Assembly (NCBI GenBank): GCA_947561715.1
Contig: OX387201.1
Coordinates: 22,148,001 to 22,212,000 of the forward strand
DNA length: 64,000 nucleotides
Source of the DNA: Ascidia mentula
Lineage: Eukaryota > Chordata > Ascidiacea > Phlebobranchia > Ascidiidae
Reading direction: 5' to 3'
Part shown: positions 1 through 64,000 of the stretch, piece after piece
Numbering within the stretch: the stretch's first letter is position 1
Layout: each line of letters opens with the position of its first letter
Translations under genes and position numbers: made by a program
Notes under the pieces: model-generated
What the model was told of the DNA's origin: nothing
What the model saw: only the letters and a program-made list of their open reading frames with translations
Database searches by the model: none

Positions 1-3000
1 CGGAACCTTTCAGTGGATCATCTTTCGCAACCACAGCTGACTCGAGCACACACTCATGCTGGTTGATCACCTGCCATTAAAACACAACCTTCACCAACAA
101 ACACAGCCAGACCAACCAATATCACAACACCATCACAAGCTAAATTCTGCAAACAAACTCTTACACTCTCCCAGGAATAAATTGTAATTTCCCCAATATT
201 AATAAAAACATAATTTTAAAAATTATTTCCTGGAAAAGTTGAGAAAAACACGAAAATAACACGAGTTGAGAATAGAGAATTTGAATATTGAGAGGGAATC
301 CGACACTCAATATGATTAACTCATTTTTAAACATTGGTTCTAGGAATCAACATTGTCAATTGGATTTGTGCACAAAAATGGGATTGTATAAAAAAACAGA
401 GTAAGTTTAATGTACGGTGGAAGATACGAGAGCATGGCGAAGATAAATGACATCACTGAATATTTAGAGTCAGTTGAACCTGAATCTTTCCAGCATTGAC
501 AGCTGTATAACGTAGATTGAAACTTACCTCCTCAATATGACCACATGACAAGCGATGACCTGCTACATTGATGACATCATCAGTACGTGACATCACAGAC
601 ACATATCCCTCCTCATCCATGACCCCCGCATCCATGGTGTCATAGAAACCCTGCAGAGAGTTAATATTAACCCTCTCACACAAACAAAAGTAACAAATCA
701 CAACTGGATATTTGTTCCCAAATTTTAATCCCAGGATGTTACCCCACAAATAAGCACACCCTCACATAATCACAGTGCATAGTTTCACCCTTAAAATGTA
801 CTTATTAAATGGTGAAACTACACACACAACTGACTGCTTTATGCCCTGGAAACATTTTGTATAGGAATAGGCAGCTATTCCAGCTAGAGAAACACAAATA
901 TGCGACCTCAACATAAACCAACCTTTTGTCAAGTTATTTACAGATCAAATAAAACATTTCACACCGATTCAGACGACATATTTGTAGTTTTCGAGCATAG
1001 AAATCAAAGTGTGCACCTTGTATTTGACGAAGTAAGTATTTTTAAAACGTTGTTCGTTGTTCCACAAAGTTTGAAAAGCTCCGGGTGGAAGGGGAAGTTT
1101 TGCAACGAGATTTCCAAGTTTTCCTCGAGGGAGTTCATTGCCATCGTCATCCACAACTCGCACTAAAAACATAAAAAAACATCGACTTATTCACTGAGTT
1201 TGCCATAAAGATTAAAAGCACACAATAAAATATTACTTGGAAATACTTTTAATATTATTTTTTCATGAGTACAAGTTTATAATATAAGTATATTTTTTAA
1301 TTTCTTAAATCATAAAAATGTTGAAACTCACAATCCCAGCCTGGAACAGGAAGCCCTGAGCTGCCCTCTGGTGGATTATCCCTGTTTCCGAGACCGATAC
1401 ATGAGCAAGTAATTGGACTTCCAGTTTCAGACTGCCACCAGTGGTCAAACACGGGGACACCGAATGCATCCTTGCACCAATCATATGTCGCGCTGTCGCA
1501 ATGCTCTCCAGCGATAAACAAGTTTTTTAAACTGCAACAAAATATTTTTACTTTACACAAAATTTTTTTTATTTAGTTTTAAAGGAAAGTGCACAAATAA
1601 ATCTGCAAGCAGCAGTTTGACACAAAACTGGTCATAAATCTTTGGTTTCACACTGGTCTTGTGTGAAAACAAATTAAAAAAAAGCAAACAAAAAAACAAT
1701 GATTTGTTGGAAATTCAACTGATATTTGTGTGTTGTACCTCGATAAATCGTATTTTTTGGCATGTTCTGCATTAGAGTCTTCACGCTTGATCGATCGCAT
1801 GGCAGTAGGAGCGACGAACAGACAAGATACTTTGTGGTCGTTGACGACTCTGAAGAATGAAGATGGGTCTGGAGTTCCAACTGGTTTCCCCTGCAAACAA
1901 CTTTAGGTTTAACAACAAGGCGGAAATTTCTCATGTGAAAAATGGTCAAAATTGTGGCAGGATTTTTAAAATACATTGAATGTGGCCGATGGAATACAAC
2001 AAAAACTTTAGCTAAACACAAAATTACTATATTTATGTAGCAACTTGGTGTTCATTCTAACTGTTTGGAGAATAATCGTAACTTTTCAATCAAAAATATT
2101 TGTTTCTGATGAAGAAACTCTGTGTTACACCAGAAATATTTGGTGATTTGGTCTTTGAATCATAATTTTGTGCATGTTGTTGTTACAATTCGGTAAAAAC
2201 CAGAAAACAAATTTACTTGAAACACTTTTTATGCAATAAATCTTGCCAGAGGGCAGCAAAGAGTCATACCTCATAAACCACAGTGGTTGTCCCATAGAGC
2301 AGAGGGGCATGCGCTCCGTACGAATGTCCGACAGCCCAGCCCAAATCTGCAGCTGCCCAATATACCTTTGAAATATCAAATATTAGATAGTTTCCATGCC
2401 AACAGCTTCGTTTTAAGATCACATTTCAAAAAACACCAGTTTGAGTAAAGAATGTTTCCTCGTGTCACGAATTAAACTCACAGATACAATATTTACTGGA
2501 TTGTAAGCCGCATGTAAATGTTAAAGGCAAACTTTGGTGCCCTACAATAATTGTTAACAAATCTGTCGTTTAAACTTGTCACGTACACTAAAAACTGTGT
2601 TTGATAAAACACATCAAGATTTTTTCATCAAGTATCAAGATTACCTCCCCAGGGTCAACGTCATATATCGCCTTCATGCTCCAGTGCAGGCGGACAGCGT
2701 GGCCGCCAGTTGGACGAACGACTGCTTTCGGAATGCCAGTGGTGCCAGATGTGTATAACAGATACAAGGGATGGTTGGATTCGACCGGGACGCAATCGTG
2801 TCGTCTCTCCCTCGACATCACTTCCTCCCAATTCAAGTCAGTACCCGTGTTCAGATTTGCCGCTTCCTGTAAATATTTCTTGGTGGTAAATTACTAAGGT
2901 CTGGTCAATGTAAACAATCTGTTGGTAACATATGCAAATTCCCTTACAAAACTAAACATTTATTGAAAATGATATAAACATAACAGGAATCACTCTGTTC

Positions 3001-5280
3001 TTATCTATTATTTGAGTGAGTACAGAAACCGACGATGACATTTACACAAAATTAATACTTCTGTGTATTTTATGATTGAGTAACTTTGGATGCACTGAAA
3101 ATATTTTGTTTCTATAATGCAGATGTTCCACATGCTTTCATTACGACAGGATCACACCACTGCGCAATCTCTTTATAGTTGGTGATCTCATCTCTCATAT
3201 TTTGATCATAAAGTTCACTTCATCACAGCCAAGGCATTGCAACAGATCACAGTGGGGCATGAAATATTACTGCATTGTCTGATTACGGTGGTAGAGATCC
3301 CCTACGTATATGTGAAGGTTGCCTGGCAAGTTGTACATTTGCGCACCAGTGTACCTTGGCCACAATATACCCCCGTGAAACCACTGAGCTCCTGTAGCTC
3401 AGTTGGTAGAGCGTTGGTTCAAACGTAGAGCGTTGGTTCAAACCTCACCGATCCTTACGGAACTTAATTTTCACTCAAACTTCTTTGCAAAAAGTGGTTC
3501 ATGCAGCTTGGCTGGGTTGCCAGTGAACCTTATTATTTCTATGGTAATGTGAATTAAACTTTTAAATAAATTATTGTTTTATCCAAAATCACAAAATGTT
3601 TGTCATTCAATTTTTCTCACCATTTCCGGTCGCTGGTAAATAATTGTTTTAATTGGTTTGTGGGTTGACATTGAGATTGCTTCATCCAATATTGGTTTGT
3701 ACCTCACCAATCTTGATGGTTCCACCCCACAGTTAGCAGAAATAATTACCCTGAAATAAAACTCATGTTTTGTTGTGACTGAGATGATTTTCAATGAATT
3801 AAAATTTAACAAACTACAAACCAAGTAAGGTACAACAGCACATAAACGAACATTTACTCAGCAATATGGGAAAATGTGTTAATGAATAAATCCTGACATT
3901 ACAGTTATGTTCAACATGGCTCCAATAATAAATGAAATTCTCTACAACATTATTTCATCAAGACATAAAGATCTTAAGTACGTACTTTGGTTTGCAGTCG
4001 TCAATCCTGGCTGACAATTCCTTTGCAGCAAATCCACCGAATACAACCACATGGATGCCACCCAATCTCACAGCAGCCAACATAGAGATTATTGCCTTGG
4101 TAAAAAATATTGTTGTTATACTTCTTACTTGAGATAAGTGAATGATGATTATGGAAAACAATAGTTGCATTTGTGATTCATAAAATTTACTTTTAACTGT
4201 GGTACGAACATTTATCTGAAGTGTAAACTAGTTGTTCACCACTGCATAAAGGCAATATACCTCTGGTATCATTGGCATGTAGATCATTACTCTATCTCCT
4301 TTCATAACACCGAGGTCTGACAAACTTCCAGCCAAGTACGAAACCTATACAAAACTTGTTAAAGGATGTTTTGTTGTGAATCGCTTAATAAAGCAATCTA
4401 CGCAACTCTTTACTCAAGTTTCAATTTTACTCCAAACCTGGTCAAGAAGGTCACTGTAGGTCAGTTTATTAATGGAGTTTGTGACTGGGCTATCATGGAT
4501 TACAGCAAGTTGGTCACCTCTGCCTAAGTCAACATGACGATCCAAGCAATTATAACAATGGTTCAACTCTCCACCAGTAAACCTGAACAAATAATAATCC
4601 ACATTTTGCAATACAGTAGAGTTGAAAGCCTCCTAGCTAATGTTTGTGTAAATCTGTTAGCATTCCACTTATTTTTATTAAACGTTTTTGAAAGTCAAAC
4701 ACAAATGGCGGTTGATATTTTGAGCAAATTCCACCATAAATTTTTCATTCACCATTTTGTAAAAGGCAAATTGCTGGTATCCAAAACTTTGTTCCATTTC
4801 TTAAACCAAACAAGTTTTTCTGCAGCTTCACCCCAATAACTTTCTGGATCTTCGATACTTCGTGGGTGATGAATTTTGTATGAAAACTAAGACATCAAGT
4901 GTAAGATGTTTATGGAAGATACGCAACAAAACATTTAGTTTATGGCACCCATACTACAAACAAACAGATAGGCTAAATAAAAATCCAACCAAAGTATTTT
5001 TATCATGAATTGCCATAAGAGTCAAACTGGAAAATTAAGATTTTGCTGAGTTTTTTTGAAAATGTTGATTCTGCAGCCTTTGCACAGACAATGATTTTTG
5101 GTAGCCTATGTTTATGTGATAATATTTAGATAAAAACTAGAAGATATGCATTTCTCTCAGATAAAAGCTTACGGTGCTTTGCAAGTGAAAAAATCGACTA
5201 TTTGCAGATTTCTGTGCTTTAAAGCAATGCCTGCTGCTTCCCACAGATTTTAAAAATGAACCAACTTTAAATAATTTCAT
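1..5280 (-). CDS. ACSS3: Acyl-CoA synthetase short-chain family member 3 (3' part missing)
   Basis: AMP-forming acyl-CoA synthetase that activates acetate/propionate to the CoA ester, expected in the mitochondrial matrix. Exons in transcript order: 5280-5173, 4886-4753, 4582-4438, 4344-4261, 4095-3986, 3750-3621, 2866-2645, 2365-2270, 1890-1739, 1531-1332, 1162-1017, 650-528, 70-1. All junctions have GT/AG sites and compatible phases, giving 573 codons before the window edge; the human protein is 686 aa, so about 80-110 residues (including the A10 lysine region) lie outside. Exon 1 starts MKLFKVGSF and is rich in K/R/S/F, like a mitochondrial presequence. The AMP-binding P-loop [12 protein letters not shown] is in exon 2866-2645, [12 protein letters not shown] in 1531-1332 and the [14 protein letters not shown] motif in 650-528. 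The last partial exon reads on in frame with a LESAVV...DDPLKG segment. ACSS3 is favoured over ACSS1/2 by the RPTGG and CSCIGLGN segments. Confidence 0.9.
3224..3532 (+). repeat. tRNA-type SINE copy A (in ACSS3 intron)
   Basis: About 300 bp related to the copies near 18.6 kb and 44.1 kb. It has a leading block (GGTGGTAGAGATCCCC, then a GTACCTTGGCCAC segment) followed by a tRNA-like block with A box TAGCTCAGTTGGTAGAG and B box GGTTCAAACC. The tRNA part carries a short internal duplication of AGAGCGTTGGTTCAAAC, so the anticodon arm is lost. It sits in the ACSS3 intron between 2867 and 3620, antisense to the gene. Confidence 0.75.
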
Positions 5281-5292
5281 GTTTAATTCTTT

Positions 5293-5380
5293 AAACGCTG
5301 AAAAGCCAAAGATTAAACGCTGAAAAGCCAAAGATTGAACGCTGAAAAGCCAAAGATTAAACGCTGAAAAGCCAAAGACA
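5293..5380. repeat. 22-bp tandem repeat, four units
   Basis: Four near-identical units of AACGCTGAAAAGCCAAAG plus a variable AATT-like spacer, lying just upstream of the ACSS3 start codon (5280), in its 5' leader or proximal promoter. It makes a repetitive pseudo-ORF on the minus strand that is unlikely to be coding. Confidence 0.85.
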
Positions 5381-5442
5381 ACGTTAAACATGGTTTCTGA
5401 AAGAGTTGCCACATAATAGCAGTAAGTGAACGTGACAATCAT

Positions 5443-5815
5443 GATTTAATGGAAATGCTACATGCAATTAGTAATGGAAAATTCACCGGCGCTGTTCTTA
5501 AACTGCAAAACATTTGCAAACAAACAAATGATTTTTCAAAACGTTTTTGCAAATCAGCAAAATGTGACGTCATAATGTTTCATAGAAGTATCTTTTTCTT
5601 TTTATTTGTGTTGCGGAACTTTCTTTTCATATATTTTTTTATTTTGCCACAACTACAATAGCAACAAAACTACAAGTTGGAATGCACACAAATAAGACCT
5701 AAAGGTTTAATTTAGTGTTGCGCAGAGTTAGTGACTGTCCAACGCAATGACACAAACAGCCGACACATTTCAAGCATAAACAATTACACAGCAAAAAGCA
5801 GCGATGTGCTGTTTG
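5443..5815. other. Intergenic, ACSS3 5' side / 7TM gene 3' side
   Basis: AT-rich with T-runs. It separates the start of ACSS3 from the stop of the next minus-strand gene. Candidate minus-strand AATAAA poly(A) signals for the 7TM gene are seen as TTTATT at 5601-5606 and 5638-5643. No coding signal. Confidence 0.5.
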
Positions 5816-6944
5816 TTAATCTCCACCTCGCCCTCTTTCGAATATTGCTCTTGGTGTTTCGACTGCGTGTGGCAAAGTATGTGACATGAAAGGCCAGAAT
5901 CGGGTTTTGTAATCCCCGAAGGAAGCAAGGAGGGCGATCACGTTCACCATCGAGTCAAAGTTAATCAGGCTCATGGCCAGGGGATTGGTCCAGAAGTTCT
6001 GCTCCATCAGGTTTTTGGCGTGGATCGCAACAACAACCTGAATGATGTCAATGATCACAGCGATTGCCGTGCACACACAGAGTCGGATGCAAGTCTTCTT
6101 AATCCCTGTGTTCTTCCTGTACATCTCCGAGAGCGGGAGCATGAGGAGGAGGAAAAGAGCAACTTGGAAGACGCTGAATCCAACGATTCCGAGTACGAAC
6201 AACGAGAAGAAGTTCTCCTGCAACCACATGACGTTGCTCCTTTCGTCAAAACGAATTAAAGTAATTTTTTCTCTTAAATTACGTTTTTTAATTTCAAGCC
6301 CTATCTAAATTATGTATTCAAGTATTCTTGTGACTTTTACGGAGAAAATAACTTCATAAAAAGATCTCAAACGACATCACCTGTGGTATGCATCCGCCAT
6401 TGGTGCTGTAGCTTGTAGTGATCGCACCAAACAGAACGATCAAAAGAGAGAATATTAGAATACCATAATACACAACCTTGCTCGCGCGTTTGGACCAGTT
6501 TACCCAGAATCTGGTGATGCTTAAAACGTTGTAAACCGAATGTTGCCGCATCCACAACACGAAGTAGAGACTGCCTCGGTTCACTGCAAAAGAAGCAGTA
6601 CCGAACTTGAGGCTGATATCACATATCTTATCGCTGGGACAGGCAGGCAGAAGTTCGAACAGAGGCCAAGTACATTTCACAAGCAGTGAGAAGCCACATA
6701 TCGCCGTGAGCCTGTTGGTCATAGCGAGGTTGTGAGTACCCTTCAATACCCAATAAGCGATGGATACCACGGCAACGTAGAACGCGAAAATGAGGAGAAA
6801 TACGGTGGAAACCCACTCTGCCTTCGACAAACTGTCGGGAGGAACTGGAGCAGCGGTCGTTGAATCCGGGGTAAAGCTGCATTGTGACATCACTACGGTT
6901 TCTTCGTATCCGAAAACTGGATCGAAAAAAATAGAATTTAACAC
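5816..6944 (-). CDS. Orphan seven-transmembrane protein, two exons
   Basis: Exon 1 is 6944-6381, ending GCATACCACAG|gtgatg. Exon 2 most simply starts at 6304 (AATTTAG|ATAGGG, same phase) and ends at a TAA at 5816. The product is about 350 aa, with seven hydrophobic stretches: WVSTVFLLIFAFYVAVVSIA, the segment around AICGFSLLVKCTWPLFELLP, a weak third (SLYFVLW), VVYYGILIFSLLIVLFGAIT, FFSLFVLGIVGFSVFQVALF, CIRLCVCTAIAVIIDIIQVV and NPLAMSLINFDSMVNVIALL. The short N-terminal region before the first helix is rich in P/S/T with one Cys, and has no signal peptide. The usual rhodopsin-family marks (E/DRY, NPxxY) are absent, so it could be a divergent receptor or a tunicate-specific membrane protein. 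Either of two in-frame Met (codons 1 and 19) could start it. I do not recognise the family. Confidence 0.6.
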
Positions 6945-7001
6945 AAATAATTTTCTGCGACCGCACGGAAAGCTTTCTGGACTCTACCTTCCGACGCGTG
7001 G

Positions 7002-7011
7002 TTTATATATA
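7002..7011 (-). promoter_or_regulatory. TATA box of the 7TM gene
   Basis: Reading the minus strand gives TATATATAAA about 60 nt upstream of the first ATG (6944). This leaves room for a transcription start about 30 nt downstream and a short leader. It is the only strong TATA element in this interval. Confidence 0.6.
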
Positions 7012-7425
7012 GGGAGACAGATGGAATCAGTTTTTCTAATTGTTTGCTGTTTGTCGTCGGTTTTATGTTTAAGTTAATTAGCCGTCGTCCCGGATAATCA
7101 AATTGATGCAATATGAATAATTCATAACACTCCTCTTTAATTGTGCTTATGCTAAGTTGTCATTGGCAACGCAAGTGCTTATTTTTACCCAAGTGACGTC
7201 ATCAAGACCTCACAATTATTCTCTCACCAAGGTGTTCGAAAACTCGAGATCGGAGAATTTAAAGAATGTCAGGGTTTGTGTTTTTGTCAAAATCTATTTA
7301 CTGTAAATACGAAACTTTAACGTCTACTCAATTGACGTTTGTTGGTGGGAACAAATTTCCCTTATTTCCAAGCGGGGGAACTCCCAACTCAACAAATGCA
7401 GCAGAAGAAAGAATTAAAAATACAT
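7012..7425. other. Intergenic between 7TM promoter and DZIP1 3' end
   Basis: Short spacer holding the upstream region of the 7TM gene. Contains a TGACGTCA palindrome near 7194. No coding signal. Confidence 0.4.
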
Positions 7426-7431
7426 TTTATT
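7426..7431 (-). terminator. Poly(A) signal of DZIP1
   Basis: AATAAA on the minus strand, about 40 nt downstream of the DZIP1 stop codon (7472-7474). Confidence 0.6.
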
Positions 7432-7471
7432 TCGTCATTCTACACTAAAATACAGAGGTTTGTGTATAAGT

Positions 7472-10400
7472 TCAAGCCAGTAGTTCATCAAGCTCCAAAT
7501 CCCCGAAGTCGGAGTCGTAACCTTTCGTCTGATCTTCCGTTCGCTTCCCAGCTGTAAGGGAAACACATGGAAACATTTAAACTACGATCAAGTCAGGGTT
7601 ACGCTCCAGGTTGTTGTTATGTACGGGGGCACGTTTAGATTTTTTGGGGGACTTTGAAAAGTTCGCAAGAAAAAATAAACATTTGACAAAATAAATTTGA
7701 ACAAAAACGATTTGTTCAGAAAATCAAGTATGCGGTAAACCCACGCTAATTTTCGGTAATAATTTCCCCAAGCAGATTTTCCGAAAACTCTGTGTTTATT
7801 GAAGAATGACTGACAGAGAGGGCAAGATTTAACTGTGCAAAAAATAATCAAGCGAACAAACCTCCAGAGCCCCACACACTGGTCGATGTTGACGCTCCAG
7901 CACCACCGGTAGTTGGAGCTCGTGAGCTACTGGGACGGGGAACTGCAGAAGTTCAAAACACGAACAAAGTTAATGGTGAGGTTGGGGCAGAAGACAAAGA
8001 ATTAAAACTATTCGTTTCGGAAAGAGGGAAATCGTGACTTTAACCAGGTTTCCCAAAACTAAACAAAAATGTTCAAGCCAGGTCTTATTTAAATGAACTT
8101 CGTATCAACTGCATGGCACGCAGGGGAATATAGGCTCCATAGACGACAATATTCTGGTTAAATTATCTGTGTTTCTGGGTTGTAAAAGTATTACAGTTAA
8201 TCGTTTCAATAAAACATGTGAATTGTTGAAGAAACGAAACAACCGGGGAGTCGTGGTTTGATCATCGGGAATATTTGATCGGTCCATGTTTAGTCCAGGA
8301 AACTTTCAACGCCAAATTTTCGCAAATTATATCAAAATGTTGATGACTTGTGACTACATGTTGTCTGTGGTCAAGGATTTCACCAAACCAACTTTAAAAC
8401 TCCACAAAGTTAACAAAAACAAACCTGAAAATAATGTTCATGTAACTAACCTGGGCTTGGTTTGGCGTCCTCTAGTGACGAAACTGCGAATGAATCTTCC
8501 TCGTCATCATCTGACCAATCCAACTTCTCAACTCCGGTACTTCCCCTAGGTGTGACGTCGACCGCTCCCGCTGGAGGGCGTTTCCTGGAGGAGAGCTGCT
8601 TCTCCAGGTTGGCGCCAATTTGCTTCACGCGGTTTGTTTCTGTTGAAAACAATATTAATTGTGACGTCACAACTGTTGTTCAGTAAAACTCTACTGCTGG
8701 GTTCAAGCGGTGGAGTTGATGTCAGTTGGTTTGGGGGAAATTACGAATTTCAGTGCCAGCCCCCGAAAAACAACAACCGTGGAATGCAGAATTACCTCCC
8801 AATGTTTTTTCACAGAATACGAACGCTGCATTGTGACGTCATACTTTTAAAGGTTCAGGCGAACTTAGCAGTTTTACGTTTATTATATGTACCCCTGGGG
8901 GTTTGGTCAAAGTCATCCACTGCAAGTATTTCTTCCACGTCATCATCGAAGTCCGCATTTTCTCTTTCAATTTTACCGCTAGGTGGAGTAACCTTGGGAC
9001 TGACGTCATCGTCCGTGTACTCGTCCTCGCTGTCCCATGGGGAACGTCTGTTACGTCACAAACATTTATTGTCAACAGGCCTCTGATTCTATAACCTCGT
9101 TATTTTTGGAAGACAAGGTTCGGTGTTTCATGAATAATTCAACAATGTTCTTGTTCGGGTTATGACGTCAGCGTGTTTAAACAATACCCGTTATGACACG
9201 TTACAGTTATTTTTAATGTAAACGTGGATCAACTTATTATTTGTTGGCATAGAAATATTACAAAGTTTGACGTAGAAGTTGGGAACACGGCTGTTACATA
9301 GAAATCATATTTCTCACAAGTCATCGAGTTGATCACGTGACGCCCTGGGTGCAGCGCGCGGCAATGGTTGCGTCACATGTTTGGGCGATTGTTGCGTCAC
9401 ATGTTTGGGTGATTGTTGCGTCACATGCTTGGGTGATTGTTGCATCACAGTAGGGGATGTGGGGGGGTGTTTTTTATTCGATTTTCGAATTCTTGTTTGT
9501 TCCTTTTTACGCGGTGCGCCACCTCGTGGCTCGTGAAGAGATTTGGAAAGTCTAAAAAAATCCAGAAAATAAATTTTCTCACAATAACTTCCTGTGTTTA
9601 TCCCTTGCATAATTAAAATATATTTCACAAACAGTTCTCAAATATTCACCTCTGGTTCGGGAAACCCCCTTTCTTCGCCCTTTTCTTGATAGAAGTTCGC
9701 ATGATTTCTATGAAATAAAACAAAAATGACTGAACGAAACATTCTCCATTGTTTGTTGTAATTTGGGTTTAAAATATAGCTGGGTAGAGTGGATCAAGGT
9801 ACACGTTTCTGGTAGTGATATCTGCCCATATTTACAAACATTATGTAGACTAAGTTTAGCGTCCAAAAATATACGTCGGTCATTACGTAAGTTAGTGATG
9901 ACGTCAATATTTATATTACTTAAGTTAGTGATGACGTCAATATTTATGGTAGAAACCTTCCGTTGAGTCTTACTGCTTTCTATTAAAGCAACATTTGGGA
10001 GAAGGTAAAGCTTTTACCACCGATATCAAGCCTCAACTAACGCCCGGTTAAGGCTTAACCCAACCTTGGAGCCTGGATGTTGCGAGATCGTCAACCTTCT
10101 TTCTCGATTCATCTCGGAATTTGTAAAGAGCTGGGAAGGATTTCGCCTTCTGCTGCCTCTGGGCCTTCAACACTCTGAGTTTCGTGCTTAGCAACGACGA
10201 ACTTATCCCTTTCGCTTCCTGGAAACCATTGTTACGTCACAGATACAAACATATGACCACATATCCATCTGCTAGTTGTGTGAAGTTTTGCTACAAAGCT
10301 TGACCGCATAGCGCCACCTACCGGATCAACCCCACACTGTCGAATCTTGTCCTCGACGAGAGATGGAAGAATGGAATCAATCGATTTCTTCAACTCCAAC

Positions 10401-13400
10401 AAATTCCTCCTCCGTTCTTCGGCCGAAGGTCGCTCATACAAAGCATCAGGTTCATCTAAAGTTCAAGTTCATTATTTAAAACAAAACACGATCCATGCAA
10501 GTGACGTCACAACTAACCCCAATCAACGGGTGGTTTCCGTTTTGGTTTCTGAAAAAATTAATATTTCTTAAAATTGTGTTTGATAAAGTTTCTTTCCATT
10601 TGCAAATAGTTGTAGAGATTTGTGAGTCGTCGAAGAATATGTTTCCAATATTTTTTCTTACGGTGAAGTTTTTTATTTTATTAAATCACAACGATTCATC
10701 TTTATTCTCATAGAAATCCTCAACATCTTCTTTTAGCGTGAAGTTTTATATTAATTTCAAATATAAACCATAATATTTAACAGCAAACTTACTGGAGATT
10801 TGGTTGCAAGATTCCTTGCTTTTTGTTGAGTTTTCTTTGCTTTTTTCTCACTTTCATTCATCTGATAAAAAAAATCCCCAAAAAGTATCAGAATTTGCAG
10901 CTGCTTTGTCGGTTACAAGCGATCAATGTTTGGTAAATAATTACAATATTTCAATTGTTATTGATTACATTGGGAACCATGTGGAGACAGAGTGAGGAGC
11001 AAGTTGGATCACAGTGTCGGGTTGGGCCAGAATACACTTGTCACAGTAATAGGGTTTAAAGTATAACGTTTTGCTAATTTTCTAAAGATTTCTCTAAATT
11101 GTAGGTAGTGATTTAGAATATACAGCGTCACAAAACCCCAGCAAATTCATGCGAAATATCTCATGACAAAATATTTTTACCCTGTCTCTGATTTCGTCAA
11201 ACTGCTTTTGTTGGTTTCTCAGAATTTGTTCTTTTTCATCTTTAGTCAATTGTTCTTGTTTGATACGCTTCATCGCACTCGACAACGCACTTATCTAGAA
11301 AACATGATCTTAAATAAATTAACAAACTTGATGCAAAACCGCATAAAAGCTGCGAAAATAATCAGAAAATTTAATCAACTTAGATTTTGCTAAAACACAT
11401 TTCATGGTAAATTCATAATTTTGTGTAAAATAGAAATAAAGCAGGCATGAAATATATTGTCGAATTTCCATAATTTCCACTCAATCACATCCACTATCAC
11501 CTGTTGGTTTTTAAAGTTTGAAATTTCTTCGAGTTGTTTCACTCTATCCTCATATTCCCTTAGTTTCTGCTTCTCAACTTCAACATCGTCAACAAGTTCC
11601 CCGAGGTTTGACGATTTCACCTCCATCGTCTCTTGGAGATCTCCAATAGTCTGTAACATTATTTGCATATTGTAACCAAGCAACCAGGTTTGAATGCAGA
11701 ATTTCCCAACTGTCAGATACAAATTCGGTTCATTCCCAAAAAAGTTATGGAATAAATTCACAAAAATTTTGCATTGAAACATAATAGGATGCCTTAAATA
11801 AATTGAAACCAAATCCACCTTCTGATATTTTTGTTCTTTCTCTTTCAACTTTGTGATGTCGTTCATGAAATTTTGTCGCAAGGAGTCGAATTCTCTCATC
11901 CACTTTGCTTCCTCAGTTTCCTTCCACTCATCCATTTCGCGACGAGATTTATCTGCCCATCTCAGTTTTTCTTCTTCAGCCTTTAAATTAAACAAGCAAT
12001 TAGTTTTGTAGAAATTTCAGTGGGTAACAAGAATATTGTGAACAGAGTCTCTCTGTATTTTCACCTGCTGAAGTTTTCGGTTAAAATTTTCTCTTTCTTC
12101 AGTCAGGTCACTTTCAAGCTTGCTTAGGTGATTCCCCAACTTGGTTTGTTCTTTTTGTGAATGAGCTGAAAATATTTTTTCACAAGCTTAGCTCAAAAGA
12201 AAGCAACAACATATCCTCAATCTTACCTATGACATCCCCGATGTAATTGACGGAGCCAGGATGTCTACGTTGCATGTGGCCTTGCAGGAAACTTGCATTC
12301 ATGAAAGCTTTTTCACAGTGAGGGCACTGAAAAGTAAAAGAATTTCAATCATATTAAATACTAATCAACTGAAAGAAACTTGGAACTTTCAGAACACAAC
12401 TTACTCACAGAATAAGGCGTTTTATAACGCGGGAATTGTGCTTATTTCCAGTTGGAAAGATCACAACTACTTTACCAAATAACACAGGGAATTTCAGAAA
12501 ATCACAGAGTTTGTAAGTTAGTTTATTGAAGGAACATTGCATGAATGCTCACTTGATAGTAACTGGAAGCTCCAGATTCAATTAAAAGTTGCTGCTGTTG
12601 AATCATTTTTCTTCGTCGTTTATTTTCCTGACGCAACTTACTGATATCTTCATTCTGCTCATCCAGTTTTTGCAGCAAATCTTCATGAGCTTTTGACGCA
12701 TCGCCGAGTTTTGCTTCCAAATCACCAACAACTGACTGCAGATATTCCTACAAACATACAGAATACTGTTTCTAAACTTCTATTACCACAAAAAAGTATT
12801 AACAACATTTACTTTGTGAAAAAATACTTGCTGGGTTGCCTGTAAAAGTCACAATGCAGTTAAAAAAACTTGCAAAAGTTAAAATAGTTTGTCCCATATT
12901 TCACAATCTTATAAAATCACTTCACCCAATCTCAAGTTTGGGACACAATGTAACTAACCTGGGAATGTAGCAGGTACTCGATTGTGTACTGAGACAATTT
13001 GAAGAGTTTGCAAAACAAAGGATCCAAATCGGACACAGCATCAATATTGCAAAATGTCACAGCCGATATATTTTCCTAACATAGAAATACAAATTTATTC
13101 CGGAAATATTAGCAACGTGGGCTATGTTGGATTGGTGAAGAAACTCAGTATCCTGCACACGCTAACAGAAGACACCCTCCAAAATATTACATTTTTCTGA
13201 TATAAAACAAATAAGTTTCATACACATTAACCAACATGTACATTATATCATGTATGTGAGGTCACAGGGCATCTATGTAGTTATGACTACCTTGACTTAA
13301 ATAATGGATGCAGAGCATAAGCAGTTTGAAATAAAATTTACACATTGTATCTTTTCAAGGAACACAAAAATAAATCTGTGGTAGACTAAAAAAACAGAAA

Positions 13401-13963
13401 AATGACAAATTGTGACATGTTTATTTTTAAACATAACTAAACTAATGTTTGTTAGTAGCATCTCCAAACCAATGGTTCGTTTTAACTTTTTACTTGTGCC
13501 CAATCATGCATCAGATTGGAAAGTTTGTAATTGTAATATTTTTTTTTGTTTTAAATGGATTTCTTCTGATGCAAAGTAATTTTGACTGTTTATTATTATT
13601 ATTCTTTGCAGGGCAATAATAGTTGTAAGAAATTTTACCGGTCTGACAGCAAGTGCAAAAAGGTAATGGATAACTGGTCTAAAGATTTCGAAAATTAATG
13701 CATGTTGATGTCACAACAACAAAACAAAATTATCCAGCAAACTTGTTTTCTACCTGCAAAGTAACAAAATCAAGTTCCCTGGCAACCCTTTCCACATCGA
13801 TAGAACTTAATTTCCTCCAATCAATTTCTCCAAATCTCTTCCGGAAATGAAACGCAGGAACTGGTTCATGAAAGTTTGTTGAATCAAGTTCGAAACTATG
13901 ATCAATCCCTAACACAAAATAATTTGTTGCTTTTTTACTTTTGCCTCCACTGGCCTGGAACAT
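7472..13963 (-). CDS. DZIP1: DAZ-interacting zinc finger protein (DZIP1/DZIP1L, Iguana)
   Basis: Basal-body and ciliary transition-zone protein linked to cilium formation and Hedgehog signalling in vertebrates. Exons in order: 13963-13754, 13075-12959, 12747-12553, 12326-12227, 12165-12065, 11980-11819, 11650-11501, 11294-11181, 10861-10793, 10456-10322, 10218-10065, 9707-9650, 9551-9318, 9047-8893, 8639-8451, 7942-7862, 7551-7472. The lengths sum to 2304 nt (767 aa plus stop) with every phase matching; human DZIP1L is about the same length. The N-terminal DZIP domain has F.FRKR..EIDWRKLSSIDV and TIEYLLHSQEYL. One C2H2 finger, CPHCEKAF...FLQGHMQRRHP, is in exon 12326-12227. Long coiled coil follows (exons 12165-10793), then GVDP and an acidic, Ser/Pro-rich tail ending ELDELLA. 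Start chosen at MFQASGGK because no better upstream ATG joins in phase; a further 5' exon is possible. Vertebrate DZIP1 and DZIP1L cannot be separated here. Confidence 0.9.
9362..9445. repeat. 24-bp tandem repeat within DZIP1 coding exon
   Basis: About three and a half units, each coding the octapeptide QQSPKHVT on the minus strand, in the Pro/Ser/basic tail of DZIP1. Units differ by single bases but stay in frame, so copy number can vary without breaking the protein. Confidence 0.85.
9882..9947. repeat. 33-bp direct duplication with a CRE-like palindrome
   Basis: Two adjacent copies of ATTAC(G/T)TAAGTTAGTG followed by ATGACGTCAATATTTAT, in a DZIP1 intron. Each copy has one exact TGACGTCA. 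Confidence 0.85.
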
Positions 13964-14384
13964 TCGAACATACCTGAGTATTCTCTGGAAGACCCATATA
14001 ACGTCTTGCCTGGCATCTTCAATTCGGTGCTTTTTTAAAACAACTTGGTTATATTTTAAAGCAAAAACATTAAACAAAAAAACCTTCAAATCAATGAAAT
14101 TGTTACAACCAAACACAATCTTTCAAACTGACTTCAAAAGTTGAAAAATTGGGATCTACCCAAAACCGCATATGCAGGCCTAGCGATCACTATAACTTAT
14201 TTAATTATACTAAAATAAAGTCAATCTTTCAAAACTCTGTTTGGAACAAAAAATAGCGTTTACTTTGAAAATGAAAACGCGAACAAGAATATTTGAAAAG
14301 GAATTCGGGGGAATTACCCGGCTTGATGTAGCAACTGCTTCCGTCACGCTTCACCAGTCATGCAGTTAATTTCGCGTAGTTTGC
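13964..14384. other. DZIP1 5' flank
   Basis: Presumed 5' leader and promoter of DZIP1, AT-rich, no convincing TATA box. The foldback-like element begins at 14394, about 430 bp upstream of the chosen start codon, so it may separate the gene from more distal control sequence. Confidence 0.4.
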
Positions 14385-14830
14385 CACCCAGCCAACAGGG
14401 GTTGTAACCAAAAAGTGGCTCGGGCCACGTGGCACCAACATGGCACGCATTTCACCAAATTTGGGCCACGTGACCCCAACATGGCACGCATGTCACCAGC
14501 ATGGCACCAACATGGCACCAGCATGGCACCTGGGTGTGTTTTCTGTTTATACTACTTAATGAATCCACTGTATGCTAAATCAGTAATATAGTCTGCAGTT
14601 ATCATTTGCACTAAACGTTAGGCATTTCATCAGTGTGGAAAACTTTGTTTCAACAAAAACAAGATGTAACAATAACTTTAAACTGCTAGGTGCGTTTGTC
14701 AATAGTTTCAAAATTGAGCCGAAAAGTCGAAATGGGTTTAAATATGGTTATCAATGAAACGTTGTATTTTGTTGCATGCCCACTTGTGCACACTGATTTG
14801 TACTATGATTTCTATAGTGACATGTTACGA

Positions 14831-15310
14831 TCCCAGCGGACCCAGCGGACCCAGCGGACCCAGCGGACCCAGCGGACCCAGCGGACCCAGCGGACCCAGC
14901 GGACCCAGCGGACCCAGCGGACCCAGCGGACCCAGCGGACCCAGCGGACCCAGCGGACCCAGCGGACCCAGCGGACCCAGCGGACCCAGCGGACCCAGCG
15001 GACCCAGCGGACCCAGCGGACCCAGCGGACCCAGCGGACCCAGCGGACCCAGCGGACCCAGCGGACCCAGCGGACCCAGCGGACCCAGCGGACCCAGCGG
15101 ACCCAGCGGACCCAGCGGACCCAGCGGACCCAGCGGACCCAGCGGACCCAGCGGACCCAGCGGACCCAGCGGACCCAGCGGACCCAGCGGACCCAGCGGA
15201 CCCAGCGGACCCAGCGGACCCAGCGGACCCAGCGGACCCAGCGGACCCAGCGGACCCAGCGGACCCAGCGGACCCAGCGGACCCAGCGGACCCAGCGGAC
15301 CCAGCGGACC
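14831..15310. repeat. 9-bp minisatellite, unit GGACCCAGC
   Basis: About 53 head-to-tail copies over 480 bp; I saw no variant unit. Because 9 is a multiple of 3, one plus-strand frame is open and reads a Cys-rich hydrophobic leader followed by Pro-Ser-Gly triplets, and another reads Thr-Gln-Arg triplets. I treat these as by-products of the repeat. Confidence 0.95.
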
Positions 15311-15468
15311 TGTAGTATTAGGTCAAATATAGCGCACCTGCAGTATTAGAAGGTACCTAGCGGACCTGTAGTATTAGGTCAAATATAGCGCACCTGCAGT
15401 ATTAGAAGGTACCTAGCGGACCTGTAGTATTGGAAGGTACCTAGCGTACCTGTATTATTAGAAGGTAC
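15311..15468. repeat. Spacer of about 65-bp repeats between the two minisatellites
   Basis: Two full copies and shorter partial copies of a unit containing GGACCTGTAGTATTAGGTC and GCACCTGCAGTATTAGAAG. The unit contains the GGACCT motif of the following array and may have seeded it. Confidence 0.8.
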
Positions 15469-15947
15469 CTAGCGGACCTAGCGGACCTAGCGGACCTAGC
15501 GGACCTAGCGGACCTAGCGGACCTAGCGGACCTAGCGGACCTAGCGGACCTAGCGGACCTAGCGGACCTAGCGGACCTAGCGGACCTAGCGGACCTAGCG
15601 GACCTAGCGGACCTAGCGGACCTAGCGGACCTAGCGGACCTAGCGGACCTAGCGGACCTAGCGGACCTAGCGGACCTAGCGGACCTAGCGGACCTAGCGG
15701 ACCTAGCGGACCTAGCGGACCTAGCGGACCTAGCGGACCTAGCGGACCTAGCGGACCTAGCGGACCTAGCGGACCTAGCGGACCTAGCGGACCTAGCGGA
15801 CCTAGCGGACCTAGCGGACCTAGCGGACCTAGCGGACCTAGCGGACCTAGCGGACCTAGCGGACCTAGCGGACCTAGCGGACCTAGCGGACCTAGCGCAC
15901 CTAGCGGACCTAGCGGACCTAGCGCACCTAGCGGACCTAGCGCACCT
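15469..15947. repeat. 9-bp minisatellite, unit GGACCTAGC
   Basis: About 53 copies over 479 bp, perfectly regular except for a few GCACCTAGC variants at the right edge. The unit differs from the first array by one C-to-T change. The minus strand is open as Gly-Pro-Leu triplets. Confidence 0.95.
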
Positions 15948-16219
15948 GTAAGTTTGCCTGTTACGATTGCTTTCACTTTCAGCTTCAGGCTTTCAAACAA
16001 ACATTTCTAATCACATTTTTAACATATTTGCTAAACACATCTTTTATCTTTGTATACTTATGTTTGGTGCTGCATAACTACGCTATTTTTACATAACAGT
16101 TGAGCGAAATGCGGTGCCATGCTATTGATTCTTTTCAGGTATTGCAGATGCTTCTTGTCACAGTTGCAAGTGTATTAATCATTAAATGCATAACTTAATA
16201 CTGCATCTATTTGTGTAAA

Positions 16220-16268
16220 CTGCAGACAGATGGCCACTGTTTCGACCTAAAAGGTCTCATCAGTGCAG
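16220..16268 (-). ncRNA. Hammerhead ribozyme motif 1
   Basis: Minus strand reads, in order: stem I CTGCA, core CTGATGA, stem II hairpin GACCTTTTAGGTC, core GAA, stem III ACAG/CTGT closed by TGGCCAT, cleavage C after GT, and stem I partner TGCAG. All invariant core bases of a type I hammerhead (open stem I) are present. Stem I has 5 Watson-Crick pairs, extendable by a G-U and an A-U pair. Confidence 0.85.
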
Positions 16269-16496
16269 CTGGTTTGACTTTCAGACGACTTTGCTGACCA
16301 AACGACCAAGCAAAGACTTCCACTTTGTGGTGACTATACAATCACCGTCATCCGTTGGGCACCAAACTAGGTGCAACCTTACGGTGGAAACACTACGGCC
16401 AAGCAAAGCTCAACCAATAGTGCCGTCAGGCCCCGTGTCACAATAATCATATGATAAGCAATGTGGAGCCAATAATATGAATTGTGTAAGCTGCAG
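16226..16496 (-). mobile_element. Retrozyme-like 271-nt unit bounded by hammerheads
   Basis: The sequence between the two predicted cleavage sites is one monomer, non-coding and with internal stems. Part of it (TTGGTTGAGCTTTGC... through GGTGCCCAACGGATGACGG to the hammerhead) recurs in inverted orientation at about 16558-16747. Non-coding units of a few hundred nt joined by hammerheads are the defining feature of retrozymes; assignment to that class is inference. Confidence 0.55.
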
Positions 16497-16541
16497 ACAG
16501 ATGGCCACTGTTTCGACCTAAAAGGTCTCATCAGTGCAGCT
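16489..16541 (-). ncRNA. Hammerhead ribozyme motif 2
   Basis: Same layout as motif 1, with a perfect 7-bp stem I: AGCTGCA, CTGATGA, GACCTTTTAGGTC, GAA, ACAG-TGGCCAT-CTGT, C, TGCAGCT. The predicted cleavage site follows the base opposite 16496. Its distance to the equivalent base in motif 1 (16225) is 271 bp, giving a unit of 271 nt bounded by self-cleaving sites. Confidence 0.88.
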
Positions 16542-16557
16542 GGTGTGACTATAAGAT

Positions 16558-16790
16558 ATTGGTTGAGCTTTGCATAGTGTTTCCACCTTGTTTTCTCCGT
16601 TTTGGTTGCACCTAGGTTGGTGCCCAACGGATGACGGTGACTGTATAGTCACCACAAAGTGGAAGTCTTTGCTTGGCCGTTTGGTCAGCAAAGTCGTCTG
16701 TAAGTCACACCAGCTGCACTGATGAGACCTTTTAGGTCGTCTGCAGGTTATACACAATTCACATTTTTGGCTCCCCATTGCTGCATATAT
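16558..16790 (+). repeat. Inverted, partial copy of the hammerhead unit
   Basis: Plus-strand copy of the same unit. It ends in CAGCTGCA-CTGATGA-GACCTTTTAGGTC followed directly by GTC-TGCAGG (16711-16747); the GAA and whole stem III hairpin (GAAACAGTGGCCATCT in the other copies) are absent, so this hammerhead should be inactive. The post-hammerhead sequence (ACACAATTCA, TTGGCTCC, CATTGCT) matches that following motif 2, showing the unit repeats tail to head. Confidence 0.8.
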
Positions 16791-17125
16791 CTGCTTAGTG
16801 CTGCATAACTGCTCTTTTCTGACACTAAACTTTGGCAAATAACAACTGCATTATTAACGTTATCCACAAATACGGTGTCACATTGGTCCCATGCTGTGGC
16901 CATGTTGGTGACATGCAGGTGCCATGTTGGTGACATGCGTGCCATGTTGGTGCCACGTGAGCCATATTGGTGCCATGTGGCCCAAAAATCAGTTCCATGC
17001 GTGCCATGTTGGTGCCACGTGAGCCATATTGGTGCCATGTGGCCCAAAAATCAGTTCCATGCGTGCCATGTTGGTGCCACGTGTTCCGTGCCACTTTTTG
17101 GTTACGAACCCGCCTTCACCCAGCC

Positions 17126-17930
17126 GCAGTAGTAAATAATGATTCGCCACAAAATGACTCTGGATTTAAACAAATTCCCTACAAACTTGGCAACAAGAAT
17201 ATCACGCATGGAACATAATTATTATTTATTTTTATTTTTTGTAATAATTGTTTATAACTGGTATGAAATTTGTTGTGAAAACATTCCAAACATATTTACT
17301 TCTTTCTTGTCCAAAATGTGGGCAATCCGCGGGGCTCTGTGGCCCACAGCTTCAAATATTGTTAAAATTAAACGTTTTCCAGCGCAATAACCATGACAAT
17401 AAATAATGTGACACTTAAATTACATCATGAGCCTTGAGTGTTTCTCTCAAAAGAAAATGTTGTTTGATTTACAATTTGTGTTGTTTTTAACTTTTGATTT
17501 AAAACCGCATTTCAGAATATTTCGTCGCAATAATTTTGGTTTACATTAAACGAGGCCACATCTTGGCTACAGTAACCACTCATTAAACAATAAAATATTT
17601 TCGTTCCAACAAAGGTCGAGGATGCAGCATCCTCATGTTTGCGATGATTATAGAAAAAATTTGTGTCAAAACACAAACTTTGATCAGGGAAAATTTTTGC
17701 GTGTGGATCTGACTAAAAGAAATCCGTCCTTTCATACGTAGGGGAATCACCTATACTTTGAGTGGACACGGGGTGGAGAATTGAATGCAAACACGAAACT
17801 CTCGTCCAGTTGTTCGATAAATATCTGATATTCTCACAATGACGTATCGCCACATTCCTAATTGTGTTGTGGAAAAAATCCAAAATTAAATAAAAACTAA
17901 ATCCTGTTTTTCGCCACAAACCAAAACCTT
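17126..17930. other. Intergenic, no gene seen
   Basis: AT-rich DNA between the foldback element and the next repeat. Short ORFs on both strands lack splice context or family similarity. Confidence 0.4.
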
Positions 17931-17939
17931 CAGACGTAC

Positions 17940-18140
17940 ATTGCCGCATGGGCCCGGCCTGGGGTCGGCATCCCGCGGTTCCAAGGCCACATGTGGCTCT
18001 TTTACCCCTTTCTTGTGGTTTATAATGACGTCAATGTTGACAATTGGGATCCACGTTTCAAAATGACGCTTATTTTGGTTTGTGCCACAAACGGTCAAAC
18101 ATTCTCTGCCAAATATTGTTTTGTGGCTCCAAGGTTTCAA
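17940..18140. mobile_element. Possible hAT-type element end
   Basis: A GC-rich stretch with GGGTCGGCATCCCGCGG and GCCACATGTGGCTCTTTTA, reminiscent of the termini of hAT elements in other animals. No paired terminus or target duplication was found. Confidence 0.25.
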
Positions 18141-18550
18141 GTTTACTACGACATGACTTCAACTTCTTGCATGCAAAGGATTTCAGACCATCAAAACATA
18201 TTTACTTTCAATAATTGTCGCAAACTTCCTCTAGAAACGATTCTTCACACTTGTAAACGATTCCGATCGATATCAGCATGTGTGCGAGGTATCGATACAA
18301 AAAATAGTCGCTTGTACAAAACTAATCGACATTAATACCTGACAGGAAATCTCAGTGATTCTCAACTTTTCAATGCCAAAATCAAAACTTCAAGTTTGTA
18401 ACGAACTACACCAAACCAAGTTAGGATGCAGCAGACGGAAAGTTCAAAAAATACTTTTTGTGAGTAGAACTGAATCTCACATACGGCCTATAGTTGACAG
18501 TCGAAGTTAATAATCATTGATGAAATCGGAAAGGTTGCAGTTAATTCATA

Positions 18551-19000
18551 GAAAGCCAGCTAGGCTGCAATGCCTGGGCTGCCAAGCCTGCAAACCTAAT
18601 GATCGCGATACGATAGCTGTGATCGCCAAGCAAGGACCTGCGCAGTGGGGCGATCCTGCCAATCATGCCATTGCATAAAATATTACTGCGTTATCTGATA
18701 CGGTGGTAGAGATCCCCTACGTATATGTGAAGGTTGCCTGGCAAGTTGTGCGCCAGTGTACCTTGGCCACTATATATCCCGTGAAACCACTGGGCTCCTG
18801 TAACTCAAGCCTCACCGGGAGGTTGATTTTTCAAAACTTGCTCCGACTTGTCAGGAAAAATGGCTGATCCAGCTAGGCTGCAATACCTGGGCTGCGAAGC
18901 CTGCAAACCTCATGATCGCGATACGATAGCTGTGATCGCCAAGTAAGGTCTTGCGCAGTGGGGCGATTCGTCAATCATGCATTGCATAAAATATTTCCAC
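18551..19000 (+). repeat. tRNA-type SINE copy B with tandem partial second copy
   Basis: Same family as copies A and C. A tail block (CTAGGCTGCAATGCCTGG... GATCGCGATACGATAGC) joined to a head block (TGCGCAGTGGGGCGAT) occurs twice, at about 18555-18690 and 18862-18997, about 307 bp apart, so the array is head-to-tail, about 1.5 units. The tRNA-like A/B boxes are degraded (CTCCTGTAACTCAAGCCTCACC). Confidence 0.75.
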
Positions 19001-19474
19001 CAGTTGAGTTTTGGTTCCAGCTAAACATACAAGCATTGTGTAAAGCTATATGTCATGGTGATGTATTGCGTCACACGTTTATCGACTGACGCAGGGTTCG
19101 GAAACCCAAGGTCTATTGGACGGACCTGGTCTCCATGAGTTTATTATGGGAAAACTTCAGTGGTCTCGAACTTATCAGATATGACGTCATTAACTTGCGC
19201 CAGATCAATTGAATCTGTGATACGTATATCCGCCAACTGCGACAATGAAAATGCCAAACTTTCAGCACTTCTACAGATTGGTGTTCGAGTGGTGTATGGA
19301 GTGGCAAATATAATGGTACCGACTAAATATTGTAAAAGAACGCTTGTGGCCAAGTTCAACATCCCTTGTATCGAATATTGTTTGTATGAAAGTTAATAGT
19401 CGTGTGCATTTTGAGGTTACGTCTTATGTAGGATAATAGTATACCATTTGCGTTGTTGAGCATATACTGATAAT

Positions 19475-19904
19475 TAGTGATGCACCGAAACAGCTATTTT
19501 TATATTCGGCCGAAACCGAATATTCGGCAAAAGTTGCCGAATTAATTCGGCCGAATAAACCGAAACTAATTTTGGTATATCATCTCTTTCAACGCAATAA
19601 ATTTAAACAAAACATGTGCTGGATTGGATCTAATCTTATCATACAGCCTTTTTTGCCTCATAAAGAATAACCGCGTATTGTTCTAACTGCTATAACTTGA
19701 TTTTTATCCTTTTAACCAACACATTCGTACAGTTTAAACAAGGATTCTAACCTTTTCTAAACTTCGCGTATCAGCGTTGAATGCAGTAAAAAAGTTTCGG
19801 TTTCGGCCGAATTTTGCAGAAATATTCGGCCGAAACCGAATAATTGCGAAAACCTTAGTTTCGGCCGAATAAATTCGGCAAACCGAACTTTCGGTGCATC
19901 CCTA
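19475..19904. mobile_element. hAT-type MITE, copy 1
   Basis: 430 bp with imperfect terminal inverted repeats TAGTGATGCACCGAA / TTCGGTGCATCCCTA and 8-bp target duplications CTGATAAT (19467-19474 and 19905-19912). Inside, both ends carry clusters of the palindrome ATTCGGCCGAAT. No coding capacity. The 8-bp duplication fits the hAT superfamily. A related copy lies at 36278-36653 in opposite orientation. Confidence 0.9.
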
Positions 19905-20224
19905 CTGATAATGACGTCGAACGAAATATTATATCAGTTAATTCAACAGTTTCTAACCATAATCTGTCGTATTTTAGAACTGAATATTTATTTGATCAAA
20001 AATCAACTTTAATATCTAATCCTTATCACTCACTTTGATGACGAAACAATTCTTGTAGTTTTAACTTTGTGACGTCATCTGCAAATATACGTGGATTTGG
20101 TAAAAATGTTTTTCTTTGATGCAATGCACTGTGATACTGTTTGAAATGAATGATGACCTTGTCAGAGCCACAATGTCTACTGAACAATATTCCGTGCGCG
20201 CATTTGAAACATCACGTGACTTGT

Positions 20225-20284
20225 ATAAACAGATATTGGTGACCTGGATATCGTGGGTTCAAATCCCGGTTCGACAAACACCAA
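20225..20284 (+). repeat. tRNA-derived fragment (B-box region)
   Basis: GTGGGTTCAAATCCCGGTTCGAC resembles the T-arm (B box) of a tRNA, but no matching acceptor stem or A box lies upstream at the right distance. Likely a tRNA pseudogene or SINE remnant. Confidence 0.3.
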
Positions 20285-20315
20285 CTTTCCATCTCCCACA
20301 AATCAATGTTGGATC

Positions 20316-21267
20316 TTAATTTTCATCAACTGTGTTTGGGTTGGAATAATACATAGAAGTAATACCTCGTTGCCGTGGCAACGCGACACTAGGTGTCTCC
20401 ATTTGTAAAGTGGATGACCTTTGAATTTCCAAAACACCGCGTGGTGTTTGACCTTGTGTGACGTCACGTGATGTGCTCGTAAGGTCATCGGTTTTTGACC
20501 CACTGCGTTCTTCTACAAACCATTGGTAAGCATAGAAATGTTAAAATCGAAGCTTATTTTAATCACAAAGTAACAGATATTTCGCTGACACGTGACTTTT
20601 ATAATTTCCGTCACCAACAATTCATGTTTTGTCCAAATTTCAAATAAAACATATTTTTACCTTCTGATAAATCGAACTTTCTGGTAAGTGGCTTAAACTG
20701 GCGAAGCGGAACAAGTGGTCTCTGATTGGCTGAGACAGGATCGTTTAAACTCATTTGCCGCACAGAATCTGTCACGTGTTGCAAAATGTCAGCTGGGTTT
20801 TTCTTGTCTAACAAGCGTTGATGTCGGTCGCGAACTTTCCGCCAGCACAATATTCTGTGACCAAACCCATGCTACAGGACAGCATTGTCCAACCGTATGT
20901 TCTGGGGTGTTTGAAGTTTCGCAAATTCGTTCCGGATGCTGCAATGAAAAGTTATCGCTGGGTAAACACAGTTGTCCACAATGAAGTTTCATTTCAAGCA
21001 CTTCCTTGCTTACGTGTTCTTAATAAGTCGCATGTCTTTTACTCCACCTTGTACAGTTAAAATTTTAACAGTAACTTTGTTGAGTGACTTGTGCTCACCC
21101 AACAAAACCATTCCAAAACTTCCACCACCGACAATAGCTGACCTCGGGTCGCACATAATCTCACCAACATCAATCTCATGCATCTGTGATGAAATCCATG
21201 TTTGAAAATCTGCTTTCTAACTTAACCAATTAAATTGTGCCACGTTTACCTTACTTTGACCTGGCAT
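20316..21267 (-). pseudogene. Protein kinase-like gene, decayed
   Basis: Exon 1 21267-21250 (MPGQSK, then gtaaac). Exon 2 21216-21014 encodes the kinase N-lobe: glycine loop VGGGSFGMVLLGEH and the VTVKI lysine strand, donor in phase. Exon 3, 20938-20661, continues in phase as TIRNEFAKLQTPQNIRLDN but meets a TAG soon after; the hinge-like GLVTEYCAGG appears in another frame, and the first frame resumes with CWRKVRDRHQRLLDKKNPAD, like the end of a C-lobe. Exon 4, 20512-20316, is a Ser/Thr-rich tail ending NTVDEN. The catalytic loop, DFG and most of the C-lobe are absent. The glycine loop and hinge suggest a RIPK/TNNI3K-like kinase, but the family is uncertain. In-frame stop, frame change and missing core make it a likely pseudogene, unless the genuine transcript splices differently. 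Confidence 0.5.
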
Positions 21268-22787
21268 GATAACGGTTTAAACTTTTTGCTTCTGAATTCC
21301 CTCAAACAAACGTTGTAACCCCGTCGTACAATGGAATGATTGCTCTTTCAATCGTGTGACAAGTCAATCATTAATACCATGTCTTTAATTTTTTTTTAGT
21401 TTTTACGAGATTTCCATCCTGTGAAATCCAAGCAAATTTTGCAGATTTTCAAGCTTATGTTGCAAAATACTTAAACGTATTTCGGAAACAGGAGTTTTTT
21501 GATCACATGTCGTATTCAGAAAGTTGCCATGGACCCCCTGACAATTCTTCACGAATCCATGGTTCACCAGAGTTTACAATGGCAACGCCCCAATTTATAG
21601 AGGCTCAAATGTTACCCCATCCCGTATAAATCCCGAACAGCGAATTTTGCAAATCGAGCAAAATGTCGGTTACTCTAATTTTAATTTGAAATTTAAGCAA
21701 AAACGCTACTTTGTCCAACTGCCTGTTTTATTCGGAATGAGATGCCAACAATATAGGCAAACAGTTTATCACGTGTTAATCTTGACCTGATATTGTATGA
21801 ATTTAATGGACCTGTTTTAATGACAGTCATTTTAACACCAGCTCTTAATTATAATCTAGTTGTCCATAGTTGCCTAATAATACGGATTGTTACGTCACAA
21901 TCACATAAAAGTTCCTCTCAATTAAAACAACAATCACTATTACGTCACAATAAACAACAATGGTCGAAGAGTGTTTAATGTTTATTACAGGCCTCCACGC
22001 CTTACTGGGTTAAAGTCACCCAAACAATCAGCATACAACGCGCTTGGAACAATCGCACAATCAAAAAGCATTATGACGTCACAACAAAGCGTAGCAGGAA
22101 GTTACGGAAAGAACGCTTTTGCTTATAAACAATCAGGCCGAGAAGTTTTAAGCTGGTCATGTGTCAATAAATTACTCTTTATGAGTGTTGGATTTTGATA
22201 GTTGGACACTAATGTATTGGACCTTTACATGAAATATAATTGTTTATGTTAAACCCTTAAAAGTGTTGTGTTCTATACCAAGAAAATAAGCTGACTTTAA
22301 ATTCTGAGATTGTGGTTAAATGCAAACAAATTTCATTGTGTTTAGCAGTAATTATTTCCAACACTTAAAGTTGCAAACGTATTCAAACACTTTAGACTGT
22401 GTCATTTCCAGAACAAGTAATATGTTAAACTAAATACACTCGGTCACAAAGCAGCCAATATTGTACATTCCAGTTGGTTATATGAAACCAAAATTATCAG
22501 AGATATGGAAATAGGAGTTATCAGAGGCAAAAAATTGCCTACAAGTATTAAAGGAAGAAGTACTTTTGCCCACAAATTCAAAAGTATAAGTAAATATCAC
22601 AACAAAATGTTAAGTTAAAAGACTGTAATGTTGGTAAAGTATTAAATATACCAAGTGCTTATCATGTAGGAGTACATTATTAAAATTGTTTGGGTTTTAG
22701 AACTCTAACTTCTGATAGTTTGCAACCCCAAAGCCACAAGAAGTGACATCATCCAAAACTATGTATAAGCATGTCCACATAAAGATC
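21268..22787. other. Intergenic, 5' of kinase-like gene to 3' of RAB10
   Basis: AT-rich. A plus-strand open stretch at 21971-22198 (after a TTTATTACAG that resembles a splice acceptor) has no recognisable relatives. The part next to 22787 is presumably the RAB10 3' UTR. Nothing else supported. Confidence 0.35.
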
Positions 22788-25700
22788 TTAAGCGCAGCAC
22801 GACCGACTTGTCTGTCGTTGTTGTTGGATATCGACCCCTGCATTGCCACCGGGTGCATCCTTGCACGGGGTCTGAAAAGAAAATAGATTCTGAGTGAGTT
22901 GGGGAAAAAATTAACACAACTTTGTTTGAAGTTGACACAATAAAAAAATAAAATATTTGGTGTGAAATTGATGGTTGTTTTCTCCTATCCCAGGTTTTGG
23001 TTGTGTTGTGACTTTGGTTGGCAAGGAAAGTAATAATCTGGTATTTCTTAGGACCTGACTTGCATGGGCAAAACCCACTGAATGGGAAACTTTATATACA
23101 CTAATATTCAAACATTATCAGGTATAAAAGGAAATGGGTTGGCGTCAGATTCAATATAAACAAACAAGCTTAACATGTTTGCTGTTTAACAAATATTTTC
23201 ATAAAACAAGGCAGGTTATCACCAACATCCTTTATACATGCATACAAAGTAGGATGGGGGGTCCTCACTCAAATACATTGTTTAAACCTCTTCCCATGTT
23301 TTAAACCTAAACCCACCAGAAGCCATAAAATGTGTAACAACACACAACAACAACAAACCTTATGCAATATATCAGTGGCCAGAGCAAAAAAGGCAGTTTC
23401 AATGTTGATGTTGTTTTTTGCGCTGGTTTCGTAAAACTTAATCCCGTGTTCCTTTGCGATCTGCAACACGTAAACATAATTACGATTATTTAAATTTAAA
23501 CCTAAATATTCTAATTTCACAATAATTGTTAAGAATGAGTAAATGTAAAATAAATTACACCCTTCTGTCTCTTTGACCTTCAGCTGGTTCAGAACAATGT
23601 TAAAATGTGGCATTGAATTAATATCATGTTATTGTAGATGAATGGGACAATGTTAAGTCCATTGTTTGGTTCTAAATTGGTCAGTACCCTCTCATATCTG
23701 GTTTGCAATAAACTAAACCAGCTATTTCACGACCTCTCAAGGTCAACGACAAGTGTGTTTACAAGGTGAATATGGGGGTTACCTGCTCTCCACGCTCCTT
23801 GCTGATCATCCTCTTGTCCTCCATGTCACATTTGTTGCCTAGCAACATTTTCTCAACATCCTCACTTGCATGCTGGACACATAAAGGTTGGTATTAAAAC
23901 ATCACCATATGCTAGACACATAAAGGTTGATATTAAAACACCACCATATGCTGGACACATAAAGGTTGGTATTAAAACATCAACATATGCTGGACACATA
24001 AAGGTTGATATTAAAACATCAACATATGCTGGAATCAAGTAAAGATCATCATGATTGCCAGATTGTCAATGGATTGGTTTCAACAAATAACTAGATTTTG
24101 GTTAAGTTTGACAAATAGAGAAAAGTTATCACAGGCAATTGGTCATTCAGGCAAAACCCTTTGCACATGTGTTTTTAAAGCTCACCCCATTTATTTGGTT
24201 TTAAAAGTTTTTTCAGGAATTTGTTCCCAATTTTTCCTCAGTGTAAATTTATATGAATTTAACAGATCCAAACCTCTTCTATGTTCCGAAGCCACTTTGA
24301 AATATTTTCAAAGCTCTTTGCATTTGTGATGTCATAAACGAGCATTATTCCATTTGCACCTCTGTAGTAGGATGTGGTGATGGTGTGGAACCTCTCCTGG
24401 CCGGCTGTGTCCCTGGAACCAAGAAATTTGTTTTTTAATGGAGTAACATAAGGATTCTAAAGTTTGTGATAAATAATAACATCACCATATTCATATTTTC
24501 TACACCAAAGTACAAATACAAGGGGATTTAAAAATTATTCTCTTTACATCCAAGCAGGGCATCGATTTTTTTCTTCGTATCGAACATCTTGAGAAAAATT
24601 GTCGTGCATGTCGAATAGTAAAAATGTCGTAACTGGTAACTAACGCATGAGAACGACCATGTTTCAAATTCAAGGGTGCTTGCACTTACATAAGTTTGGA
24701 ATACACGTTAAAATAACGACAAAACAATTGAAAACCTTGCATGTTATAGGATGCTATGTCTCTTTTAAGGTCCGATTGAACGAAAAATGCAACTTGTTTC
24801 GTAACAATGCCACGTGTTCGGTAACAATGCTCCATGTTTGGAAACAATAGTTAGTTTTAGGTTTAACGCCCTTTATTCACTGAACGTCAAAGTAAGTGCT
24901 GGTTGGTTTTTGCATAGATTTTGTCCAAAAATGTATTGCGGTTGGGTTTATTTAGCAATCTAAACAGACAAATTTATTTTGGGTGGGGATCCCGAAAGAT
25001 TATGATATTGAGTTTTCAACACTATGCAACCATTCAGTTAAAAGCTGTTGTTTAATAGTGACTTGAAATACAAATTTCTCCCCAAAAAATAGTTTGCGTT
25101 TTGAACTTAAACGACTTATACTGGCACCAGTGTCTTCGAACCACTTTTGCCACCAGCATGAAAGGCAAAAAATTGACAACTACATGTTAATGGGAAAATT
25201 ATTGCCGTCCAATCTTCAAAAAAGGAAAACTAGTAAGATCGATGTGAATATTGCAAGATTGGCGTGACCGATACGTTAGGCTAAATTGAGTAATTTAATT
25301 TATGGACTTTGGTAGATAACAATAGAGTTGGTCTGTTTGTGGTATTGTATATCGGTAACTTAAAATTTATTCACTTCTCCGTGTCAAACACTTAGAATGG
25401 CGAAAAAAGCATAAATCGACACCCTGCATCCAAGTACAACACTTCATAAACTCTAAAACGCGTAAATCTTGTCATAAAACCCTCCACATCTTAGCATCTG
25501 TAAATTTACATCTCATTCAAATGCTTCTTCCTGTGATGTCATACTTGCTTTGTTTTGTCACAGTGAATCATTTCACTGACAATATGCAGTCACATGACTT
25601 ACAACAATAACAGGCAGTGGTTGATCAAAGTTTGTAACACATTTTATCACCCAAAATCACTTAATGCAACAACTTACATTTTGAAATGCAACTGATGTCT

Positions 25701-26090
25701 AACAATAGAAACTACTCTTCACTGTTAAACGCTTTTGGAATTTAAAGGAGTTATAGGTCATGTTTGCACTTAACCATAAAGTTGGATAAACATAAAAACC
25801 TCATATGATGTAAAAATAATTGCTTAAACTTACCAAATTTGCAATTTGATTTTTTTTCCATTCAACTCTACTGTTTTGATTTTAAAATCGATTCCTGAAG
25901 TAAAAAAAAATTATAAACTCATTATTGAAAACATTATAATCGATTTGAAGATGCAAAACTCACCGATGGTTGAAATAAACGTGGTGTTAAAAGCATCATC
26001 AGAAAATCGGAAAAGAACACAAGTTTTTCCAACCCCAGAATCTCCGATAAGAAGAAGTTTAAACAGCAAATCGTAAGTCTTCTTGGCCAT
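22788..26090 (-). CDS. RAB10: Ras-related GTPase Rab10
   Basis: Small GTPase of exocytic, recycling and ER membrane traffic, membrane-attached by C-terminal prenylation. Six coding exons: 26090-25964, 25894-25834, 24412-24274, 23872-23783, 23460-23359, 22871-22788; lengths sum to 603 nt, giving 200 aa, the same as human RAB10. Motifs: P-loop GDSGVGKT, switch [39 protein letters not shown] and [11 protein letters not shown]. The first 40 residues match vertebrate Rab10 nearly perfectly, which separates it from Rab8/Rab13. The tail after DILHK is short, Gln-rich and ends SRSCCA, i.e. CCX rather than the CC of vertebrate Rab10; CCX is still a prenylation motif. The intron between exons 3 and 4 has a repeated splice-acceptor segment. 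Confidence 0.95.
23872..24030. repeat. 40-bp tandem repeat duplicating a splice acceptor
   Basis: Four units of TATGCTGGACACATAAAGG followed by TTG(G/A)TATTAAAACATCA. On the minus strand every unit ends AACCTTTATGTGTCCAG then CAT (one has TCTAG), the same sequence that forms the acceptor of RAB10 exon 4 at 23872. Confidence 0.9.
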
Positions 26091-28329
26091 AATTTTACCT
26101 TGCTCAAACAAGGTACAATACACAAACAGAAATTGCCTAAAAAGGTTTAATTTAAAATATTTTGTCAAATCTGCATAAGAAGAACCCCGTCAATACATGG
26201 ATTTGTTGATCCACAAAACATTATGAAAAGGATTGAATTCTGATAAAGAAATGAGTGTTTTAATGCTGGCATTTACACAACAGCCATATTACTTTATATG
26301 AAGCAGCTGTTTTTTATGATGTGACTTTGACATAAACATAGAAATCCCTTCAGAATGGACTTCAAGACACATAGTTTTGTAGATTGCCAGATGAATTTTT
26401 TTCCAATTTTGACTACCTACAATGAGAAGCTGATTTGTCTCAAAGCAAATTAGGAAAAAAATGAGTTTAAAGTGAAAATTTTCATAATGCCATTTGTAAC
26501 AAGATTGGGTCAAAACCTTCATTTGCATTCAACAAAGGGGAACAAAAAAAAAGAACAAAATAATTCGAAAAGTAGTATTTAAAAGAAAAAAAAGTTGCCA
26601 AAAGACATTTCCCAATTAGTAAGAAGTAGGATATGTTATTTATAATAATATAATTGAATCATTTGTATTTTGTGCAAAAAAACAATAAATGAACAATGAA
26701 CATAAAATGGCATAGGCACCGATAAAACGATGAAGGTTATTGAGTCAGGCGCCCATGTGAAGGTGATTTCCTCACGGAGAATGGTAGTTGGTCGTACTAT
26801 CCACTACACAATATAAAGCCAAACCAGCAAATATTGATGACATGACAGTATGACACCACCAATCTAACAACAAAGCGAAAAGGCAGAATAGTGTTCAACT
26901 GAAAAAGACATGGCATTGATCAGATATATTTACGACACTTATCCATAAATTCTTTGCACACACAACAAACATCTCCCAAAACTTTCTTACTTCAAGTTAA
27001 CAAAAATAATCCGCAACATCTTCCTAAATTTTCTCTTCTGTATACATTTTATTAATCCGCTCCATTTAAATCCATTTTCCTTGAATTTTTTTTCAGCAAA
27101 TTACGATTATTGCCTAAATTAAGGCTTACATTTTACCAATGTGTAATCTTTAACAAGATGGCTATTCATGCGGAAATTTTAAAGCAATTTTGATATAAAA
27201 CGTTTTAGTTTTGAACAAGAAGTCAGGATTAATTGTCAATACTGTGAGGTAGAAAATGACGTAATATATTAGGGCCCGCACCCCGTGACGTCACGAATCA
27301 CTCGTGACAAAAAGTCCAAACTCCGAAACAAATATTGTCGTTCACCAAACTGAATCTTAACGCTGAATTTAACTTATCTCGATCAGATTTCCGCAACGTT
27401 GTTTGTAATTGTTGTCACAAATCGTCACGCGTGACGTCAATACTGCTGCGTATTATCAACGAACTATTTCTATGACCGAACAATCACACCCGGTCGTAGA
27501 AAGCGCGGGGCCCGATTTGGAAAGACGTTTTAATTTTTTGCTAATTTTTGCTTGAATTAGGATAAAAATTCTACAAACAATGCGAAGACAAAACAAGAAA
27601 ATTGCTGACGTACAACTTAATGTGGTAAATCAAAAAATATATATTTTTAGCTTGTTTGGCTTTTGAAAATCTACATTGTTAAGTAGGTAAAATGCTTCTT
27701 TTTATGAGGCGCGTGATAATTAGATAAAATTGGTGAAAACCACGCACCACGTTGCTGTAAATTCTCACATTCCCTTCACTCCTTTCAGTCTTTGTAAATA
27801 TGCTGTGGAATTTTAAAATAGCTTCTATTTTAAATTTAAACTTACTTTAAAACAATAAAGCAGATTAATAAAAGAGTGATTTTGCACAAGAAGAATTTAT
27901 TGTGGAATTTGATTGCTAGTTTTCGGAAGATGAACTAGCAGAATAATTTTCAAGGACAGGTAATATATTAAATCTGGTTGACTTGCACATATTTCGACTG
28001 TTGTTATGACGTCATATTTTGTTCCTTGGATCAAAAAAAACTCTCTTTACTTCATTGTCAGACACAAAACCACCGCTTCCATTTAAAATATCAACACCAA
28101 GCAGCATACAAGAACACCTTGGCTGGTTTCCACGGTGTCAAGATGATGTCAATTGAGATCCATCGAATACAACCTTGGAGTCAAGGATTATTTCCACGGT
28201 TATTTGCCAGATGTATGTTCACCCGCCATTCCAAAGACATAAAAAATATATTGCAGACACTTAAACACGCAGACGTTTGTTGCGTTGTTCGCAAATTCCT
28301 TCTAAATTCTTCCTTTTTACTCCCAAGTA
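26091..28329. other. Intergenic, RAB10 upstream region
   Basis: Mostly AT-rich. At about 27270-27520 is a more GC-rich patch with GGGCCCG and two exact TGACGTCA palindromes (about 27287 and 27432), a candidate promoter. A plus-strand open stretch of 125 codons at 27978-28355, after CTTCATTGTCAG, overlaps the LINE 3' end; I could not assign it. Confidence 0.35.
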
Positions 28330-28342
28330 CTTTATGTGGTTG

Positions 28343-30624
28343 TCAGGCCACATAAGTCCTTCCGATAAAAAGTATTTTGGTTTGGTCATTATATTTTTTT
28401 CCGAAGTACATTGCATTGGATTTTGCCATGTTCACATAACACCCTGAATAATTACCAAAGCGGTTAAGTTCGTTAAAAGCTTCTTTGAAACTGCTTTCCT
28501 TTCCATCGAGAATGATTAACGTATCATCTGCAAATAGCGCAACCTTAATTTCCTGTTGACCTATGTTTACGCCCGCTATCATTTTGTTATTTTGTATGGA
28601 CAAATTTAAAAATTCTATACATATCACAAATAGAGTTGGTGATAGCGGGTCACCCTGCCTCACTCCTCTCTGCACATCAAAAGCGTTGGACATGTGATTA
28701 TTGTTTATGACCAAACATTTTGCTTCAGCGTAAAACGTTTCAACCCACTTAATCAAAATGTGTCCAAACCCAAACTTTTTTAAGGCTATTTTTATAAAGT
28801 TCCAGCTAAGGGAATCAAAAGCTTTGTAAATATCCAAAAAGAGTAAAGCCGCAGACTCTCCCGCTTGCTTTACATAGTCCATAACATCAAACAGAAGTCT
28901 GATATTGCCCCCAATATATCTGCTTTTTACAAAACCAACTTGCTCTTTCGAAATTACTGAGGGGAGAATCTTTTTTATTCGCATATTAATAGTTTTTGCT
29001 GCAATTTTGTAATCAGCATTTAATAAGGTTATAGGTCTATAACTCTCCGGGTACAATGGTTTTTTTCCAGGCTTAGGCAACAAGGTAACAACCCCCCAGG
29101 CCATTTGTCCAGAAAAGGATCCAATTTTACAAGCGTAGTTAAATGCCTCAACCATTTTGCCGTTCAAACATTCCCAGAACTTTTTGTAAAACTCAGCTGG
29201 AAACCCATCTAGTCCAGGCGACTTGTTGTTTTTCATTGATTTTAAAGCCCTCAGGCATTCTGCGGGAGTAACATCACAATCACATGACTCGCGATCAACG
29301 TCGCTTAACACTGGCGTGGGAATTGTGTCCATATAGTGTTTCACGTTTTTATTCGTTTGCGCTGGGTTAGTTTCTTTTTTATAAAGATTTTCAAAATATT
29401 CTGCGAGTTGCTGTAGAATCGCAGTTTGATCGGTTTGTATGTCATCTTTATGCATTAATCTAGTTATTGACTTTTTCTCCATACGTCTTTTTTCAAGATT
29501 TAAAAAATATGAATTATTTTTTCCCCCGTATTCAGCCCAACGTACTCTGCTTCTCACAATAGCACTTTTAGTTTTGTCTTCAATAAGACAATCATACTTA
29601 TCCTTCAGTTCTTGCCTTAACATGGTCGTCGCTTTATCGTGTGGCTGAGGTGCTATATTTAAACTTTCGAGTCTTGTCTCAATTTCTTTTTGTTTTGCAC
29701 TGGTTTGTTTACGTTTTACGCTGGAGAATTTAATCGTATGTCCTCGCAGGTTACATTTTAGGGATTCCCAAAGTGTTTGTGGTGATACAGTTCCATTGTC
29801 ATTGAAACGTAGAAACTCTGCCACCCACGTTTTAACTTTGAAACAATAATTTTTGTCATCGAGGAGGGAAGTATTAAATTTCCAATATCCTTGACCCCGC
29901 TTTACTTCATCTAAATTTATTTCTAGTTTAACTATGCTGTGATCGGAGCGGACGCTTGGGATCACTTCCGTGCTCCCACACTTTCCCAGAATATTATCGG
30001 TCACTAAAATAAAATCAAGTCTAGTGGCACAAAAAGGATTTTTTTGGATACGTGTGAAGGTTTTGGAATTTGGGTTTTTAACTCTAAAGACGTCATACAA
30101 TCCAATGTCCTCCATTATTTCTGTTAATTTTTTACTAGCACGCTTATTATTGTGTGGCGTTAAACTTCCTCCTTTATCCAAGTTGTTGTCAAAGACGCAG
30201 TTAAAATCTCCCCCGATTATGATGTTATCATTTTCAAACTCATTGCTAAGAGTCTGAAAAGTTTTTCTGAAAAAGTTTGGGTCGTCTATATTCGGGCCAT
30301 AGATGTTGCCTATAGTAAATCGAATATTATTTACACTGATGTCCAGATAGATAAAGCGGCCGTTTTCATCTACAATTTCTTTATGTTGCTTATACGACAG
30401 TTTTTTTGAAAACAAAACAGCGACGCCTCTACTGGTTGTAGTGCCGTGTGAAGCCACTATTTTATTGCCCCATTCTAACTCCCATTTTTTTAAGGTTCCC
30501 GGGGATGAATGTGTTTCTTGTATCAAAATTATATCAAACTTTTCTGGCGCAACAAATAAAATACACTTCTTCTTTTCCGGTTATTTTTCAATCCAGCGAC
30601 ATTGTATGTTATGAGCTTCAACAT
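28343..30624 (-). pseudogene. LINE ORF2: APE endonuclease and reverse transcriptase
   Basis: The start MLKLITYNVAGLKN (30624) is in a different frame from the main open frame (30526-28343, 727 codons), so one small indel lies near 30540. The endonuclease part has IQETH, IGNIYGPN, GGDFNC, LDFILV and RSDHSIV. The RT part has SYRPITLLNADYKI, FLDIYKAFDSLSW, RGVRQGDPLSP and the catalytic LFADDTLII. After SNAMYFGKK an A-run shifts the frame, and the WPDNHIKYLGV thumb motif lies in the next frame. It therefore cannot encode a full ORF2. Confidence 0.9.
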
Positions 30625-30743
30625 GATTGCAGAATAAGAGTGCACTTACTTTTGTATTAACCAGTAATATCCTGGCCTATATTTAAATCGTATTCAAATT
30701 CGTAACCACAGTTACATCTAAACGGTAAGCTGCGGGTCAGTGT

Positions 30744-31983
30744 TTACAAAAAAATCTTATCACAATCACAGTGCACCACTGTAACGTCGCATGACATGTT
30801 GTCACAATTTTTGTTCATACCTTTTTTGGGGATTGCGTTTAACGTTTCGCATGAGCAGGAAACGGCCGTCTTTTCACATTGGTGGCATTCTAATAATCCA
30901 TTCGCTAGTTTGTACTCAGGCTGGAATTTGTTGCAGCAAGGCATCAACGTCAACGTTAAACTGCATTCTGAACATGTGTTTTTTTTCGTTTTCTCTTCTA
31001 CTAAAAACGGTTCTGCATTGCCGGAACAACATAGATACACCACCGCGTACTAATGCTTGCAATGTAAGCACCAGTATTGTGTTGTTTCTGCATGTAGTCC
31101 TCCTTCTTTTTCGCAATTCGGGCATATGACTATAAAATCAGCGTCCGAAACGCTTTTAGGAAGTTTGTTCCTTCCAGCATTCTGCGGGCTTGTGCTCTCA
31201 CGTGGTCTTTTGGGCGTTGATTTTTGGGGCAAGTCAGCTTCTGGGCGTGTAATTATTTCGTTTTGTTGCTCCTGGTTTTCAGAGCGGTCAGTTCCTTGTT
31301 TTGTCTGGCCTTTAGGGTGATTTGCTTTTCGTGAACTCTGCTGTAGTTGAGTTTCTTTTGTTGGTTTGTCGAATTGTATTTCAGGATAGTCTTCTTTTCT
31401 CACCTCACAGTCCTTTTGTTTGTGGCCAATTTTGCCACAATATTTGCATGTTGATTCTTGTCCATTATACTTGACATAGAACTCAAATCCATCCACATTT
31501 ATATAGCTTGGTATTGGGTTTTTTTTCCAGGTCTTCTTTTTTCATTGTCGCAATCCTCATTCCAGTAAGTAAATTATTTTTCTCCTTTCGGTGGAACATC
31601 TTTTTTACTTCCCCATAACTGTCCTTCAGACCTTCAGCAATTAGTTCATTTGAAAAAGGGATGGGCACCCAACCAACAGCCACATTGATTAGGTCAGATT
31701 CATAAAGGCGTACCGTTTTAATGTTTTTTGTTCCTTGTAATGCTTCATAGAGCTTTACCACATTTTCTCTCGATGTGCATGTTACATCCACTTTGGTGCC
31801 TTTCATTTCTGCCACGCCAATGACGTTTTTCAAGTCATATTTTATTTCTTGAAATATTTTTAATATTTCATCTCTTGGTAATTTTGTAACAGTCACAAAA
31901 GTCAAACAGCAAGGCCTTTTAAATGAAGACTTGGCTGCCTTGCTTTTATTAGCTGCCTGAGCGTAGCTAGTTTTGTCCCTCTC
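30744..31983 (-). pseudogene. LINE ORF1: nucleic-acid-binding, zinc-knuckle and Cys-rich protein
   Basis: Likely start MERDKTSYAQAANKS (31983). First half (to about 31500) resembles the RRM-like part of Tx1/L1 ORF1 (LTFVTVTKLPRDEILKIF). An A8 run near 31520 shifts the frame; the other frame carries YINVDGFEFYVKYNGQ and a CCHC knuckle CKYCGKIGHKQKDC. A further Cys-rich region follows: CPNCEKEGG...YWCLHCKH, a TAG, then in the same frame about 100 more codons with CSEC, CHQC, CSC and CDCD patterns. Confidence 0.75.
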
Positions 31984-32100
31984 CATTTTGCGTCCGCACC
32001 CGACGCGCGCAACTTTAGAATCGGCCAATTTCACTTTCAACCCTGATGTGGCCAAGTTGTACTTACACGTGCGCCCCCTGGCGGTTGCATACAAACCTTC

Positions 32101-33148
32101 ATCAAGAATTCACCATGAAACGTAAAACATAAATTTGTTTCTGGGGAGACCGAAAGTTAACCACCCAGCATTAAAAGGTATTTAAACTGGATGATCCCGC
32201 TGTTTCCATACGATATTGTGAAGTTATTAGTTGTTTATTATGCGAACATGGTTGCAGGTTAGAAGACGCAAAAGCAATAAAAACAAAAGGAGAAAAGGAA
32301 AAAAAACGCTCACATGAGAAACGGAAGAGAAGCTGCCTAATATTGCAGATGTGATGACCTATATTGAACTCACAAGCAGCTTTATGACGTCATATAACAA
32401 ATTAATCAACGACGGTTTGTTTTAATTAATTTTAAATATTTAATTTGTTCTCTACATCATCCAACGTTGCTTAAAATCGCAATTTTTAAGTTTCACATTC
32501 AGCCAACAGCAATATTAACATAAAGTTATGAAAGCTAAGCAAAGAATTCCAGTGGGATTTTAACAAACATTATGTGGAGCGAATGCCGAAGCCAAACACA
32601 AAACGTTTTTAGCACAAATATCCTGTTATATACAAGTCTTAGTGGTTTACTATTTACATAACTATTTAACCGATATAAATTTAGGTTTAAGATTTCTATG
32701 GAATGTAACAGAGCAAATATAGACGTTAGTTCCGAACAAACAAACTTTAATTTCTCTTTAATGAAAAAATGACCAGAAACTCTGCATTATTGTAAACTTT
32801 TCTGCAGAAAACAAGATTTGCAGAAAAACTTTTAAAAATTCTATTTTGCAGAAGTTGTGGTGAGTTTCACAACTGTAGTTTCAACAATATTTTGTTGCTC
32901 CTAAAAGCCATGCGTTCACTGGGGAGTTTTAAGGAACAACACACAAAAATTAATTATTTAAAATATATAATTATTTGTTCCGGGGGAAAACAAAAACAAA
33001 CAATTAAAACATGAGATATGAGCTGGATCAAACAGGAAGGCACAATTGCCAGTGTTGATATCGTAGTGCAATCATTACTTAAACGATTCACTGGGATTTT
33101 TTCAAACTCTCCTAAGTGCAAGGGTGGATCCTAAAAGTTTTACTCATT
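32101..33148. other. Intergenic between LINE and Src-family gene
   Basis: AT-rich; includes one TGACGTCA (about 32384). The part adjoining 33148 is presumably the 3' UTR of the kinase. No other feature. Confidence 0.4.
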
Positions 33149-42030
<8,882 letters not shown>

Positions 42031-42200
42031 GTCACCTGAAAAATAAAACAGCTCTCTTGCACCACTTGTGGACAAAGAATTACAAATTAATCACCAGCAG
42101 GAGGAAAATCTTGAAGAGATTATTCTACACCAGCCACATTGCATTATTAATGGCATTTGTATAAAGAACATTTAAACTAAATTCATTTTCCCGTACTTAC

Positions 42201-42250
42201 CGGATTAATCAAATCTTCCAGTCAAAGCAGACACCAGGTTAATATTTTTC
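42201..42250 (-). other. Probable 5' non-coding exon of the Src-family gene
   Basis: A strong donor, ATCCG|gtaagtacgg, at 42200/42201, and the coding first exon is preceded by a good acceptor (TTATTTTTCAG|GTGAC ATG), so a leader exon upstream is expected. The 5' limit is unknown. Confidence 0.4.
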
Positions 42251-43983
42251 TGGCAAGTAGTTAGGAGGAAATGTACAAAAAATATTTTTTCTTAAAAATA
42301 AAATTAAAAACTCTGAAAAACATAAATGCATATATTCACATTGAGTCATGCAACCAACCAACAGCTGCTATATATATTTTTTGTGGGTTACTAAATTTGT
42401 CAAAGCAAAATCCCAGACCAATTTGTGTCGGTCACCTTCACAAAATTTTGTGGCCTTTGTAAGACCAAGCTGATGGCTATTTTGTCATGTACTTCTGTGC
42501 AACTAAGAAATATTAATTCATTGGCAACGAGTGACTGAACCATGTTTCAAAACACGAGCTTGAAGGCATTTTACTCTTTATCCCTGGTGTTGAAATCCTG
42601 GACATTTCCAGCAAAATTCTAAACTACGGGAACTTTAGTTTAGCCCATCTTTGTGTAAATGTATCAGGTACCTTTTTGAAAGATGAACTTGCCTCAAATA
42701 TTACATACAACGTAGAATGGAAGGGAAAACCAGAAATTACACAAGAACTCAATAAAATTAGATTAGAACTAAGATCGTCAACATTTCACACAACTACAAT
42801 TCCCTTTGAGGTGTTCGATGAAACAGGTTCTTGTGCAAGAAAATAGTAAAACTCTTCTCCAAAAACAACAAATAATAAAATGTTGAGTGTTCGTTTCTCA
42901 TTACCTCAAGTTAATTGGGAATAAATTTGACCTCTAAACATGGTGAAGAACATACAGATGATAAAACTTACTGCAGAGAATAAACAATCACACACAATCT
43001 AACCAGCACATATAAAAACTAGCAACTAATGAAAATCAACAGTAATATGAAAAATAGTCGTTGTATTGTTGTTTTACATTTAACAGGAGTTTAAACAACC
43101 CTCTCTCGCTTGTACAAATATTGTCTGACTTAATATTCACATGAAGGTAAACAATAGATTGTTTGATTGTTAGGTTTACAAGCCATTGTTTTTGGTAGAT
43201 TTAGGTACAACCTTGCTGGTAAATTTCTGGCAGTCGACAGACTCACCAAGCTACTCAATGTTCAACGCAAATTTTGCAAACGTCCGTGTTGACTAAAGTT
43301 TACCAGAATGTGAATCACCCAACAAGTAAACAACCTCAGCATTTTCTTACGAACATCAAACCTCAATGAACGAAAACTACAAGAGAACTTAACCAGATAA
43401 TGGATAATTATCTCCAGACGGAAATTTGCTGGCCCAATCCCAAGACATTTCGTCATAATCCAAACTTGTCAGTCATGATTTTTCAAAACATGCGAAGTAT
43501 CAAACACACCATACTGTAAATTAAATGTTTTTATTACCACATAGTTCCATATTTAACTTTAAACATCCTACGTGAGCATGAGAATTTTTAACTCAAAAGG
43601 TTGTTTGCTCACTTTATTCAGTTGAATCTTCACAAAATATTCATCTGTTTTTTTGCATCACTACTCGTCATATACGTTGCCGACAACAAAACGCAACAAC
43701 ACCAGTCGTCAAAACATCAACCGGTAATAACAAACAGATTCAAACTAAAACATGGTTTAACAAAATAACACAAAAAAATACACTCTTTATGTTTAAACAT
43801 TATTATAAAATATTTCATTTATTCCAGGCTTTTTCAAATATTTTGAGAAGTGTTGGTCAGATTGCAACTCATTCATTTCATTTCTTTCATTACTAAACAC
43901 CAATTTACCACGCAGGAAACAATAAGTTATTTGTTATGCCAAATCGGTCTGCAGACAATATGTGAAAAAATGTGGGTCTCTAA
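42251..43983. other. Intergenic upstream of Src-family gene
   Basis: AT-rich DNA, presumably holding the kinase promoter. No gene or repeat family recognised; short ORFs lack support. Confidence 0.35.
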
Positions 43984-43997
43984 CATTGCCTAAAATA

Positions 43998-44319
43998 AGG
44001 TTCACAGGCTTCGCAGCCAAGGCATTGCAGCCAAGCTGGATCAGCCACTTTTCCCGACAAGTCGGAGCGAAATCTGCAAAATCAAGCTCCCGGTGAGGTT
44101 TGAACTCACGACCCTGGACTAACTAGGCTCAACGCTCTACCAACTGAGCTACAGGAGCTCAGTGGTTTCACAGGGTATATTGTGGCCAAGGTACACTGGT
44201 GCGCAAGTGCACAACTTGTCAGGCGACCTTCACATGCGTAGAGGATCTTCACCACCGTAATCAGACAACGCAGAAGTAATGCCCTGCTTTCGCATAGCAA
44301 GGCAGGATCTCCCACTGCG
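43998..44319 (-). repeat. tRNA-type SINE copy C with intact target duplication
   Basis: 322 bp flanked by a perfect 14-bp duplication CATTGCCTAAAATA (43984-43997 and 44320-44333), as expected from LINE-driven retroposition. On the minus strand there is a head of about 160 nt, then a tRNA-like domain at 44158-44086, then an 85-nt tail ending in GCCTGTGAACCT. There is no poly(A) tail. Confidence 0.88.
44086..44158 (-). tRNA. tRNA-like domain of SINE copy C (not a functional tRNA)
   Basis: 73 nt. The acceptor pairs GCTCCTG with CGGGAGC, D arm/A box TAGCTCAGTTGGTAGAG, and T arm GTGAG-TTCAAAC-CTCAC are all good. The anticodon arm does not pair, so no anticodon can be assigned. It serves as an internal Pol III promoter rather than a tRNA gene. 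Confidence 0.6.
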
Positions 44320-44386
44320 CATTGCCTAAAATAGTAACTTAATAATCTGTTCTTCTGGCACATATAAAAACGTAACTTTATTCACC

Positions 44387-44423
44387 GACGTTTCGCCTGT
44401 TATTCAACAAGGCTTCCTCAAGG
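44387..44423 (-). ncRNA. Hammerhead-like motif of the Penelope-element kind (degenerate)
   Basis: Minus strand: TTGAGGA, a stem GCCTTGTT/AACAGGC, then GAAACGTC. Penelope-like elements carry minimal hammerheads with CTGANGA, a stem II and GAAACGTC; here the first core C is T, so it would be inactive. No Penelope ORF is nearby. Confidence 0.4.
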
Positions 44424-46547
44424 TAATGTTACAGCACACAACTAACGCCAAAAAGCGTGCCAACACGAAAAAGGGGATAACGCTAACACCGCTTGTAAAA
44501 TCATGTGATGTATAAAAAATGGGCGGTTAAAAAACCCTAAAATAGTGATGAATTAATGATGAAAAATCAACCGTGCTTTAGTTTCCATGGCTGCAGAGTG
44601 ACATGTACCTGTTTACCCTCTGTTATGGATGCACATAGACATCGAGCTCATTTGGGACTTTTGTGTACTTTGCTGTAGGTTTGGAAAGTGGCAGACAATC
44701 AGAGTCAGTATGATATATTTTACTTTTATTCATTTTAAGTTCCAGATACTTATGTGTGAAATTGTGAAAGATCGGCCAACTTTTAGCAACACAAGATGAT
44801 TCGTGACCAGTCTTTTGTGGTTATTTCTCTTATTGTGATTGTTGCTTTGTTTTGTGTGGTTTTAAAAATTAAAATAAATAAAGTGCTTCATGAAGTCAGA
44901 ATTGTCCTGCAAAAGTCTTTACCCTGTGATTTCACCTCTTGTACCTCAGTCATAAGTTTCACTGGCAAGCTGAATAAAACATGCTAACTTTGTGGCTCTC
45001 AGTATATTTTAGATTTGTGCAAAATTTGGCTTTTTGTAAAATAAAGGTGGCTGACATCTGGTCTATTTGCATTAAATAACTTTTTCCTAAAACGGTTTAA
45101 AAACAATCAAACCAGTGTGTCACGAACACATAGCTGTGAAAAACAATCAAACATACGCAGAACACATAGCTATGACAATACATGCACTGATGGAATAGCT
45201 GTTTTATATCAAAAAAATATATTTCACCCTAAGAGAGATCATCTGTCAATTTTGATGAAAACTCTTTGGATAAATTGGAGTATGACAGTAATGTTAATAC
45301 TGCAAATGATTCATAAATAAACCATATAAAACCCATTAAATATATATACATATATATAGCTTACCACAACAGTTTTCACCTAAAAACACAATTATCCTGA
45401 TGTCCACACACAACAAACAAATGGTGGGCAGACTGGCCGACATTATTTCATAAATATAGGAACGATTGAAAAAGGGGTCTGCATTAATTAACAATACAAT
45501 TTCAAAAACATTTGATGGGTCAGTTGGTATTGAACAAGGACCTACACTATGTTACACTGACTAGCATTAGCATTTAGCAACATAGAACATTGTAGTATTT
45601 TAATCTTACAAACACACGCAACATAAAAACTACTTTCCAACCAGACCAAATCAACCTAAACATCCTAATGAAACTCAGGCACAAATACAATAATGTGCTT
45701 TTAGTTAACAATTAACTTCGGAACATAGTCAAGTAGCTCTTGTTTAGCGAACATTTTCTTGCCGACATTTTGCACTTTAACCTGTGTTTATTGAACCGTG
45801 ACACGGGTTTTCCCAAACCTATTTTTGTCGAAACGAGTCAAAATTTAAATTTTTTTATCAAAAAAATAATCCGAAATGAAATAACAAATTGAATTCTGAC
45901 GTGCCAAACATACCTGGAAAAATAACATCAGTACACCGATGTGTTTAATCCGACAACAGCATATTTTACAGGTTTTGGGGGCAGTGCTTCCAATAAAAAT
46001 ATCCAATGTTGTAAATGGTCTTAATATTGTATCAAAATAAAAAAAAAAACATATGGCAAAGCAGGCTATACGTGCATAATTTCGCTATAAAAGCAATAGA
46101 AAAGGCCTAATCGGCCACAACGTTTTACTATTTTTTAGGCAAATAATAACATATGGCGGTTTGAGACTTGTTTGTGTTTGAGTGGGAATGGATGTATTTT
46201 GTTTGTCGGTAATTAGGCTAGCTATCGTACCAAACTGGCTCAGATTTTGTGGTTGTGTACCAACGAAATGGTAATCATCCAATTATATATTGAGGTGTAG
46301 TGTAAACAGTATAAACACGATTGGGCGTAGGCTACTTGTATACTTGTATGTAGAGGAAACAAGTATAAGACCATCTGAAAATCCATGCGTCAAAACATTC
46401 TGGTCTAAACCCTTAATCATATTCATACCTTCAAATTGTAAGCGTTTTATCTTTGTATCTGGTTTCTTAACTGCTTTATTAATGCACAAGAAATATGATG
46501 GACTTTGAGAGTGTGGGAAACATGTGGCCAAGCATGCCCAAAACGAG
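44424..46547. other. Intergenic, no gene seen
   Basis: AT-rich with small local duplications (for example GAACACATAGCT twice near 45.1 kb) and a TATATATACA run near 45.35 kb. Minus-strand open stretches at 46085-46282 and 46283-46550 have no recognisable similarity. Confidence 0.35.
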
Positions 46548-46552
46548 AGGGG

Positions 46553-46883
46553 TGTAGAATTCGAGCACTTTCTCAATTCCACCTTACAGTCCTCCAACTG
46601 GTAGTAGCCTATAAGGTCGGTCCAGTTTAACATGCACGTTTATTCCGACAGTTACGAAATCAATTTCTAAGTCGTGTTTTTAAACGATTTTCCGACCACA
46701 CCTATTTAAAAAGAATATTATAAGCATATACAGACTCATTACACCAGCCTCAACATTACACTGGCCGAAAAGTGAAGAATGGAAGATAGTACATGCTTCT
46801 GACGTCACAAGACGTCGACAACAAAAATCACTTTGGTGGCGGGAAGGAATTACTTCGTGCTGGGGAGAGTATTGTCCGTAACA
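46553..46883 (-). repeat. BEL/Pao 3' LTR
   Basis: 331 bp, TGTAGAATTC...CCGTAACA as read on the plus strand. It contains a GACGTCACAAGACGTCGAC segment, with one TGACGTCA. Confidence 0.92.
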
Positions 46884-49800
46884 TACCGGCCCCAAATAAC
46901 GAACGTGGGAAGTTATTTCACACAACAATGGACAATAACGAAACACAGGTATATACACAATTATCAAGCGGCCTCGAGTAGGCACAGCTTGCGCACATCA
47001 CGCGTGTAAACAGCTCTTGCAGTACGTACGCGAACACGTCTAACAGCCCCTTCTCCGTCAGGGTACACCTCCTCAATAAGGCCCTTCGGCCAAGCGCCCC
47101 GGGCGTTCATCTCCACGACCAAAACCAGGTCGCCAACTCCAAAGTTTGCGGATTGTCGGACCCATTTGTGGCGCAGTTGCAACGTTGGAAGGTAGTCCCG
47201 TACCCATCTCTTCCAAAACATGTCAGCCAACAACTGGACTGTACGCCATGATTTCCGGTAGCCGTCGGCCGTCACAAATTCGTCTGGGGGGAGCGAACAG
47301 TCCATCTTACCAAGTAACAACATGTTGGGAGTGAGAGCTCGCAGGTCCCGAACATCGTCCCCAACGGCGGCGATTGGTCGGTTATTCAGTATTCGTTCAA
47401 CTTCTGCAAGAAATGTACACAAAGACTCGTCGGACAATGAAGCATTGCCCGCGATCGCTTGAAGAACGCGTCGTATGGAACGAATGACACGCTCCCATAC
47501 TCCACCCTGGTGACTTGCAAGCGGGGGGTTGAAATGCCAGTTGGTCCTTTGCTGGCTCAGATGATTGTGTATGTGAGTTTGATTCCAATTGGTAATCCCA
47601 TTACCAAGCTCACGTTCCGCCCCGACAAAGTTAGTGCCGTTGTCGCTGAACACGTCAGAAGGCGAACCTCTTCGACATGAAAACCTTCCAAAAGCGTTAA
47701 TGAACGAGGAAGTGTCTACGCGAGCACATGTAGAGTTCCGCTATGTCCTTCAGAGCGGTGATAATAGTCTATGATTAAATCCGTCACATGGTGGCGATGG
47801 GGCAGAATTACCTGATGTTTCTGTTGTAGATCCAAGTCTGATTTTCGTAACCTTCCTCCAACATGAATTATTCCGTTGACGACACAAGGGTAGAGCTTGC
47901 ACAGCGACGACGCATAGCTCGTTGCACGATGGTGTTTAATTCCTTCTTCAAAACTTCTACAGTTCACCAGATTCGCTAGATCAGCAGGAAAAGCTTCTCG
48001 TTGCACCAATTGCAGAATATTTCTCGTGGCCAGATCCAACTCTTGAACTGTTAGACCAACCGAACAAAATTTCGGGGTTTCAGTGAAAACTGCAGCTCCT
48101 CTTCGTCCGTATTTCCACAGCAGACAATTCCTGTAGCGGGTTAACCAGGCAACTGATTTTTGTAAGGTAACCCACGAGGAGAAATGTTGCAACAGTCTCT
48201 GCAAAGGCATTTGGTTAACGGTCACATTCGCAGCACAAACAGTGTGTGCTTTTAATTCGAGATCTGTATCCAGCACGGGAAGGACATGCGGTTGATCTGG
48301 CCAAAATTTCCGACCTTTCCACAGGAAATCTGGGCCCCTAAACCACGTTCTGGCCTTTTCAAATTCGCTAGGCATCAACCCACGCGAAGCAATGCCGGCG
48401 GGATTATCCTTACTCCCCACATGTCGCCACTGCGACGGTATCGAGTGCTCGTGAATTACAGCGAGTCGATTCGCAACAAAGGTCTGAAAGCGGCGTGAAG
48501 AATTGTGAATGTAGTGCAACACCGTGGTGGAATCAGACCAAAACCACACATTGTCTACGTCATAGTCCAATTCCTGAATAATCATTGTCCCCAATTTGAC
48601 AGCAGTTACTGCGGCCACTAATTCCAGCCGAGGTATCGTGACCGGCTTCAGAGGGGTCACTCGTGATTTTCCTACCACCAATGAGCAGTGTATATTCCCG
48701 CTTGAGTCCTCAAAACGTAGATAACAAACGGCGCCATACCCGGCCTCGCAGACGTCACCAAAGCAGTGAAGTTCAGTCAATACGATAACAGTGTCAGGCG
48801 GTTTGAAGCAACGCGGAATTGTCGCGTTCTTTAACAAAGGCACATGGTCCAACCAGACACTCCAATGCTCGCCACACTTTGGGGAAGTGGGTCGTCCCAA
48901 CCAAGTTGTTGGTTGCACAGATTCTGCATCAGTCTTTTCATGGGAAGGACAAATGGTTGAATAAACCCCAGCGGGTCGTAGACCTGACTGATCATTGACA
49001 ACATACCGCGGCGAGTATGTGGTTTTTCCTTTATATTCACACGAATTCCAAAACAGTCGTTGGCCATGTCCCACTGAATACCCAACGCTCTTTCCATCGG
49101 CAAGTACGATAAATCCAAGTTCAACACCGCTTCTGAGCGGTCGTCCTTGTCTACAGATTCAAGCACAACAGATGAGTTGCTGAGAAATTTCGTAAGATGA
49201 AATCCTCCCTCACGCAAAATGGCACTTACATCCTTGATAAGCTCAGTGGCCAGGGCAACTGTTGCCACTGACTTAAGACAGTCGTCTACATAAAAATTCT
49301 TTAAAACAGTCTCAACAACAGGTGTCGAAAATAAGTCCTTCTTATCCAACGCTGCTTTCCTCAGCGCAAAGCTTGCACAACTAGGCGAAGACGTGGCACC
49401 AAACAAATGCACAAGCATTTGGTAGTCCACAGTCTTAAATTGCTATCAGGCCACCATAGAAGTCGTAGCGAATCACAGTCCTTTGGAACAACCTTCACCT
49501 GATGAAACATGCCCTTGATGCCGGCCGCAAAGGCAACAACCTCCTGGCGAAAACGTAGCAGCACTTCCACAAGACTATTGGTAAGGTCTGGCCCTTGCAA
49601 CAGCTTGTCGTTCAAAGAGGATCCCTTGTGGGAAGCAGCACAGTCGAAGACAATTCGAAATTTGCTACCCGTAGCATGGTGTGGTATGTACCATGTTTGC
49701 TCTGTATATGGCAAACAGTCCGTGGGTATTCTCCGCGCAAACCCTTGTTTTAAGTAGTCCTCTATTTTTTCTTTGTACTTCTCAAAAAGCTTGGTATCTT

Positions 49801-52361
49801 TCTCAAAACGCCGCTTTAGATGTAGCAAACGTCGCTCTGCCAAAATTCTATTGTATGGCAGCTTCGGTTCGGGCGACTTCCAAGGTAACCCAATCTGGTA
49901 ATGTCCATCCACTTTGATGACACTATCTTCCATAATGGAAATAGCGCGTTTGTCGTCAAGTGACAGTCCCGGGCCCTGATGGCCTTGCTCCTGAAACTCA
50001 TTGCTGTATAGTTGATCCAACTGGCGATGTAGTTTCGTGTCTGAATGCATGAAGTTGACACAGGCTTTCTGGCTACGATGTTCTCGTCCTGGGCCAAACA
50101 AACACCAGCCCAACCCAGTGCGTATAGCAACGGGGTCGCCTCGTGTGCCATGCACAACATCGCGTTGTTCGTGCGCCTCGTACACATCGGCTGCAACAAG
50201 CAAGCCAATGTCTGGACAATCAATCACAGGAAATTCAAGGTCGCGGATGTGCTGATACCGCTTAACATCATTTACTGTAGGAATGCTACCCTATAAGTTC
50301 GGCAACTTGGGCACGACCATGACGTTTTCCATAAAAAATCGTTCGTTCTCCTTTAAACCCTGTACTGATAACGAAACTTTGCTACTGCGCAATGTCTGCG
50401 TTCCATTTACGGTGGTTATCGTTAAGTTGTCCTCCACACCACGCAATCCCAGCCTTTTTGCCAAGACCTCAGAACAAAGTGAAGTATCCGATCCGTCATC
50501 TAAAAATGCATGGGTAAAGCAAGGCTCCGAATTCATACCAAAGACAGTCATTGGCACCACTTTCAGACGCACAGAGCTAGCTCGAAGCGTGGCAGCAGAC
50601 GTTCCTGACACGATGGACCAGTAGGATATGTCCAATGTAGTAGTGTATGGTGCCTTTTACCACAATCCTCTACCCGACACACCTGATTCAATGTGCACTC
50701 GGACGCGAAATGGTCGGGACGAAAGCAATTGTAACACAGCTTGTTACGACGTACCAATGCGTGGCGTTCTTTGAGCGACCGTTTCTTGAAGACCTCGCAT
50801 TTCCACAAAAAATGAAAGGCTTCGCAATCGGGGCAGGTTTGAGTGGGTCGGAGGGAGTCGTGATTCACAAAAGTCTCTGCTGAGACACCGTTGGTTACCG
50901 TTGAGTAGGTAGCTGCAACTCGCTCGGGCGGCTTTCCTTTCATGCTCGCTTGACCTTTTGACCTACGTTCATCGACGGAAACAAACCTCATCATAGGCGA
51001 AAGACTATCCACTGCCAACAGTTCAAGAAGATCCAACAAGGTTTGAAAAGTCACTGGCCGATTTCGCAAACGGAGTTCGGATGACTTTGTGATAAATCGT
51101 CTGATTGCGTTTTGTGGCAAACGTTGTACAACGGCCTCAATGTTTTGTGGCAAATCAAGTGTGTACTGGCAGTTCCACTGACTAAACAGGTTATAACTCT
51201 CAGAAGCCTGTGCTCGAAAAGAACGCAAACCTCTGAAGTCGTTGTCTTTAAGTGGCGGCCGACAGGTCAGTCTGTCCATGTGTGCTCTAACAACAAGGTC
51301 TAATCTCCCATGTCTCCTGTGGAGTATATCCAATGCCTCCCTGTATCCTAATTCGGGAGGCATGCTTTTGCATTCCAAAATGTTAGTTCTTCAACGCAAA
51401 ATTCACAGAGGTATCCCAACTTCTCGGCGTCAGATAGATAAGCCTTGTTTATCTGTCGATCAAAATCGTTCATGAACTTGTGATAATTAAGAGGATCCCC
51501 GTCATATTTCTCTAACGTCAGTTTGGGTAAGTTAAAACCTTGTTTCACGGTTTCAGCAAATACGTACAAATCTGAGGTAGTCGCCTGTGGACGTATTTTA
51601 TGAGGTCCCAACGCCCGGTTGAGAGGACTCGTCTCAAATGTGCCGGCCCCAGTGGCATCTGCGCTGGTGACAACCGCTGGACCAAATCCTTCTGTCTTCG
51701 CTGGGAGGACACTGGAAGGCTCGACTGGAGCCTGTAACTTGCCTGCCGCAAGTGGCTTGTCTGTCGAGTTCACATTCATCATTTTATTGCTGTCCACAAA
51801 TGACGGCCTATCAGATGGTGTCAAATCATGTTCATGTACTTTGGAGTTTGGTTGACCCAAAAGGTCGCTTTCCTTCGTGGATGTTTCGCCCAGTTTGTGT
51901 AGTTCAGGAGTTTTGGCGTGTTCCAACAGAGGTATGGGCTTCGGCTTTGTAACTGGGGTGAGGTCCCATCCTTGCGTAGATTCGCATGAGTCAAATTCAC
52001 TTACTGTGTCCGCAGCGAATTCAGCCAATTCCACATCGTCGTGGGCTTTAGAGAGCTCGAGGTCGAGCTCGAGCTCAAGATCCAACATTCTTGATTTTGA
52101 AGCACATCGTCGCTTAAGTTGTTGAAGTCTTAAGGCTGCGGCCTCAGCATTTCGGCGAGCACGTGCACTCGCTGTGCTTTTGAAAGTCCGTACCGAGCCA
52201 TTAGAAGACGGTGCACCGGGCTGTACAGGTTTCACAGCATCAATTACATCAAACAGCTCTTGTGATGTAGGCGGGACTTCTCCTGTGTCTTTAGACATAG
52301 ATCTTCAAATTTGTGATGGTGACTGAGATATCACCGAGGCAAATAAAATCGTTTAAAATAA

Positions 52362-52692
52362 TGTAGAATTCGAGCACTTTCTCAATTCCACCTTACAGTC
52401 CTCCAACTGGTAGTAGCCTATAAGGTCGGTCCAGTTTAACATGCACGTTTATTCCGACAGTTACGAAATCAATTTCTAAGTCGTGTTTTTAAACGATTTT
52501 CCGACCACACCTATTCAAAAAGAATATTATAAGCATATACAGACTCATTACACCAGCCTCAACATTACACTGGCCGAAAAGTGAAGAATGTAAGATAGTA
52601 CATGCTTATGACGTCACAAGACGTCGACAACAAAAATCACTTTGGTGGCGGGAAGGAATTATTTCGTGCTGGGGAGAGTATTGTCCGTAACA
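52362..52692 (-). repeat. BEL/Pao 5' LTR
   Basis: 331 bp, almost identical to the LTR at 46553-46883. Confidence 0.92.
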
Positions 52693-52697
52693 AGGGG

Positions 52698-53764
52698 TAT
52701 GGGGCCTATGGGTCCATGTGGGCCTACAAAGCCCAGAATGAGTCTGAAAAAGACAATAGACACCATTGTTTGTTTCGAAACTGGAGATTTCTACGCTTAG
52801 TGGACGCTATAGCATCTCATGTAATCTTGAGAAGAAATCCTCGAACTGTCACATTTTCTTTCCTCGGAATAAGGGGGCCTCTGGATATTATGTGGTTAAT
52901 AGCGACGTTTCATCACATATATACACATACAGAACGGTAAAGTCAGAGTTTTGTCCAGCAGCAGGCAAAAATATTAGTAAAGTCAGAGTTTTGTCCAGCA
53001 GCAGGCAATTTGTGATCCACAGAACGATGGTTTAAAAAAAGTGATGCAGTCATCTTTTCAAGTACATTCAATGTTGTTTTTATTTCTCGTATCCCACAGT
53101 CGCCTCAAGATTGGGCCGGATTTTACATTAAGACAACTGCTTATTACTTGTACAAGTCGTGACCAACAACCAGTCATAAAATTGTCCCTGTTCGTGCGTT
53201 GGAAATTATAGTAATATTTATTTGTCGTTTTTCCATTCAAAATCTCATGATCAAACTAGCTGTAAATTCCCGCGTTTTTACGATGTTTACAAAAGTTAGA
53301 TTAATTTTACAAATTAATTAATTTTTTTAATCTCGGAAAATATCTGACTTTCTGGAGCAAAAGAAAATATTGATATTACCCCAATGTTGTCAATGTACGA
53401 AACGACTTTTCGCTGTCTTAAATTTTTAAACTCAATTTTTTACATAAAAAGATTAAAAAAATAACATAAGAAAAAAGAATTTTAAATTATAAATAAAAAG
53501 TGAGTTGGTTATGCTTCATTGCGCGTCGCTTCATAAACAAAACAAAGACGTCAAAGTCGGGAACTCTTGTCACGTGAGTGGTGCTTGTGACGTCATACAA
53601 GTGCTGTGTAATGCTGAGTTGTCCAGACTTGGTTAAATTTAAGATCAATAACGAATGAAGATAGAAACAATGTAACTCTTTGCGAATCTGTGACACGAAA
53701 TCTGTTGTTTATTTGTATAATTACTGTAATATATTATTTTGTACTCCAGCCAGTATATATAGCG
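52698..53764. other. Intergenic, with a short tandem duplication
   Basis: Right flank of the LTR element, then AT-rich DNA up to the UPF0729 promoter. A 40-bp period duplication (GTAAAGTCAGAGTTTTGTCC...) lies at 52937-53008. One TGACGTCA near 53588. No gene recognised. Confidence 0.45.
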
Positions 53765-53774
53765 TATATATAAA
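53765..53774 (+). promoter_or_regulatory. TATA box of the UPF0729 gene
   Basis: TATATATAAA 52-61 nt upstream of the start codon at 53826, leaving a leader of about 25-30 nt. Confidence 0.55.
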
Positions 53775-53825
53775 TTGATAGCGGGGATAAATAAAATTGA
53801 TATAAATTGATCAACAAATCCAAAA

Positions 53826-54230
53826 ATGGTGTGTATTCCTTGCATTGTTATTCCATTTGTATTGTGGGTTTACCACAAATACCTACAACCATGGCTTTAT
53901 CCGATTATATCAAAAGTGTGGAGCCCGAAGGCTGTAACTGATGCCCCAAACGGAGAAGTAAAAAAGGTATTTTTGTTTTAATCTAAACATTGAATGTAAT
54001 GTTGTTTCTAATAAGCCTATCTGTAAGATGTTAAGGCAAGTGATGTAATTTTAAGGCATGGCCACACTGTATTCATCTGTGTTGTGAAAGTTTAGGAATT
54101 TCATAAAATGTAAAATAATATCAATGTGGTTTGTTTTTTCTTCAAGTGTCCTTTCAGCAACGGATCAAACGCTGCAAAACCCACTGTATCAGCATCTGGT
54201 GACACTGTTTCCGACAAGAAGACTGACTGA
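53826..54230 (+). CDS. C18orf32: UPF0729 protein (C18orf32 homolog)
   Basis: Small protein of the ER/lipid-droplet membrane in vertebrates; the human protein has been reported as an NF-kappa-B activator. Exon 1 53826-53966 encodes MVCIPCIVIPFVLWVYHKYL and QPWLYPIISKVW, the near-invariant N-terminal hydrophobic hairpin of this family. Exon 2 54147-54230 (acceptor TTCTTCAAG|TGTCC, phase 0) encodes CPFSNGSNAAKP and ends SDKKTD; the human protein ends with a similar KKKD. Total 74 aa, close to the human 76. Poly(A) signal AATAAA at 54348-54353. It is convergent with TMEM161, with about 370 bp between stop codons. Confidence 0.93.
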
Positions 54231-54347
54231 TACACAGAATATTTTTTTATGTTTCATTTGTTGTGGTTTTATCATTTCACACATTGTAGATTCATGCAGA
54301 CATTTTCGTGCAATGGTGTTTTATTAGAAGGTTGTCATGACAACTTA

Positions 54348-54353
54348 AATAAA
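54348..54353 (+). terminator. Poly(A) signal of UPF0729 gene
   Basis: AATAAA about 118 nt after the stop codon, in the short gap before the convergent TMEM161 gene. Confidence 0.55.
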
Positions 54354-54600
54354 AACAAGGTTTTAAAATCAATGGTTTGTTTATTATGTAGAAGTTTACC
54401 AGAAATAATGTTTTGTTTAAGTTACATAACAACACAAAACTTTTCAAATGACAAAAACAAAAGAATAAACCACCAAAAAAAACAACTTTTCTTTTTTTAC
54501 AAAGTCCTCGTATAACAAGCAGCATATTTCAATTGTAAGATTTGTTCTTGTATGGTGTTGTACACAGTGTGGTGGTTAAACAGCAAAGACCAACAAACAA

Positions 54601-54606
54601 TTTATT
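54601..54606 (-). terminator. Poly(A) signal overlapping the TMEM161 stop codon
   Basis: The minus strand ends ACA GAA TAA A: the stop codon TAA (54604-54602) is inside AATAAA. If used, the mRNA would have a 3' UTR of only a few tens of nt. Confidence 0.4.
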
Positions 54607-56041
54607 CTGTTAAATATGAGTGATAAAGGAGTCCAACTAGGCTGGCAAGGAACCAGTTGGTTGCAGTCCACCAAAGCATGTACGATGAAACACCTCTAAT
54701 AAGGCTGGGGGTAAATATTGACCTGAGGGCAATAATATTTTGCCGCATTTTTTGCACCATGTTTTCATGCGAATCTGAATCCATCAGGTGTTCTGGGAAT
54801 GAAGTATTGAATGTGTTGTGCAGTTCATCAACATGCGATGCTTGCAAGGACAGCCATGAATAACTGCCCATGGTTTTAACCAGCATACAACTACACAACA
54901 ATAAAACCAAGGGGCTGATGTACTGTGTTGCCACAATTCCAACATAGTAGAAGATTTGAAGAATAGTTTTTTGAAAGTCAACATTAGTAATGAGACCAGA
55001 TTCCTTTTTCAGTTTCAAAACTTTGACATAAGCCAGGTTGAGATATGCTTGCAAATGTGTTCTGATCAAACTGAGTCTGAGCAGGCAGGATACAATGACA
55101 GCCAGTATCCTCATCAACTCAAACTGTCCATCTGTAAGCAAAGGTGAATCTTCCTTGTTAAAAGTTGGGTTCATTATCACATCCCGGGATACTGGTTTAA
55201 CCCACAGAAGTGAAACAACGAGTGGGGCAAAAAAGTTTGCATGCAATGCAAATGTTTTTAACTTGCTTCCAGCTGCATATTTGAGAGCGTCCACGTACAT
55301 CTGTGCCATGCGTACCGCAGGGAACATGAACAACAAACCAACAACACAACTCCATGTCGCAAGCACAAGTTTAACGCTGGATACTGGGTTTGTGTTGGGT
55401 AAAGATGTTGTATTGTGTATAGTTGAATTGTCCAATCCAAATTCCAATATATCCTCTTTCACCATGAGTACAGAAAGAGAGAGAATGAAAGAAACCATCC
55501 CAAACACAACGGACATTGAAACTTCTCCACCAGCTCGGGATTTCACGTACATCCAAAAGATGGAAAGAAGATTTTTGAAGGCAAACCATATCGACAGACC
55601 AACCCAAACCATTGAGATATTAAATTCATTATCAGGAATCCAAATTTCATAATATAACTCTGTTAGAATATAAACTATGACACTGAAGAGGGTGTAATTA
55701 ACAATCCATTCAAAGTCTCCATAATACTTAAGCGTTGCTAAATCAAAAGAATATACAGGAGCAACATCCAAAGCAATTTCTAGATTTTTGGGGATTTTGA
55801 AAGTTTCCTCTCCATCTTTACTCCGATTCCGGTTCTGATGACGATTTTTTAACTTTCCATTTTCTTTTTTCGTCAATGGCTTTCCGGCAGCTTTCCGAAG
55901 CTCTCCGTCAGTTGGGTATTGATACCAAACCAAACTACCATTTGCAATCAGCCATCTTCCAAATGAGTATATTGGCATTAACTTTTGTAAAAAGCTTGCC
56001 ATTATTAATGTAAAACATATTTGAAATCCAAATATTGCCAT
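54602..56041 (-). CDS. TMEM161: Transmembrane protein 161 (TMEM161A/B)
   Basis: Uncharacterised multipass membrane protein conserved in animals; vertebrate TMEM161B affects cardiac rhythm and brain development. Uninterrupted 479-aa ORF, the usual length (human about 480-490). It starts MAIFGFQICFTLIMASFLQK and has SFGRWLIANGSLVWYQYP, LAPL-like FFAPLVVSLLWVKPVSRD, LRLSLIRTHLQAYLNLAYVK, IFYYVGIVATQYISPLVLLL and a last segment ending GLLYHSYLTE, all matching family landmarks. About eight hydrophobic helices. The ATG is 2 nt after an acceptor-like ATTGTAG, so a leader exon or trans-splice site probably abuts the start. One vertebrate-type paralog cannot be chosen. Confidence 0.95.
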   Translation of the reverse strand: MAIFGFQICFTLIMASFLQKLMPIYSFGRWLIANGSLVWYQYPTDGELRKAAGKPLTKKENGKLKNRHQNRNRSKDGEETFKIPKNLEIALDVAPVYSFDLATLKYYGDFEWIVNYTLFSVIVYILTELYYEIWIPDNEFNISMVWVGLSIWFAFKNLLSIFWMYVKSRAGGEVSMSVVFGMVSFILSLSVLMVKEDILEFGLDNSTIHNTTSLPNTNPVSSVKLVLATWSCVVGLLFMFPAVRMAQMYVDALKYAAGSKLKTFALHANFFAPLVVSLLWVKPVSRDVIMNPTFNKEDSPLLTDGQFELMRILAVIVSCLLRLSLIRTHLQAYLNLAYVKVLKLKKESGLITNVDFQKTILQIFYYVGIVATQYISPLVLLLCSCMLVKTMGSYSWLSLQASHVDELHNTFNTSFPEHLMDSDSHENMVQKMRQNIIALRSIFTPSLIRGVSSYMLWWTATNWFLASLVGLLYHSYLTE

Positions 56042-56581
56042 TTCTACAATCCTACAATGACATTAAATAATAAAACAACAACATTAATTAGACTAAATGG
56101 TGTATTTATTCTCTAGATTGTGAAGTTTGTAATTTGGATAAACTGCTCTGTGCTGGACCTGGTCTTTTTCCACAGACAAGCCACAAACGTTAAGTTATTC
56201 ACTATTTCACAAATCAATATTTGTACCTCATTTACCCTGAAAACGCACAAAAAATAGAATCATAATATTTCGTCCAAAATTGTTAACAAAGGTTTCTCGA
56301 GTCGATTGACCAACAAACTATTCAGACGTGAATCTGGCAAAACGTGGTACGAAGCGAAACGTTATAAAAAACACCCCTGCTTACTTCTTGCTGCCCAACC
56401 AGATTAATCATTCAGACGCCCAGCAACAGCTGATAGCAGGATTGCGAACTGGCGAGGGTGGAAATTTTGACAGATGTTTGTATTAGGCCGGCCTGTGTGT
56501 AGCCAACCGTGAAAAAATATTTTCCCACACATGTTTGTGATGAAATGATTTTTAGTGCATATCACATACATCGACTTAGTA
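56042..56581. other. TMEM161 upstream region
   Basis: Presumed 5' leader/promoter of TMEM161 and adjoining intergenic DNA. No coding signal. Confidence 0.4.
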
Positions 56582-57130
56582 CTACACTGACAGTTGGTTG
56601 TTAAACGTTAACATTGTCCTTGGCTGAATTTTAAAACCTTCCCGATGCCAAAGTTTTAATGATATCAAAACTTGTTCTTCCACTGTTAGACATCTTTTAC
56701 AGGCACTCTTTGGATTTAAATCTTGGTGCAAGTGGTTGCACAAATCCATTATCACAGCTTTGGGCATTCGATATTCTGAAATTAGTTCTAAATCCGACAT
56801 TTCCAGGGGATTTTGTCATACCTTTTTTCGTTTGTATGAGCGTTTAGCGGCAAAATAGACAGCCAATTTCACTTGCTGACGCAGCTGTGCGGCTTTGTAC
56901 GGAATAATTCGACGTTAGCGAGTGGTCTAAGCTCCTCGCTACTTAGCGAGGCCCGGTTAGCGAGACGGGGGTTCGTAATACCAAATCTCGACTTAACGAG
57001 GTCGTGCGTCAATACCGAGATCGCTAAACTTAGCGAGATGTGTTCGTAATGCCGTCCCAGGTTAAGTAACATGTTTTTTGGATGAAAACGCTGAAGCACA
57101 ACAACAACATTAGTGCAAACCTTTTTCAAA
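56582..57130 (-). mobile_element. PIF/Harbinger transposase remnant
   Basis: Minus strand encodes SDLELISEYRMPKAVIMDL and LTVEEQVLISLKLWHREG, the conserved N-terminal part of HARBI1-type transposases. In the same frame just upstream lie an in-frame TGA and RSYKRKK. The DDE catalytic region is missing. The adjoining 56920-57060 stretch has several TTAGCGAG-type repeats that may be element termini. Confidence 0.5.
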
Positions 57131-58526
57131 AATCACAATAACAATCACAAGCAATAATCATGATGAAATTGGTGTGTCAAAAAGTCAAATAATTGTAGTA
57201 TTTTATTGAGTTTTCTTCCGTAGGATTCGTTTGTCGCACCTGTAGGGATTTTAGCTTGTCGTAATTCGAATATTTATTGATATTTTGGTTTAAACTTGGT
57301 CTTTTGAAACTGCTTTCTACTCTTTTACATTTACACCCCGTCTTTCTGACGCCGTCGCTAGTTATCTCGCTTGCGTTACGTCTTTCAACTTGCGCTATTC
57401 TTCTAAGTCCCCTTTGTCGCGTAATCGCAGCAATTATATCTTTGTTTCTGACTCGTCTTTGATATCGCCCAATATATTTGCGATTCTTTCCACAAATAAA
57501 CAGATCATAATGTGATCTCTCCGAGATCATAGTTTTCGGTCTCAGATCATGGTTTTCAATGTAACAGATCGCAATGTGATCACGCAGATCACGGTGTTCG
57601 GTCCCAGATCTCTGTTTTGGTCACAGACCGAACTTTTTCCTCCAAGACCTTGTGGTGTCGGGACCTGCTGCCAACATGGTGTCGGGTCTCCGCCCATGCA
57701 ACCCCTTCACACCTATAATCACCTGTCCTTTGGAAACCTTAAGTTTGCCGAAATAGATCAAAGGAAACTTTCCACTAACCGAGTTGGAGTTTTCGTTTTG
57801 ATAAGTTTTACTTTGGCCAGCCAATGTTCTGCATGCGGCCGGTTGTAACCAATTACAGCTGTGCTACTATCTCACAGATCATATGCCTTTGGCCTCATAG
57901 ATCACAACGTTTTTCAGGACCGAACTTAGGGCCAAGAACAGACCATCGGTGTTGATGTTTTCGGCAATGCAATCAAAACCGTCAATACAGAATCCTACAC
58001 TTGATAGTTTGGAAACAAACGTCAGTGAAACACGAATCACACATACAAGGATTCCTAGAATATCCCATCGTAATTATTGGTCTTACGAGTTTATGATATA
58101 ACCTTTGGGCTATGAGATTCGCAGAGGCTATATTTTGCCTCTTGGCTTCCATTTTATTGAAGCAGGAGGCCTAAACAATTTCTAATATAACAACTTGACG
58201 TTTTACCCGAGGTAGATTTGCACCAACCTGCCTTAACTAAAATACAACGTCACCCAACTCCTGCCATATAAGTGGGTGGTTCACGGCAACTACGCAGGTC
58301 TTGGCACAGAACTAAGATCGGGGTATAAAACTAGGCTTGAACGAACCAACGTTTGCGTTCAATCATTTGGATGACGTTTCGCACTTGATTCGCATGAACT
58401 GAAAATGTTATATTATCTTTTCATGATTCAGGTCGGACTCATGTTTGTTCCCTTGCTCGGTTGGCTGCACACGACCACTAGTTTCTACAACATCCACATT
58501 TTATTCACAATATGGTCCCATCAATA
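57131..58526. other. Intergenic with a GATC-rich cluster
   Basis: At about 57500-57615 and again near 57880-57905, motifs of the type CAGATCA(T/C) and TGTGATC recur about ten times. A minus-strand ORF of 117 codons (57177-57530) is basic and has no recognised family. Nothing else supported. Confidence 0.4.
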
Positions 58527-58532
58527 TTTATT
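58527..58532 (-). terminator. Poly(A) signal of TDP1
   Basis: AATAAA on the minus strand about 50 nt after the stop codon (58583-58581). Confidence 0.55.
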
Positions 58533-58580
58533 AACTAAACAAGCAACAACAAGATTTAATTAAAATGCGTAATCTTTCTG

Positions 58581-60275
58581 TTAGGAAGGCACCCATATGT
58601 TACCAAACCTGTCTGGTCCTTCAGTGTGGGGGGCGTCCCATGTCCACGGTTCATCTTCTTTACTGTACGGCAATAAAGGCAAATTATACGGCAGCGGAAA
58701 CCTCCTGCAATTACTTGAAGGCTTGCTGAGGTGGAAGTAATTACTATTTTGTGAGTTGGTTCCAGCATCTGGTGAGGTTAGGGAGGGTATGAAAAGCACA
58801 CCCATTTCATACGATTTGATCGCAAGTTGGGATCCCAACTTCTCCAGACCTCCCCAAGCAGCTTTCGAGAGGTTTGCGCTTGTCAGTAGAAACCAAGCTG
58901 CTCGAATATTTGTCTTGAATGGCGAAACCCTTGTGTAGGATTTGATGTGAGGGGATGCTTCACTCCGGCCACTGTGAGCTGATTTCCACTGATGCAAGAA
59001 GTCTTTCAGCCATGGCTGCTTTTTAGCATTTGAAGAACTGTATGGTAACGAAGCACCAGATGGATACCCATCTAAACTGCACCGAACATTGTCAACAGTT
59101 GGAAAAATGAGTTTTAAACTTGCCTTTTCCATTTGACCAAGTGTCTTTTTTCGTTGGCAAGATGACAAACTCGCCAACCATTCCCCACAAAGCCACTTAT
59201 CTTTGTTGGCACCCAATGACCCAATACTTGAAAACTGTCCAACCACTGGCCATGTGTGGTCCAATCCCCTAACATGAGATGAAAGCAGCTTTCTGAGCCT
59301 CATGTGACCCCACAAGTTTAACGCTGTTCCTGTGTGTCTCCCGGGCACGGAAGCAACAAGCAAAACATTTGCAGAGCTCATATCATGCTCCTTGATAACA
59401 TTAATCCATGGTTCCAATTCTTTTTTCTTGTATGCAGCAAGATATGACACAAGATCCATCTGGAAACTATTTTCCACACTTTGCTTTGCATCCCTGGGAA
59501 ACAGAGAACTCATCCACAATCCCTGACTTCTGTTCCTCCAGTCTTGCTCGACAAGGTTTGCTGTTCCTATGACAACACGCAGTCCATCTTTGTACTGGAG
59601 GAGCATCATTTTAGTGTGGTGCGTCCCAAACGGTGGCAGCTCTGCTCTGCACAATTGTATATTGGTGTAAGGGGAGGTTTCCGCTTTCAGTTTTAAGTTG
59701 TTTCCCGCTTGCTCACCATGAACGATTAAAATAGGGTTACTCCGAACTTCGAGTGGGTATTTGTCCAGTAACCACTCTATGTCAATACAATAATTGAACT
59801 GAACAGATTTTAATATTTTACCAAACTTAAGGGATAGTATGTCCCTGATGTTGATAGATGGAGGGGAAGTGATTTCATCGAAATCTGTCTGTGGGACGTA
59901 ATTAAACTTGCCCGGAATATCTTTGACAGTTGTTAACAGAAAGTTAAAAGGTTGAGAGGCTTTGAACGCTGCCACTGGGCAACTTGTTTCAGATGACCTC
60001 ACTTTTTTGCTCACGGTTTCCTCAACATTTTTTCCACTTTCTAATTTCCGTTTTTTTGGATGGGAGAATTCTAACTGATGTTTTGGACTTGATCTGTAAC
60101 ATTTCCCCCCGAACTTACAGGGTGTTCTCTCCTTTGAACCACTTTCACTCGACTTAAGTTGAAGCTTTCTTTTTATTTGTGCTGGGCTCATGAATTTTTT
60201 TCTTTTGTCTTTTGGTGGAAGAATACTTTCATCATCTTCAGAACTTGAAATCGTCCATCCATGATTTTTATCCAT
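58581..60275 (-). CDS. TDP1: Tyrosyl-DNA phosphodiesterase 1 with N-terminal PBZ finger
   Basis: Nuclear repair enzyme that removes 3'-tyrosyl adducts left by topoisomerase I. Intronless 564-aa ORF from MDKNHGW (60275); human TDP1 is 608 aa. Phospholipase D-type HKD motif 1 is GTHHTKMML...GTANL near residue 220; motif 2 is HIKSY...TSANLSKAAWG near residue 470. The C-terminus GNIWVPS matches the family. Unusually, residues 53-72 form a PBZ (poly-ADP-ribose-binding) zinc finger, RTPCKFGGKCYRSSPKHQ then LEFSHP: Cys53, Cys59, His66, His72. An upstream in-frame GTG (60287) is less likely as start. A possible acceptor TTTTTTTATAG at 60319 may mark the mRNA 5' end. It lies 229 bp after the stop codon of the CARF-like gene. 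Confidence 0.95.
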   Translation of the reverse strand: MDKNHGWTISSSEDDESILPPKDKRKKFMSPAQIKRKLQLKSSESGSKERTPCKFGGKCYRSSPKHQLEFSHPKKRKLESGKNVEETVSKKVRSSETSCPVAAFKASQPFNFLLTTVKDIPGKFNYVPQTDFDEITSPPSINIRDILSLKFGKILKSVQFNYCIDIEWLLDKYPLEVRSNPILIVHGEQAGNNLKLKAETSPYTNIQLCRAELPPFGTHHTKMMLLQYKDGLRVVIGTANLVEQDWRNRSQGLWMSSLFPRDAKQSVENSFQMDLVSYLAAYKKKELEPWINVIKEHDMSSANVLLVASVPGRHTGTALNLWGHMRLRKLLSSHVRGLDHTWPVVGQFSSIGSLGANKDKWLCGEWLASLSSCQRKKTLGQMEKASLKLIFPTVDNVRCSLDGYPSGASLPYSSSNAKKQPWLKDFLHQWKSAHSGRSEASPHIKSYTRVSPFKTNIRAAWFLLTSANLSKAAWGGLEKLGSQLAIKSYEMGVLFIPSLTSPDAGTNSQNSNYFHLSKPSSNCRRFPLPYNLPLLPYSKEDEPWTWDAPHTEGPDRFGNIWVPS

Positions 60276-60318
60276 CGGCAAAATCACTTATCACAGAATA
60301 TTTATAACTATGTAGAAT

Positions 60319-60340
60319 CTATAAAAAAAGTATATTTCTT
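60319..60340 (-). promoter_or_regulatory. Candidate (trans-)splice acceptor before TDP1
   Basis: Minus strand: ATACTTTTTTTATAG|ATTC, pyrimidine-rich tract plus AG, about 43 nt upstream of the TDP1 ATG and 164 nt after the upstream stop codon. No AATAAA is seen between the two genes on this strand. Confidence 0.4.
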
Positions 60341-60504
60341 ATTTCTTAAATTGTTTTTTGCAAATAATGAACAACATGTTTTAGACAACATTGAAAACCA
60401 GGCAAGACAGAAAGTGTGTTCACAATAAATGGTTGGAAACCAACCACTGGGAGCAGCACAGGTTCAATCAACAAAACTTTCCACAAGAACAAAATCTTCC
60501 ATTC

Positions 60505-62443
60505 TCATATGTCAGACTCAAGTAGTTTATTTGCTTCTGTTTTCCGCGTCACAATAACAGATTCTTGGTTGTCGAGCGACACGTAAAAAGTTTCCTGATG
60601 CTGCAAAATGTTTTCACGACCTATTTTTAATTTCTTCCTGCCCGGTTCATCGAGGAGCTTCCCGACAGCTGAGGACTTCTTCTTCACAACATTTTCCTTG
60701 CTCTTGGTTTTATGGAATTCCTCTTCCAGACGTTGGAGAACAGACGTTAAGTTGCTGTGCGCTTCCTGGAGGAGGTCAGTGGATGAGACCAGCGTTGAAA
60801 CTTTAATGATTTCTGAAGCAAGTTCTGTGATTTTTATGATGTGTTTTTGTGTTTCAGTTATATCGCCAAAGCTGTGACCAGAATGAGATTCAAGTGCTGG
60901 AAACACAACCCTCACTGCAAAGTCCTTCTCCATTGAACTGTCCTGTCGTTGTAGTCCCCTCCTGATTAACTTGCTTGTTGCAGATTTATTAGGTTTGCTT
61001 GTGTCAGATATCTACAATATAAAGAATATTAAAATTCATTTTAAGAATTGATCACCACAAATAAAGGCTTACTACAAAACTTTAAATTTCATGCACAACC
61101 TGTTAAGACTATTCACCTGGTATTGTGGGAATCGTAGAACTTCGATCATACTAACTGTTGCTTTGCAGTTTCCCTTCTTCGATCCCTTGCTACAGGTGTA
61201 TTTTTTTCTCTCTCTCTGTTCCCCATTTATCTAAAAATGAAATAAGTTTCACTAGCCATTCGGAACTAAGGAAACCAACATTGACCACTGCATGTTATTA
61301 CTGGTACATTTCTACAAAATGATGAGACAAATTTGCTGCATTTCCATCACTGATTCTAATGTTAATTCGCACATGTCCTATGTTTGCATAAAGATGTGCG
61401 ATTGTACACAATGATAACAAATAAAAAAATAAGCTGGATAAACTGCATGTAAGCACTTGTCGTCTCAACCATTTTTATTTGAGGCTTAACCAGGAGATTT
61501 ACACAAACAAACACATCATCATATTCATCATTGTGACAAACTTCGAAAATGTTGCATCAATTGAATAAAACAACCATAAATTAAGAAAATTTTGACCACC
61601 TGATAGGGTCCGGTGCCTTGTTCTCGTCGCATCCGATTTGATTCCTTGTTCCTGTCCTTTGCATGTTGACATTCCAGGTTAAGACTTCTCAGTATAACAT
61701 GGGGAATGTTGGTAGAATCATCCCATCTGATTCTACTTCTTGTAATATCTTCAAACAAAGAAGACATTTACAAAAAAAAAATTATTTAAAATTAAAAAAA
61801 TTTTTTTTTATTTCTTGACAACATTTGTGCATCTTCAATTAAGGCAAGCTTCTAACAAGAGACACAATGCAATACACTTAACCATGCAACTGTTGGTATA
61901 AACCTATTTTACAAAGGTAGTCTGGTCTTCGTAATACTGCCTTTATTAAATACAGACTAGAACTTTTAATATTATCAGACTATTTTAAAAGTTAAAAAGT
62001 GATAATTATGTGAATATAAAGTATTACCTTCCCCATACTTATGATTGTTGAGTTTAATGTACTTCGTGTTGGTCGATATTTGGTATAACTCTACGGCATG
62101 TTTTGCTTCCTCTACGTTAGGGTACCACTGAAACATAACAAACCCACAATAACATGTGATATTGGATGACGATCACATAGCCTGTATGGAGACTACTAAC
62201 TAAGCACAACTCATTATTTTAAACAAGAATGTTTTAACAATAATTTACTTTGCAACATTAAACTGGAACGCCATCAAAACACAATCGAACCTGTATGAGG
62301 TCCTGCCCAGCAAAGTATGGAATGCTTTCATGGTGGGTCATTGGGATGTATTCAATAGTTATCTCATTATCACAGTTCTCATCAACAAACTCCAAGTCGT
62401 CTTCTATAATTTCAACAATTTCTGGTGGTCCAGGATTCGACAT
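60505..62443 (-). CDS. CARF/ALS2CR8-domain protein
   Basis: Five exons: 62443-62291 (acidic start MSNPGPPEIVEIIEDDLE), 62127-62028, 61748-61600, 61230-61117, 61011-60505; 340 aa, all phases consistent. Exons 2-4 form a Cys-containing module: EAKHAVELYQISTNTKYI, SRIRWDDS...ILRSLNLECQHAKDR, and KKYTCSKGSKKGNCKATVSM ending IEVLRFPQY. The pattern C.H.KDR ... K..C.A...I.E...FP.Y resembles the ALS2CR8 domain of calcium-responsive transcription factor (CARF) and FAR1-like zinc modules. The last exon is a helical segment (ITELASEIIKVSTL, LQRLEEEFHKTKSK) followed by a basic KKKSS and RKKLKIG, likely nuclear localisation. Function is inferred only: probable DNA-binding nuclear protein. It may share a transcript with TDP1. 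Confidence 0.65.
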
Positions 62444-64000
62444 TATGTTTGATCAATGTTTTAAGTTAAAAATCATCTTCAAACACAAAGTTAACAAGTA
62501 ATAAAGAGTCAGAATCAATGGGAATTGCATTTTGATTGGCCCCTTGGCAATCGTTTGTTGTTAATTTCTATAACTATACATAAGTACTGGTTTCATCTTG
62601 TTGTCAAACAATGGGTTTGAGTCCCGCTGAAAATGCATTTTAGTTATGATTAAAGTTCTTCAATAAAACGCTGCATACTGTTGTCGTCAAAGTACCAAAA
62701 AGAAAAAAACGCGTCCGACTTTGGAACTAGCGCGTCCGATAACTACTTAACATCGTTTTGCTCTTTGATTTAACGTTGCGCTCCACGCGATTTATTCAAA
62801 AAATTCTATCTTAAACCAATGCATTTTTAGCCAATCTTTACCTGTAGCGTAAACGTCAGACCCATTGTGACGTTAGAACCATTGTTCATGCAAAGTATGA
62901 CGTTTCAGAAGCGGGGTACCACAAAGTGGAAATCTGTGTGCCTGCTAGTCTACCAGCTAGCATGTGCCACGGTCACCAGCTGCACTGACAAGACCTTACA
63001 GGTCGAAACAGATCTGTACACCTGCTTTGCAGCTCTCATTAATTATCATGGCTCTTTTGCGCATGTAATATTTCTTGATTGATTCACACAAAAGTTAGTC
63101 AGCATAAATCCAAGGCTTATCATCGAAGACTGCAAGGGTGGTTACGTCACTTTGACAGATATGTAGATTTCAGGAAAAATTCTGAGGGAGGATGCATGAC
63201 GTATACACATAATTTTTGAGCAAATGAATACCTGCCGCGACTGTAGTGAAAATTGCCATGAAACAGTTGCTATTCGTGGATATAAAAGTTGCATAATCTA
63301 ACGACCACAAGACTGCAGTAGCTACACAATTTAGGGGATACAAATGAATCTGCATTGTGTTCCCGTGTTATAGACAATACAACCGCATCAACAGGAATCC
63401 ATAAACAAGGAACCATTTTGGCGAAGCGGTAAATTGGTCGTGAAAAATTATTGCATAAATTTTTTACCTGCGTCTACTATGTAGAAGCGAAACGTCATAA
63501 ATAAAAACAATTCCGAACAGTTATGTGAGCATCAACATTTCGATTTTGTTTCACCGAAAGAACAAATAATTGATCCGTAATTTAACATATTATCACAAGT
63601 TCAGTTAACGCAACAAACTTGTTTGTTTTCCGGTTTGTGGAAGAGCCTGAACTTGTGAGGTAGGTAAAACCTTACAAACTCGTTAACCCAAGCTATAACC
63701 CGTTTATGTGGGATCCACCTCGTACAACGTCTGTGTCGAGATCAGCCTAAAGTTTACAAGCATTTAAACAAGATTTATAAATCTAACATAAAACAACGTA
63801 CCAAAAAAACGTAACAATCTTAATGCAAAACAATAAGGTTTGACCATTTATGCCTTGACTCTAACAGAATTGCGTTGGCGTGGGATACTGTTGATGCAAC
63901 CTCGAATTTGTTTTATTGAAAAAAAAGGACGCTAAAGGCGTACAACTGAAGAAAGGGCAAAGCAAGAAGACAAACAACAATGGTTAAACATAATGGCGAG
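62444..64000. other. Upstream region of the CARF-like gene; no other gene seen
   Basis: Contains repeated GCGTCCGA motifs near 62715-62740, in the probable promoter of the minus-strand gene, and the decayed hammerhead relative at 62977-63034. The remainder to the window end is AT-rich with no supported ORF. Confidence 0.4.
62977..63034 (+). ncRNA. Decayed hammerhead relative
   Basis: Plus strand: AGCTGCA, CTGACAA, stem II GACCTTACAGGTC, GAA, ACAG-AT-CTGT, A, then TGCAGCT after a short insertion. Stem I, II and III pairings are kept but the core G of CTGANGA is A, so cleavage is not expected. Upstream TACCACAAAGTGGAAATCTG matches part of the unit at 16.3-16.7 kb, so it is the same family. Confidence 0.6.

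What the first reader, a model, noticed from the sequence alone, without database searches (positions are those of the whole stretch)
16220..16541. Two hammerhead ribozymes with complete cores, 271 bp apart, defining a retrozyme-like unit
Seen directly: the minus strand carries two copies of stem I / CTGATGA / GACCTTTTAGGTC / GAA / ACAG...CTGT / C / stem I. All invariant hammerhead bases are present, three stems pair, and one copy has a 7-bp stem I. Both point the same way, so a transcript through both would release a 271-nt RNA with 5'-OH and 2',3'-cyclic phosphate ends suited to circularisation. Known family: type I hammerheads bound retrozyme monomers in plants and animals. Inference: this is a tunicate retrozyme lineage.
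Basis: partly seen in the sequence, partly recalled or inferred. Interest (0 to 1): 0.9.

Follow-up and report, generated by a model that had tools for sequence, protein, structure and literature searches.

The report
Ribozyme retrozyme inserted by Penelope machinery
A small self-cutting RNA element has copied itself around this animal genome, and the scars at its insertion sites resemble those of Penelope retrotransposons, which points to the kind of enzyme that moves it.

Summary
The two hammerhead ribozymes are real: minus strand, complete cores, 271 bp apart. They are not the whole unit. They form one arm of a 568-bp insertion (16213-16780). The other arm points the opposite way and carries a third ribozyme that has lost stem III. 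The insertion sits in an older repeat between imperfect 12-bp target duplications; two paralogous repeats lack it.

The family's unit is 283-285 bp, with 1379 ribozyme matches. Of 40 loci read, 32 are divergent inverted arrays, 1 is rearranged and 7 have one arm. 33 have exact target duplications of 12-16 bp, against 4 of 1560 mispaired controls. In 28 of those 33, one end lies at unit 13-19 and the other at 40-49. Copies within an insertion share one template.

The 8 Penelope-like insertions that I resolved in this genome have 12-13-bp duplications and a 27-44-nt tail at one end, in line with published Penelope biochemistry (PMC11167929).

New here is footprint evidence that Penelope machinery moves it by priming on both cut strands of one circular (or multimeric) RNA. 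Transcription, cleavage and circles are untested.

The parts
16213..16780 (.). Retrozyme insertion: two divergent arms joined head to head
   Evidence: Imperfect 12-bp target duplication on both sides; two paralogs of the host repeat lack the insert
16201..16212 (.). Left target site duplication CTGCATCTATTT
   Evidence: Matches the right copy at 10 of 12; one such site in host paralogs L072 and L073
16781..16792 (.). Right target site duplication CTGCATATATCT
   Evidence: As above
16213..16556 (-). Left arm, a little over one unit, sense reads leftwards; outer end near unit position 14 (reverse-transcription start 1)
   Evidence: Alignment to the 285-bp unit
16557..16780 (+). Right arm, partial unit, sense reads rightwards; outer end near unit position 40 (reverse-transcription start 2)
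   Evidence: Alignment to the unit
16218..16270 (-). Hammerhead ribozyme A, type I, complete core, cleavage between 16225 and 16224
16489..16541 (-). Hammerhead ribozyme B, type I, complete core, cleavage between 16496 and 16495
16712..16746 (+). Third ribozyme copy, broken: GAA and stem III missing
14394..17116 (.). Host repeat into which the retrozyme inserted (imperfect terminal inverted repeats, 9-bp minisatellite inside); flanked by CACCCAGCC at 14385-14393 and 17117-17125
   Evidence: 10 further places match part of it

Best explanation
It is a non-autonomous, non-coding retroelement (a metazoan-type retrozyme) that is inserted by the protein of a Penelope-like element (PLE).

Proposed cycle: (1) a transcript of the repeat is cut by the hammerheads into 283-285-nt monomers, which are ligated into circles [inferred]. 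(2) A PLE protein makes two nicks 12 nt apart, each just before a GTT-like motif, leaving 12-nt 3' overhangs [inferred from 12-bp duplications and the AAC-N12-GTT target]. (3) Both 3' ends prime cDNA on the RNA, one at unit position about 16 and the other at about 43 [inferred from the ends]. (4) Each cDNA runs 5'-ward, first through the ribozyme and then round the unit, for less than one to almost six units. (5) The two cDNAs are joined in the middle with short microhomology, giving a divergent inverted array. The footprints behind steps 2-5 are shown in sequence; the enzyme's identity and the circular form are inferred.
For: Architecture: of 40 loci, 32 have two divergent arms (one of them, L023, with a second arm of only 27 bp), L042 is rearranged, 7 have one arm. 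In the first 100 listed ribozyme hits, neighbours within 1.5 kb are -+ 10, ++ 9, -- 3, +- 0; 4 of the 10 lie in my 40 loci. Target duplications: exact 12-16 bp at 33 of 40; 4 of 1560 mispaired controls reach 12. Target: AAC before or GTT after the duplication in 16 of 21 exact-12-bp loci, each about 2% in background. Ends: 28 of 33 loci have one end at unit 13-19 and one at 40-49; none of the 33 has two genuine ends of one kind. One template: opposite arms of a locus differ by 0.75% against 2.4% when re-paired, 0 of 1000 permutations, L010 left out; 402 of 407 locus-columns uniform over 17 varying columns. Junction microhomology averages 2.0 bp in the 15 of 32 junctions that fit cleanly, chance 0.68. 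Copy number falls 5'-ward: ribozyme 1379, then 788, 546, 312, 128. Empty sites at 2 of 2 host paralogs read.

PLE link: 8 of 8 resolved PLE insertions have 12-13-bp duplications and a 27-44-nt tail at one end only; the retrozyme's two start sites lie 24-33 nt apart. GIY-YIG neighbours within 8 kb are -+ 17, ++ 6, -- 1, +- 0. One PLE open frame has RVT_1 and GIY-YIG. A purified PLE protein extends both target strands and starts at two adjacent RNA sites that bound the tail (PMC11167929). Endonuclease matches of one PLE array repeat at exactly 2870 bp in both arms.
Against: No retrozyme-PLE sequence similarity at the start sites was found; the only match (L050/L057) looks like an old short retrozyme copy. 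The target motif is alike, not identical: C-N12/13-GT in 6 of 8 PLEs. 6 of the 8 PLE insertions were picked as back-to-back pairs, so their divergence is no independent evidence; L051 could not be resolved. In vitro the Anolis protein showed no difference in start site between top and bottom strand, its ribozyme was not needed, and Anolis RNA-seq had no reads ending at the cleavage site. Circles are not shown: an uncleaved multimer would serve as template. The copy-number fall is not strict: unit 29-70 has 197, more than 56-97. The opposite-arm copy is at least as near as any other locus for only 60 of 89 copies. 7 of 40 loci have one arm, 7 lack a clear duplication of 12 bp, and L022 has one end at unit 267. 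The 40 loci are the best-scoring of 2473 candidates, so they over-represent long young copies. Ribozyme conservation is suggestive only: 1 against 67 inherited locus-columns (p 0.0003), but 1 of 53 against 19 of 232 distinct columns (p 0.14). The predicted MFE is not the hammerhead fold.
Confidence: 0.82

Rival explanations
1. A foldback-type DNA transposon whose inverted arms happen to contain hammerhead repeats, moved by a transposase.
For: Inverted arms, target duplications of near-constant length, many copies.
Against: The two ends are different unit positions, 24-33 nt apart, not matching terminal inverted repeats. Arm lengths range from 30 to 1678 bp and the middle junction falls at many places in the unit. 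Single-armed inserts exist with one normal end and one arbitrary end (L017, L039, L040, L046). Copy number decays away from the ends.
Confidence: 0.04
2. Same double-ended reverse transcription, but on uncleaved linear multimeric transcripts; the ribozyme is not needed for insertion.
For: PLE hammerhead mutants still insert in vitro and unprocessed RNA is used (PMC11167929). Arms run through the cleavage site, which an uncleaved multimer also allows.
Against: The fall in copy number implies that most copies are shorter than one unit, so multi-unit transcripts can come only from few loci. Copies within a locus are uniform across both arms, although an array that started uniform would look the same. 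Metazoan retrozyme RNA is known to be largely circular in several animals (PMC7229834).
Confidence: 0.25
3. Mobilisation by a LINE rather than a PLE, with unusually frequent twin priming.
For: Target-primed insertion with inversion is known for LINEs (recalled). LINEs of this genome were not examined.
Against: By eye no poly(A) or microsatellite tail at the ends, two set internal start sites, a tight 12-bp duplication and a one-ended tail, as in the PLEs of the same genome.
Confidence: 0.08
4. Head-to-head structure by self-priming on an antisense template, as proposed for rotifer Penelope copies (PMC3846280).
For: That paper describes head-to-head inverted copies with a 31-bp tail at one end and explains them so (passages).
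Against: Self-priming would make the second arm a copy of the first, with the same outer end; here the outer ends are two different sites in 28 of 33 loci, and clean junctions are short microhomologies spread over the unit.
Confidence: 0.07
5. Assembly artefact producing palindromes.
For: Palindromes are a known long-read failure (recalled).
Against: Target duplications outside the unequal arms at 33 of 40 loci, empty sites at two host paralogs, and different junctions at different loci.
Confidence: 0.01

Closest known systems
Metazoan non-LTR retrozymes with type I hammerheads (Cervera and de la Pena 2020, PMC7229834)
   Same: Type I hammerhead, unit of about 300 bp in tandem, non-coding, target duplications longer than 4 bp
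   Different: Divergent inverted double arrays with two set start sites and a tight 12-bp duplication are not described in the parts read (abstract, sections 13, 14, 17 and passages); that paper names PLEs only as a strong candidate for mobilisation
Penelope-like elements, e.g. Poseidon of Anolis (PMC11167929) and Penelope of Adineta vaga (PMC3846280)
   Same: Divergent inverted copies, tail at one end, target duplication, hammerhead near the end, two adjacent start sites, both strands extended
   Different: The retrozyme has no open frame for an enzyme, a full stem III, a unit about ten times shorter, and no sequence found in common with the PLEs sampled here; rotifer duplications are 8-10 bp, not 12
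Hammerheads of the tunicate Didemnum vexillum (PMC8704543)
   Same: Type I hammerheads in a tunicate genome (9 loci reported; one passage seen)
   Different: No repeat structure or mobility described in the passage seen
Plant LTR retrozymes (PMC4918200, seen in listings only; features as told in PMC7229834)
   Same: Non-autonomous, ribozyme-made circular RNA
   Different: Type III hammerheads, LTRs and 4-bp duplications; none of these here

Membership tests
Metazoan non-LTR retrozyme | Type I hammerhead with complete core | tested here: met
Metazoan non-LTR retrozyme | Short (150-450 bp) tandem repeat, multiple copies | tested here: met
   283-285 bp unit; arms up to 1678 bp; 1379 ribozyme matches
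Metazoan non-LTR retrozyme | GC below 50% (below 45% in one figure legend) | tested here: inconclusive
   46.7%: under 50%, over 45%
Metazoan non-LTR retrozyme | Target duplication longer than 4 bp | tested here: met
   33 of 40 loci with 12-16 bp
Metazoan non-LTR retrozyme | Expressed as self-cleaved linear and circular RNA | not testable with these tools
   No RNA data held
Metazoan non-LTR retrozyme | Loop I - loop II tertiary contact | tested here: inconclusive
   By eye only: stem I is an unbroken 7 bp and loop II 3 nt, so the usual contact is not apparent; mussel retrozymes lack most of its conserved bases too (PMC7229834)
Penelope-like element | Open frame with reverse transcriptase and GIY-YIG endonuclease | tested here: not met
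   The unit is 283-285 bp, too short for such a frame; the PLE L061 in the same genome meets it. So it is not a PLE, only moved like one
Penelope-like element | Divergent inverted copies with tail at one end only | tested here: met
   32 of 40 loci divergent; 28 of 33 with one end of each kind
Penelope-like element | 12-bp target duplication as in this genome's PLEs | tested here: met
   Retrozyme; PLE 8 of 8 resolved with 12-13 bp
Penelope-like element | Minimal hammerhead without full stem III | tested here: not met
   Retrozyme has ACAG/CTGT stem III with a 7-nt loop; PLE copies have about 2 bp there
Foldback DNA transposon | Matching terminal inverted repeats at both ends | tested here: not met
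   Ends are unit positions 13-19 and 40-49
Plant LTR retrozyme | Type III hammerhead and LTRs | tested here: not met
   Stem I is the open stem (type I); termini are partial units

The most novel reading that the evidence does not exclude
Both the retrozyme and the Penelope elements of this genome insert by double-ended rolling reverse transcription of one ribozyme-made RNA circle: the two cut target strands prime at two set sites and run round the same circle until they are joined. That single mechanism would explain the tandem copies, the inverted copies and the optional tail that have made Penelope structure puzzling, and would give the hammerhead its purpose, making the circle.
Probability: 0.42. 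Interest if true: 0.88.

Novelty: new variant of a known kind. Interest (0 to 1): 0.74.

Why it matters
Which enzyme moves animal retrozymes has been an open question; PLEs were named a strong candidate on circumstantial grounds (PMC7229834). Here insertion scars can be read base by base (40 loci read, over a thousand ribozyme matches in the genome), and they carry a PLE-like signature, so the question becomes a bench test with one RNA and one protein. The insertion structure also offers a simple account of why Penelope elements come as direct and inverted copies with a tail at one end.

Tried and rejected
Host repeat as the carrier: at first the TIR and minisatellite repeat around the ribozymes looked like a DNA transposon carrying them; in the 19 other loci first read it is absent around the retrozyme (two stray short matches to pieces of the query, in L015 and L023, aside), and paralogs of it lack the insert, so it is only the site of insertion.

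Rfam as arbiter: no hammerhead at gathering for the window or for 9 further sources; not informative here.

Retrozyme descended from a sampled PLE: no significant similarity except a 64-75-bp stretch in L050/L057, which on reading is an old short retrozyme copy.

Solved structures for the PLE protein: by sequence only one weak match, FAM228B, E 0.003; no use.

Folding z-score of the ribozyme alone: -1.1 and -1.7, not decisive. The unit folded as a circle gives z -3.1.

Covariation inside the family: too young to vary; I compared families instead. Own stem I pairing was 4-7 bp in 10 of 12 entries; 124 swapped pairings averaged 1.5 bp, though 15 of them reached 4-6. The two failures are a junction-truncated copy picked by the script and L052, which looks decayed.

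Papers: PMC4209133 and PMC5785218 are not held. The inverted double-ended structure of retrozymes was not met in the searches (listings, and the papers opened from them), which cover open-licence papers only.

Full report
WHAT IS THERE. A third copy on the plus strand (16712-16746) has lost GAA and stem III. The window's own genome (G000, 195.8 Mb, 79 contigs) holds many relatives: 234 BLAST matches from the 40 scored of 2473 candidates, and 1379 matches to the 44-nt ribozyme with at most 3 mismatches, reversed control 0.

THE ELEMENT. I read 40 loci: the window copy (L009) and 39 others (L010-L048). The repeat unit is 283-285 bp; I number it from the base after the cleavage point. In 32 of 40 loci the repeats form two arms pointing away from each other (L023 among them has a second arm of only 27 bp); L042 is rearranged (+ - + +); 7 are single-armed: L017, L032, L039, L040, L043, L044, L046. 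Arms are 30-1678 bp long (L023's 27-bp arm was not measured there). Because these are the best-scoring loci they favour long, young copies. The first 100 listed of the 1379 ribozyme matches (all without mismatch, two contigs) have neighbours within 1.5 kb in the order -+ 10, ++ 9, -- 3, +- 0; 4 of the 10 are among my 40 loci, 6 are not.

INSERTION SCARS. Exact target duplications of 12-16 bp (12 bp in 21) flank 33 of 40 loci. The same search over 1560 mispaired flanks gives 12 or more in 4. The seven others: L032 9 bp, L044 8, the window copy 6 exact, and L037, L042, L043, L045 5, unresolved. The window copy is older; paralogs of its host repeat (two read, L072 and L073) have the single uninterrupted site, which shows a 12-bp duplication with 10 of 12 bases still alike, 16201-16212 and 16781-16792. 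So the insertion is 16213-16780. The target reads AAC-N12-GTT: of the 21 exact-12-bp loci, AAC precedes in 10, GTT follows in 10, both in 4, one or the other in 16; background 2.2% and 2.4%. A symmetric motif 12 bp apart suggests the same nick on both strands, leaving 3' overhangs.

TWO START SITES. For the 33 loci with clear duplications the outer ends fall at unit 13-19 or 40-49 with few exceptions. 28 have exactly one of each, 24-33 nt apart, split 14/14 for left and right; 4 single-armed loci have one such end and one arbitrary end; L022 has one end at unit 267 (the script scored L017's arbitrary end as a start site at unit 12, wrongly). If both ends chose freely, one of each in 28 of 28 would be about 4e-9. 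Copy number falls with distance 5'-ward of the start sites: ribozyme 1379, unit 172-213 788, 136-177 546, 96-137 312, 56-97 128; but 29-70, further still, has 197. Premature stopping of reverse transcription from these sites predicts the fall; differences in divergence between segments may contribute and may explain the exception.

ONE TEMPLATE PER INSERTION. Copies in opposite arms of one locus differ by 0.75% (76 pairs, L010 left out), against 2.4% on average when arms of different loci are paired, 0 of 1000 permutations as low. At 17 columns that vary between loci, 402 locus-columns are uniform and 5 mixed, most loci carrying the common base. The signal is not perfect: for 60 of 89 copies the opposite arm is at least as near as any other locus. 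The middle junctions show microhomology of 2.0 bp on average in the 15 of 32 that fit cleanly, chance 0.68, 2 of 5000 draws as high; the other 17 did not fit well enough to be scored.

THE PENELOPE LINK. The genome holds many GIY-YIG matches (121, lower bound). Neighbouring pairs within 8 kb are -+ 17, ++ 6, -- 1, +- 0, so Penelope copies too stand back to back. One element read whole (L061) has two inverted copies, each with an 801-aa open frame; the frame tested matches RVT_1 and GIY-YIG. The 8 insertions whose both ends I resolved are L054, L059/L060, L061 and five end pairs L062-L071. All 8 have 12-13-bp exact duplications and a tail of 27-44 nt at one end only. L061 and the five pairs were picked as back-to-back pairs, so only the duplication and the tail count as findings for them. 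L051 could not be resolved; the other GIY-YIG loci fetched (L049, L050, L052, L053, L055-L058) were not tested for both ends. Flanks read C-N12/13-GT in 6 of 8. Of 10 PLE hammerheads examined, 9 keep a stem I of 4-5 bp although its sequence differs between families. In one locus the endonuclease matches repeat at exactly 2870 bp in both arms. Published work on purified Anolis Poseidon protein reports that it cuts and extends both strands and starts at two adjacent internal RNA sites that bound the tail, without a difference between strands (PMC11167929, parts 1 and 2 of 4 read). Rotifer Penelope copies have head-to-head inverted repeats, a 31-bp tail at one end and 8-10-bp duplications (PMC3846280, passages). 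The retrozyme scars match this genome's Penelope scars in layout, duplication length and one-sided tail.

WHAT IS NOT SHOWN. I found no sequence shared by the retrozyme and the sampled Penelope ends, so the partner family is unknown. A circle is favoured but not proven: an uncleaved multimer would give the same arrays, the Anolis enzyme does not need its ribozyme in vitro, and Anolis RNA-seq showed no reads ending at the cleavage site. Selection on the ribozyme is suggestive: variants fixed within loci are 1 in the ribozyme against 67 elsewhere, while partial ones are 18 against 75 (p 0.0003); counted as distinct columns the difference is weak (1 of 53 against 19 of 232, p 0.14). Alone the ribozyme's MFE is a competing fold 1.4 kcal/mol better, and the usual loop contact is not apparent, so activity may be slow.

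VERDICT. A retrozyme, in what is probably a tunicate (GH6 matches). As an element it is a known kind. The insertion mechanism that its scars suggest, double-ended priming on one RNA with the Penelope signature, was met for retrozymes in none of my paper searches (open-licence papers only) and makes an open question testable.

Noticed in passing
window 62918-63034 (+): An older, diverged single copy of the same ribozyme stretch (69% over 120 bp; core reads CTGACAA, so G8 is changed).
   Followed up: partly
window 14394-17116: Repeat with imperfect terminal inverted repeats, a 9-bp AGCGGACCT minisatellite of about 1.1 kb inside and a possible 9-bp duplication CACCCAGCC; part of it matches 10 further places, six of them within 1.3 Mb on C52.
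   Followed up: partly
L054, L059, L061, L062-L071: In four Penelope families the first start site lies between short complementary strings (CCACCAG/CTGGTGG, TGCCAG/CTGGCA, TCAGTCT/AGACTGA, GTCTCT/AGAGAC): a stem kept in structure but not in sequence. Seen by eye, not tested.
   Followed up: no
G000 C67:6134028-6146916: Five Penelope endonuclease matches in the order - - + + + with a period of exactly 2870 bp within each arm; tandem Penelope copies that look like rolling reverse transcription.
   Followed up: no
L050 and L057, about 933-1005 (-): Old short retrozyme copy near a Penelope element; the two loci are near-identical duplicates about 20 kb apart.
   Followed up: partly
ribozyme stem III loop (TGGCCAT), e.g. 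window 16489-16541 (-): The 7-nt loop contains the palindrome TGGCCA, which could let two ribozymes kiss; not tested.
   Followed up: no
window 44085-44158 (-): A tRNA gene, the only Rfam match at gathering score in the window.
   Followed up: no
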